64,000 nt of DNA, taken from positions 4,464,001 to 4,528,000 of the forward strand of contig JALGAS010000004.1 of NCBI GenBank assembly GCA_023078685.1, in the 5' to 3' direction. Positions 1-64,000 of the stretch are shown piece by piece (within the stretch, counting starts at the first letter, position 1; every line of letters starts with the position of its first letter). The DNA is from Neopestalotiopsis rosae. Taxonomy: Eukaryota; Ascomycota; Sordariomycetes; Amphisphaeriales; Sporocadaceae. The position numbers and the translations under genes are program-made. Under the pieces are notes generated by a model, which was not told where the DNA came from, did not search any database, and worked only from the letters and a program-made list of their open reading frames with translations.

Positions 1-521
1 TTCCTGACGGGCGGCTACATCAAGTCAACAGTACACCGGGTAGGTCCTTTCCCTTTACCCTATTCGATCTAGGCCTTGTTGTGTATTTTTCGATACAAGC
101 AAAAAGTATGTTATCTGACTCACTGGGAATATAGGTATCCGTGCCGCCCAAGGACCAGCGACACGTTGACCGTCTAGGCCTGCTCTACTTTGCTCGACCC
201 CAAAATGACCTCTCGCTCAAGACGATTGACTCGCCTGTATTGAAAAAGGCCGGATTCACTCAGAATGAATTCGAACAGGGAGGACACCGTGTCCCGAACA
301 TGGGAGGTAAGTCGTTTTGCTGTCATTCATGTGTCTTGCCCGCCCGAGCAAGAGGCAGTGGGCGTATGAATTGAAAGGAAAAGGGAGTCTTGACTGACAT
401 TTTTATCAAAACAGAATTCACCACCCTCAAGCAGCAGTGGCAGCAAAAGAAGGGCACGAGTTATGAGTCTAGTGAAGGCAAAGAGATCTTACCTGGTTTC
501 AACGGCCAGTATTTCAAGTAG
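1..521 (+). CDS. 2-oxoglutarate/Fe(II) oxygenase, C-terminal part (isopenicillin N synthase-like)
   Basis: Only the 3' end of the gene lies in the window. Three exons fit: 1-39, 135-306 and 415-521, giving the last 105 residues; the splice sites GTAGGT and GTAAGT keep one frame. The first exon reads GGYIKSTVHRV, the stretch around the second iron-binding His and just before the 2-oxoglutarate-binding Arg segment of the family, and exon 2 has RLGLLYFARP, the typical following strand. Such enzymes use 2-oxoglutarate, O2 and Fe(II) to oxidise small molecules in the cytosol; the substrate cannot be told. The HxD motif and N-terminal half are outside the window. It runs tail-to-tail with the next gene, 101 bp away. 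Confidence 0.8.
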
Positions 522-622
522 TATGTGTGTTGATGGGGGTTGGGTAGTTATTGACAAATGCATTACATTGATTATGCTATTGGCTCGTGGAGCCCGAATT
601 ATTACTTGAAGTTTTCCGAAAA

Positions 623-2241
623 CTACATCTTCATCCTCCAACCGCACTGCAATTTCCTCTGCCGCGACACGCGCGCCAGGAAGATGAGCGCCATGCCCAC
701 CAAGATGCTCACTCCGGTAAAGACCTGGGCGCCAACGTAGCCGCCGCCCTCGGCGGTGATGATGGCGCCGGCGATGGGGTTGCCGGTGAGCACGGCGAAG
801 CTGACAATGGTGAAAGTCATGCCCATGCGCGTCCCGCGCTTGCGCAGGTCCGTGGTCAGGCTCGACAGGCCCGCGGGGAACAGGGACTGGATGCCGCCCG
901 CGGCGACGCCGTAGAAGACGGTCCAGGCGTAGAGCTGCCCCGGGGTGTGCACGGCGATCCAGGACAGGAGGGCGATGCCCGTGACGAGGCAGGTCGGGAT
1001 CATGATGTTGAGGGGCCCCACGGTGTCGGCAAAGTGATTGGGCAGCAGGCGGCCGATGAGGCCGATGCCGTTCATGAGCAGGAGGAGGTTGAGCGAGTCC
1101 GTGTACGACAGGGTCGGGTGGATGGCGGTGCGGCTAAAGGAGGCGATGTAGTAGAAGCCAAAGTAGACGGCCCAAAAGTTCTGTGAAATGGAAAGGCTTC
1201 TGGTCAGTATGTGAAAATCGCCCCGAAGTAACTCGACGAACTTACAAAGAACATGCCGAGGGCGAAACAGACGTATTCGGGCTCCTTGAAGGCGCCCCAC
1301 TCGACGATGCTGCCAGTCCTCCGCGGCGGGAGGCGGGACTTCATGAAGCAGTTTGTGATGACGAGGGTGCCGACCTGGACGAAGCCAATGGCGCGAATGG
1401 TCCAGCCGAAACCGATCGAGGGCAGCAGCTGGCGGGCCATGGCGGGGAAGACGAGGCCGCCCGTGACGGAGCCGGCGGCCGTGATGCCAATGGCGAGGGA
1501 GCGCTTCTTTTCAAAGTACGTCGAGACGACGGAGATGGCCGGGCAGAAGAGGCAGCCGTTGCCCAGGCCCATGCAGATGCCCTGGCTGAGGATGAAATGC
1601 CAGTACTGCGTGCCGACCGACGTGGTGAAGATGCCCAGGGCGATCAAGACGGTGCCCAGGAGCAGAATAGGCCGAAAGAAGCCGGCGTCGGTGATTCTGC
1701 CGGTAAAGGTTCCGGCGAAAAAGGTTAAGAAAATTTGTATCGAGCCGATCCATGATATGTCTGACGGAGGACGTCCGAGGAGGGTGGTGTAGTAGGACTG
1801 GAACACGCCAAAGCTATTGATGAAGCCCCATGTATTTGCAATCACAAAATGACCACATATTGCTATGATGTTGTATTAGCATTGGAACAATATTTCCTTC
1901 GATTCCTCTGTCACTCGGGAAAGCATACCACACATCCACGCAGCCCAACCACCGTCTGGCGGCGGCCCCGGATTCCAACTTGCATTGGTAGATATTCTGC
2001 TGAGCGCTCTGGCAATTGTGCCGCCGACACCTTCAGCATCCGTGTTGAGGATATCTGGCTCTGGTTCTACAGCCCAATCCTCATCGTCTGCGTCGGACAC
2101 GGCATCGTGTTCCTTTGAATGTTTGATTCCACCGACGTCAGAGCGATCATTATTGGCGGCTTGTATTTGATCATCCTGCTTTTCAATATCCCGTGGCAAG
2201 TGATCTTGCACCGAATTGGATGACGATGAGGACATGGTCAT
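623..2241 (-). CDS. MFS transporter, monocarboxylate transporter (MCT) type
   Basis: Three exons (2241-1929, 1862-1246, 1180-623) give 495 residues. The hydrophilic N-terminus of about 100 residues ends in PPPDGGWAAWM, the signature that opens TM1 in the MCT/SLC16-like family. Further TM segments follow, for example NTWGFINSFGVFQSYY and LLLGTVLIALGIFTTSV. The introns are 66 and 65 bp; the first joins a phase-1 Gly/Ala codon and restores TM1. Fungal members are plasma-membrane or organelle carriers for monocarboxylates or related solutes and are often found in secondary-metabolite clusters; here the partner is the oxygenase next door. Start taken at the ATG at 2241; a second ATG two codons on is possible. 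The substrate is unknown. Confidence 0.88.
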
Positions 2242-4076
2242 GATTTCGTGGTAGTCTTTCCCTTGGCGCAAAGAGTCGGATAAGGGTATAGCCGATCTTT
2301 TGCGGTCAGTTCTGGGGCGAAAAGCAAGCAGCCCCTAGATTCACAGAAATCTTGTCCAATATGTGTAGAGTGTCTGCCCTCTTTATGTTGTTGATGTGAT
2401 TCAAGAACTATATACAAAGGTCACACCTCGTGCAAGACGATACCCAGCAGCGGGTCAAGAGGATGAAGAGCAAATGGCAAAATAGAATAAAAATTACAAA
2501 AACCGGCGGCTCCACTGGATGGTCATAGTGGTCTACTATGACTTATCCTTGCCCCGGATATTCCTCCGCATCGGAGAGAATCCACCTTGTCCCTGACACA
2601 TTCTGCACTGTAAAGTTGGTTGATTCACGGGGGTGGATACGGGTAGCCAGACTAGGAGCACCATTTGAGCGGGGTTGCGACTCCGAATAGGAAGACATCC
2701 GCCGTCGGTTCTACGGTTCCTAGTAGAAAAAATACCTAGCAAAGTGCAATGACTGCAATGACTGTCGGCCGTACCTCGAAGGGCGTCCAAGGGCGTGCCA
2801 GACTATCCATACATTGCATACCCAATTACTCATCAACTGGAGCTAGATTTAATATTCGTAGCAACTATTCCCCGGTTGCCAGCGTAGTCTAGGTAATACT
2901 TACCTACCTTGTCCAACCAGGCTTGTTTCCATCCCACCAACCACATTGCAAGCTGCTCACTAGACTTTGAGTATTTACTTACCTGGGTAATCTTATTTCG
3001 ATGGAACAAATGTTCAATACATTGTCTTATTTCCGGACTGGCCAATAATTGTTTATCATCACGACGAGGCATGTTTGGTCTGTTTGTCTGGTAGTAAGCG
3101 AGGTATGAAGTTCGTCCTGGTGCGCAATACTAGGTTGCGGGTACTTAACCGCTCAGCCGAGTTCCCGCTCGGTAGAGAACCAGCAGCAATCAAACCTGCA
3201 AAGTCAATTGAGCGCCTCCCCGGATGGATGCACGCTATGCTTGGAAGCTTATTCCCGGCCTCTACCCGAAGTGCAAAGCGTCATGAACAATGCAAGTTTC
3301 ACGCTCAAAACGCTCCGCCTTCTGCATCCATCACTGCGGCCATTTGCCATGTGAGCAGTTGAACCGTCCAACTAACGCCAATGACGAGCAGCACAGACCC
3401 CCGTCTAATGTCCATGCATCCCAATACCAGTCTCTCTTATCTCCGTAATCGCATTGCAGCAACCAAGTACGTACGTTCTAAGAGGAACCGCCACACATAC
3501 ACGTGAAGCAAGCAAATAAGCTGTTTTTGACTAGGTGCATTCTGGGCAATAGGTAAACACCCAACATGTGAAGCGTCGCAACAAACGTCCCCTCCACTCT
3601 CAACTCCAATATCAAGTTGGAACCAGTGGGACAGACATGGTAAGTCATACGCTGTTTAGAGAATTCAGCGTGTACCACAACAGTGTCCTTGGCCTATACC
3701 AAAATCCAATCACCTCTGCAGGCTTGACTGCAATCGTGAGGCACTGGTATATGCATTGGAACTTGTCATGATCAAAGCTTCTCAAGCCAAGCATTGGTCA
3801 ATTGCACAGGACAAGGCGAGGTACTGACAATTGTATCAACGTGAAGAGTCTTGATATTGAACTACACTTGACCCGAATCTAGTATTACGATAACGAACGA
3901 CTTCATCAAATGCCAAAATCTACACTCATGTTCCGCCAACTTCCTCCCCATTCCCATTACACTCCCAGCGCAACATTGTGCGAATTAGAACCATGATATG
4001 GTGAGCAAAATCGCACCGCGATCAAATCGAACCAAAAAGTATTTCCGTCAATCTACACATAGAAGGAAAAAGGTGT
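2242..4076. other. Intergenic region, no gene seen
   Basis: About 1.8 kb separating the MFS gene and the large repeat protein gene. The open frames here are short, lack family likeness and have no convincing splice sites. It holds the 5' flank of the MFS gene and the 3' flank of the large gene, plus a TACCTACC run near 2900. Confidence 0.5.
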
Positions 4077-7000
4077 TCATGCGACCCAACGCTTGCCAGA
4101 AGACTTGGTCAAAACAGTGTCGCGCATCTGTGATCGACAGTTGGCCTTGTCGCAAGTGTTGTCAGACCAGCCGAGCTCGAGGTCATCTGCCCACCATGTT
4201 CGCTCCTCGTTGTCAACCTTGACGTCGACGAGCACCGATGAGAGACCCTTGAAGTTGTCGACAGAGACATGCTGCAGCTTGCAGTCCTTGGTTTGCCGAC
4301 ATGCAGGGATGTGAACAGTCTGTGAGAGTGCCTCCACTTCCTTCTGAGACTCGCTGTCAAAGGTCATGCCAGTAAAGGTGAAGTCACAGTCTGACTCTTC
4401 CGAGTCGCAGCCGACTTGTGCGCCAAAGAAGTCGAATGAGAAACAGTCATTGGCATGGCTGGGATCGTTGCCGAAACGTGCAGAATTGTCAGCTGGGGTG
4501 AACTGAAGCATGGTGTTTCCAGATGAGGGCTGGAAGCGACCCTCAGAAGATGCAGTCTGAAACTCAGATGCGAACCAGAATCGGTGGTACGGGCTGAGTA
4601 CAGAAACCGGGCCAGCAGCTCCAGACCGGGCAGCGAGAGACGAAAGATCATCCATCTGCAAAAGTTAGCAGAGCGCAATCAGGTACACATTGAAGATTGA
4701 CCAACCTTGAGGGTGAAGTTGCCCTTGTCAGCAACATTGCCGCATGCTTCTGCCTTTTGGCTGCCACCCCATTGGTAACCACCAGGCTGAGAAGCAGGAA
4801 CAACTGGAATGTCCGGATTAGTCTGACGTCGAACAGGAGCAGGTGTTGTTGACCCGAGATCAATGGTTGACGTTGGCCTCAAGGTAGCACACCATGTGAT
4901 CATGGAGCTGGCAATTAGAGTAGAGGTCAAGGAAGGACAGTCGGGAGGGATTGTGGTAGCCAGCGGTTCCACAGTTGGAGTCGATGGCACGACTGACGGC
5001 ACACCACCAGTGCTGGAGACCGTCATTGACATGGTGGCATTCCAACCACTCGACGGGACTGTGAACTGTGGAACGCGGGTCGACGAGGTATTCACGGGTG
5101 TAGGGCCAGATGTTTGAGTAGCAGAGGAGGAAGTTGTGCAAGGCGTTGACTCACCAGATGGATTGGGTCCTCCTGTCACAGGAACAGGAACGCCAGATGG
5201 CTCTGCGCCTGAAGGGTTGGATCCGGGGACAGTGATTGTCGGAGAAGATTCACCAGCGGGGTTCGAACCACCATTGGGATTGGGCCCTGCGGTGACAGTT
5301 ACAGGTGGAAGGACTCCAGTGGGTTGCTGGGCGTTAGTCTGAGAAGGGAAAATCGTGACCACTGAGCCTTCATCAGGGCAAGGCGTAGATCGACTACCTG
5401 GGTTGCCAGATCCATTGCCGGGGCCACCAGATCCATTGCCGGGACCGCCAGCTCCACTGCCTGGGCTGCCTGCACCGTTACCAGGGCTGCCGGAACTGTT
5501 GCCAGGGCTGCCTGATCCGTCACCGGGATTGCCACCTCCGTTGCTGGGTTGAGGACCAGTTCCGGGAGCAACTGTCACGACAGGAGTGTAAGGGGCGGAG
5601 GCAAGGACAGTTCGGGTCGAAGGGAGAATAGATGCTTGAGTGATGGTGATAAGCGGCGATGAGATTCCTTGGCCACCTGGACCGTTTGGACCAGAACCTG
5701 AGGCATTGGGACCAGAGCCGTTGGGACCAGAGCCATTGGGACCAGAGCCATTGGGACCAGAGCCATTGGAACCAGAACCATTGGGACCAGAACCTGAACC
5801 GTTTGGACCAGAACCAGAGCCATTGGGCCCAGTACCAGATCCAGAGCCATTCGGACCAGTACCAGGACCAGAACTGTTTGGATCCGAGCCGGAAGGACCC
5901 GAGCCAGCACCAGAGGGGCCAGAGCCAGCGCCAGAGGTACCAGAGCCAGAGCCAGCGCCAGAGGGACCTGAGCCGGAGCCAGAAGGACCTGAGCCAGAGC
6001 CAGAGGGACCTGAGCTGCCTGCAGGAGAGCTACCACCATAGCTTCCAGGAAGGCTGCCACTTCCACCCGCAGGAATAGTGACTGTGCTGGGGCCCGATGG
6101 GCCGGACTGACCTCCTTGACCGCCAGGGATGCCAGCACCAGGAACAGTGACGGGGACAGGAACTCCTGAAGCAGTAGGCTCAGCTCCAGCGGGAGGCACA
6201 GTAATGGTGATGGGACCTCCTGAACCATTGGGGCCGCTGCCATTGGGACCCGAGCCGGCGCCATTGGGATTGCCTGAACCGCCAGGACCATTAGGATCAT
6301 TGGGATTCCCCGAGCTACCAGGTCCATTCGGACCATTGGGACCTGAGCCGGCGCCACCGGGGCCGCTGGGACCGTTGGGATTGCCAGAGCCTCCAGGGCC
6401 ATTGGGACCGCTGCTGCCAGGACCACTGCTGCCAGGACCACTGCTGCCAGGACCACTGCTGCCAGGACCACTGCTGCCAGGACCACTGCTGCCAGGACCC
6501 GAGCCAACGCCAGAGCCATAGCCACCAGGGAGAGTTGGCTCAGACGAGGGAAGAGTGACTCCGGAAATACCTTGACCACCTGGGCCAATTGGAACGCCTG
6601 TGGTCGGATTGCTTGGGACAGTGATGGTGATGGGAGCGGAGGCACCTCCGTTAGGACCGTTGGGGCCATTTGGGCCATTTGGACCATTGCCCGAACCGCT
6701 AGGAAGACCGCTGCCACTGGGAACACTGGGAACCGTGATGGTGAAAGGACCTGAGCCGCTGCCACCTGGGCCATTGGAACCGTTGGGATTGCCAGAGCTG
6801 CCAGGGCCGTTAGGACCATTGGGATTCCCTGAGCTACCTGGGCTGCCGCCATAGCCGCCAGAAGGAGATGGGCCATTCATGGCGCCAGTGGAACTCTGTC
6901 CTGTAGCAGGAATGCCGGGGATGACGGTGGGAACTTGACCTCCCTGAGCACCAGGGCCACCAAGAGTGTTGGGAATAGTGACGGTGAGTGCACTGGGGAC

Positions 7001-8344
7001 TGTCATGGTGGATGTGCTGAAACCAGGATCATAAGGGCTGCTGCCAGAACCTCCATAGCCACCGAAAGGCGAGCTTTGGCTAGGCGATCCGCCCGGACTA
7101 CCATTGCTGCCGGGGTTGCTGAGGCCAGATGAAGAAGCAGGAATAGTGACGGTGACGGTGACTGGGACAGAGCTCAAACCTTGGCCACCAGGAGCGTTGG
7201 ATGGACCATTCCCTGCTCCGTTGCCACCAGGAATAGTGACGGTAGCAGTGTCAGTCTCGCATGGGGTGCTGGAGCTCGGGACACCTTGGCCACCAGGGTT
7301 ACCGATTGTGGGATTGCTGCCAGAGCCATTGCTGCCAGGATTCGAGCCAGTACCGCTGCCGGGGTTGCTGCCAGAGCCGTTGCCGCCGGGGTTGGGACCA
7401 TTGCCGTTGCTGGGGTTGCTGCCACAGCCGTTGACGCCTGGGCTGGGCCCTGAACCGGAACCGTTGTCAGGTCCGCCATTGCCGGAACCGTAGCTGCCGG
7501 GGTCATTGGGGTTGCTTCCAGAGCCAGAGCTACCAGGAACGCCGCCTTGGGGAGTGGTGACAGTGATAGTGACAGTAGGAAGACCTTGACCACCGGGGTT
7601 GCCGGCACCTGGTTGATTGGCAGGCTGAGTGACAGTTGGAGCAGGCTGACCAGCAACGGAGCCACCGGGAGAAGTGGATGGGACACCGTGGGGACTAGTA
7701 GCACCGTTGCCACCATTGTTGGACACAAGCGGAGTGATGATGGTGTATGTAATCATGGAGCCAACAGTCTGACCGCCAAGAGGGGGAAGGGACATGGTGA
7801 CGTAGTCCGTGGTGAGTTGGGCAGCGGTCGCAGAATGACCAGATCCGGGACTGCCAGCACCATTAGGACCGGCGCCAGAATCAGTCGAGCAGGGAATGGA
7901 GACAGTGTTGGACGGAGATGAACCAGCGCCAAAAGGAGATGGAGGGTATGGTCCGGTGTGAGGGAGTGAGCCGCCGAAGGGACCGTTGGGATCATATGGC
8001 AGATTCGAACCGTTGGGCCCAGCAGGAGAAGTGACTGTGACAGTAGCGAGTGCAGGAGGAGTAACAGTGACGAAGACCGTACTGGGTGGGACAATGGGAC
8101 ACGTGAGAACAACAGGAGAAACCGTCAAGGGAGAACCATTGCCAGGACCATTGGGAGAACCATTACCAGGACCATTGGGGGAACCGTTACCAGGACCACT
8201 GCCAGCAGGGCTGCTGCCAGGAGAAGATGATCCGCCATCACCAGGCTGACCTTGGCCAGAGGCTCCGGGATGACCATAGGACTGTGCTGATGCTCCAGAG
8301 AGCAGAGCAGCAAGTGCGAAGCCGCCAAAGGCGCCTGAACGCAT
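4077..8344 (-). CDS. Large secreted Gly/Ser/Asn/Pro-rich repeat protein with a Cys-containing C-terminal domain
   Basis: Two exons (8344-4706 and 4655-4077) separated by a 50-bp intron encode 1405 residues. Residues 1-20 form a clear signal peptide ending ALLSGASA. About 1100 residues of low complexity follow, built from PNGPGNGS-, SGPNGSG- and PGSSG-like repeats interrupted by TVTIP/TITVP strands. The last about 220 residues are a folded domain with several Cys, beginning near ACGNVADKGNFTLK. It resembles a domain of unknown function at the C-terminus of many fungal secreted proteins (possibly DUF7371; not verified). No C-terminal hydrophobic tail is seen, so GPI anchoring is unlikely. Probably a wall or matrix protein. 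DNA repeats in the coding part make copy number likely to vary between strains, and both antisense frames stay open because of the repeat composition. Confidence 0.85.
5700..5790. repeat. Coding minisatellite, 15-bp unit (SGPNG)
   Basis: Units like ggaccagagccattg occur about five times with single changes. On the minus strand they encode SGPNG, a second block of repeats in the same gene. Confidence 0.8.
6419..6496. repeat. Coding minisatellite, 15-bp unit, about six copies
   Basis: The unit ggaccactgctgcca is repeated about six times almost without change and encodes PGSSG on the minus strand. It lies within the large repeat protein gene. Confidence 0.9.
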
Positions 8345-10637
8345 GACTGCGAGGACAAGAGTGAAGGACGAGAGAGATTGACAGTGTCCAAGTGTGACGC
8401 AGTATGAAGGCTGAAGCAGGTTCTCTACTGGTGAGGAATGACAGAAACGAAGATGACTGAAGAGAGTGTAAGGTGAAAGGAGTGAAGGTTGAAGTTGGAA
8501 ATGTGAGATGGAAGAAAAGGAGAAGAGAAGAAAAGGGAGATGGGATGGGAATTATATTTCGGTCAGATGAGCAGAATTGGCATCCTCACGCCTGCCTGAA
8601 CTCAGCGTGCCTTCCTCTGCTTCTTGCTGGCGTTTCTGCAACTATGGACTGTGTTGGGGAGACGCGGGTGGATAGGTCATTAACGCGCCTTCCCCGACTA
8701 CATTTCGTTACGTCACTGGCTGCAGATATTCGAGACTGGCTGGGAAATTGGGCAGAAGGCATTGGCCTCGGGAATTTTGAAATCCTCCCAAGAGGAAAGA
8801 CAGAAGTTGACCAGATGACAAACACTGGAAGGAACATGCGCGGACAACAGATGGCTCTCCACTTTGAGGCCGCTGCTGCCCCAATTTCAATGTCCAAGTT
8901 TGGACAATGATGTTGGGGCTTCGTCAAGAGGACCGGAATTGGAATTTGTGATGTGAGAAGTTGGAAGCTACAGTCTCACACTCGTGAATATCTTTTCCAC
9001 TTGTTCAAGGATATGGTGTTTGGCATTGCAGCTTTTCTGACGCGAGTGTCGAGGCCAATAGAACAAAAGTTTGGCTTGCTGTAATAGAGTATGGAATGCA
9101 TCAGATCAGATGCCAATTTGGAAATTTTATGTACATGTGAGAAAGTTCGATTCAACTGCAAGCAAGTTTGACAATGTTGTGTATATGCAGTGCATTCGGG
9201 CAATAACAGCAGTATCTCTATCATGCACTCCTCCAAGAACCAATCAAAGCATACGCAAAGAGCTTGGTAATATATCATCGACTAAAGCAACTGCTGCTGA
9301 CGTCGAGCTTTGAGACTTTCCACATAACAATTCTCGGAAAGTGGCCTGCATGTGAAAGTGGAGGATGTAATCTGCTATGTCAATATCTCAACGTTGGGGG
9401 AGGTCCTCGAGCTCAATACAAACCGTAGGCAGGCACGCTTCAAAGTGCGGTTGCCCGATGGTACATTACACTGGTGCCGCAACACGAATGGGTGAGTCCC
9501 AACAGTTCACAGCGAACAGAAATCAAGAAGGCGCCCCTAGGCAACCAGTCTCTGATCAGCGCAGAAACACAAATAGTACGTCATACTATTTGGATGATGC
9601 GTGTACATCTTCACGTTCATCCCGGGCAAGACGTTGGGTTGAAGAAGTGCTCGACATTCTGTCCAAAGCTCCTGCTCTGTTCAGTGTACACGGCCAGAGT
9701 TGAGCGTGGTCGTAGTTACGAATTTCCAATCATGTCGTGATACCTATTCGATATGTGTGACCTGAAGAGTACATAATCGTGTATGCTTCGATAGGTTGAA
9801 TACGTCTATTTGATCTCTACCGTTGTTGACTGTCTTACGAGAATCCTGCGTCCTGCTTGTCTATTCTCTTTGCTTCGAGAGGCAAGAGAGCAACACGTTG
9901 GAGATGCCCCCCAAACACACTTGACACATCCACTGTAAGAAGAACTTGCACTAATATCGGTTTCCATTTTTGGTGTTGTGTGTGATGCCCTAACTAGATT
10001 GCATTGAGGTCAAATTGGACACGAGAATAAACATCTGCCGCTTCGAAATCGTCACGGCAGAGGATCATGTCGGTAGGCTCACGGAAGAGAGTACAACGAC
10101 AGGTGTGTGCCGTAGTTTCCAAGCACATTTCACTATGAGAGAAGACGATGACATCGTCCAGGAAGTGTGCCATCCGTAGTCAAGCACGGGACTGGCTTTC
10201 CTTTTATTGGATTTTCACTGTCGTACCCGCAGCCAACTATATCAGAACGGCTTCAGATCACACTTATGGCGATACGATCAGAGCTTGACATGAATGCGAC
10301 CATATATGTGAGAAAAGCAGCCAGATTGCCAGGACCCAACAGAAATAGGTATGACGAAGTCATCGGGACAATCCAGAGGTAGTTTCTAGACACATCTGTA
10401 TATGAACGGAAGGGTATAAGGCATCTTCAGTTCTTACCAGGTACCTAATAACGTCCCAAGTAACATGAATTCGATTTGCATAGATGCAGACCTCAGAAAT
10501 GCGAGTACTTTAAGCCAATGCCGGGAGCTACGTCAGGCTAAGATCTCTTGATCTAGAGAAATGGTATTGCAAGAACATGAGGAAACACAGTGTCTAGTGA
10601 AGAACCTGTCTACCTACGGTATCTCTAATTTAGCACT
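8345..10637. other. Intergenic region, no gene seen
   Basis: About 2.3 kb. The first about 200 bp are purine-rich on the plus strand (CT-rich in the sense of the gene at 8344), as is usual for a 5' UTR or promoter of a well-expressed fungal gene. The rest has only short open frames with no recognisable motif. Confidence 0.5.
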
Positions 10638-11603
10638 TTACACAGGCTCGTCCGTGTACGGAGGAGGTGGGGCGTCAGGGTCATCTATCTCTGCCGGTGC
10701 GCTGGCATTCTCTCTCTCAGGCTCTTGAGCTGGTGGGTGCATCTTGTGCTCCAATTTCGCAGCCCAGAGAGCCGAGCCCGTGGTGGAGGTCAGTAGGAAG
10801 AAGAATGACAAGATTGGCACCAGCTCCAACAGCATCGCTACGACTCCAAACCACATGTAGTCCCATCTTCTCCTACTGATCTCCTGCTTGCGCTCCTTCT
10901 TGCTTAACCCGTGTAGTTCGAACCAGCGGAAATGCGCAAACGTGCCAAGTCTAGCACCAGTAATCAAGATGAAGAATGGAGCTCCCACGTAAGGAATGAG
11001 GTTCAGAGGAAGCCAGAAAATGAGTTCGACGATTTGGATGAGGCTCCAGGGTTGGTAGGCAGCGTCGGTCGTCGGCTTGCCGAGCATCTTGACGGAGTTT
11101 GGAGCATCGGGGAACAAGATTCGGTGAGGTCTGATTAGATCGACTAGACCTTTGTCGATGAGGGTGGCCTACAATACCATTAGCTTGCTGTTGCTCCTAT
11201 TTCGACTGGGGAACACCGAGAGGAGAGTCCTTACATCAAATACATCGACACGACATTCGTCCACGAAGAAGCCCTCGAACAGTCCTTGTATGATCACCAG
11301 TCCTTCGCCCAATGTCAGGAACACAGCGTTGACCCAAGCTCCCCAACCGTGGAAGATGGCGAGGAAAGCATATTGCGGGAGGAAGGCGAAAGTGAAGAGG
11401 ATCGTGTAGACGAGGACCGAGATGAGCGAAAGCGGCAGGAGTCGGCCCAAGAAGAGCGGATAGTAGGCTGGATGCGCCAGGAAATAGTATATGCCCTTCA
11501 AAGGGTAGAAACCGGCGGTCAGAGCTCTCGAAATATATCCAGCGGGCCGTTCCAGAGGCCGGATGGCTTGTCGCAGATGAGCGCGAGCGTCGTGTGACGG
11601 CAT
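10638..11603 (-). CDS. RRT8/EI24-family integral membrane protein
   Basis: Two exons (11603-11235, 11168-10638; 66-bp intron) give 299 residues. Hydrophobic segments lie near residues 40-70 and 80-110 and again around LIFWLPLNLIPYVGAPFFIL and MLLELVPILSFFFLLTS; the tail is acidic and Pro-rich (DDPDAPPPPY). The order of segments and the KGIYYFLAHP start fit the EI24-type family that includes yeast outer spore wall protein RRT8 and its LDS homologues, which sit on lipid droplets. In filamentous fungi the role is not established. The start is the only upstream ATG in frame. It stands alone between two long spacers. Confidence 0.8.
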
Positions 11604-12837
11604 GGCGAGGGGACTGGCCTACGCAGCAAAAACGAAACCTCGAAAGTGTTAATTTGGGAGAAGTGGTTTATAGGAAAGAGAAATAATATTGAAGGTGAAG
11701 CTTGGTACGCGCATGACGCCAGCACAGTCCGCCAGTAAAAAAATGCCCCGCCTAGGAGGGCACAAACACTGTTGCCGCACCGTCCCACCTAAATCGATGC
11801 CTGTTCCGCGCCAAGCCACCACCCATCGGCAACGCGCCCACGTGGTGCCATACATATTTCGACTGGATTCATCCCACACGCTTGCTGCTGAAGTTTACAT
11901 TGAGACATATGATTTGAATTAAGAATAGTAGGTTTTCTGGTCGATCACGCCTTGGCCCTTGAGTATTTGCAATCTCGAATTGGCAAGTTAGATAGCAATA
12001 TATGGTAAATAGCAATGAATGAAGGTATGCGATTCGGAGATATTGCAGATTTAGTATACCCTGGAGGGTTCAGCACCTGCAGGCTGTGAAAGACTCGCAA
12101 AGTGTTGCATATCTAGAACACGCGTCACACAGAAGCCAACATTGACTGTCGTATCAGAACGACTGGATTTGGTGTCTGTCAGTGTTTCTTGCTTCCTATG
12201 CACCAATAGTATTCTTGAGAAAGTGAGGAGCACGGCGCGCTCCCTGATGTCTTTTATAGTATCCAATGAAAATTGCATGTAGGCGAGGAAAAGAAGACGG
12301 CGACTTTATATGATCAACCGCAACAGCACGGAGTACAGGCTGCAAGAGCTCTAGGACTTGTTCTCCACGACTGCATCTGCTGCAATCAGACATGCAAGAG
12401 CAAAATGCCAATTCATGCGGGGAAAAAGCGATGCGCATGTATTACTCAGCACCCGCTGTATGCGCTGCAATGGAACATGAAGACTCGAGGGTTGAAAGAG
12501 TCGCAGCAAATAGGAGATTTTTGGGAATACAATTGACTTTCGGGAGGGGTTCGAGAGGCAGTGCGCCTCGTTACTCTGGCTCAACATCAAAATGTCCTGT
12601 CTGAATTGACAGCTCCCGGATCCGACGTGTTGACCCAGTATCGGAACTTAGGTGCCTGGATACCCAAAGTAAAGTTGCATTAGCTCCAGCATCCAACCGG
12701 CACTATTCACAAGCCTTGATTCTGGACGACAGCACGTAAAGGTATTCGACACGATCATTCTGAACAATAAACCCATCGATGTCGGACGAGGAAATCACAT
12801 CCTATCAGGAGCAGTCTCGTCGAGTTATTGCTCCATC
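11604..12837. other. Intergenic region, no gene seen
   Basis: About 1.2 kb between a gene on the minus strand and one on the plus strand, so it carries both promoters. Open frames here are short, overlap each other on both strands and show no family motif. Confidence 0.5.
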
Positions 12838-15255
12838 ATGAGTGCCATCTCCTCAACGGCCTGCCGGCGCTGCCGAGCGCAAAAGGTACGAAAGCTGAAG
12901 TCAGCGCCACCCACCAGACTACAGGTATTCTAGAGTATACCAGCTCACGCAGCGTTGCAGCTACGATGCTCGCGGGAGATGCCGGAGTGTGCGCGCTGTT
13001 GCCGGCTTGGCAGTCACTGTTCATATCCGGTCCCTCCTGACCGGAAGCACCTCGCCTCCATCAGGTCATCGGCGCGAGGACGACGGCCATCGCATGAAGC
13101 GAATCAACACCAGCTCACACCAGGGCGCCCTCTCCAACATGCAGAGGCTACCGCAGACCCTGCAGGGGTGAGCAGTGCAGACGATCAGGACTTCATACTG
13201 CACGACAAGAGTGCACAGAAAGTGCTCATCGAGTTATTCTTTACTTGCAATTTCAATGCGACCCTGATATTCCACCAACCCTCTTTCATGCGCCGATGGA
13301 GGGAAAATAGGCTGCCGCTGACGTTGCTGCTGCCGGTCTGCGCCATGGCGACCAAGTACGAATACACTGTGCCTTTGGATACTGCAAGTCATTGCTAACT
13401 TGTTCGCAGTTTCGCAACGTCCGCTTCATTCAACAAGCATCCAGACATATACGTTCTTGGTCAATTTGGAAATAAATTGGAAGATGTTGGCAAGCAATGG
13501 GCTCTTCGGGCTGGAGGTCAGGTCTTACAAGATATGGAACAACCAACTCTCGATAGTGTTCAAGCTTGTCAAGTGCTGGCAATATACTGGTTTGCTTACA
13601 GCGATCACCGTCGAAACAATACATTTTCTGGTAAGTGGTACCGCGAACTCTTGTTACCGCCCTGAGGATTGATCCTGATATTTCCTAGCTATTGCATACA
13701 GAGCAATCCGTACCATGGCTACCGATGAAAGAGAAGAAGACACACCCGATGTCGAGCAGTCGCCAGGGCAGCTGATACTTTATGAAAACATTCGCCGCTG
13801 TTTCTGGACATCCTGGATGGCAAATTGTGTAGATTCGGATCACTACGTTGTTGGCTCCTCAATTGATCCAGTGGTGCTCGCGCTTCCCCTACCGATTTCT
13901 GAAGAAGCGTATCGGGACGGCGAGGCAGAACATCAGGGAAATCTTGCGCAGTTTGTCGAAGACCGAGGAGCCAGAGCGACAAGTGGCTGCTCCACAACCA
14001 TATCTGTTAAAGCTGAGTTGATGAAAATGGTGCTTACTTGGTAAGTATCAGGAGTTGGTTTCTAAGTACATTGGTGCAAACAGTGCTAATTATGTCTATA
14101 CTAGGGCTAGAGTTTGCGACCATATGGAGATGCGAAAGCGAGTCCCAATGAGTGAGACGATCACGAGTCTCTTTGCACTAGACCACACTATCAGACGATG
14201 GCACGAAGGACTTCCCGAGGCATTCAAATATAATCGAGAAAATTTGCACGAGCAACTTGTCGTGAAGCAAGAACCCTTCTTCAGCACAATACACACATCA
14301 TATCATCAGTTCCGGCTTGTTTTACATTCTACCCTAGTGCCAGGCTTCGGTGGACGTGCAGCCCCCGAAGAGCTTCCGCTGGAGTTTGTCGAAAGCTATG
14401 CGAGAGTGGCTCTCAATAGCGTACAAACACTGTCAACCATAGCAAGAGATCTCCAGGCCATTGACTGGGATCCTGCGACTCTGGCGCCATTCATGGGATA
14501 TTGCATGTACGCATCGACAACAATTCATGTGAATATCTTGAAAAGGACATCCCATGCAGCAGCTACTACGAGATCGAACATACTGGCAGCCTTGAGACTA
14601 TTGCAGGGTATGAAGCCATACTGGAGATACATGGAGAGATTTGTACGTACTTTACTACCCGATGGACTCGCTAAAGTGCTGTAAGGCACGTATGCTAATT
14701 TCCTTCCCGCACCAGTGGGACTACATCGGAGTTACAGACAAAACAGACAACAAAAAGAGAAGCATTGAAGATTTTATTGAAGACATCAGTCTGTCGACCG
14801 CTGATACCCATGTACCTGGGTCGCAAACGCAGAATCCCCCGCAAATCCCAAGAACTCCTAAGCTGATGGATGCACCGGAACCATTACTACCATACAGTCC
14901 TCGCATGCTCAAATCGTTCGTCGATGGACCTTCAAAGCGTAGACTGAACACCATGGACAAGAACGACACCATGGTCAGGGGACAATCGCAACCCTTGACG
15001 AGTGCTACCGTGCAGCTCATCGAAAACAGCCCTCCCATAATGGGACTATCCACACTACCAGAAGACACCATGGATTGCGGGAGTGCGCCAATTGACTGGC
15101 CAAGCTTCCAAGACATGGATCTGAATATTTTTGATTGTACAACTTTGCCAGATAACCAACTCAACATAACCAGCAATCAATGGGAGCCCACAGAACAAGT
15201 TCAGACGCCCGACATATCAATTGATGAGCTCATTGTGAGCTGCTTTTCAACATAG
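12838..15255 (+). CDS. Zn2Cys6 transcription factor with fungal-specific regulatory domain
   Basis: Six exons fit in frame: 12838-12885, 12961-13355, 13410-13630, 13689-14040, 14105-14642 and 14716-15255, giving 697 residues. The first intron splits the DNA-binding domain; after splicing, six Cys lie in the spacing CX2CX6CX6CX2CX6C (ACRRCRAQKLRC ... CARCCRLGSHC, residues 9-36). A middle region (about 110-500) with FHQPSFMRRW, RRCFWTSWMANC and HQFRLVLHSTLVPGF matches the fungal transcription factor domain. The acidic tail is rich in Asp and Gln, fitting an activation region. It is a nuclear regulator; targets are unknown, since no metabolic cluster adjoins it. Confidence 0.88.
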
Positions 15256-15727
15256 AAGTTCCGTTGATTTACGTTCCTATCAAGTCTGACGAGGCATGTA
15301 TGAGACAAAGGACGGGTGACCTGACATCCAGGAAAAGTAAGTTGCCATTACATGTGCGAAGGATTTATGTCTAGCGAGAGTGACTTTGGGAACTTCGTAT
15401 AGATGCTGGGTGTCAGGTTTGAAATATGATGCAATCATGAGACTATGCTCATCATCCTTTGGGTTTCAGTTGACCAGCGGCAATGTGCATTTTGGCTGCG
15501 CCACGTTAGTCGCTTCCCATTCGCTCACTGCAGACAGAGCAAATCTGCCTCGTCATACTAACGGGGCGCCGCCTACGCTACCACGGGTCAGGCTTACAAA
15601 GGGAGCATTCTCCTGCTCCAAAGTCTTTCCCCTCTTTCATATCTTTTAGCTTTCATGATCATCTACAAGGCCCTCCTAGCGGACAACAATTAACTACATC
15701 GTCAACAGCATCATTAACCCTTCAGAT
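15256..15727. other. Spacer and promoter of the kinase gene
   Basis: 472 bp with no coding signal. A pyrimidine-rich stretch near 15610-15650 lies upstream of the kinase ATG, as is common in fungal promoters. Confidence 0.4.
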
Positions 15728-16840
15728 ATGCCCCACATCTTTCTTAAATCTGATTTCCAGCATGGAAGCGGTGCCGTTCTCAGAGCTGGGTCTGTTTACC
15801 CGGTATTATGGGATCGAAATGGGTACTACGTGAAGACGGATGGTGAAGAGATGATTATTCCTACCGAGATATGTGGCCACATGGATGCATTGGATACAAA
15901 CGCTTTCAAATTTCAACGTTCTCTCGGCGAAGGCGCATTTGGGGAGGTGAAGGCCGTATCACACCCGTCGACTCCGGGAACGTTGTACGCCAAGAAGTCG
16001 ATTCCGATCAAGAGTATCAACGATACAAAGCTTTATAGCGAAGTCAGGCGCCTAGGTCAAATCGGATGGCTTCGTCACGGTGTCTCATTCTGTCAGATCA
16101 GTGGCACAGCAACCATGCTTAACATCTACATGTTGCCGGTTGCAGAGAACAACTTGGCGGGATTCTATGAATCCAGGGCTAGGCCGACAGAGAGAACTTT
16201 CGGAAACGACCAAGACCAGATCTTCAAATGGATCAATTGTCTCACGACGACATTGGCCCTCCTCCACAAGGCCGATATTGTCCACAGGGATATCAAACCT
16301 GAGAATCTGCTCATCTATCGAAGAGACATTCTTTTCACAGATTTCGGCATCGCAAATTCTCGTAACGATACGTCAGTAATGGAGAAGACAAGAACTGAAG
16401 GTACTTACACATGGATGCCGCCAGAAGCTGTAAACTACGAAAATAACAACGTTTATCGAGCGGGAAGTTTGGGCGACGTGTTTTCACTCGGTTGTGTCAT
16501 ATATGAGATGCTCGAACATTCAGTGCCGCGCGAGCTCTCAAACGGTGTCTTACCCAGCCGGAGGGATGAGATCCTCACATACCATATGCAGGTCACAAAC
16601 GAAGGGGGGCTTTCTGGGCACGTGGAAAAATTCATAGAGCGCTCGAAGAGGCTTAAGGGCACTCTGAATGAGGAGAAACGAAGACAGCTTGAGCTGATTG
16701 AAGAACTACTCACCATTGTCGCTAGAAGAATGGTTGTACACAGAGACCAGCGGGCGAGTGCCACAGAAGCAGCATCGCTCATCAAAACAGCCATGAAAAA
16801 TAGAAAGATGGTCATCGTGTGCTGTGGTGAGGATATCTGA
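15728..16840 (+). CDS. Serine/threonine protein kinase, active-site residues present
   Basis: A single exon of 370 residues. The glycine loop GEGAFGEV is at 67-74, the ATP-binding Lys in YAKK at 87-90, a helix-C Glu near 105, the catalytic loop HRDIKPENLL at 186-195 and DFG at 205-207, followed by GTYTWMPPEA in place of the usual APE segment and GDVFSLGCVIYEM. All catalytic residues are therefore present. The N-terminal 60 residues form an extra region with no recognised domain. Class cannot be fixed; the short, divergent N-lobe fits lineage-specific fungal kinases. It lies 789 bp upstream of a degenerate kinase on the same strand. Confidence 0.88.
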   Translation: MPHIFLKSDFQHGSGAVLRAGSVYPVLWDRNGYYVKTDGEEMIIPTEICGHMDALDTNAFKFQRSLGEGAFGEVKAVSHPSTPGTLYAKKSIPIKSINDTKLYSEVRRLGQIGWLRHGVSFCQISGTATMLNIYMLPVAENNLAGFYESRARPTERTFGNDQDQIFKWINCLTTTLALLHKADIVHRDIKPENLLIYRRDILFTDFGIANSRNDTSVMEKTRTEGTYTWMPPEAVNYENNNVYRAGSLGDVFSLGCVIYEMLEHSVPRELSNGVLPSRRDEILTYHMQVTNEGGLSGHVEKFIERSKRLKGTLNEEKRRQLELIEELLTIVARRMVVHRDQRASATEAASLIKTAMKNRKMVIVCCGEDI

Positions 16841-17629
16841 GAGTTTGAGGGTTACCTGGGGTTTTCTTGGTATGCAATCACACTCTTTATAAAAAGCTTT
16901 GTTGCATGAATATAAATACATATTGTTAACCCGGGGGCAGAGGCTTTTTGCAATGCCGATTATAATTCGCTGGCACCATGCTGATGGGTGAAGTGCGGCA
17001 ACCACTTAGTGTCCCAGGGCTTCTGGGGCTATGGTGGTACGCTAGTCCAGGTGATACTGTGCAGCTGTCAGGTTAGGGTAAAATGTTCTTGTCAGCGGGT
17101 TCACCACCCAGGCATTTCGATTCCTCGTCGGCAAAACCTAGCAGCCCGATCCTGGAGAATTTAAAAATCAATTTAGACATAGCGAGGTGATAGTGTTCAA
17201 CTGAGGAATCATTCATCTCAAGTGCATGTGCGGTGCACAGTGGACAGTCAAGTTGAAAGCTGGTTGGCTGCGCTGGCCTTGTGGAATGCTGCCAGCATTC
17301 CGAACTGCGACAAAGGGCTGTCTCACCTGCGCTTAGGAGTACTGGGCAAATCTTTCCCTTTGAACATTCGCAATACGGCGGAGTAAGCTCGGTGCGACGC
17401 ATCCGGCCAAATGTCAAGATTCCGCGACATACAGCATTTCGTGACATGTCGTCCCACCCACCATGGACCACTCGGAGATTCCCTGTGTGACAGTGCAGTG
17501 ATGACCTCTCCAACGCAGGATATTGCACTCGTATAATTTCCTGTAGTATGGCTACTGCAAGATTCCCAAACGATTGACAACGCTGAAATAAAAGCAAAGT
17601 CTGCAACTACAAAATTATTGCAATAAAAT
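16841..17629. other. Spacer between the two kinase genes, no gene seen
   Basis: Nearly 800 bp. A long open frame on the minus strand starts only with TTG and has no family likeness, so it is not called. Confidence 0.45.
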
Positions 17630-19252
17630 ATGGCAAAACCTGCTCGAGGTTCGTGGGCAGGAAAAAACACCATGCAACAAAGCGAAGAACATCATGTTGA
17701 TCGCGACAGAAATTCATTTTTACACCAAGGACAGATATTGAACGACCGATATAGACTGATTCACCATCTTGGCCATGATTCAACCGGGGTATTCTGGCTG
17801 TGTCATGATCGCTCCGATGCAGATGCACCGTGGAAGCTGATTACGATTATCGAGTCAGACAACCAGGACGGAGTGGAACGGCTTGAAGCTGTGACCAATC
17901 TTGCCGGAGAGAATAGCCAGAATGGCATTACTGAGCATCGCAACATCTGTTTGCCTGTGGATAACTTCTTCCTGACCGGCCCTCACGGTATGCGGCTGTG
18001 TTTGGTGACAGAACTCATGGGCCCAAACATGTTGGACACGGCACGCGACGACCCAGAGTTGATACGATCAATTTGCTTCCAGGTGTGCAAGGGGTTGCAG
18101 TACCTGCATGATCGTGGTGTGCGCCATGGCAACCTTCGGCCTTCGAGCATTCATCTACAGGTCAGCGAAACGATACAAGCCATTACAGAATTCGAGATGC
18201 AAAGGATACTTGACGCGACAGATACACGGAAAAAGCATTCTGAAGATTATGGTGGAGGGATCGAATGGCCACAGGAACTGCAGCATTTGTTAATTCCAGA
18301 TAAAGTGTGTGTCGGTGGACTCGAGTCACTGTCTTGTGCTCCAAAGCGAACCAAGATGACAAGCGGCACAATCAGGTATGCTTCTCCAGAACTCTTATTA
18401 GGGATCGAGCATACACTTGCGGCGGATACTTGGTCCCTCGCTTGCACGTTCGCCGAGATTCGCACTGGCCAAAGTCTCTTCGGCGAAAGATGCAGATCAA
18501 AGGCGAGCATGGTGGCAGGCTACGAACGGTATCTGGGGCCTCTGCCTGAACCTCATCGCGCTGCTTGGGAGAAAGTACCGGCCATTGACCGCGAGCGAAT
18601 GGACGACGATACAGTCGAGAATGCCCTACCAAGCGAGTTCGAGGAGGACTATGCTGCCAGTTCCATCTACTCGGCTATCGCAAGAGAAGCTCCAGCAAGC
18701 AAACAGAATCTACCAAATCAGTATGATTGTGAGAGGACACAGAACATTGGATGCCGGCTATCTAAGGCAGAGGTCCTGATCTTCGGCGATCTGCTGTGCA
18801 GGACCCTGAAATACGACGTTGAAGAAAGGTTGACCATTAGTGAAATCATGGAACACTCGTGGTTTTCGTCCAGATTTCGCAGATCCCCTCCAATCCAAGT
18901 CAACCAGGCGACCACCATCCCGCCATCCGCCGACGACCATACACAAGCTACCGTGAATGACAACAGCCAGAAAGTCCGCAGGCGACTGACGGTCATGCAG
19001 AAAAAGGGGAGCTCTAAACCTGATACGAACAACTACCAGGCAGTCCGGCTGAGACATACAAAGACAATTCGATCTGGGCATAGCTCTAAGTTTGATCTCA
19101 TGAACAGTGGAATAGGCGGATTCATATTGGGCTTGGCAATGGCGACAGTCTTTTGGACCCTGTTGATCATCGCTAAGCTGAAGCCAGTGACCAGCCAGAC
19201 ACCCAACGCGATGGTCGTGGAACGAATTGCAAATTCCGTCTTTGGGATCTAA
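17630..19252 (+). CDS. SRPK-like pseudokinase with C-terminal membrane anchor
   Basis: A single exon of 540 residues. The fold is that of an SRPK-type kinase: LNDRYRLIHHLGHDSTGVFWL at about 37-57, WKL with a candidate ATP-binding Lys at 69, QVCKGLQYLHDRGVRHGNLR around 151-170, GTIRYASPELLLG and ADTWSLACTFAE. The catalytic Asp of the HxD loop is replaced by Asn (HGN, about 166-168) and no DFG is seen, so phosphotransfer is unlikely. A hydrophobic segment near 505-528 (GFILGLAMATVFWTLLII) followed by a short tail suggests tail anchoring in a membrane. The likely role is scaffolding or regulation. A direct functional link to the upstream kinase is only suggested by position. Confidence 0.8.
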   Translation: MAKPARGSWAGKNTMQQSEEHHVDRDRNSFLHQGQILNDRYRLIHHLGHDSTGVFWLCHDRSDADAPWKLITIIESDNQDGVERLEAVTNLAGENSQNGITEHRNICLPVDNFFLTGPHGMRLCLVTELMGPNMLDTARDDPELIRSICFQVCKGLQYLHDRGVRHGNLRPSSIHLQVSETIQAITEFEMQRILDATDTRKKHSEDYGGGIEWPQELQHLLIPDKVCVGGLESLSCAPKRTKMTSGTIRYASPELLLGIEHTLAADTWSLACTFAEIRTGQSLFGERCRSKASMVAGYERYLGPLPEPHRAAWEKVPAIDRERMDDDTVENALPSEFEEDYAASSIYSAIAREAPASKQNLPNQYDCERTQNIGCRLSKAEVLIFGDLLCRTLKYDVEERLTISEIMEHSWFSSRFRRSPPIQVNQATTIPPSADDHTQATVNDNSQKVRRRLTVMQKKGSSKPDTNNYQAVRLRHTKTIRSGHSSKFDLMNSGIGGFILGLAMATVFWTLLIIAKLKPVTSQTPNAMVVERIANSVFGI

Positions 19253-21116
19253 ATCGAGCTCCACGAGCTTTGATGACGAAATCAGACTGGACAGAGACAA
19301 AGCCTATGTAAAGGAACAATGTGTAACATTCATGGTAATGGGGCATCTTGTCATTATTGGGCTACTGTACATTTTTGTGATTTTGGATACTTTTGTGCAA
19401 CTTTGTATTAATGAATTTTGCATGCATTAGTTTTGACAAAATTAGTTTCTACAAGAAAGGATTAGCATCATGCGCCTCTTTGACTTTCTTTCTTTGTTCC
19501 CACTCGCTTTTGGTGTGACAGTAGCCTGGGCGCCGCACTAGTCGCTCGATTTCCGTTTGCGGCGAAAAATGTCACTGATTTGGGCTGCAGCGCTGGGCGG
19601 GTTATCAGTAAAAGTGGGACAGAGTATGCGCGCGGCTCAAGCTAATTGCCCAGGCAGACGCTGGCTGCAGCGCGCGCGCAATCAGTGAACTCCAGGGCAA
19701 CTAGTATTAATGCACCTTGAATTTCTCAATGTCTCAACCTTTTTCTTTCCTTCTCCCTCATTCACGGTTTGATGTCATTCACGGTTTGATGTCACGCCAT
19801 CAGCCGCTCCAAGGAGCCGCCAGCCTCCAGAGGTAACGGCCGTTGGAACAACTGTTCGCTTGACCAACATACCCGAGTCATGTCGTTCGAGCCTAGCGTT
19901 CTCTTCCAGTGTCTTGATCGAAGCTTTCGTGCTCGGTCAGTCAGCTTCAGGACCAATTCGTACCAGCATGTTCGTAACGAGGACCCCCTCATCGTCGTCT
20001 TCATTGATGCACAATGGGGGGCATCCAACTTTACGATGCCGATGCGTGACCGGATGGGGCAGCCTCCCTGGACTTTATACGCAACAGGCTGTAAACCTTT
20101 ACCCCCGGACCCCATCCAGCCCTCTTGATCTCTCCGGATTTCAAGCAGTGCATGTCACTCGGTTCGGTTTAGGTGAATGGATGCCTACCTGCCGCCCAAG
20201 TGGCCAAGAGGAGGTCTAGCTCGCAGACCACGCGCGCGCACGGAGTCAACCGTCTGGGGGGAAGACAGTAGATCCGGCGTGGTCGACCAGCTATAACACG
20301 CGTGTCAATGTTCATCTCAACCCACTCGCCAAGGTCCTCACTTTGTTTTTTCGAGGCTGCTGGTTGTGGGATGAGCAACGCGGACCATCCAGTGTGCAGA
20401 AAATAATCCAGTGCTGGTGTTGGACAACCCTCCTTAACGATCAAGCCTGGGTTCATAAGAGGAAGGTCCCGCCCTTGAGTTGCGTGCTTGGCTGGGTTCC
20501 CTCGCACGCGATCGGTTCCTTGGTGGCCTGGACAAGCTCTCTGGTTCCGAAGAGCGGTCGATCATTTTGATCACCACCAATTTTTTGTTTACCTCATCAT
20601 GGATAGTTACTGAAGTTTCTATCAGTCATCCTGATGCCAACCAATTTTTTTTTTCATTGTGCCATTCAGCTTGCCTGAAGGTGTGAAGAAAAGCAATGTG
20701 AATTACATTTATTGGTTCCCACGGGCGGTCAAGATTGCAAACTCTCTGTTGTCGTCTAACAGGTACAGTAACGCAACTGAATAAGCAGGCTTCCAACACA
20801 AGGGAACTGTCATTCCAGCACAGCGTTTGCAGTTGGCACAGAGACAAGACTGTAGTGGATGAGTTTGACCAATGAAGCAATCAATACTTGTCAGTGCATT
20901 ACTCATGTATGAACATATCGGCCAGGCCTATGTATTCTCTCAATGAAAAATTGATTCCCAGGATAACACACTCAAACAAAGCCACATCACTCATGCCGAA
21001 ATCGCATCTCCAATAAACCTATCACGCATCACTGTAGCTTCCATCTACTGATATCCGTCGCGTCGACCCTAAGCTCGTCCGAGACAGCAACCGGAACACT
21101 GCTAGAATACTCGGCA
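19253..21116. other. Intergenic region, no gene seen
   Basis: About 1.9 kb with a perfect 17-bp direct repeat at 19760-19793 and several T-runs. Open frames on both strands are short and unrelated to known families. Confidence 0.5.
19760..19793. repeat. Perfect 17-bp tandem direct repeat
   Basis: attcacggtttgatgtc occurs twice in direct succession. It is too short to assign a role. Confidence 0.85.
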
Positions 21117-21736
21117 TCAGATCATCGCCAATGCGAAAGCAGCACCGGCAAGCACATTTGCAGCCACAGCCGTCGGAATAGACCCAGCATTGGGCGTCGT
21201 GGTGGAAGCAGCAGCGCCGCCCGCAGTGGTGGTCGGAGTCTGCGTGGTCACGATGGTGCTTCCAGAGGTCGTAATGGTCGCAACCGTTGGGGTGGCGGTA
21301 GTGGTTGCGCCAGTAGTGGTGGAACTTCCACCAGTGGTGGTGGTAGCGCCAGCGAGATCTAGAGTCCAGCCGCAGGTGCGCATTAACTCAGTCACGTCTA
21401 CAAGAGAGAAGTTAGTGTCGAGAGCAGCAATACGTTCGGAGTGCACGCAAGCTCACCGTTGTCAACGCGGTCATCGTCGTCTCGGTCTTCGTTGTTGTAG
21501 ACGCAGACAGCGCAGGTGTTGAGCATGGACTGCGCATTGGACGTGTTGCAAACGCAACTGTTGTAGTCACGCTCATTTTGAGTCTGGTCGTCGCAGGTAG
21601 TGCCGATTGTGAAGAGCTGCTGGCAGTTTGAGTCGGTTCGGCAGGCCGTAGGGACGTCTCCGGTATCCACAACGTTCTCGGCGGCGGCAACCTTGAGAAG
21701 AACGGCCAGGGAAGCGAGTTGAGTGATGAGCTGCAT
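21117..21736 (-). CDS. Small secreted Cys-containing protein, probably GPI-anchored
   Basis: Two exons (21736-21457, 21397-21117; 59-bp intron) encode 186 residues. Residues 1-19 (MQLITQLASLAVLLKVAAA) form a signal peptide. The middle carries about nine Cys in spacings such as TACRTDSNC, TTCDD, CVCN and CAVCVYNN, with the last in RTCGW after the splice. A Thr/Ser-rich stalk follows (GATTTTGGSSTTTGATTT), and the C-terminus is hydrophobic (ANVLAGAAFALAMI), as in GPI signals. The Cys spacing is not that of CFEM. It is likely a wall-bound protein; function unknown. Strong start context and frame closure across the intron support the model. Confidence 0.82.
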
Positions 21737-23981
21737 GATGAAGATGCCAATTCAAGGTTCTGATGTGTTAAATTGTGATGTGATATGGGGTCTGTTTGTT
21801 GTAGTTTCTTGTGTATGTCAATTGATGTTTTCGATGACCAAGTTTGGTTCCTTCGTTGCTTGTTTTATACAGAAGACCTTCACGATCTAAGAGGCGCAGT
21901 GTACTGGGCCTTTTGGACTTTACAGACTGAATTCGTAGATCGTCTTCGTGCATACGCATTCCAAATTCTCTAGAATGGACCGAAATAGCACACTGCGACC
22001 TCACGATCTTCACAAAGCGCAACAAACTTGCTGTGGGGTCTTAAGATGTGTGCAGCTGTTGTCGTACTGCACATCGATGAGGGAAAATGCGATGGTGATC
22101 TGGGCACAGCCTCCTTCTTGAAGCTGAGGAAATAGAGTTGGACGCCAACACGAACAACAAGACCAACCAATTGGCACACGTCATTTCCGCCCTGCCCAGA
22201 CTTCAAGCTTGAAATTATGCATATGCTGGCGGGTGGAGAAAGCCAAGTCTTACAGCAAGTCATCCTTTTGCCCGACGCGTCGTACCGAATGGAGAGAAAG
22301 GAAGGAGATAGCAAATGGATCGGACATATCATGTATCGGGGACAATCTGATTATGTGCTGTCTTTCATTATGATCACTTGCATATGGTAAACGGCAAGAC
22401 TGAGAAACCGGCCGACCCAGCTTCGATTCAATTCTCAACGATGCATCATATCATGAGTTAATCGTGTTATGACTGTCGCTCTGTACAGCGAGAACGCTCC
22501 CCAGCAGCCGAATTTCAATTTCCTGACAATGAAGACTGTCTGTCGAAATGCGCCCATTGAGGGAGATGCAATTGTACGTAAGCTTTTGCAAGTGGCTGTG
22601 AATGATCAGCGTTCATCCATCAAGTCACACCTGGACATTCGTGTATGCAAGGCTATCTGCTATGGCGGTCAAGTGCTCCCTAGTGTTGACGTTGCCTCAG
22701 TCGTGGCCCTGCATGCAAAGTATGATCGATTGGCGCAGTCGCATCAGGCACCAGCGGGAATAGGTACCGGAGCTTGCGGAGCCACATTGGGTGATGATTG
22801 TTGCAGCACGCTGAGACAAGCCAAGCATTCTTGGGTACTCTTGGTACTTCTTGGTAATTCGATTGCCGCGGACCCTATAGGATGCAGTCCATTCTGCTCC
22901 CGTCTTGGCATCCACGCTACACACGTCGGCCAAGAACTCCGCCCCCGTGCCGCTGCGTACGCCCTATGTGGAGAACCGACGCTGCCAGCCTCAAGAGATC
23001 GTCAGACTTCGTTTGATTGATGCCGTGTTAGTGTTATCGCCATTCTTCTTTGAATTATAACGACGACGGAAATGGGAAGAGACCATTGATGGCAAAGCTT
23101 TCGCTGTATAGTGTACTCTCATGGTTAAAGCCATTCCCAAACTGACTCCGCTAACAGATGGATACTCATAGCACTTTGTAGTATGTCACTCTTTGTAGCG
23201 TAAAAGTCACACCCGTCAACACTTTAGCAGGTAGACCAGCTACACGGCTTTCTCACCTTGTACATCGCACATACAAGCGCTACGTTTTACGACAAGATTG
23301 CGAGAGTTGACTGACATGTATCATGAATCTCGCATATCTAGCTTCATACGTACCACTGATTTTGTTACATTTTGTGATTATTTCTGCATTATCGTGGGGA
23401 ATATGTCTTCGTCAACTGAGATTTACGTTTTGTAATGAGTATAATCGTTACGTGATTCAAGTTTCTAAGCTCACTCCGAGCCTATCAGATATCATACAAT
23501 GCGATTTCATTCATGTTCGCAATATTTGTTCCTGAAACATAGTCTCTTGTCAACGGATTACTCTTGAGCCTATCCTGGATTATGTCGGATATTCCTGAAT
23601 TATTTGCACTGCACTGTGCCTTTAGCAGGGTATCAAGTGTATTAGGGCCAGTAAGGGTGATAGGATGTGTCAAAAATTGGGAATTCGGCCAGAATACGGC
23701 TTGTGTTTGATTCGATATAGTCCTTCCTTCGCAGCGAATGTATATGAGCCACTGTCCACCGACGAACTGCTCGTACGTCGCTTTTTCACCCGTATGCCCC
23801 GTACGTATCGCTCCGACTTAGTGAAAGATGATTCATCGTGCCGGGAAAACCTCTAAGTGACCCTGATGTGCTGCAGTCGTGGTCGAGGTCTGTTGCTCCG
23901 GAAAGAGAAATTCCGCTCGCAAAATGACTAAAATACAAATTCGTCCCCATGGAAAATCCAGTTGAATCAAGCTTCTGCTGC
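21737..23981. other. Intergenic region, no gene seen
   Basis: About 2.2 kb. One plus-strand open frame of 183 codons (22469-23020) has a real ATG only inside and looks unlike any family; it is left uncalled. AT content rises towards 23300-23650. Confidence 0.45.
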
Positions 23982-24401
23982 TCACCGAGATTGATTATTT
24001 TCTTGTTGAAGCCTGGCATATATTGCCAACAGTATCATGGTGAAAGCTAAGCCAACCGCTTTGCCAACCGGAACTCCTCCAGCATCCAAGTCTAGAAAGA
24101 GAAGAATGCTGAGGACAAGTGCAAGTGTCAAAAGAATTCGAATCGCCCAGTCAACCCTGGCTATCATTCGCCCCAGCTCTTCTGCTAAGTCTGGCAGCCG
24201 TAGTATAAAATCTTTCAAAGCAATCATCGTTCGCGTCGGGACCCGTATCCAAGCCGAATCATGATGTCGCCATAAAGTCCCTTCATCAATATCATTTCCG
24301 AGTAACTCTGTTGTTTCATCGTTATCTTCGATGTTACGCAAATGTCTGCTGGGTGGTGGTGAAGACGACGACGCGATAACAAAACCACGGTCATAAGTCA
24401 T
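23982..24401 (-). CDS. Possible small membrane protein, unknown family
   Basis: An uninterrupted frame of 139 codons from the ATG at 24401. The N-terminal half is polar (ETTELLGNDIDEG) and the C-terminal half holds two likely TM segments, AIRILLTLALVLSILLFL and GKAVGLAFTMILLAIYA. The composition looks protein-like, including a helical PDLAEELGRMIARVDW stretch, but no family is recognised and no intron or neighbour supports it. It may be the end of a longer gene or chance. Confidence 0.35.
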   Translation of the reverse strand: MTYDRGFVIASSSSPPPSRHLRNIEDNDETTELLGNDIDEGTLWRHHDSAWIRVPTRTMIALKDFILRLPDLAEELGRMIARVDWAIRILLTLALVLSILLFLDLDAGGVPVGKAVGLAFTMILLAIYARLQQENNQSR

Positions 24402-25065
24402 TGTGTATAGACTTGACAAAAGCAAGGCGCACAACCCCGCGAGTACGCCTACTTGTTGCAGTTTGTGTTAAGGTTCACTTAGAATCCAACGCCAGGGAGG
24501 CCTAGGTGCAGCGATTTCCACAGCCTCTAGAAGGATATTCGGCGTGCTGGGCGAAACTTGAAGCGGCAGGTCGACTGTCATGCACAAGACGCAAATTTTC
24601 ATTAAGAGCCCAGGTCAGATTTGCAACTGTCGCTGAACAGCATCCAAGCCCATGATTACTTGTGTTCTGAGAAGCTCAAGCTGGCGTCTTGAATATGAAG
24701 TGATTGACACCTTTTCTTTTGAACGAATTCGCTTCAGGAGTTTTTGGCCCCCGCACCAAAGGCAGTGCAATCACCAGTGGGGGAGAAGGAGCTCAGCCGC
24801 CAGACATTGCGCCCGTGGTCAGCCTGTCACATTTGTGCTGCAAATATGACAAGGCTGGTATTCGCCTAGCCGAAAAGTCCAGGGGGATGGATCTTCTCCG
24901 CAAATAGACCAGTGCAACGGTAAGACCATTTACCCCGCCACTCCGTTAGAAACGCGAGAAACGTCTGAAGCTTTCGCGATCAAACATCGTGGATTGTAGA
25001 TCCGCGGTCGAGAAAAAGTTTATTGTCAGGCCATTGATACCTGAATACATACTTTCCTTGGCCTA
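24402..25065. other. Spacer upstream of the NACHT gene
   Basis: 664 bp with no convincing coding sequence; contains the promoter of the gene starting at 25066. Confidence 0.4.
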
Positions 25066-28000
25066 ATGGCTGACCCATTTACAATTATTGGGCTAACGGC
25101 CAGTATTGTCAGCTTCATTGATTTCAGCTTGAAGATTGTCTCTTCGGGAAGGTCTCTCTTTAATTCCAGTCATGATACAACCAAAGAGCTCCAAGAGTTA
25201 GGCTACATTGTCGATGACATTCGCAAGAAGAATAAAGAGCTTCAGGAGCTCGAAAAAAATTCGACGAGAAAACCCCACAAAGATGAGACACAAGCCCTTT
25301 TCATGGCGAAGGTCAGCGACGAGTTGGCAGAGGACCTGGAGGAAATACTCAATACTTTAAAGAAACGACCAGGAAGATCAAGATTGTACGAATCAGGCAG
25401 AATTGCAGTCCAACATCAAGTCAAGGCATCAGATATAAAGAAACTGCGTACGCGACTGCTGACCCTAAACGGACTAGCTAGAGAAAACATGAAGTCAGCA
25501 ATAGAAGGGTAAAATCATCTTCCCCATTCCTCTTTTCAAACCCTAGTTCTCAACCTATTCGCTGAAGTGTATTTTCGAACATATCCATCTGCTGACTCGT
25601 CATGTGCCCTAGAAAGCATCAATCTGGTCTTATGGAAGTCATTCAAAGCTTGAATAGGTCCCGAGATGAGTTTGAGATCAGCTTTGCATGTCATATAGAC
25701 GATATCAAGGAAGACATTCGAGGCCTCCTCGAGGAATCGAAAGACATGAACCACCGGCTTGCACAGTTGACAAGCCTCAACACCAAACTCCACAACCTCG
25801 ACAAGGAGCAGAAATACCAACAGAAGCAGGTCAAAGCTATCAAAAGTCTTCATTTCGCGCAATTGCACCGACGCTGGTCACGGATCGAGATAGCGGATAA
25901 ATTCACTAATTCGTGGTTGTTTGATGAGTCGCGGACGACATTTTTAGAGTGGCTCAGAGAGGGTAAAGGGATGTTTTGGATAAGCGGAAAGGTACCCTAC
26001 CCGCCATGAACCTTAAAAGGGTCGTCTAACATCGGTATAGCCTGGAAGTGGGAAATCGACGCTTATGAAGTTTGCATTTGCGAAAGATGATACAAGGGCC
26101 GCCCTTATGCGCTGGGCAGGGTCCGCCAAGCTACACACAGCCAGCTTCTTCTTCTGGAACCAAGGCTTCGAGATGCAGAAATCGAAGGCGGGATTACTTC
26201 AGTCCTTGCTATATCAGTTGCTCAGGCGAGCGCCTGAGCTGATACCGCAGAAGTGCTACGATCATCCAGTCCACGAAACATGGGAGTTCAGCGAGTTGGT
26301 GGATATATGCCATCATATCACACGAAGAGACGACTTAGAAGATAAATTCTGTTTCTTCATTGATGGTCTTGATGAGTATGGAGGTGAAGAGGAAGATCTG
26401 TCAAAGGTGTTGTCCACACTATCTCAAGGCCCACATGTGAAATTTTGTGTTTCATGCCGGAACCGACCGTATCTTGAAAACGAATTTTTACAGGAGGGGT
26501 ACAATCACCCTCAATTTATATGCGTGCACGGTCCATTTCCCACCAAAAGTCACCTTATTCACTCTGGTGTTTTTAGCCCAGGAAAAATTACAAAAATAAC
26601 GAAAATATAGAAATATAAGGAAATTTATATGGAGTTTTAATTTCTAGCATTCTTTTGGGGCTTTTACGATAATAACGAAAATACAGCATTATATATCAAG
26701 CTCGATGGTAGAATTTATGGTTTCCCCATTAAAATTAGCGTATTTTTTATTAAGTTCAAATTTAAAAATTTTTGCAATCTTTCAAAAAATATTAACGTAA
26801 AATCAAAATAAGGAAAAACATTTCTTTCTTTATTTTTATCGTATATATAAATCTCTCTTAATTTTATTATTTTTCCAGGGCTGGAAATACCGGAGTGAAT
26901 ATGGTGACTTTTGGTATAAAACAGGGTTGGCACGGATATAAATTTCCAGTCTCTGTACTCCCTGGCTGTACAAGATTTCACCAAGGAGGACATGATTACG
27001 CATGTCCGTCAGCGTCTACGACAGAATGAAATGTTCAGATCACTTCAAGACTCCGAAGAGCTATTCCAGGAAATAGTCGCAAAGATTACGGAACATGCGC
27101 AAGGCGTCTGGCTTTGGGTGTCGCTTGTCGTGCGTGACTTGGTCAGAGCTGTCAATGGCCAAGAGTCCGGCAGTACGTTGAAGCGAATCATTGAAGAGTT
27201 TCCCGAGGATTTGGAAGGCTATTTTGATCAAATAATCAGAAGAATCAAATCCCTTTACAGAAGAGACTCGGTAAGAATATTCCGCATCACCCTCGAGGAA
27301 GTCCAGCCGTTGCCACTCTTCGCATTTTCTCTCTTGGATGCGGAGGGGAACAATCCGCGTTACGCCATTGATGCAAAGATATCACCGATATCAGACCAAC
27401 AGCTTCTGGAGATTGAAACTCCTTGGAAAAGTCGAATCATCAATCGCTGTGGGGATCTTCTGCTGGTAGTCCCGGAAGAGCACCCCGTATTCCTACGAAA
27501 TCCTGTCGATTTCATGCATCGCACCGTCCGCGACTTCCTGGAAGAGAACTTGAAGAGACAGGCAGAATCCATTGGTGACCAAGACTATAAGCCCCTGGTC
27601 TCATTGTGTAACATGATGCTTTACCTGCTCAAAAGCCTTCCAGAAACAGATCTATCAGACCGAAGGCTGAGGAAAGCTTCGATACATCGGATTATTGGAT
27701 TAACAGATGAGCTGCTTTATTATGCGCACGAAGACGACAGGTCAGACAATCCATCTGATCTGATCGACATCTTGGATGAGGTTGATCACGTCAACAACAT
27801 ACACGCCGGCAATCTAAATAATCATTGGACACACGCAAGAGACTTGCCTAGAACGCGAGGACTAGACGAATATGGAGAAGGCGGAAATTGCAATTTCCTG
27901 GCTCTTGCTATACAGGCTAGACTTTTCAACTACGTCAAAGCAAAACTCGAGGCGAACCCAGAGAAGCTTCGTAAACCTGGTCGGCCGCTTTTGGATTACG

Positions 28001-28416
28001 CCCTACGACCGAGACGAGTCACGGCTATCACGATGCCGTACCACTCGGAGAGGAATGACCCAAGTCTTGATACGCGAATGATTCAGTTGCTCCTGAGTCT
28101 TGATGCGGATCCAAACCAAAAGGCTCATCTTAACGATGGACGTAGTGTTTGGGCAGTGTTCCTTCTTTCCATGTACGAGACGATCAATCTTGGAGAAGAG
28201 TCTCCTGGCTTGAAGGAAGCGTGGTATTTGGCTTGCGACCTACTGATCCAATACGGTGCCGATCTTGAATGCTGGCTCGATACAGGCACGCGACTTACGG
28301 CCCGATCGATACTGGAAATGGCCTTTGGAAAGGAGATGGCAGCAAGACTCACAAACAATGCGAGGATCGTGAAAGCGCAGAACACGACTGCGTCATGGTT
28401 CTCAAGATTCTGGTAA
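25066..28416 (+). pseudogene. STAND/NACHT NLR-like receptor gene interrupted by a mobile element
   Basis: Exons 25066-25508, 25613-25991 and 26041 onward fit in frame. The N-terminus (MADPFTIIGLTASIVSFIDF) is that of the fungal N-terminal domain of STAND proteins. Walker A (GKPGSGKST) is formed exactly across the second intron, and Walker B is FFIDGLDEYGG. An inverted-repeat element at 26521-26936 puts a stop at 26608-26610, truncating the product to about 463 residues and cutting the NACHT module from its C-terminal part. Past the element the same frame resumes (QDFTKEDMITHV) and runs 491 codons to 28416, with a helical region and ankyrin-like pieces. Element plus one 4-bp duplication is 420 bp, a multiple of three, so the uninterrupted gene would encode 925 residues. 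Such receptors act in non-self recognition and cell death. Confidence 0.82.
26521..26936. mobile_element. MITE-like AT-rich element with long terminal inverted repeats, inserted in the NACHT gene
   Basis: The 416-bp stretch is far richer in A/T than the gene around it. Its two ends are imperfect inverted repeats of about 70 bp: the left end begins TGCGTGC and holds ACCAAAAGTCACC, and the right end read in reverse begins TCCGTGC and holds the same ACCAAAAGTCACC, then continues with related ATTCACTC and CCAGC..GGAAAAAT blocks. TATA flanks both ends (26517-26520 and 26937-26940), fitting a TA or TATA target duplication as made by Tc1/mariner-type elements. No transposase frame is present, so it is non-autonomous. 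Confidence 0.8.
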
Positions 28417-28775
28417 AATGATTAGATCCGAGGTTTGCACCGATGCATCGGATACAGAAACCTTTTGAAATTACACGTCAAATCATGCATCAGCATTCGG
28501 CGGCTAGATTCCGTTCCAACCCCCATGCACAGTTTTTCTTTTGGCGAGTAAAGCCCGAACAATAATTAGGATCAGCACTACGTTCGATCCCTGTCGGATC
28601 TGTGAGGATCGTAAGGACCCGGCCACCGGCAGCTCAGCCGCAGATTAGGTTGGGGGCCATCAGATACCTTATAAACATGGTCTTGCCAAGAGAAAAGTAT
28701 AGCAGTTGCCAAGGCCATTTCATCTCTCTTGTATTCTCCCACTCGTTCTGTGCCCAGCGCATTGTGCATATCACG
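28417..28775. other. Spacer, no gene seen
   Basis: 359 bp between the NACHT gene and the next gene on the same strand. It contains an upstream ATG at 28677 in frame with the next gene but without a sensible N-terminus. Confidence 0.4.
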
Positions 28776-30239
28776 ATGCACTACTCATTCTTTTCGTGCA
28801 ACCTTTCGAGAAAATATCCCTTCCAGTGGTTCACTCCACTGGTGATAGTGGGGGCCATCATTACGATACCGCTCATCACCTTTGTCAATGTCACCATGAC
28901 AGGGTACGAGCTAGTAGCGACATCGTCAAACAACCCGAACCAGACGGTAGACAATCCCACATGGTACGGTGGAGTGCAATGGCCGAGCTACTTCATCCAG
29001 AACACGCAAACGGCGTGCGCCGCGGCGAACATTCCTCTGCGGAGCCAAGTCTTTACGATGAACGAAGCCATTCCATATTCGCTCAATAGCGTATGGCGGA
29101 TGAGCGACGACGGAATCAAGACGAACCTCGGCTCACTGGTCTATTCCAACAATGTCTTGAATGACTGCAATGTGACCAAGGTCGTCATGAACATTCTCGA
29201 AAGATACGGGCAAGGCATGGGCTTTTCCTCCATTGCGCGCGTTGGCATAGCGCTCGAAATGACTGCCCAGTGTTCAGTCGAAATTGACACGTCCAAGACA
29301 GACGCGGTCCAAGGACCGACATTCTTTGAGCTCGTTGGATCCTACGATCTGGTCGACACGGACGTGCCGCGCTTCTTGTCGCGCAACAAGACGGATAAGG
29401 CGAGCTTGTACTGGGGAGAATCGCTGCTCCACATGTACTGGATGATCTTGTCCAAGGCTTACTTCGATGGCGCAGCCGGCACAAAGACGGCAAACGACAG
29501 CACGTACTCGGGGGTGATCAATCTGAAGCGCCGCTCTGACTTGCCCAATGGGACGGAAGAAGAGGTCATGAGCGACGACTTCTTTTCGCTGTCGTGCTTC
29601 ACAGAAGCCAGCTACTGTGGAAATAACAGCATTTCTTGGCTATCGCAAGGAAACCAGGATTGGGATCCTTATCCGGGTATCTGGTCGTCCGTGAACACGC
29701 TCGGCAAGGCCATGTGGTTCACCGTCATGACAGACCTGGGCCGCAACGAATCGGGGGTACCAAACATGCTGGCCTACCCGGATCTACTACAAAATCTCAG
29801 CGCAAACTTGACTAACGAGGTACAATATTGGAACGATCGAAAGGCTGCACAGAATGGATCGACGAGGGGTATTCTCATGGAAATCGACAAGAATCTGGCC
29901 TTGACCGCCTTTGATCCGGCACAAACACCCCCGCCACGTCTAGGTGCGTCGCCAGCCACTTTGTCGACAAGCTACATTTGTCAGGTGCCCAAGGTGAAGC
30001 CCGTGGGGACGATCATCTTCTCAGTTCTGGTCGCGGATCTTGTGTTACTGCAAGCAATCTGGACGGTGTTCAAATTGATTGTTGATGGGATAGTGCAGCA
30101 CAAGGAGCCGACTCTTCTGCATTGCAGCGGATGCCAGCAAGGCTCTGCTGTTGCAAGCATGGACAATGAAGGTTCATATGCGGGCAGCGACATGGCGCCT
30201 ACAAAGTATGCAAAGGTAGCTCAGAGGGAAATACTTTGA
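28776..30239 (+). CDS. Glycosylated integral membrane protein of a fungal family without known function
   Basis: A single exon of 487 residues from ATG 28776. It has a TM near the start (WFTPLVIVGAIITIPLITFV) preceded by RKYPFQ, a long outer region with many N-glycosylation sequons (NQT, NVT, NKT, NDS, NGT, NLS) and Cys, and a second TM near 425-450 (GTIIFSVLVADLVLLQAIW) before a cytosolic tail. This two-TM layout with the KYPFxWFTP start occurs in many filamentous ascomycetes. No catalytic motif is visible. The frame stays open upstream, but the ATG at 28677 would add a non-conserved leader, so the inner start is preferred. Confidence 0.78.
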   Translation: MHYSFFSCNLSRKYPFQWFTPLVIVGAIITIPLITFVNVTMTGYELVATSSNNPNQTVDNPTWYGGVQWPSYFIQNTQTACAAANIPLRSQVFTMNEAIPYSLNSVWRMSDDGIKTNLGSLVYSNNVLNDCNVTKVVMNILERYGQGMGFSSIARVGIALEMTAQCSVEIDTSKTDAVQGPTFFELVGSYDLVDTDVPRFLSRNKTDKASLYWGESLLHMYWMILSKAYFDGAAGTKTANDSTYSGVINLKRRSDLPNGTEEEVMSDDFFSLSCFTEASYCGNNSISWLSQGNQDWDPYPGIWSSVNTLGKAMWFTVMTDLGRNESGVPNMLAYPDLLQNLSANLTNEVQYWNDRKAAQNGSTRGILMEIDKNLALTAFDPAQTPPPRLGASPATLSTSYICQVPKVKPVGTIIFSVLVADLVLLQAIWTVFKLIVDGIVQHKEPTLLHCSGCQQGSAVASMDNEGSYAGSDMAPTKYAKVAQREIL

Positions 30240-30380
30240 TACGAGGGGGTAAACCACATGAGATATTCTAAGTCGATCTTGCTTAACATTGTAGCAGATA
30301 GTCTGAAGCGACAGTCTCTGAATGAAACTTCATGATGACCCAAGATGACTCGGCCTGATAAGTGCTCAACTTTGCCAGCA

Positions 30381-31205
30381 TCACATTTTCCACATGCTTG
30401 CTGTTTGTAATGCCTCCGCAAAGGAGCCCACCTTGCCGTCAATCGCAAAGCCCTCGGCACTGAGCGCGCGCACCTGGGAATAGAGATCCTTGAGGGGCAC
30501 CGAAAAAGTATCGATAATTTCGCCCTCCTCGAGCTGTGGTTTTGGGCTCCTGTTCTCCTCCCTGTTAAGGTCAATCTTCATGCGAATCATGTACACGCAA
30601 GAACTCGAGGATGCCGGTCCTAGCTTTCTCGTCAGCCAAGCAACGCCGTGGGAAGTGCAGTCACAGGGATCAAAAACTCACCATTCCAGTGCACCGGCCG
30701 TCCGCCCTCTTCCTCGATGACCTCTCCCACATAGCCCGTCTCCTCCCTTAGCTCTCTGATAGCCGCCTGCTCCGGGGTCTCGCCCTCGTCCACCATTCCC
30801 GCCGGGAACTCGACAACCACCTTGCCCGTGGGAGGACGGAACTGCTTCTCCAGCAAGACCTCGGGACCCGTCGGCTTGTCCAGGATGGCGAGAATCTGGA
30901 TCGCGTCCACGGCGCTGCTCTTTGGACGGGTGGGTCGCTTCATGGCCTCCCAGGTCCGGGATTTGCCATGTGCATCTTCATAGTTGATCCTAAGAAGAGG
31001 GGACGATTTTGAGCATTTTGTGGTACATCCTCCCCTCATAAGTTTGAATCATGCAGCCTACCTGACTAGCTTAAGCCACTTCGAGTCTTTGGTGTCCTGT
31101 TCGATGATATCAGCATCCTCTATTTGATGTGCGGAAGTAATGGTTCCACGGATGACCTACTAATGGCTCAGTGGAGATAACCCGAGGTTGCTGTTGCTGT
31201 GACAT
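30381..31205 (-). CDS. YSA1: Nudix hydrolase, ADP-ribose pyrophosphatase type (Ysa1-like)
   Basis: Four exons fit: 31205-31161, 31096-31062, 30989-30682 and 30619-30381, giving 208 residues. The complete Nudix box GX5EX7REUXEEXGU is read as GMVDEGE..REL.EETGY in exon 3. The N-terminus (PRVISTEPL, then KWLKLVRINYED after splicing) matches the start of Ysa1-like enzymes. They split ADP-ribose and related ADP-sugars to AMP and sugar phosphate in the cytosol, controlling ADP-ribose levels. The first two exons are only 45 and 35 bp; the 64-bp first intron has a branch-like TGCTGAT. It is divergent to TRM12 with about 226 bp between the starts, probably a shared promoter. Confidence 0.85.
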
Positions 31206-31431
31206 ATTTGTTGACTCTTTGGTATGCTGGTCAAATACCGGAAAAATGCTTGTATTCAAACGTTTCCACCAATTATTATCTCAAGTTTGGAGGTATATTT
31301 GCGATAGTTACTGGCGTTGGAACGAACCCTGTGAAGGACTACCCAAAGTGCCCCTCCTTTTGGCAGTGTTGTGCATCATCTGCCCCACCACGATGTGAGT
31401 AAACATTTTCTTGCGTCTGCCGTCTTACAAC

Positions 31432-32667
31432 ATGAGTCCTACAGCTCAAGCACCACCACCGCCAAAGAGACCCAAGAAGCCAAAGCCGCCCAACGCCATA
31501 GAGTCGGCTCTGACATCGTGGTTCGCCTCCTTGCCGGCTGAGCTGATCGCAAGCCATGATGTGCCAGACTTGACCCTCAAGGCCCCCAAACGATGGGTCG
31601 TTTATGAGCCCATGGTCCTGCTGCCGGCGGGCTCCTTCAATTCCAGTACCTGGCCGGATCTCCTGCGTTCAGTGCCCAACTCGCAGAGAGAATCCCTCTG
31701 GACGTCTGTGCTAGAGCAGATTTCGAAGACCTGCAAGTCACGGCTCACGCATCTGGCCGCCAACGAAGGCATCCCGCTCCGTGACGACGACGGAGCGGAA
31801 GAGAACATCCTGCGAAGCCCCAGCGGACTGAGGATTCTACACGGAGACTTTGGCCCTGCCGCCGTTCGCCAACCCGACGTGGGACCGACTGCGCAGGAGT
31901 TCAAGGACGCCTTCTGGGTCTCGACGAAGCAGAATGGCATCTATCAGACATGGGCACCGCGATGGACCATGTTCAGCCGCGGCAACGTCAAGGAAAAGGC
32001 CCGGCTCTTGGACTTTCACTCTCCATCGCCGCCGTCGCCATCGACACCGGGTCTCGAGAACAGGAAGATGGACAAGCGTGAATTGAGAGGCAAGTGGGCG
32101 GTCGATCTCTACGCGGGTATTGGCTATTTCGTCTTCTCGTATGCAAAGCTCGGAATGCGCGTCATCTGCTGGGAGCTGAACCCGTGGAGCGTCGAAGGTC
32201 TACGAAGGGGCGCCATTGAGAATGGGTGGAGCGTCCGTGTGATCTCGGCCGCGGAGCGCGATTCTCTAAATATGCACGACGTGGTAGAAGGAGGGCAAGA
32301 CATTATCGTGTTCTTGGACACGAATGAAGCAGCGTTGCCATGTTTGACAGAAATTAAGAACATGAGCTCTCCGCTGAATATCAGGCATGTCAATGGCGGT
32401 TTTCTACCCACAAGCGAACCCATATGGAAAGATGCATTTGAGATGACGCGCGGGATGGACCAAGCGTGGTTGCATTTGCATGAGAATGTGGGCGTCAACG
32501 ACATTGAAAAGAGGAAGAGTGATATTCAGGACTTATTCGATGGCTTGTGTCCAGATCACTCAACACGATCAAGAGTGGAACATGTTGAGCTTGTCAAGAC
32601 CTTTGCGCCAGGAGTCTGGCATTGTGTCTTTGATGTATATATTACGTCGGGCAATGATATTAAGTAA
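31432..32667 (+). CDS. TRM12: tRNA wybutosine-synthesising protein 2 (Trm12/TYW2)
   Basis: A single exon of 411 residues from the ATG at 31432. The class I methyltransferase-like motif I is VDLYAGIGYFVFSYAK, followed by the acidic loop ICWELNPWSVEGLRRG; upstream are FGPAAVRQ, WAPRWTMFSRGN and downstream LDTNEAALP, all typical of the Trm12/TYW2 family. The enzyme moves the 3-amino-3-carboxypropyl group of S-adenosylmethionine to the tricyclic precursor at position 37 of tRNA-Phe, a step in wybutosine formation in the cytosol. The lysine/proline-rich N-terminus is variable in the family. It ends 58 bp from the convergent EF-hand gene. Confidence 0.88.
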   Translation: MSPTAQAPPPPKRPKKPKPPNAIESALTSWFASLPAELIASHDVPDLTLKAPKRWVVYEPMVLLPAGSFNSSTWPDLLRSVPNSQRESLWTSVLEQISKTCKSRLTHLAANEGIPLRDDDGAEENILRSPSGLRILHGDFGPAAVRQPDVGPTAQEFKDAFWVSTKQNGIYQTWAPRWTMFSRGNVKEKARLLDFHSPSPPSPSTPGLENRKMDKRELRGKWAVDLYAGIGYFVFSYAKLGMRVICWELNPWSVEGLRRGAIENGWSVRVISAAERDSLNMHDVVEGGQDIIVFLDTNEAALPCLTEIKNMSSPLNIRHVNGGFLPTSEPIWKDAFEMTRGMDQAWLHLHENVGVNDIEKRKSDIQDLFDGLCPDHSTRSRVEHVELVKTFAPGVWHCVFDVYITSGNDIK

Positions 32668-32725
32668 TTCTCGTTATGTTCATCCTGCATGTTTCATTGG
32701 GTTCTCGTTTCCAAACAAATGTCTT

Positions 32726-33483
32726 CTACCTTGTTCTCCTGAACTTGGCCGGGATGTTCTCGGGGACAATCCTAAGCGAGTTGAGTCTTTCCAGCTTTTC
32801 CTCTTCCTCTTCCATAAGTTCGTGTTTCCGGAAATGCTCGATATCCTCGGGGTGTGTAAGATCCTCGAGCTTGGTGTTTTCGTCGTGGTACTTCTCCCAA
32901 TGGTGAATTTCGTACTCATATTCGTCGTCGCCGTGGTGTCCCGGACCAGTTCCCATATCTGGCAAAGTCTTGCCTTCGTTGATGAACATGACAAACTCGT
33001 CGCGCGTTACGGCACCGGATCCGTCCGTGTCAAGCAGGGCCAGAACCTGCCGTGTTATCTCAGCCCTACGCTGAGGCGAGACGTTCTGGTTCGAGTCGTC
33101 ATAGAGGCCGTAGGTTCGCAGAATTTCTTCAGGCTCCCATTTGCCGTCGCCATCGAAGTCGTGCAGCAGGAAGAAGGAGGACGCATCGAAATCGCTTATG
33201 TGGTGTTCCTCTGCGCACTGGTGTTAGCAAATGATGAACAAACGCCACATCCTCGCCTCGCGGGCACTGGGCGACCAATGCCGTCTGTACGCGCGCGTTA
33301 CAGGCCCAGGAAGCTTGCCCAAGTTGCACGAATCTTTTTCTCAGAACCTCAAGACGTACCAGCCATGTGCTTTGTCATCCAATTCGCGTTTTCATCGACA
33401 ATTGGTTTTTGCGATCCGCCATGATCACCGTGGGCGACTGCTCCGCCAACCAGGGCTATAGTCGCAAGTAATATCGAGCGCAT
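32726..33483 (-). CDS. EF-hand calcium-binding secretory-pathway protein (Ssp120/nucleobindin-like)
   Basis: Two exons (33483-33360, 33210-32726) encode 202 residues. A signal peptide (MRSILLATIALVGGAVAHG) is followed by two EF-hand loops, DFDGDGKWEPEE and DTDGSGAVTRDE, each with the expected acidic residues at positions 1, 3, 5 and 12. The rest is acidic and helical (HELMEEEEEKLERL). This layout matches yeast Ssp120 and animal nucleobindins, which are soluble calcium binders of the ER/Golgi. The intron is 149 bp, longer than most here. It is convergent with TRM12 and divergent from ORC6. Confidence 0.85.
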
Positions 33484-34160
33484 ATCGTCGAGCTGATGAT
33501 AAGGGTCTGAGACTTGTGGTAGACAAGCGTTGATGGAGGCTGAGACAACAATCTGGAGCAGAAGAGACCAAGAATGCCGGCTTAAAGACAGGTAGTAGGT
33601 AATTCAATGAGCTCCCATCAGAAATGCGCGCGACCTCTGACCCCTTGAATCGCGTGGGGTCTGGGGATCTGTTCTAGCGCACCCGATAGTTGCTGCAGGG
33701 GAACGCCGCTAGATGTTCAGGGATCTTTCCATGGCGACGTCAGGCGTATCTTGTATCTGCCGGACCATCATCTGCACGGTACCTACCATGTCAAGGTGAG
33801 GAATACTGAGTGAATTTCCAAAGAAAATGTTGGAACCGTGACTACCAGGCTTTGACGTGCAGTATAACACACAAGCGTTTATACAATGCGGGCGGTTTAA
33901 GCGTGCATGCGCCAACGTCGCGGGAGATTTTCCTGTGCATTCATTGTTGCTTCCAGAAAAGTCGTACAGAGTACATACACCTCAGATACCCCAAACGTCA
34001 TTGGCTGCCCCAGCCGTGCAGACCCCCCGGGCGCGGATTTTAGAGCGGTGGGTAAGCTGTCGATAGCACCCCAATTCCGCGAAAAGCCCATAACTCTCCG
34101 AATTCCCATAGCTCAGAGCTCCCAAAGCTCCCAGCAAGTCGGCCGACTTCCTCATCAACC
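33484..34160. promoter_or_regulatory. Divergent promoter region between the EF-hand and ORC6 genes
   Basis: 677 bp without a coding signal between two divergently read genes. Near 34085-34140 short repeats (gctcccaaagctcccag-like) precede the ORC6 ATG. Confidence 0.45.
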
Positions 34161-35300
34161 ATGTCGCGCTCAGTAGAACCAACTTTACTCTCGTTACTCC
34201 CCTCACTCAACTCGGCTTCCTCGCTGCCCCCGAGCCTGGTTGAGCTAGCATCGAGTCTTCTCGCCCAGTCGCGACACAATGCCAGCACACTCAAGGCCGA
34301 GGAGGAGGTCGCGCGACCCTACGCCTGCGCCCACATTGCCTGCGAACGGTTGAAGACGACATTGGACCTTCCTCCCATTCAAGCACGCCCTCCTATCCCG
34401 CCGCGAGTATACAAGCGTCTTTACACACATCTGGATCATATCCTGCCCACCGGCTCTCCGACCAAGAGGACTCGAACACCAAGTGGGAAAGCGAGAGAGG
34501 CTGGCTTGGCTCTAGACAGCGAGCAAAGGCTTCGGGAAAGAGCTACACCAGGCAAAGAAGCTGCCCTGGCGGCCTTTCGGTCCAAACCAAATGGAACACC
34601 TACCAAATCCACAGGCAAGGCAGTAGCACCATCGACGGCTCGCAAAGCCCGTGACGCCCTGCCATCTTGGATGCGGCCCACCGCCCAATATCTTTGTACC
34701 CATCTCGACTCGGAGCACATAGGTCGGACCGTCCTAGCTGGACTACAAAGTATTATTACTCCTAATGGCAGGAGAAGCAAAGACGAATGGATCAACGACC
34801 ATCTGGCGGCCCTATTTGCTGCTGTGTTTTTCCTCGTGACAACACGATACATTAGCGCGGGAACAAAACGTCCTATAAGCAACACCCAGTACAGCAATAC
34901 TCGCAGAGATATAATCAAGGTCTTACGACAAGTACGCAAAGAAGTCGAGGTGAAAGGAGAAGATGAAGAGACATTCTGGGAAGGTTGGTCGAATGTCAGT
35001 GCCAAGGATGTCGACGACGCCACCAAGACCTTCGTCGAGAGAGGATGGCAAGATGGGGAATGGTTTGCGGGCATCCAAGGGAAAAGTGATGGGCATGAGG
35101 ATCAAGAGATGGAAGACGCCCAAGACCATGATGATGGCGAGAAAGTTCAAGTACAGCGCGGCGACTCCATGCTGCAAGGTCGCTGGACCATGACTGACCA
35201 GAAGCGACGCGATTATGCCGATTGGAAGGCAGATATACTGAAGCAGTGCCTCGAAATTGAAAAGGCAGGGAAAGCTGTAGATGTGGATGTCTCTGCTTGA
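34161..35300 (+). CDS. ORC6: Origin recognition complex subunit 6
   Basis: A single exon of 379 residues. The N-terminal helical region (ACAHIACERLKTTLDLPPI, then PPRVYKRLYTHLD) is the conserved TFIIB-like cyclin fold of fungal Orc6; a basic linker with GSPTKRTRTPSG may be a site for cell-cycle kinase control (SPTK). The second conserved half starts at LPSWMRPTAQYLC and continues to TFVERGWQ. As part of ORC it acts in the nucleus at replication origins, helping to load the MCM helicase. The acidic stretch near 330 is common. Assigned by sequence likeness only. Confidence 0.85.
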   Translation: MSRSVEPTLLSLLPSLNSASSLPPSLVELASSLLAQSRHNASTLKAEEEVARPYACAHIACERLKTTLDLPPIQARPPIPPRVYKRLYTHLDHILPTGSPTKRTRTPSGKAREAGLALDSEQRLRERATPGKEAALAAFRSKPNGTPTKSTGKAVAPSTARKARDALPSWMRPTAQYLCTHLDSEHIGRTVLAGLQSIITPNGRRSKDEWINDHLAALFAAVFFLVTTRYISAGTKRPISNTQYSNTRRDIIKVLRQVRKEVEVKGEDEETFWEGWSNVSAKDVDDATKTFVERGWQDGEWFAGIQGKSDGHEDQEMEDAQDHDDGEKVQVQRGDSMLQGRWTMTDQKRRDYADWKADILKQCLEIEKAGKAVDVDVSA

Positions 35301-35950
35301 GAAGCTGTGGTACGATACGAGTGTCAGCTGAAAGACACCTTCACAGACCAGTACAGCATGTAGCGTTTTGATTCAAGCGGTTGACTGTCATCCCAATCCG
35401 CGATACCTTCATCCATACGATGGACTCATGACGTTTCGCCTGACGGCATAGCAACTGTATATGGACTTGCCCGTGAGTTATTCTTCAATTGTAGGCTTAG
35501 TATAAGCCTCGTCGTTTCTATACATTCGAAATAATTTCTCTGGGTAGAACACCCCATGGATTTGCCTTAGCTGCATACCATGCTGAGTCAACATAGCCAT
35601 TCGTTCAGAATGAACCAATGATAAACTGCATGCAGGTAGAAAGCAATAAACACATCCTACTTAGCCTCGGTATTGGCATGTGGTCTAGAGAACACGGCTT
35701 CTGATTGGAGACCTAGCATAATAAGAGCTTCATTAGCGTATGTCATGACATAGCTATCCAATATCTGTAAACTCTATAGTATTATATATACGTAATGCGT
35801 ACATCATCCCATGCGCAGAGCTGACAATATTACCAGAATTCATTTCTTTCCTATTCATCAAATATTATCAGTGAAAGAAACATCGGCATTGCAAGTTGAG
35901 CTTCAGATTTATACCGAATCCGAAAGCGATAATCAAACAGGATCTTCAAA
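35301..35950. other. AT-rich spacer, no gene seen
   Basis: 650 bp of mostly A/T-rich sequence containing the end of ORC6 and the promoter of the next gene. A TATA-like stretch (tattatatatacg) lies near 35780. Confidence 0.4.
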
Positions 35951-36496
35951 ATGTCTACAGGAGGCGGCGCTGGTTATGTAAGCATTGAAATGTGTAAGAA
36001 GGTGATGTTCTTTCAGAACTCACACGTGCCATAGAACCCACAAGAGGTCCTGAACCAGGACAAGAACGACAAGGGCATCATGGGCAAGATCAAGGATGCC
36101 ATCAAACCCACCAAGCACACCTCGGTAGGCCCGACGGCCGGACAGCCGGCCACGGGCGTGGGCGAGGCGCACTACAGCCGACCTCAGGAGGGTCCTCCCG
36201 CTGGCTCCGGAGGCAGCGGTGGCGGCGGAGGTATGAGCACCGGCATGATGGGCAACGAGACGCAGAGGGAAGACAATATGCCGGGCTACTCTGGCATGCG
36301 GCACCAGGGCCAGGACACCTCCAGTGGCATCACCAATGCGCTCAAACCGGGCACCGAACCCAGCGCTTATAGTCGTGAGGCGCATGCCGTGCGCGAGATG
36401 ACGGATCCCATGACCAAGTCGACGCCCAGCGTGAGCAAGAAATTGGAGGGCGGACTTGGATCGGATCCAGGTAGTGTTGGCTTTCGGAACTCCTAG
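35951..36496 (+). CDS. Small hydrophilic Gly-rich protein, unknown function
   Basis: Two exons (35951-35977, 36035-36496) give 162 residues. The first exon codes only MSTGGGAGY; the 57-bp intron has GTAAGC and a TAG acceptor. The protein is hydrophilic with NPQEVLNQDKNDKG near the start, a lysine-rich KIKDAIKPTKHTS stretch, a Gly run and several SRP/YSG motifs; no TM or signal peptide. Proteins of this kind in filamentous fungi are often linked to conidiation or stress, but that is only a resemblance in composition. Confidence 0.7.
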
Positions 36497-37831
36497 TTGT
36501 TGTGCGCTTTGGGTGGGAGAGAAGGCTGGTCTGTTCTCTTAGTTGCCGGATAATATTGTGTCAAATTGCCCTGTGAAGGTAGTGTTCAGTCTGGACAAAT
36601 AGGAAAAATGTCGTTATGTCGAAGGTAAATAGCCTAAACATAATCTGATCGTGTAAAATATGACAATGTGTTGAATTGATCACTCCTTACGGGTTGGAAC
36701 ATCCGTCGCAAGTATGAGATGTAATCCAGTGGGAGATCATAGGGATGCTATGAACTGGGAGCTGCGCTCATTCGACACTTAAGTCTTATAATGACCGAGA
36801 TAATTAACACAGGCGGGACGATTATGTATCAGCTGGAGGAATCTAATCCACCAGGAAGTAACCGGATATGGTCACTGGCAATATCGTGGTTGGCAGATGT
36901 TGTAGCTCTCAGCGCCGTTACTGTGATGAGGAGCTTCCGATACTCGGAAATGGCAGCGCATGAAATTTTCGACATTCATCGCTAAGGCGATGATTAAAGG
37001 GATCTAAAATGCAAAAGTAGATCTTTCCGGACCCCTGCCGACCCCGAAGCGACCTCCCCTCCGCTGGTGTCAATATCGGCCGAATCACGCCATTATGTCG
37101 GCGCCTCAGATTCGGGTCTACACTTCCGATCCCAAGCTGCGGAGCGCTGGCTGCGTATAGAACAACCCCAAAGGAGAGAAAATTGCGGACGAACTACTGC
37201 AGTTGTCCGAGACGTATGTTGCTGGGCAGCGATAATGACTAGGCTGTTGTGACATTGGCCGAGGAAGATGTCGACGACGACCGTGTCAGAGGCACCTTTG
37301 TGCAGCGGAGGATTCAGCGACCTGGCTCTATGGTATCTCCTATCGCAGAGCACACCGTCTTGTTTCCTTCTTGTTTTCGTTCATGAACACGCAGATATGT
37401 GGTCTTTTCCCTATTGATGAACCTGGTATACCTCGAGGCATACTGATCATATCTTATCTTGACTATCCCCCATGATCTGGGTGGATACATGCAAGGATGC
37501 CCGCTTGGAGCAACCCACCCATACACCATATTGTCCCACAGTTGCGTATCGCGCCTCGATTAACATGCATGACTATATGGCCATTTGGATTGGCCGCTGG
37601 TCGATAGTCGAGGAAATCGTCCCTGGCAAGTCCAGTCTCGGCGTTGGATGCCGGCCGATGCGCAATCTGTCGGTTCAACGTTGCACTCAGCACCGCGAAT
37701 TATTGATAAGAAGTAGAACAGACGACATCTGCATCCTTGGATCATAATTGAAGATGATCTGCAGCCTCTCTTTGTTAGTTTTACCGTCGTGGCTTTTGCA
37801 CTCATAGAACTCGTATTGTGACTGTGCAATC
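36497..37831. other. Intergenic region, no gene seen
   Basis: About 1.3 kb ahead of the OPT gene. Open frames overlap on both strands and none is protein-like. Confidence 0.5.
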
Positions 37832-40799
37832 ATGGCACCATCCCCGAATGAAAAACCGGACCCTACAATTGTGGTCGAATCGCCAACGGACTCCAAGAAC
37901 GATTCTCGCGAGGACATCCAAGAAAAGGATGTAGATGCCGAAATCTACAAAACGTCAGAGCTGGTAACTGAAAGTTCCTACGAAGAGCCCCATTACGACT
38001 TTGATTCAGAGGAGTTTGCCCACATACCGCAGCTCGTCCGCACCGTGGTGGGGTTTGAGGACGATCGGACCTTGCCTGTCATCACCTTCCGCTCAGTATT
38101 GCTGTCGGCGATTTTCTGCATCATAGGCAGTTTCGTGTCGCAGCTGTCGTAGTATGCCTATGCAACCAGCCTCTGACTTTGGAGACGTCGCTAATATGCT
38201 CGACTGCTTAGCTTCAGAACCACGACGGCACCATTTCCCGTCTTCTTCGTCATTCTAGCCTCTGCACCTTTGGGGAGATTACTGGCACGCTTATTACCCA
38301 ATTATACAGTCCCGCTAGGAAGATGGTCATTCTCTCTCAACCCTGGGCCGTTCTCAATCAAGGAGCACGCCATAATTGGCATTGCTGCTAATGCTGGTAG
38401 TCAAGGGCAATGGGCTAGTACGTTTCTTCCACTATCGTGTAGTCTAAGTTGATCTACTAACTCCGTAAGCGTATCTCCCCACAAACGCGGCTCTCTACTA
38501 TGGTATCACTATGAACCCGGCGGTGGCCCTCTTCTTTGGCTGGGTGAGTACACTGGATCGTCTTGCAGCCATCATACTAAAGTCATTCAGGGCGCGTCTT
38601 TACTTGGATTTTCATTCGCGGCAATGGGTATGCTCGAATTTCGACTGTTTACCACGATGGTCAAATTGCTAAACAATCATAGTCCGCAAGATACTCATAG
38701 ACGATCCGGAGTTCATATTTCCTCTCTCCATGCAGCAAGTCACACTATACCGAAGTATGCAGGGTAAAACCGAGCTGCACATGGCGCAAGCGAGTAAACA
38801 AATCAAGGTCGGTGCAAATACAAATCCAATGCAGACGCAGGCGCTGTAATGCTAAAGATGAGTCAGGTATTCTGGATCATCCTGTTTGCGACACTTGTCT
38901 GGCAGTTTCTCCCAGAGTACCTCTTTCCGCTAGTCGCGTCCCTGGCTCCATTGTGTTGGTTCGCCAGCAAGAGTCACACAGTCAACTTTCTGGGTGCCGG
39001 TCGGGGCGGGATCGGCCTCCTCAACATTACCTTGAACTGGTCTAATATCACCTCGACCATTATTACGTATCCCTATAGTGTCCAAGTAACGATTTTTGTT
39101 GCCTTTGTCTTGACGGTATGCCGCGGATCCCACAGACTGTCCCGTATTCATTCCCGCTAACACGGGCCTTCCAGACATGGATCCTAATACCAGTGGCGTA
39201 CTTTGGCAATCTCTGGGGCTCGCCGACCTACAACATCATGTCCAACGGCGTTTTCCAAAAGAATGGATCTTCGTACCCTTTCACATCTCTGAGTAAGAGA
39301 CTGTATGCTTACCTTGACAAGTAGAAAATGCTAACAACGTGCAGTTTACACCGACGCTAGCGGCACTCAGCATGTGAACGAGACCAAGTATGAAGAGGTC
39401 GGTCTGGCGTATTCTGGAGCTCAATACACGTGGGAGATTTTCATGGTACGAATATCTGATCTTGAATTTGTGAATCCCAGCTGACAGGTAGCAGTGGTAT
39501 GCATCATACATCTCATCGTTTGTTTGGTGCAGCCTCTTCCTCGGACCGAAGATTTGGAACATCTGGAAAGCTCGAAACAACAGCGAGCATTACCACAAGG
39601 ATCGCTTGAGGTCAGTTAATATCCGCTACAGTCATTGACATGGAATCAATCATTGACGATTTTGGCAGCCGTATCATTCAGCAGTATCCCGGAATAAAGT
39701 TGTGGTAAGTGAAACGTTAATCTCTTGACATCCGTGTGATTGACGTGTGCAGGGAATGGGGTCTCCTGACAGTAATTCCCATTGTCGTCCTACTGGCCAT
39801 CGTCGCTGCTGGGTCAGTATGGATGCCTACGTGGACCTACTTTGTAGCGCTAGGCTTTGGTGCTGCGGCCATGCTTCCGATGAGTCTCGTATATGCAATG
39901 TCGGGATTCTCGATCAAGGTTGGCTTCTTCAATGAGCTCATTTACGGATGTAAGTTGAACCCCTGATTGTACTTCTCCGCGCCTTGTGCTCAAAGCTGAA
40001 ATCAGTCTAGATATGATTGAGGCCAAGGGTTCCTCGCGCCACCCTCTCGGACAGCTGGCCTACCGTATCATATCGGGGAATGTTTGGTATGACGCCCGCG
40101 TGGTACTGGAAGACCAGAAGGTTTGTTGACAATTCATTACCACGGAACCGCGATGCATCGCTGACGGCTGCACCACAGATCGGACACTACCTACACCTGC
40201 CGCCTCGTGATGTTATAGGAATGCAGATTTTCGCAAACATGATCGCTTTGCCCGTCAACTACGGAGTCATGCGGTGGGTACTAGACACAAAGTTCGACTA
40301 CGTGAGCGGCAAGGTCACCGACCCTCTGGGGCAGTGGACGGGTCAGGACTTTAAGAGTTACAATACGGCTGGGATCCAGTACGCTCTTGTGGGTCCAAAG
40401 AAACTCTTTGCCTCGTCATTCTTCCGCCCTGTTCTCTATGGCTTCGTTGTTGGTGCAGTTGCGCCGATGGCGATATGGCTGCTGCACCGAAAGTTTCCTC
40501 GCGCCCGGTTCGACCTTTGGAATACAACCATTTTCTTTGCTAGCGCTGCCGTATTTTATGGAAACCTCAGCACTGGCCCTTTTACGGCTATTCTGTTGGG
40601 AACTTTCACCAACTTTTACCTGTACCGATACCGTCGCAAGTTCTGGGATACTTGGGCCTACATTAGCGGCGCTGCACTGGATACTGGGTTCAATGCGAAT
40701 CTGCTCTTTATCTTCTTGTTCTTGGGCACTACCGGTACGGTCATGGCGAATTGGTGGGGCAATGATCCGGTCAGTGTGGAAAAGTGTTATGCGCTTTGA
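37832..40799 (+). CDS. OPT-family oligopeptide transporter
   Basis: A gene with at least ten short introns. Exon 1 (37832-38148) encodes the acidic N-terminus and the family start IPQLVRTVVGFEDD..LPVITFR, a variant of the usual SPYPEVRAVV block. Later exons give LNPGPFSIKEH (the conserved NPG motif), TYLPTNAALYYGITMNPA, FLGPKIWNIWKARN, SSRHPLGQLAYRIISGN and a long last exon with GHYLHLPPRDV, TGPFTAILLG and FNANLLFIFLFLG. OPT proteins carry small peptides or metal-peptide complexes into the cytosol with protons across the plasma membrane. It lies about 1.7 kb upstream of the metabolic cluster described below; whether it belongs to it is open. Confidence 0.88.
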
Positions 40800-40984
40800 G
40801 ATTTGCGTCGGCGATGTCAATCAGAACGGCAAGAGTTGGTCTACAAGAGAGTTTTCATAGGTCACTTCAAAAACCTTGTCGCACTAGGAAGCAAAGGCAA
40901 CAACAATGTATTCTATAGCGAAAGACTAGTAACAACTAAGGAGAAAGGAGCGGCCTGATTTCAAACTCTAAATAGTTGCTGCGA

Positions 40985-41964
40985 TCACCATTTCCAAGCT
41001 GTTTCATGTTCTTTGCCAGCACTTTCACTGAAAGGCCATCCCACGAGATCGAGGTTCAGGAAGCTTCCACTCTGGATCTCTTCAGCCTTTGCCTTGAGCT
41101 CACCCACGTCCCAGTTTGTCCATAGGAACTTGCCCTTCAAAAATTGCGCCTCGGGACTTGCGAGCCAGACCATGAATCCGGCGGGGAGGGATGCTGTAAA
41201 AAAAAAAAAAAATCAGATAAATGGCCAATCATCGAAACGTTGGAGAACGGCTTACCCTTGTCTTCATGGCCACTGGCAGCTACACCTCCAGCCTCCCGAT
41301 TCATCGCAGTGTCCACAATACCAGGCTGGATATGGAAGACACGCAGATCGGGAAACTGGTGACCGAGCAGGTCCCAGAGCCGATAGTTGGCCCACTTGGC
41401 CACGCTGTACGAGGCGTACACGCCGCCAAAGTTCATGTGCGCAGCCGAGGAGGAGACATTGACGACGGTGGCGTTGGGAGCGGCGTGGCGAGCAAAAGCC
41501 AGCGACATCCAGAGCGCGCCGCCGAGGTTCTGCTGAATGGCCTCGAGAAAGGCGTGGGGATCCGCCTCGGTAAGGGGCTCCCGCGGGCCCGACACGGCGG
41601 CGTTGCTCACCAGGACGTCGAGTTTCTTCTTCCCGCCGTCGCCCTCGAGAAACTTGGCAAATGCGGCGTCGACGTCGCTCTGCTTGGTGATGTCGGTTGG
41701 GACCGTGATGACTTCAATGTTGGGGTGATTTTCCAGGATCGAGGCCTTGGTGTCTAGTAGGGGCTGCTCGCGGCGGCCTAGCAGCGCAATGCGGGCTGCG
41801 CCTGCTTTGGCAAAGGAGCGAGCCGTCTCAGCTCCAATGCCGGTACCGCCACCAGTGATGAGGACATTCTTGCCCTTGACAGATAACTCAGGCCGCGTCG
41901 GATCTATGGTAGAGTAGACATCCGAGTGGAAGGTTTTGGTGGGAGATGGAAATGTAATAGCCAT
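40985..41964 (-). CDS. Short-chain dehydrogenase/reductase
   Basis: Two exons (41964-41256, 41193-40985) encode 305 residues. The cofactor loop TGGGTGIG is at about residues 36-43, LLGRRE suggests NADP(H) preference, the NAA motif is in VLVSNAAVSG, and the catalytic Ser and YxxxK are in NVSSSAAHM and YSVAK. Adjacent IQPGIVDT fits the classical SDR fold. The acceptor of the 62-bp intron is preceded by a run of 15 T. The C-terminal exon (AGFMVWLASPEAQFLKG) matches fungal SDRs of specialised metabolism. Substrate unknown. It is convergent with the OPT gene and could be the left edge of the cluster. Confidence 0.87.
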
Positions 41965-42504
41965 GATGGTGATTCGCAAACGTTAAGCAGTGGGAAGTGT
42001 TTTCTTTGTAGTTTGATAATTGTTCTTGTTCGAGATTGAGCTGTTGTCGATTCGAATGTGCTTCATAGTGCCAACGAAACGCATCGTTATATACGTCGAG
42101 CTGCCCTCCAAATCCATGGTGGTTGAAGACATGATGATCGAAGTGAGCAACAGTTGCTTACAAAACCAAGCTGATATAATCTGCTTTGAGATTTGCACTC
42201 GACATGATTCTATGCGCGGAGTTTGACAATGACGCAGGAAACGACAGAATGTACGATTTGTCCGACTACCATTGAATGTATGCAACGAGTTTTCTCTGGT
42301 CGGTACACAATATAGTCAGGGACTATTCGTTGACCAACCAAAAGACATGAACGTCAAAGGGCCGCTGGTGCCAGTCCGCCAAGTACAAATTGTACCGCCC
42401 GCAGTCTAACCTCAACCGTCTTAGTGCTGATCGGTGCCGTCGTGGGCGCTCACAAAGCTGACAAATGTGCGGCGGCGGTTATATACGAGCGCTCGTCTGG
42501 GTTC
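41965..42504. promoter_or_regulatory. Divergent promoter between the SDR and the regulator gene
   Basis: 540 bp with no coding signal, read outward on both sides. Confidence 0.45.
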
Positions 42505-44309
42505 ATGGCTCAAGAGACTTGCGCAGCGGGCAAAATTGAAATGGATGAGCAAATTGCACAACCCGTGCTTCGTTGCCTTCAGTGCAACAAGCCGTTTGAC
42601 AAACGTAAGTGCCTTCTCCATGGCGCGCTACTAGGCGGACCCGCCCAGTCTATAACCATGTCGCAAACTCACAGTATGATGCGCTAGAATCCACGCTGAA
42701 GCGGCATGGGTACTACTGTCGCCAGAAAAGGTCGAGTGACTCGAGCCCCGTCACTCGGCCTCGCTCTTGTGTAGCATGCGCAAAGAGGAAAAGGCAATGC
42801 GACAATAAACGTCCCCAGTGCTCAAGGTGTTCAAAGGATGACGTCGGCTGCCACTATCCCACAGCAGCACTATCAAAGACTACAAGAGTGCCGAGAAATC
42901 AGCATGGAGGCGATACGCAGCTAGTGGCCGAAGAGACTACTCTGGAAGCGCAATCCACCAGCATCAATACATTCGGGGACGCACTGCAAGTTACAAACGA
43001 TAACACAAATTTGGCCAGTTTTGAAGGACTGCAGTTTGACTGGAATAATCTGGACATTGATCTCGACAGTTTCCTGCTTCCGCAAAACAACGGCATGGAC
43101 GTTTTTCCAACACCTAGACAAAAGTCGCCATATCTAAGCTCCATCTCACTGCCTCCAGCTAGCCCAATCCCTCTGCCGCGACAACTCATGCCGCCTTCAG
43201 CAATCCCGGTATCGCCCACCAATTCACCTCGGTCTTTGGTCCGCAAAATGAACGCCAGACCAGGCGCACCACGAGCTGCAAACATGGTATTGCACATGAT
43301 GAAATCCTATTCTGTCATGATGTTGCAGCAAAACAATCTTCCCCCTTTCATCCACCCTCAGATGTTTTCCTTCAACGATGATAAGGATATGGAGCCACTA
43401 TATAATTGCATCAGTCTAATGCACATGATTGGGCGGAGCCTTCCTGGAAGTCGGGCTCTGTTCTGGAGAAATGTACGAATGGAATGTGAGCGGATGCAAA
43501 ATAATGTAAGCGAACCTGAACCTGAAGTAGTACATCTCGTTCCGATGACTAACACTTGCACTTGAAGCATCGATCAATGAACAGCTGGGAGGCGCTTGCA
43601 TCTTTGCAGGCTCTTTTGATATATACTGTCGTCAGAGTCGACGAAGGCGAGACTGAGTATAACAATCTGGACTCCTTAATACAAAGTTCCATCATTGTGA
43701 GTTTCGAGGAGTTCGAGTCCTTCGTATCCGCGACGATGACCAGGCTAACATCTTCGCACAGGCTGTCGCGAACACCTTTAATAAGGGCAATCAAAACTCG
43801 CACAAATCTCCCGCCGAGTCTGGACCAAGCACGGCCTGGAAAGACTGGGTATTCCAGGAATCAAGTAGAAGGTGAGACGAGAACAAATATCCCAGGTAAA
43901 TTTCCAAAGTTGTAGTCGCTCACTATTTTTCAGATTATGTACCGTCTTCCAAGTAATGAACATGCTCGTCTGGTTCGAGCCAGCCGGCATGTGCGACATG
44001 CACTTTGATCTCCTGCTAGCTCCCCTGCCGTCCAAGAAGCAGCTGTGGGAAGCCGACACCGAGTTTGCCTGGAAGGCCGACGGCTTGCTGGAGATGGATC
44101 AGCGCGTTGCCTTTGGCTTGGCGGCCGACGGTGAGCTGGTCAGGATTGAGAATGGCGGCTGCGACACCCGTTGCGAGCACCATATCATGATGACGCGGGA
44201 TCCCCATGGCAATATTGCTACAAAGACACCAGCCAATTGGGAAGACTGGTGCTCGGAAATGGATAATCTGGGAAATCTCGTCATGCTCGCCGCGTCCTTG
44301 ATCGGCTAG
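42505..44309 (+). CDS. C2H2 plus Zn2Cys6 transcription factor, likely cluster regulator
   Basis: Five exons fit: 42505-42604, 42688-43505, 43568-43696, 43762-43871 and 43934-44309, giving 510 residues. Exon 1 has the first half of a C2H2 finger (LRCLQCNKPFDK); the 83-bp intron ends at a TAG so that exon 2 continues STLKRHGYYCR, completing the finger. A Zn2Cys6 cluster follows at once (CVACAKRKRQCDNKRPQC..CSKDDVGC). This tandem arrangement is common in regulators of fungal metabolite clusters. The C-terminal part (VMNMLVWFEPAGMCD...) has no recognised domain. The ATG at 42541 is an alternative start. It likely acts in the nucleus on genes to its right. Confidence 0.84.
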
Positions 44310-44662
44310 CATTGCTAGAGATAGTCTTTAGGGCTGAAAAGGCTACAAAATAGTTGAATACATCCGAGGCAGTTGCTCATTGTATGGACTTGCCCTCAAG
44401 AATCCGACTCCTAAAGATTTGGCAAGCCGTGGAATCGGCCAATCATGTATCACTTGGAGCCACGGACGAGCGTGCGCTAAGATGCCATTTTAGCTTCGTA
44501 TAGCTTCCTATAGTGCTTACCGCATACCAGGGTTATGGGGTCACTCCGCGATTTGAGTCCGGGCATCACTTCACCTCGAGAGGTATTTTCCCCTCTCATC
44601 AATTACGAGACTGCAGTATACGTATTGACTGCAACCTGTTTTAGCTCGACTCAGAAGAAATC
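44310..44662. other. Spacer, promoter of the monooxygenase gene
   Basis: 353 bp. A sequence near 44515-44575 looks faintly like a tRNA B-box but has no matching stems. Confidence 0.4.
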
Positions 44663-46014
44663 ATGGGTGAAACGAACAAGAAAGGCGTAGTGGTAAGTTC
44701 TAGCGCCAGCTCTATGAACTACAGCATAATCGCGGCGACCATTCTTCCCAACAGCTTACTCGATCACAGGTCGGTGGATCAATCGCGGGTCTCATGGCAG
44801 CTGTCGTCCTCCGCCACGCCGGATACTCGGTAACCGTGCTAGAGCGCATCGTCGAGGCCGAGTTCCTGGACCGTGGCTCGGGACTGGGGATTAGGGCCGA
44901 GGTGTCGGAATTCTTTGACCTCTACGGCCAATCGGACGCGTACTTGAAGACGGCGCTCGGCGGAGCTTTCATGACCGTCATGAAACAGGATGGGTCGGTT
45001 GACGGCAAGGTCCCGTTGGCGAATCGAACGAAGACGAGCAGCTGGAGCTCGCTCATGGGTAGTCTGCAGGCTTTGTTCAATGATCTCGATAAGGGAAGCG
45101 GGGAGATTCTCTACGGGACCAAACTCGTCGATATCAAAGAGCATAAATCCACAAAGACTGTCACGGTAGTTTATGAGACTGCCCAGGGATCACAGACCAT
45201 TTCAGACGTTAGCATCGTCGTCGGAGCCGATGGATCCAACAGCACCGTCCGGACTCTGATGATGGGACCCGTCCCAAGCACTCAAGCAGGGTATGTCTGC
45301 ATCCGCGCGCGCTGTCTCGGAGACGTGCTTGACAGTGACTTCACCGAACTTTACCACGACTCGGCCATGACCCAAGTCAATGGTGGCATAAGTCTTACTT
45401 CGTATCTCATTCCAAGCAAGAACAGCGGGGCCGGAGGCAAGCCCGATTTGCTGATTGCTTACTACACGCACATGACGCCGGAGGCAGTCAAGGAGCACTT
45501 TCTTGGTATAGACGGTCACCAGTACTCGCACAGTCTCCCAGCGGGACAGCTGCGACCTCATTTGCTCGAGCTCTTGAGAGATCGATTGCGAGGAGTGCTG
45601 TGTCCTCAATTCCAGAAGGTCATTGACGCAGTTCCACCTAAAGCCGTACTGATACAGGCCGTATCGGACTTAAAAGCAGGACAGAACATTTTCCTAGACG
45701 GAAAAGTCATACTCTTGGGTGAGGCACATACAGTCACCCGGCCGCACACATTCAGAGCTACCGCTTCGGCTGCTTTTCAGGCTATACTTCTCACACCTGT
45801 ATTGGATGGCAGGGGTCAAATACAAGATTGGAGTAAGACTTGCTTGGAGTATACCGACCTTCTTAGCAAGGAGGCGATACACATTGGGGAGATATTGATT
45901 GGTGAAAACGATTTTGAAGGGGTGGCAGCGTGGAATGCCCAGAATCAAATTATGACAAAGACTGATGAGATGTGTAAGCACATCAAAGAGAAAGCAAAGA
46001 CGTGGACACAGTAG
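44663..46014 (+). CDS. FAD-dependent monooxygenase
   Basis: Two exons (44663-44692, 44770-46014) encode 424 residues. The dinucleotide fold starts right across the intron: KKGVV then VGGSIAGLMAA, the GxGxxG-type loop, followed by VTVLERI with the acidic end of strand 2. IVVGADGSNSTVR is the DG motif of class A flavoprotein hydroxylases, and VILLGEAHTVTRPHT takes the place of the GD motif, with Glu where Asp is usual. These enzymes hydroxylate or epoxidise substrates with NAD(P)H and O2. The first exon is only 10 codons. Neighbours suggest tailoring of the cluster product. Confidence 0.87.
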
Positions 46015-46301
46015 AATTAAAAAGCCAAACATTTTCCTAAAATGAATCTCAAATGGGTGAGGCTTGATTACATGACAGATTCCAGAAGCGCTAGCATACA
46101 TCTTTTCCTTGCGTGCCCGCAGGCAAACTCAGCTAGGCACGATCTAGTGCCTATCGTTGACCACGCGAGGAGACATGCGCCAATACTTAAATTAGCATAA
46201 AACTCCGACTGTAGATGAGACAACCCTTCGTCTTCCTCCAAGCCACATTACACAATCGGCGCCCCGCTACACATCCACTATATGGCTCATCATACCACTG
46301 A

Positions 46302-47981
46302 TCAGTACAAGGAAATTCTGCAGCCGTGGGCATTCTTGACTGTCAATGCCCACTGACCAGCCCAGTCTCGGTCATCCCGGCTCTCAATTCTGCTGAATCG
46401 CTGAGCAAATCTGACCACTACAAGAGCTGCTTCCATCATAGCTTTCTCTTGACCTGGACAGCGACGGGGTCCGTTGCCGAAGGGCAAATATTCCCAGGGA
46501 CCTGGTTTGATGATGTCCCACCGATCAGGACGGAAGGCTTCCACATCGTCGCCAAATACTTCTGCATCTCGATGCAAACCATAGAACAATGTTATGATTC
46601 GAGAATTCTTGGGAACAAAAACTGGGGCTAGTCCATCAGGTCCGCCTCCTCGAGGTAAAGCTGTGTCCTGAAGTGAAGTTCGGCCAGATGTGGCAAAGAT
46701 GGGATATATGCGTAGACCTTTGAAATCTGTTAGTCGTGATGGCTCTTGTGATAAATAGCTGGCAACTACTTACTCTCTTTCAGAATGTTCTGTACTAAAG
46801 TATTGTTCTCTAGCGCCTCCAAAGTGATGTCGTTCAAGCTCTCAACCTCCGTCCGTAGACGTTCCCAAATATCCGTGTGACGCGATAGTAAGAACATCGT
46901 ATTTGTTACCAGGCTCGATGTTGTTTCCTGCATACACATGATAGATTGAAGCAGCTGCGATCGGATCAGATGTCTGTTGCCAGTAGAGCCTGCGAGCATG
47001 CCCGCCATTCCTAGATGGCTGAGTCCAGGCTTGGTGCACTTCTCGAACTCTGACGCTTCTACACCTTGATGAAGCTTCTGTTCGAGGGCCAGATCTATGT
47101 AGAAATCGAGAAAAGAGTGTACGGATTGGCAATTGCGGTTGAACCCTGGACTTGGAAGGTTCCGCCCGATTACCCCGAAGAAGACTCGCACGATCAGCCA
47201 GTTCATAGCACCATGAAAGGCGTCAAGGAAGTGTGTAGAGTCCACTGGGGGCTGCTTTTCTTCAGACTTCACGATATCCCGTAGTCTTCGGCCCAAGAGG
47301 AATTCTCCACCCATATCAAGAAACTGGGTATATCTTCTTAGTAATGGCTAAAGATCAGGCTTGGAGGACACATACGAATTCATAGAATAGCGGCGCTAGG
47401 TCTATGGTCACACCGGACTCATCATTCTCGTCTAGGAACTGATCTAAAGCCTGACCAAACGATGAAAGAGAAGCGCTGCAATCGCTGTTGAAAACTGGCT
47501 TTGTGACTTCGCGTAAGGCACTCCAATCTTGCCCGTCTGTTGTGATCAAGCCTTTCCCGCAAAATGGATCAAGAGCGTCTGCTCTAGCTGGCGCAACACC
47601 CCAATCATGCCAATTGGTCTCGTATACGGCCTTGAAGTTTGCTGGGTCGACAGTATGGAAGACATTCTGAGCGACGGAGTTCACTAGATATGTTTTGCCT
47701 AGTGTGATATGACGTTCTGCAAGTGCTGGAAGATTGCAGTGCCGGTGTATCATTTTGGCAGTTTTGATCAGCAGATCTGTTCCCAGCAAAGGCTCCACGT
47801 GAGGGTATTTTCGAACGGGTTGGCAACCAGGATATGCAATTTCTACGACAGCTTGTCGCCGCTTCAGGTCCTGCTTCTTCCAATGAGCAAGTATCAGGCA
47901 CAAGCCCGCAATGACAACGAAGTAGACAAGCATCTTTGCAAATGGCCAAATCATAGATCTGTCTGAATAGAGCATTATCAT
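46302..47981 (-). CDS. Cytochrome P450 (cluster P450 A)
   Basis: Three exons (47981-47376, 47323-46774, 46717-46302) give 523 residues. An N-terminal anchor (MLVYFVVIAGLCLILAHW) is followed by PLLGTD, GKGLITTDGQDW, the I-helix region MCMQETTSSL, the K-helix ExxR formed across an intron (KE then SLRIYP), FRPDRWD, and the heme loop PFGNGPRRCPG with its Cys ligand. ER-bound monooxygenase; substrate unknown. The last exon is 416 nt, the same as in the P450 at 54216, and both last introns split the ExxR motif in phase 1, so the two are paralogues. Confidence 0.88.
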
Positions 47982-49398
47982 ATCCGGTCAGAAGAATGGA
48001 TTATTTTATTTTTATTTGAATGTACATGTTACTCATCTAATGCCCAGCTCTGTGTTTCTCTGTAGTTCGTCACAAGCATAGCCCCCAAAACATGAACATA
48101 GTGCTGATTTCTTGTAACCGACATTTGTTTACAACGATATGGAGTTGAGCAGAATTCAATTGTTGATTCGGGGCTGCCCAGCCCCCACCAGTTGGTACCT
48201 ACCAGCTTAGCCAGCAGGCTTGGGTTCTCACCTTCACCCTCGCATCACATCTTCGGTGAATTATCACGAGAGAGTTATTTCCGTCATTCATCATTTGTCG
48301 CAACGCAACCTCGGCAGCATTCAAGATGAGTCTCGTCTGGGCCATAAGACTCGGATGGCAGGGTAGCAATAGCGCATTCCAAATGGCAATTGGGGCGGAC
48401 GCACGTTGGTGCAAAGACGCTGCGAGGTACCACAGTAAGGTGACGAGGGCTACATCGGTCAGTTTCCGATGCATGTCGAGGGTCAAACCCATCGCGTCGG
48501 TGGCTGAAAAGTTTAGTCACTTTCGCTTACAGCAGCACATTTGGCAAGGTCCGTGAATTCAAATGTCGAATCCATGCAAGGGACTTCTGGTTTTTTCAAG
48601 GGCATGTAATCACCAGCCAACCATCACGCGACGTCAAGCCAATCGCAGATTGTCCAAAAGATGTGCCTCATCGACTCAGCAGTGCAGTATTGCAAAGCAC
48701 AGTAAGATGCAACCCCACTGTCTTCATCTTCATCACAGTGCGGTACCGTGCAGCGGATGTGCCTCGCCAAAGAGCCCTAGGCAGACCACTGAAGGCCAAC
48801 ACAATGTGACCCTGCAGTCTGCTTTGACAAGTGTGCCGTAGGGCCGAATCATGCAAGGCGTTATGCGCGCGATTGCGAAAATCGGCAGTTCAATTTCCTT
48901 TCGCCATCGGTACGGGCCGTTGGGGCGAAGGCGCCGCCCCCAAAGCGCGTAGGTTGGTCGGGGACCTCGGGGAAATGGGGCCCGTTGAAGGGTAACGATC
49001 AGCGAGGCAATGTTGGCGGATTTCACATCCGTCGTCCCCTATGGGTGTTGCGCTTCTGTACCAACAAAGATGTTGCTTGGTCTCCACTATTGCCTGCTAG
49101 TACCTAACTTGTACCTACCCAATATCTGGCCTGTTAGCACGTGAATCATTATGTATCGTTGCCAATTGAGACATGATTGACAGTCGTTGCCTATGATCAC
49201 AAATGACATAGAACATGCGACGTTGACAGACTTGTGAGCGATAAGAAAGCCTACGGTAATGCCCATACCACTTTTGAATATGCTCGTCCTAGAGTTCGCT
49301 TGTTTTCTGTTCAAGTTCCTTCCCGCCTAATTTCAATTTTCCGCACCAACAGACTATCACAACTTACTACTGCTTCACCTCACTGTTGCCTTCAAATC
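47982..49398. promoter_or_regulatory. Divergent promoter between P450 A and the MFS exporter
   Basis: About 1.4 kb with no protein-like frame. It contains several GGTACCTACC/TACC runs, as at 48194 and 49100. Confidence 0.45.
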
Positions 49399-51121
49399 AT
49401 GGAAGTAAATCAGGTTGAAGCGGTTGTGAATAGACCGAGGGGAAAGCTGTCCTGGTTTCTCGTCGTTGTCTCCCTGATTTCCTCCATGTTTCTGTTTGCA
49501 CTCGACAACACAATTGTTGCCAACGTTCAGCCTAGTATAATTAAATCCTTGGGAGACGTCGACTTGTTGCCATGGGTTTCTGTATCTTACCCGTTGGGCG
49601 TTGTTGGACTCAATCTGCTCCAGTGAGTTGGGCCGCTCTTTGAGAAGCGCGATTCACGCAGCACTAATGACAACAGGACAAATATTTTCATGTTGTTTGA
49701 CAACAAGATCCTCTACATTGGCAGCGTCATTATCTTCGAGATCGGATCAGCAGTTTGCGGAGCTGCGCCAAACATGGCCGCATTGATTGTAGGCAGACTC
49801 ATTTGCGGCCTTGGTGGTTGTGGCATCTACGTCGGAGCCATGAACCTACTATCCTTCATGACAACTGAAGTAGAGCGGCCAAAGTACCTGAGTCTTGTTG
49901 GACTGACTTGGGGAGTCGGAACGGTGTGCGTACAGTCCTTTTCATGATTCAGTGATTATTTCCAGCGACTAACTGCCAAGTAGCACCGGTCCACTTATTG
50001 GGGCAGCCTTTACTGAGTCATCGGCAACTTGGAGATGGTGTTTCTACATCAACCTCTGCGTGGGCTGTGTGGTAGCACCTGCCCATCTTTTCCTCTTGCC
50101 TTCGCAAAATACCGCTTTCGAAGGAGCAATCATGTCGCGTTTGCGCGGCCTTGACTGGGTTGGTGCGATCGTAAATTGTGGTGCGATCATATCCTTGACT
50201 ATGGCCATTTCATTTGGAGGGGGACTATACCCATGGTCTTCAGGTCAGATAATCGGACTCTTCGTTTGCTCTGGCGTTTTATGGGTGGCGTTTTTCGTGC
50301 AGCAAACATTCTCCCTGCTTACGCCCAAGGAACGCCGCATCTTTCCGACCAAGTACCTCAAGTCTCGGGACATGATCCTCCTCTTTGGCTCTGTCATGTG
50401 CGCAGCCACGGTTGTGTATATCCCACTATACTTCATCCCATTGTATTTCCAGTTTGCTTGGAATGATACCTCCTTGCAGTCAGCAGTCCGTCTTCTTCCA
50501 CTTGTCTGCTTCCAAGTATTTGGAGTCATACTTTCCGGTGCGTTGATGAATAAGGTTGGATACTATTTCCCATGGTATCTCGCTGGCGGTATTTTCTCCC
50601 TCATCGGCGGTGTCCTACTCCATCTGGTTGATCTCGAGACTCGGGCTGCTCTCATCTACGGCTACAGCATATTAGTAGGGTTCGGCTCTGGTCTCTACGT
50701 TCAGACGGGTTATGCAGTATCACAACTGCTAGTGTCTGCTGAAGAGATTCCCAAGACCGTTGCATTCATAGGATATGGCCATATTTCTGGTGTCACGATG
50801 GCCTTGACAATTGGTGGCAGCGTTTTCCTCAACCAAGCCACTGACGGAATTGCTCAAGTACTCCCATCTACTCCAAGAACGTTGCTGCAACAGGCCATCA
50901 CCGGAGCCGGAGGTGGCTTCTTCGAGACCATTCCCGATGAAAAACGCGATGTTGTGTTGGGTGTGATTGCCAAAAGTATTGGCAACGTGTACGGAATTGT
51001 CATTTTTGCCGCGAGTATGAGCATTATTTTATCACTTTTCATGAGACGAAGAAGACTCGATTTTAGTCCAGCAGCACCAACTCCGGACACATCAGTGGAC
51101 ACAGGCAAAGAGAGTGTCTGA
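49399..51121 (+). CDS. MFS exporter, 14-TM drug:H+ antiporter (DHA2) type
   Basis: Three exons (49399-49622, 49677-49925, 49984-51121) encode 536 residues. TM1 ends in FLFALDNTIVANVQPSI, the D1-type motif of the DHA families; LIVGRLICGLGGCG and GTVTGPLIGAAF (motif C, formed across intron 2) mark it as an antiporter, and the remaining hydrophobic segments fit 14 TMs. Such proteins in the plasma membrane export toxic or secondary metabolites and often protect the producer. Its place inside the cluster fits export of the product. Introns are 54 and 58 bp. Confidence 0.88.
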
Positions 51122-52179
51122 TCAATATCATCGGAGACGTAGTGGCTCTCTAGCAAGGGGAAAAAAACTAGACTAGATTGATTCTACTGGCCTCGAGATA
51201 GTCTCAAACGATCCCGCAGCCCATAAGTACAACATGAATTTAAATCCTGAATTTAGGAGTAGTTTCGTCGTAACGGCCGTCACACTGATGTTGATAATAC
51301 CGAATGCAGATCGCCTCCATGAGCAAGTAGACTCTGTGGCATTTGAGCACGTCTCTCCAGAGCTTGAGAGAACCAACTTGGACTTCTCCAAAAGCTCCTT
51401 CATAGTGTTCCACTTTACCTAGACGAGAATCATGGGGTGCTGACATGGTTGTGGCAGGCCCCTGCGGATTGCCAAAAGCTGTCGCTATGGTTGTTGGCGG
51501 ACTGTGACAACGATAGATCAAAGTACGCAGCTGGGCAGCTAGGATCATGCATGACCCAGGGTGTCCGGATCTGCATATAACACTTGCCGATTCAATTCCA
51601 TCCGGACATCATGTTATGAATTATGGGTTACATGCAGCATGCTACATTTAGAAGCACACTTCCCCACACCGATGTGGCATACAGTCCTGGTCGCGGCAGA
51701 GCCTTATCGGCACAGGACTCTTCGCAAAGCTGACCAGGAAGAACCGGTCAGGATCCTGCTCAAGGTCGGCCCCGTTTGTCATTCTGATTGGACGCCCGAT
51801 TCCTAGCATTCTGCAGACCTTCTTGTGTTACCCAAACTATGCAATATTTGGATCCTCCAATCTGCGGAGTTACGCCGGGTCCCCGATACCATTGGCGACC
51901 GTGCGGAGTTGCCACGCCAAGCCATCTGGGTATGTGCCAGGTGCCTAGCTCGCCTAGGTGGTTGGCTGCATTTGTTGTAGGGGGTTTTGGGGGCCGTCGC
52001 TTCAGCAAACCAAAAGTCCCAGCGAGCGTGGCATTTATTACACAACTGGGCGTCCAGTTTTCGCGACTTTGTGGCACTTTAATACATAGATTTAGAATTT
52101 CAATTCCGCGAAGGCATTTGTTCCAAATTTCTTGTAGGTCTTCCACGAAAAACAGGCCTTTCGCGCATATTGGTCTACA
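51122..52179. other. Intergenic region, no gene seen
   Basis: About 1.1 kb between two genes on the same strand. No protein-like frame. Confidence 0.45.
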
Positions 52180-53538
52180 ATGGCCGTTCCATCGGATAGC
52201 GTGGGTGCCGTTGTCGCAAATACAATTCTACAGTTTCTTGCCGTGGTCGCAGTGGCCCTTCGATTTCGTACCCGATACAAGGCACGGCAGCCTCTGGGTA
52301 GCGATGACTGGACAATTTTCATTTCAATGGTTTGCTGAGCCTGCGTCGCCATTTCGGAAACATTCACTCATATTCCTTCTAGATATTCTCCTTGGGTCTC
52401 TACTCAAGTTTCATGTACGGTGTTAATCATGGGCTCCTTGGTGTCCCTTGGGCGACTATTTCACCCGACGGTTTTGTCAGCTTCAGAAAGGTACGTTTGT
52501 CGCAACTTATAAGAAGCCACTCAGCTAAAAATCTATTGCCAGATTCAATTTGCCGCCATCATAATCTGCCATTTTGTTTACGGCCTGATCAAGATTTCTG
52601 TGGTCCTTTTCTACAAACGAATTTTCACGATTGTCCGCTCGTTTAGCATTGCCTCCAACAGTTTGATCGGTTTGATCGTCCTCTACATCATTGTGTCTTT
52701 CTTCGTATGTGCACTTGAAGTCGAATGTCAATATGTCATATTAACAGATAGTGTTTAGACGATGGTCTTCTGCGCCCGAGGCGTTACATCTTTCTGGTCG
52801 ACCCCTGCTGTGCTAGAAGGCACACAATATGTGCTTTATCCGCCAACTCTGATCACTATTTTTGCTGTCCTTGATGTGGGGCTAGATGTCCTTGTGCTGA
52901 GCCTGCCAATCCCAGCCATCATGCGTCTTAAGTTGAGCCGCCGAAGGAAGGCAGCAGTCTCTGGCATTTTCCTTCTAGGTGCTTTGTAAGTCAAAGTACT
53001 CTGAGCTATGCATTGCTTTTTTTTTCTCTGATAGTCTCAAGCTGTCTCGTCTGTTCCGTCATACGGCTGTACTACACCCGCTCATTGGAAGGTTTCACCG
53101 ACAAGTCTATTGAGGAAAAACGACGTAAGTCACGTTCCGGAGTCGAATCTTTGCATAAGACTTGAACTAATTGGTGAACCAGGGCTCTCGGAGAACAATG
53201 ATCTCTGGGCGCATATCGAAGCCTACGCGTCTGTCTTTACCGCTTGCCTTCCTACTCTTCGCCCCATGTTCACCGGGGACGGGGATTTCCCGAGAGTATT
53301 TGGCAGCCTCAAATCCATATTCTCTAATTCAAGCCGCTCCCAAATCTCCCAGGGTACTGAGTGGAAAGAGGTTAGCCATGGTAACGGCTCCGGACCACAG
53401 CAGGGAGCATATTACGAGATGAATACTAGCCACGAAGCTCACGCACTCTCCAACAAGAGCAGCCAGAAGCTCGACGCATCAAACCAGTCGAATGATGTTA
53501 TTCTGGTGCAGAATACTTCCACCTCGCAGCGAGAATAG
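52180..53538 (+). CDS. Rhodopsin-domain fungal integral membrane protein (Pth11-related)
   Basis: Six exons (52180-52329, 52383-52490, 52543-52704, 52759-52985, 53042-53124, 53183-53538) fit in one frame and give 361 residues. Conserved marks are ALRFRTRYKARQPLGSDDW, QFAAIIICHFVYGLIKISV, FYKRIFTIVRSF, DVGLDVLVLSLPIPAI and ACLPTLRPM, all typical of the family of 7-TM fungal proteins known as the rhodopsin domain. The last about 100 residues are a polar cytosolic tail. Members are thought to be receptors or accessory membrane proteins; none has a firm role in metabolite clusters. The fifth exon starts after an AAG acceptor. Confidence 0.83.
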
Positions 53539-54215
53539 TTTACGACTGGTCGCTTGGCATAGACTCTATTCAAGTGTTGGTGGAAACCGCAAGGCAAATG
53601 GTTGAAGCAGAGTCTCTGAATCTGGATGGACATTGTCACTGTTACACTTCCAGGGGGTTTCCATATCCGCGCGTGGTGTCAGAATTGTTATTTGTCGTGG
53701 GTGAGAAAGGAGTGGAGGATACGAGTGTGGGATGAGGGAGAGTTTGTATAGGACATTGCAAATCAATCATTTTGACACCTCCGTCAAATACATACGCGTA
53801 CCTACCTACCTAGCTGAACAGCTAAAATTTTCTTGTACTCATCAGCGATATACTCCCTGGAAAATGGAGCAGTGCTAGGTGTTTAGGGATGAAGCTAGCC
53901 ACTAGTCACCCCGCGCGGGCCGTAGCGTCATTAGCGGTCGCACTGGCATATGTACCTACCTAGGTAGGCTTCAAGGACCTTAGTCCCTAATTCTAGCTAC
54001 CTAGCCAGAGTTTAGTTTGGTCAAATACCAATGTGCCGATGTACATATCCCACAACACCACCTTCCTTCAAACATTCAACTCTAATGCATCTCGACCAGG
54101 TGAACTTTTCGAAGAAAATATATTTGTTACTACTCTGATAACTCGCTTCGTCTATTCCATGTCTGTAATATGATGTCTTTAAATTCCATCTCTAGTGAAG
54201 TATCTCATAACCCAG
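53539..54215. other. Intergenic region with TACC repeats and a perfect palindrome
   Basis: The genes at either side end here. It holds gtacctacctacctag-like runs near 53802-53817 and the perfect 14-bp palindrome cctacctaggtagg near 53956-53969. Confidence 0.6.
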
Positions 54216-55809
54216 CTAGGAGACTGACACTTTACATCCGTTGGCACTTTTGCAAGTCATTTTCAGCTCCCCTTTCCAAGGTCGTGGATCTTCCGACTTG
54301 AGGGTTGCGATCGACTGAGAAAGCCGGGCGAGAACATACGACGCTTCAATGACGGCCTTCTGCTGACCGAGGCATGCACGATTTCCGCCGCCGAAACCGA
54401 GAAACTCCCATTGTGCCGGCTTGATGTGGTCCCAGCGCTCAGGCTTGAAGGTCTCGATATCCTCGCCGAAAACCTCTTGGTCGCGGTGGAGAGCATAGTA
54501 ACTCATCACTACCATTGATCCCTTTGGTACAAAGACTGGGCGGTCATGCTCTGGCCCACCACCTGTTGGGAGTGTGACATCACGTAAAGCTACACGGCCT
54601 AAAAGCGCGAAAATGGGGTAAAGTCTCAGGGCTGCTCGGGAGAATTAGCATGTGTACAAAATCTTGACACCATGTGCACTCACTCTCATGCAATATGTTT
54701 GCGATCAGCTTGGACTGTGTCAGATTCTCCGCGGACAGTGCGGCCTCGGGCTTGTCGAGAAATTCATTGCGAAGTTGCTGCCAGTATTGAGGGTGACGCG
54801 CCAAAAGAAATAGCGCATTTGTGAGGAGTTCCGAGGTAGTATCCTGCGCTGCCATCATTGCCTGAATGACTTGACTACGGATGTAGGCTTGGTCGTCAGT
54901 TTGTGCCGAAAGTCCTTGTATCAGACTTTTGCTTTTCAGAGACTTTTGCTCCGCTTGGCCAATACAATAATCCAGAAAGCTGTGGGCTGTGGCGCAGGTT
55001 TTGATATAACCACCTTGTGGCAATATACTCCAGGCTCCTCCAAGCATGACTTTGAACATACTGTAAACTAGAGCTTTGTGAAAATATTCAACGAATTCAT
55101 TCGCAGTCAAAGGAGCACCATTTGATTGATCAGAAGGATGGAAGCCTAACACAAAATACAATGCTGAGTTGAGGAACTTGAACGAAAGTTTTAGTAACAG
55201 GACGGTCCAAAATGAGCTTGAGACACGATACATACCGTGACGTAGAGCAAAGGCTGTAGGTCTACTGCAGTACCATCTTTGGGCAGTGTTTCGATCAACT
55301 TGTCGACCTCTTCTTGGAGGATAGAAAGATCCTTGATGTTGTTGAAATCAAACGATGGCTTCAGCAATTTCCGAGAGTGGCTCCAAGTGTCGCCATCAGT
55401 AGTGATGAAGCCCTTTCCGCAGAAGTATTCCATTCCAGGGAGTCGCATAGGTTCCACACCGAAGTCCTTCGATGTGTTGATAGCTCGGATATTGTCCGGG
55501 CTAATTGTGCAAATCGTAGGAAGCGATGAAGCCCAGCCGTAAGACTGGTATGTATGTCCGTGTTGCTGGTGAAGCTGATTGTCCGGGCTACAAATCGTAG
55601 GAAAGAATGGGATTTCCGTGTTGCTGGTGAACATTCTCATTTGGTACAATTTGGAAGTCAAAACCAAACAAGGGCTCCTTGGAATGGTGTGTGACTGCGG
55701 GCTCACACCCATAACTTTTGATGGTCGCATTCTTCTGGGAACGGCGATGGTGAAGCCAAAACCCGAGTGAAACGAGCCCAGCAAAAGCGGAATAGACGAG
55801 ATAACCCAT
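54216..55809 (-). CDS. Cytochrome P450 (cluster P450 B), with internal duplication; possibly a pseudogene
   Basis: Clear exons are 55176-54684 and 54631-54216: I-helix MMAAQDTTSEL, ExxR formed across the intron (HE then TLRLYP), FKPERWD, heme loop GFGGGNRACLG. The first part (55809-55236) starts MGYLVYSAFAGLVSLGFW (membrane anchor) and reaches PLFGFDFQ, but then a partial tandem duplication (55491-55573 and 55578-55631) brings a stop and a frame change. Removing 55647-55575 as a 73-bp intron (GTACCA..CAG) restores the frame (167 codons for the first part) and all downstream motifs; the product would be 469 residues and about 15 residues shorter than P450 A in this area. Either a novel intron or a recent loss-of-function change. 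Confidence 0.75.
55491..55631. repeat. Partial tandem duplication inside P450 B
   Basis: The blocks attgtccgggcta, caaatcgtagga and tccgtgttgctggtgaa occur in the same order at 55491-55573 and at 55578-55631. The second copy lacks about 30 bp of the middle. On the coding strand the repeated words are HQQHG and the PTI/SPDN segment. Confidence 0.9.
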
Positions 55810-56498
55810 TGTCGTGGCGGTAACACTGGAGAGTTGGAATACCAGTTCGATTGACCTTGATGATGGTTCATGGATCAAAGCAGTGTTTGGGGGATGTGAG
55901 AGGGCAAGAAGAAATCTGGTCTCCAAATTCGAGAGCCTCAACTCTTCTGAGGTAGGGGTCAAAAGTCCCAGGCTGGAAACTTCTCGGCACGATGCTACTT
56001 GGGTACAGAACATAGGCGGTACTTACATAGGTACATTATACGAACTAGGTAGGTCCGTTAGAGATATGCCCCGCAGCCCGCTATTGCCGCCCGTGTGACG
56101 CTGCGACGCATGAATCCGCCCCAGGGCTGCAGGTGCACCAACTAAGCACCAACAAAGCACCCGCAGCCCCCACATTGCAGCAGATGTGCCCCTCTTCACT
56201 AGATATAGAACGATAACTGTCTACACTTTTAAATGCACTGTGTGTATTCTATTAGTGTATTTCGCAAGGGTGCAGGTTGCCTGGAATGTGCCAACGAAAT
56301 GAAATGTTCGTTGTTTTGATAAGTCTCAATCACATTGGATGACTGAAGTAACCTACCTACCTACCTCGTTCAGTGATTAGTCCGGATATAACAATCTGGC
56401 GTGCCACCTGGTGTAGATTGAGATTAGTGTTATAGAACAAAGAAAAAACACCGAACCTCGTGTCTTGATCGGGTGTCCTTGCACCAAACCTGTACACC
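55810..56498. promoter_or_regulatory. Divergent promoter between P450 B and P450 C
   Basis: 689 bp with TACC runs (56350-56366) and no protein-like frame. Confidence 0.45.
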
Positions 56499-58304
56499 AT
56501 GGCTCTACTGTCAATTTTACTTGGTTGCGTCGCTTCCTACATCGTTCTGAAATATGTTCTGAGGCTGTTTTGGCCACGCGTTTGGGGCCTCCCTGGGCCC
56601 ATTTGGGGACGTTTGTCTGGCCTTTATCGCATATGGCTCCTGAGCGACGGCAGAGGCCCCGTTCACTATGCCGAATTGCACAGGAAGTACGGACCTGTGG
56701 TGCTTACCGGTCCGAAACATGTCTCAATATCGGATTTCGCGATGATACCTGTCATCTATGACGCCAAAAATGCATTCATCAAGGTCGGTGGTCTACCTGC
56801 AGCTCATGCGTCTCAACCTAGTACTGATCGCGAGAAAAGAGCGAGTTTTACAACGTTTTCCGTCCCCTGTTTCGAGGCCAGCCAATGGACACAGTGTTCA
56901 CGACTGCAGACGTTGCACACAACAAGAGGCTAAAGGCTACTCTCGTGAAGAGCCTCACCGGCTCCCCGCTGATTCTCCAGCCGGAGATACAAAAAAGCAT
57001 AGACATTTTTGTTGAGCAAATGTACATCTCCCAGGGTCAGTCTATTGACTTGTCTTATTGGTCATTCTACTGGTCTTTTGACATTACGTTTGCGCTTGTT
57101 TTTGGAGAGTTTTATGGGTATATGAAGACCCGGAATGATTGCAACAGGTGGATCTATACTTTCAAAACCATCACGGGCGGGGCTGCTATACTAGGTCAAA
57201 AGCCTGAATGGTGCTCGTGGACGCTTGCTAATGACTCTGTGATGAGTCTTATGCGCCGCTTCCAGAGCTTCCCGGACCCTACGCAAGAGTTTCTTCAGGT
57301 GCGTCCGTTCTTGTACACAGAGGAGGGAACTTCATGAATCTCAAACTAACGTGTGGTAGGAAGTGGAAAATCGGATTCGATCCCATGACGCCAGTAACCA
57401 TGAGTGTGGCAAGACGTTCATTTGCAAAGTGCTGGCGGATCGGAAAGATCACAACGATTTCAACGAGTATGCGGAGGCGGTGAATATACTCTTCGAGACC
57501 TTGTTAGTGCTCACTAATAATTCCCTGCCTCCATCTCATCGATTTCCGCTTTGAACCATGCAACTGATAGATACCTTTCCAGCTTTGCGGCGGCTGCAGA
57601 AGTAGCTGTGACCTTGGGGACGGTATTCTACTGCTTGCTCAAGAATCAAACGGCGTACGATAAGCTTGTAGCTCAATTGCGTAGCACATCTCATGGTGAT
57701 GGGAACCCCGACATAAACACGTGGAGAAATCCTTATTTGTGAGTTATACTTGTGCTTCACTGCCTGATATATAATACAATCCAGTGACTCATTTGTTGGC
57801 TTGGCCAGGTATGCGATCATCAAGGAATCACTAAGACTGTACTCCTCTAATTCTCCTCCCATGGAACGAATTGTACCTGAGAACCGCATTCGTGTCAGTG
57901 GCCACTTCATTCCGGCAGGGACAATTATCAGCGTGCCACAGTATGCAGCGCATCGGGATCCAGAGGTTTACGGTAGTGATGCAGATGTATTTCGTGCAGA
58001 ACGGTGGCTTGAAGCCGACGAACAGAAGTCGCGGCTCATGGACCGAAATTTCCTCGCGGTATGTCAGGCCATGCACTACAGAAGATTTCATGATTCGCTC
58101 ACAATTTCCCAGTTTGGCCGTGGCACACGTGCCTGCGTCGGCCGTGACTTGGCATCATTACAACTTCGCATGCTCTTGGCCGACACACTAAAGAATTTTG
58201 ATATTCGGTTCGCTAACGCAAAGGTCCAGCCGAAGATAACTATGTTTTGGATGCTAGATCATGTTGGACTGGATGGCATCTTCACTCCCGTTGGCAATAC
58301 ATGA
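56499..58304 (+). CDS. Cytochrome P450 (cluster P450 C)
   Basis: Six exons (56499-56783, 56840-57298, 57360-57502, 57571-57738, 57809-58058, 58113-58304) fit and give 498 residues. The anchor MALLSILLGCVASYIVLKYV is followed by LPGPIWGRLSG and RKYGPVV, TADVAHNKRLK, YAIIKESLRLYS (K helix), ERIVPENRIRVSGHFIP, AERW and, formed across the last intron, FLA|FGRGTRACVGR with the heme Cys. In the I helix the stretch SSFAAAAEVAVTL carries Val where the oxygen-activating Thr is expected. The first donor, GTCGGT, is unusual. Closer to pisatin-demethylase-like P450s than to P450 A and B. ER membrane; substrate unknown. Confidence 0.85.
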
Positions 58305-59076
58305 TGATGGCGTGTCCATTTTCTTAGGTGGAAGGGATTTTCTTGTACCTCACATAGGTCGTACTTCTATTTGATAGAATTATTCCAAACTCGAGGTGTT
58401 TCGATCTGGAACGACTTCGAAAGTATAGCAAACGAGACGTTGCAAATAATTACTCAGTCATCGCGTCGCTAGAGAGACAAGTTAAACAAGATGCATGTAT
58501 ATTCCTAGCAACCTCTGGGAGATAGGCACATAGTACTCGATTTGAATTCTTTTATCAATCTTAGATGGGCCAGCAGATTGATTGACATTTTCATATTTCA
58601 GAATAAACATTAGTCCAATATTGGTGCACAGAGAGTCTTCAAAATCGGTCACAACATTTTTGACTAGGAAAGCATGATACATAGAGCTGAGTTCAGTTAA
58701 AGCTCATTGGCGTATATATCGATATGAGAATTTGGCTTTGATGTCGATGCTGAAAGGAAAGTCCATCCACTTAATTTGTGACAACATTGTCTCGACCTGT
58801 GAATAGTCAACAATGATCGGTGGGCGAGAAGGTAATACTGTAACATACTTCGTCTACATCGAATGATAGAAAAGATAGATCACAGAGGGACTCTACGCAG
58901 TAGGGCCTACTCTACATGGGTTTCAAGAACTTTTGCGTGCTCATATGGTCATGATTGGATTGGTTATGGCTAATTTCCTCGAAGTGAACCAAAGTACTCC
59001 CACTAAATCCTCTCCATCCTCCGCGATCGAAGTGAAATATTTCTGGGCATGGTGAGACCCTGCAGAACTCTTTCGC
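58305..59076. other. Convergent spacer between P450 C and the small repeat-peptide gene
   Basis: About 770 bp holding the 3' ends of two facing genes. A 66-codon minus-strand frame (58482-58682) has a KR dipeptide but no signal peptide and is not called. Confidence 0.4.
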
Positions 59077-59301
59077 TCAGCCTGACTCTGCGTAAAGGCC
59101 AGCATCTGGGTAGCGGATATCATCGTCGCGATCTGGGTAGCGGATCTGCTCATCGTTGTCGTGGCGGACAAGCAAGTCACCGTTGGAATCTGATCGAATA
59201 AGAACGATGTGGTGATTCTAGAGCAAGGGATACTTACCTCCTGCTGGGAGAGCCCAGGCGAGAACGCCAAAGGTGGCAGCGAGTAGGATGGATAGACGCA
59301 T
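59077..59301 (-). CDS. Small secreted repeat peptide, candidate RiPP precursor
   Basis: Two exons (59301-59238 and 59189-59077) joined across a 48-bp intron (GTAAGT..CAG) encode 58 residues. Residues 1-20 (MRLSILLAATFGVLAWALPA) are a signal peptide. The remaining part is acidic and contains IRYPD twice at a 9-residue spacing, each after two to three acidic or Gln residues; VRHD just before looks like a third, worn unit. Two 15-bp exact DNA repeats 27 bp apart underlie it. The start context (AAAAATG) is good. Position next to UstYa-like genes, a secretory leader and a Tyr-containing repeated core are the marks of dikaritin-type RiPP precursors. Against it: no Lys-Arg between repeats, only two clear copies. 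A small effector-like peptide is the alternative. Confidence 0.62.
59104..59145. repeat. 27-bp-period tandem repeat encoding the IRYPD units
   Basis: atctgggtagcggat is found at 59104-59118 and, unchanged, at 59131-59145; the 12 bp between encode acidic residues. Confidence 0.9.
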
Positions 59302-60023
59302 TTTTAGAATGATGGCTATGCGTTGTGTGTTTTAGGGCTGACTTGGAAATATTAAGAAAGAAGAAAGTAGAGTGTTTGAGCAACTATGAATTTTTGTCTT
59401 CTCGTAGTTGATCCATAGCTGCAATCTCTGTATATAAATACTCTGGGGTAGGAGTGCGGGGCTTGGCCACTTCTGGTTGGAAAAGAATTGTCAAAAATCT
59501 CACACAATCACAGTGCATAGTCCTAGATCATCATGTAGCCATGTACCTCTGTTGACCGATCGAACGGCTTCTCAGGGTAGTGTCCCCCATGCAATGGGGC
59601 GATGATCGTCGATGATCTGTAAAACAATAATATGCAACAAAGGGGCCGTAATCTTGGCCAATCAACGTCCAGCATCGGTTATGCAATCCTACGTTACACG
59701 GAATGACCCATCACCAACTATACAGATGCATGGGACTTTGCCGCTACCGTGGCCAAGAGGTAAATGGGTCGCGTCCTCGATCTGGCCATCCTTGGAGCTG
59801 TTGTTCCGTTGACTGTCCGTTGACTAGGGCCCCAGAGAACCAAACTCGCACAGGCTGCATATGGATGCCCACACAACTTGACCCAACAAGATAGCTTGAC
59901 TTCACACTACTGCCATCATCTTCTTTTGGTGCAAATCCTCTTAGTTCTGAGCAAAAACCCAAGACCATCACTGTTGCTCTTCCCCAGATTCTTCTGATAC
60001 GTTTGTGAAGGCTTTTAAGCAAC
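59302..60023. promoter_or_regulatory. Divergent promoter between the small peptide gene and the first UstYa-like gene
   Basis: 722 bp. A TATA-like stretch (gtatataaatac) is near 59430, about 130 bp from the small gene's ATG. A ccgttgact word occurs twice near 59804-59825. Shared control of the two genes is plausible. Confidence 0.5.
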
Positions 60024-60983
60024 ATGTATCAACAAACAAACGACAGCTACGAGAAATTGCCGTTCATCAAAGATGATACAGGAGAGTCCCGTGAATCTGG
60101 AGAACAGATCAATGGCTTTATTCGTTTCTGGAATAGACTCTCAGTGAGGATGAAAATTTCAATTCACCTTTTCATGGTGCTACTGAATGTTTCGCTATTC
60201 TTGGTCATGATACACTCCCAATTCCAAGGTCCAGTGCATCCGAATAATGGTATGTCACAGACCGGCCGTAACTCATGGCTCACATTGCTAATTGAAGTAC
60301 ACCAGCTTTACGGAACATGAAACTTCAATGGAGGCCTACTATGAGCATCACGGCTGGCATGAGTCCTTATGCTGGTGGCGCAGAGGACGCGATTGATGAT
60401 GCCTGGCATGAGCTTATGGGCAATATCAGCATCAGAGTTGGTCAGGATGAACTCAACCAAAATGGCAATCACCAGACTTCTGTCGAACTTCCGGATGGTG
60501 GCGGACACTTAGCGTGGCTAGGTGTTTTTCACCAGCTTCACTGTCTTGTAGGTGTTGCCCATATGACGTCTACTGCTTTGGAATGCTGACCGATGGTAAA
60601 GAAAATGTTACGACAACTGAATTACAGAGATGAATATTATCCAAATCAGACAGCAGACGAAGCTAGAGATCTGGAAGTTCACATGAGTAAGTCTTTCGGC
60701 ACACCAGTCACTATTGATTCCTTGTTTCTTAGTCTGACCACCGAGATTTACAGACCATTGCATCGAAAACTTAAGACAGTCGGTTATGTGCTATCCTGAC
60801 ACATCCTTCACGACTTTCGTTTGGACACATAGAGACCCTAAGCCTGTACTAGACGTTCGGAGATTTGAGAGAAAATGTGTAGACTGGGAGCATTTCATGG
60901 GAGAGGTAACCCCTCGGGTGGTCAGTTTCGAAGAGGTCGACGACTTGGTCAATCCCATACTTGATAGTAGTATTTCAGATTAG
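60024..60983 (+). CDS. UstYa-like oxidase (DUF3328), copy 1
   Basis: Four exons (60024-60249, 60306-60547, 60602-60686, 60754-60983) give 260 residues. A TM is at about 47-67 (ISIHLFMVLLNVSLFLVMI). The luminal part has DDAWHELMGNISI and the first HxxHC motif, HQLHC; the second, HMNHC, is created by the last splice, followed by IENLRQSVMCYPDTSFTTF. The paired motifs are the signature of the UstYa family, which carries out oxidative cyclisation or related oxidations in fungal RiPP and some NRPS pathways. Likely in the ER or Golgi lumen, as the precursor is secretory. Divergent to the small peptide gene. Confidence 0.87.
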
Positions 60984-61155
60984 AATATTAGATATTTGCA
61001 TCGCTGCACTGTTTGAATTCAGACTCGATGGTCCGCTCAGACGAATGCTGCTTCGTTCACCTGCATCTTTGACAGACCTATCTGTGTATGTGTACACATC
61101 TAGCACGTAGACATCTGCTTTACGCATGAACTCTGAATTTGCATCCGACAGCTAA

Positions 61156-61904
61156 CTATACTCTAGGGTTATTTGTTTCATCTTGACTGGCAAAGCTCCA
61201 AGCCAACACATCATCCCACACCACACATTTGTGTTTCAGTCCAAACCCTGTGATACCGCCAAGGGATGGATCGACCTCTTCGATAGTCAAATCCGCGTTA
61301 CACATCAACATTTGACGAAGAAAGTCAATGCAATGCCTTGTATGCCAATCGGTTTGGTAATCATCAAGTTGTGTGAAATTCACCGAACGATTGTCATTAA
61401 CAGCATCCAATAGTGTATAATATGCCATACGAATAGAATCAACGCAGTGCAGCTGGTGATATACAGCCAAGCTCGCGCCATGTGGTGCTAACACTGGATC
61501 ATGAAAGAAGCCACCATGAGGCGGAAAGACTGCTTCCCATGCTGCATTTGACTTCACTGAAGGAGCCTCGGCAAAAGTTGAATTGAACTCGAATGAGAAG
61601 TCCGCCGTCCGGACTATTGAGCGCGTGTTAGTTTCTATCAAGGACCAAACACCTGAGTTTACTCACTTGCAGCGCCTGGAAGGACATCCGAGACACTGCG
61701 GCAGGTCTCGTCTGTTCCGACGCGCCCAATCGCGAATCCAATACTACCACTTATCAGGGCTATGAGAAACGCCAAAGCAAGTGTAACTAGAACAATTGGC
61801 TTTCTTGCATTTTCAGGTAGTTGAGGGGGATATTGAGATTCGTCCTCATCACCTGCGACTGGAGCGTAGATGGTGGATAATTTCGAAGTCAGCCACGGCG
61901 CCAT
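61156..61904 (-). CDS. UstYa-like oxidase (DUF3328), copy 2
   Basis: Two exons (61904-61667, 61613-61156; 53-bp intron) give 231 residues. TM at about 37-60 (IVLVTLALAFLIALISGSIGF); luminal part with NAAWEAVFPPHGGFF, HQLHC in AVYHQLHCVDSIR, and HTRHCIDFLRQMLMCNADL. Both HxxHC motifs are intact. The intron lies just after the TM part and differs from the intron positions in the other two copies, which lie right after HQLHC. It probably acts with its neighbours on the same peptide. Tail-to-tail with copy 1, 172 bp apart. Confidence 0.88.
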
Positions 61905-62509
61905 GGTGTTCGCTGATGGCTTCCAGGAGTGATTAAAGCTCAGATGAACCCTTTGATTTGACACAGAGCTGGTTGAAAATGGAGGCAATGAAGACTAGGC
62001 GAAATTCTGATGTGAGAGCAGCTTGACGAGCAGGGTCGAGAAGGTAGCAGGTCACTGACACGTTAGTAAACGCCCCCAAGTGCCAACTGCGTTACCACAT
62101 CTACTATACGATAAGTGCATACGTTCGGTGAAGTACACAGTAGAGTATGGCCGAATGGTCTGGTCTGATTGATGACATGGTTGCAACCCTGTGACGTCCG
62201 AACATGATCAGCCGGGGGCCAAGTGGGACGGCCCCCCACCCCTTACTACTGGCAAATATGCATGCATTGGGACCAGCATCATGCAAGCTGCAAATACCAG
62301 ATCAGTCGTCACATATGCAACCAACATTCAAGGCTGACTCCGGTGAAAGTAAGTATTGTCGCTATCCATGGCTTCGGGTTCTTGTACGAACAGTGCCTAC
62401 CAAGGAATTGATGTGCCAAGTGTATTTGCCTTTGCAAAAATTTCATCAACTCCATGTTAGTCACTAGTTCACTCTTCCCTTGCGCTTGAATACCACAAGT
62501 CAGAGCATC
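61905..62509. promoter_or_regulatory. Divergent promoter between UstYa-like copies 2 and 3
   Basis: 605 bp with no protein-like frame, flanked by two outward-reading genes. Confidence 0.45.
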
Positions 62510-63197
62510 ATGCGATTTTCGTCAAGTCCTTTGTTCACATATTCGCGGCTGCCAGCTCAAGAATCTTCCGACAGTCGTCGGCAGCCGAAATCATGGGCAA
62601 AGTCTACATACTATGTGACAATAGCCTTTTCCATCGTGGTTCTGATGTCTGGATCAATTGCACTATACCGAGGGATTTTCTCCAAACCTCCTACTTTTCA
62701 AGCACTCAGATCTATCTCGAGAACATTCCGCTATGATCGCAATTTCTCGTACCCTCCGGATGAAATCACGAATGGAGCTTGGGATAGTCTTTTCCCCGAT
62801 AATGGCGGATTCTTTTCCCATCCTCCAGAAATCACATCTCGTGTAACAATCTCTGTTTTCCATCAGCTTCACTGCCTCGTGAGTTACGCTTCAGTACCGT
62901 ACTGCATGATAATGTCATCACTCACGCGAATTATAGGACGCAATTCGTCGATCGTATTGGTCGGTCTACGATGCAGCCATGGAAGGCCGGTGCATGACGG
63001 AGCAAGATTTCCCAGAAATGACATCCCCATCACATGTGCGACATTGCGTGGACTTGCTGCGTCAAACTCTTATGTGTTATGGAGACACGACAATAGAGAC
63101 AAAAGATGGTGATAGAGGCGTAAGCGGATTTGGCGTACAACACGAATGTCAGGATTATGGGCAACTAGTTGAGCTCATCAGTGCGTGGCAACGATGA
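62510..63197 (+). CDS. UstYa-like oxidase (DUF3328), copy 3
   Basis: Two exons (62510-62878, 62937-63197; 58-bp intron) encode 209 residues. TM at about 35-55 (YVTIAFSIVVLMSGSIALY); NGAWDSLFPDNGGFFSHP; first motif HQLHC at the end of exon 1, and HVRHCVDLLRQTLMCYGDT in exon 2, the second. The shared intron site right after HQLHC(L) links it to copy 1. The ending GFGVQHECQDYGQL is like GFGLKHKCVVWDDV in copy 2, so copies 2 and 3 also share the C-terminus. ER/Golgi-type membrane oxidase by family. Confidence 0.88.
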
Positions 63198-64000
63198 TCC
63201 TAGGTACTCTTATTTTGTAACACCGTAGATATGGAATGTCGACAGACTTTCACTATGCATCTCGATATGTCGAGTCTAACGTGTAAACGTATCGTTAACT
63301 GTCTTGTCTGGACTGACACGACCAAGCTGTTTCTTGCAGTCGCATGTTTGTCCCCAAAGGCCAAATATTAGTTTGTGTGGTAGACTGAGATTTGCACTGT
63401 ACTACGAATGCCATCCATCATTTCATCATCCATGGGGTGATCAGTATGTACGTTGGTTGATTGGCAATCTACATAGATAGGCGCCCAGCGCATCACGTCC
63501 CATGTCCTTCGGGAGATTGTAGCCGAACACGGTCGTCACTGCCGAGACGGCAAAGAGAAACAAGTAAACAAACCAACAGTAGGCTAACGACCCACATACT
63601 GACCTTCCTAGTGGATAGTACTGAGTATGCAGCAGCAGGTTATTCGGTCACAGTGGTCCACCTAGGCCAATCTCACGCCATCTTCCCCGCGGTCGGGGCC
63701 AACTCGCTTCCAAGCTTCCTACTTCAAGTTGGGTCATTTCTTTCGAATGCAACCGCAATTCAGCCTCGGTATGTGTAGGTGGGACCATGTTTGTATGCAG
63801 CTGCAAATGGGACCAATTTATGTCCAAACAAGTTCAATGCATGGTGATATGAGCACAGTGCTTGAGCATCCTTGAATACATACCCAGCTTCGGTATGCAG
63901 CCCTGCAGTTTCTGGCCCCAGCGCCGGCGGCGCAGCCCCTCTGCCGGGAATGATCGTACCCGCGGCCCCCAAATCTCTGGTCTTGCATTCGCCATACCCA
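63198..64000. other. Right end of window, no gene seen
   Basis: About 800 bp without a recognisable gene. On the minus strand the last about 120 bp could be part of an exon ending at a GTATGT donor near 63885, but there is too little to call. The cluster may continue beyond the window. Confidence 0.4.

Follow-up and report, generated by a model that had tools for sequence, protein, structure and literature searches.

A conserved secreted peptide gene beside three UstYa-family genes in Neopestalotiopsis rosae: probable precursor of a ribosomal peptide of a new type beside the dikaritins

The window, by which is meant the whole 64,000-nucleotide stretch of Neopestalotiopsis rosae DNA that was analysed (C12:4464001-4528000, in a genome of 53.8 Mb in 17 contigs), carries on its minus strand at 59301-59077 a two-exon gene for a 58-residue predicted secreted peptide, MRLSILLAATFGVLAWALPAGDSNGDLLVRHDNDEQIRYPDRDDDIRYPDAGLYAESG. 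Three genes of the UstYa family, UstYa1 to UstYa3, all lie within 4 kb of it, and the nearest of them, UstYa1, is transcribed divergently 722 bp away and shares its promoter region. The parts of the peptide gene, referred to here as the candidate precursor, and the three neighbours are as follows.

59301-59238, minus strand: precursor exon 1, encoding the predicted signal peptide (MRLSILLAATFGVLAWA) and the start of a spacer (from reading of the sequence)
59237-59190, minus strand: predicted phase 1 intron of 48 nt, GTAAGT...CAG (P0001 and P0007 are of the same spliced length, 58)
59189-59077, minus strand: precursor exon 2, encoding the spacer and the conserved C-terminal block, in which two IRYPD units are followed by GLYAESG (from reading and conservation)
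59302-60023, no strand: divergent intergenic region of 722 bp between the precursor and UstYa1 (from coordinates)
60024-60983, plus strand: UstYa1, 260 aa, four exons (60024-60249, 60306-60547, 60602-60686, 60754-60983); PF11807, 139.9 bits
61156-61904, minus strand: UstYa2, 231 aa, two exons (61904-61667, 61613-61156); PF11807, 83.8 bits
62510-63197, plus strand: UstYa3, 209 aa, two exons (62510-62878, 62937-63197); PF11807, 85.2 bits

The signal peptide of the precursor was predicted by eye and with a hydrophobicity rule, and its AWALP-type c-region is seen in full-length homologues as well. The 48-nt intron would presumably be spliced in vivo, and the block encoded by the second exon reads DNDEQ-IRYPD-RDDD-IRYPD-AGLYAESG. 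A first-pass annotation of this DNA had pointed to the signal peptide, the intron, the two IRYPD units at a spacing of nine residues and the exact 15-bp repeats beneath them, all of which are present, and had left the strand (minus) unstated; it overlooked GLYAESG, the third Tyr-containing motif, and did not remark that the C-terminal block is conserved as a whole. Within its 225 nt the gene has no exact direct repeat longer than 15 nt, a length reached by none of 2000 dinucleotide shuffles, while a repeated 5-mer in the 38 residues that follow the signal peptide arose in 24 of 20000 shuffles. The homologues are far stronger evidence for a gene than these repeat statistics. The notion that the open frame and its repeat both arose by chance draws on the small size of the gene and on a second frame that overlaps it (58941-59303, minus strand), which is also open over 120 codons and is probably itself a product of chance, but it is contradicted by conservation at the protein level, with relatives down to an E value of 9.6e-21 and an annotated 58-residue protein (P0007) among them, and is extremely improbable. 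Judged by this conservation, the gene is genuine and its predicted product is a conserved small secreted peptide. No second copy was found in the genome, where nothing matched except the two exons of the gene itself.

In a database of 5.77 billion proteins, five relatives were recovered at E values up to 1 among six candidates, the best at 9.6e-21, and a profile search extended these to 17 proteins at E values up to 10 among 5164 candidates. The C-terminal block is complete to its end in 13 of these (P0001-P0013) and is kept in part in P0014 and P0015, which are divergent or degenerate; P0016 seems more degenerate still, and P0017 was rejected as a chance match to a protein of another kind. 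P0007 is the annotated protein of Byssothecium circinans (Dothideomycetes); JGI, ENA and Logan data supplied the other relatives. The family is represented in one Sordariomycete, one Dothideomycete and environmental data. Viral contigs gave 21 pattern matches, none confirmed as a precursor relative. One of 22 pattern matches in prokaryote genomes was confirmed by tblastn over the candidate stretches (L014, Sporolactobacillus, 17 residues, E 4e-5), and this was taken as chance because the search pattern itself forces most of the match. No solved structure matched the peptide at E values up to 10. The open-access main texts searched (supplementary tables and subscription papers lie outside this scope) contain nothing on the precursor sequence: YPDRDED and GLYAESG are absent from them, DRDEDI occurs only in works unrelated by title, and those with IRYPD concern, by title, insects, venoms or immunology.

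Conservation is concentrated at the C-terminus. Against P0001-P0004, 27-28 of the last 29 residues are identical versus 11-15 of the preceding 29 columns, and the fragment P0005 is identical at 28 of the last 29 residues versus one of the eight before them. To judge from the protein letters, unspliced gene calls that run on through an intron may account for part of the N-terminal divergence: P0002, P0004, P0006 and P0009 contain inserts about as long as a short intron and spacer together, and these begin with GM or RM at the very point at which translation would continue through a phase 1 GTATG donor. P0001 and P0007 match the spliced length of the precursor exactly, the insert in P0003 is too short for such read-through, and P0010-P0012 are short frames with possibly false starts. 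A leader that is kept while the repeats are lost, the pattern that the first-pass annotation had set against its own proposal, is the opposite of what was observed, since it is the C-terminal block that is conserved above the N-terminus.

The variation within the block was tabulated by position over 12 rows (the precursor and 11 relatives, 10 distinct), leaving out P0005 and P0008 as fragments or copies, P0014-P0016 as divergent or degenerate, and P0017. The family consensus is DxDxx-IxYPD-RDED-IxYPD-xGLYAExG, with D32, D34, P40, D41, R42, D43, D45, I46, Y48, P49, D50, G52, Y54, A55, E56 and G58 invariant in all rows. The first Ile is replaced by Val in one row and the first Tyr by Trp in another (P0012). 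Over positions 37-58 entropy is highest at position 47, followed by 38, the positions that separate Ile from Tyr in unit 2 (R, T, E or V) and in unit 1 (R or V), respectively; positions 31, 33, 35 and 36, ahead of unit 1, are variable too. In addition, every row (12 of 12) has K or R at a distance of 0 to 3 residues ahead of the block, the basic site being RR in P0006 and KR in P0010 and P0013, and no row (0/12) has a dibasic pair within the block. The Ile-x-Tyr-Pro-Asp unit thus behaves like a core, in that x varies and the other four residues change rarely or never, as would be expected of cores set between recognition sequences. The core cannot yet be assigned to IRYPD, as had been claimed, because RDED and GLYAExG are equally conserved, and the whole conserved block may be the product.

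The claim that UstYa-family genes adjoin the peptide gene was borne out, with all three passing the PF11807 cut-off and each encoding two HxxHC motifs (HxxHC(x)nHxxHC) and one N-terminal hydrophobic helix. In CctR this pair of motifs was shown to be a two-copper site, and the catalytic part was proposed to lie in the lumen of an organelle (PMC12435403). The only solved structure matched by UstYa1 was an allergen at an E value of 0.99, which was disregarded. UstYa2 differs at one of 231 positions from Neopestalotiopsis clavispora G7054_g4416 (P0018), and a search with its exon found 21 matches with E values of 1e-10 or below among 34 candidates; Glonium, Astrocystis, Periconia, Pleomassaria, Zopfia and Parastagonospora are represented in them and Byssothecium is not. 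The relatives with longer matches (P0019-P0033, 51 to 70% identity) have a patchy spread over Pleosporales, Glonium and Astrocystis, much like that of the precursor family. When co-localisation elsewhere was sought by comparing the lengths of the longest contigs, none of the 21 UstYa2 matches agreed with a precursor relative (15 compared); this is a weak test because it covered UstYa2 alone of the three UstYa genes and because many of the sources seem to split intron-bearing genes. Any pairing of precursor and UstYa genes beyond the Neopestalotiopsis genome is conjectural.

These observations bear on whether the peptide is modified at all. It might be an unmodified secreted peptide, of a signalling or effector-like kind, whose block is freed at the basic residue while the UstYa genes serve something else, which would suit the conservation of the whole block rather than of the repeat alone, the flanks being as fixed as IxYPD, as well as the failure of the 21 UstYa2 matches to reveal co-localisation in other genomes. 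Against this stand the three closely spaced UstYa genes, one of them sharing a promoter region with the precursor, and the position of the variable residue, which in both units falls exactly between a fixed Ile and a fixed Tyr. In the published survey of PMC7329392, moreover, Tyr is found in 65.6% of the repeats of precursors accompanied by DUF3328 genes versus 38.2% of those of the others, and pheromone precursors are reported as almost never having DUF3328 neighbours. We consider a plain secreted peptide unlikely.

On the other side of the precursor from the UstYa genes lie several genes that could belong to the same cluster, together with a rhodopsin-like exon.

56499-58304, plus strand: P450-B, possible tailoring enzyme (two exons over the PF00067 cut-off; ends set by eye from raw frames)
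54219-55874, minus strand: P450-A, possible tailoring enzyme, N-terminal part perhaps damaged (three pieces over the PF00067 cut-off)
49627-51121, plus strand: MFS transporter pieces, possible exporter and candidate cluster member (domain matches)
46305-47347, minus strand: third P450, candidate cluster member (one piece over the cut-off, one just below)
44704-46014, plus strand: FAD-binding monooxygenase-like frame, candidate cluster member (domain match)
42609-43565, plus strand: Zn2Cys6 regulator-like frame, candidate cluster member (domain match)

Pieces of both MFS and ABC transporters occur near the precursor. In the raw frames, the break in P450-A coincides with a 20-nt repeat (19/20 identical, spacing 58) at 55554-55631, and the gene may be damaged there or may contain an unusual intron. 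About 2.4 kb past the end of the window there is an open frame of 943 codons (L010 433-3264, minus strand) with no Pfam or NCBIfam match. The nearest match on the contig is 419 kb away for a tyrosinase and 2.05 Mb away for an S41 peptidase, and no methyltransferase was matched beside the precursor among the frames scanned, which gave a sub-threshold TRM5/TYW2-like match at 31.4 kb.

The P450, FAD and MFS genes would also suit chemistry of another kind, in which the UstYa genes belong to a pathway with a non-ribosomal substrate and the peptide gene is their neighbour by chance. UstYa-family proteins are described as active in non-ribosomal pathways too, such as that of cyclochlorotine (PMC12435403), and protein searches found UstYa2 relatives in fungi in which no precursor relative was found. 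This is countered by the distance of the nearest matches on the contig, 3.5 Mb for an NRPS condensation domain and 1.3 Mb for a PKS ketosynthase domain, in a search that covered, for pathways of this kind, these two domain families, and a chance neighbourhood is accordingly judged quite improbable. Service of the UstYa genes to an NRPS or a PKS was rejected on the same lack of a nearby condensation or ketosynthase domain.

Precursors of similar kind were sought with a rule that asks for a signal peptide and a repeated 5-mer, with no intron or one. In the 5 kb around the precursor this returned the precursor gene alone. A small background of 79 kb without UstYa genes (window positions 1-59000, L010 and L011) gave two overlapping matches, both in a single low-complexity stretch near 6 kb; the frame behind them is repetitive (5577-6300, minus strand), and a 1290-codon frame (4679-8551, minus strand) is open there too. 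Stretches of 10 kb at other UstYa loci, 20 of them, taking in part of the 78 UstYa matches in the genome, contained candidate precursors with KR-flanked repeats in four cases.

L017 at 3194 (minus strand), L018 at 2161 (minus strand), L023 at 7420 (plus strand), L025 at 3533 (plus strand): small secreted KEP-type candidates with KR-flanked repeats beside other UstYa genes (from the scan)

In two of these four genes, as in the precursor, an intron was read directly behind the signal peptide. The contrast between four of 20 UstYa stretches and one low-complexity place in 79 kb lends support to a precursor role for the gene studied here, and the KR-flanked candidates indicate that the genome holds ordinary repeat precursors as well, the studied one being of another build.

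Taken together, the evidence favours a gene for the ribosomal precursor of a RiPP modified by UstYa enzymes, of a new type beside the dikaritins, and to this reading we give a probability of roughly two in three. It draws on the conservation of the block, the fixed flanks around a variable x, the basic residue ahead of the block in every row, the three UstYa genes, and the absence of condensation and ketosynthase domains within 1.3 Mb. Against it weigh the failure of the contig-length comparison to place any UstYa2 match with a precursor relative, flanks that are as fixed as IxYPD itself, the Trp in place of the first Tyr in P0012, the divergence of P0014 and P0015, and the remoteness of tyrosinase and S41 peptidase. 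The dikaritin-type precursor that had originally been claimed therefore stands in part: the conserved secreted peptide, the UstYa genes and the lack of condensation or ketosynthase domains agree with it, while the build is not the usual one, as the two repeats are not separated by a dibasic site and neither a tyrosinase nor an S41 peptidase is near.

The proposed pathway would begin with the signal peptide directing the precursor into the ER, where UstYa-type copper oxidases, membrane-anchored and facing the lumen, would recognise the fixed acidic (DRDED) and GLYAExG sequences. Their targets would be the Ile-x-Tyr-Pro-Asp units, in which oxidation would most likely couple the ring of Tyr to the side chain of Ile. 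Cleavage at the basic residue just ahead of the conserved block would remove the leader, and further changes might come from P450 or FAD enzymes before export. The order of the residues, reversed relative to ustiloxin and phomopsin, is observed, and a Tyr-Ile link formed in that order is hypothetical. In a bolder form of the proposal, which is possible and at present doubtful, the whole block of 27-28 residues would be the mature product, with Tyr oxidised at as many as three sites, to which the three UstYa enzymes might correspond one to one, and with rings on Ile-x-Tyr-Pro in the order opposite to that of ustiloxin and phomopsin.

DUF3328/UstYa clusters whose precursor was not recognised are on record, such as the lichen clans R1 and R2 (PMC12048977), and repeats flanked by dibasic sites are what the large published survey searches for (PMC7329392). 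The precursor family described here is of a type that the dibasic-repeat rule skips, and its signature, IxYPDRDEDIxYPDxGLYAExG, with fixed flanks and one variable residue per unit, provides a tool for finding more. With this family one could also ask directly whether UstYa enzymes are able to link Ile and Tyr in reverse order. If the whole block were indeed the product, there would be a class of fungal UstYa-made peptides that are freed in one piece and are invisible to mining for Kex2 repeats.

Dikaritins are described as being made from KEPs (PMC10512285), which are recognised by at least three tandem repeats of at least eight residues between KR, KK, RK or RR sites (PMC7329392). The studied precursor is like the KEPs in its signal peptide and short repeats, and it falls outside this rule with its two units and a block free of dibasic pairs, so the published Kex2-repeat rule would miss it. 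Among the dikaritin features taken from PMC12048977 and PMC10512285, a predicted signal peptide, repeated motifs (only two, at a nine-residue spacing) and three nearby UstYa/DUF3328 genes are present, and a tyrosinase in the cluster is absent. Although it would function in the manner of a dikaritin precursor, its place outside the KEP rule has it filed as a new variant beside the dikaritins and not as a member. With ustiloxin and phomopsin it shares a secretory precursor, short Tyr-containing repeats and adjoining UstYa-family genes, and with the YVIP core (PMC7329392) a Tyr and an Ile two apart, a variable residue between them and Pro next. It departs from them in having Ile-x-Tyr-Pro where they have Tyr-x-Ile-Pro (PMC7329392), no KR between its two units, no tyrosinase within 419 kb and no S41 peptidase within 2 Mb. 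The asperipin-2a cluster, reported as four genes for precursor, UstYa homologue, transporter and reductase, likewise has a UstYa homologue without a tyrosinase (PMC6514808), whereas the present locus has three UstYa genes, P450 genes beside them and another core sequence. The lichen clans resemble it in having a precursor outside the repeat rule, and unlike those clans, for which no repeat precursor is recognised in PMC12048977, the precursor here is visible and has relatives.
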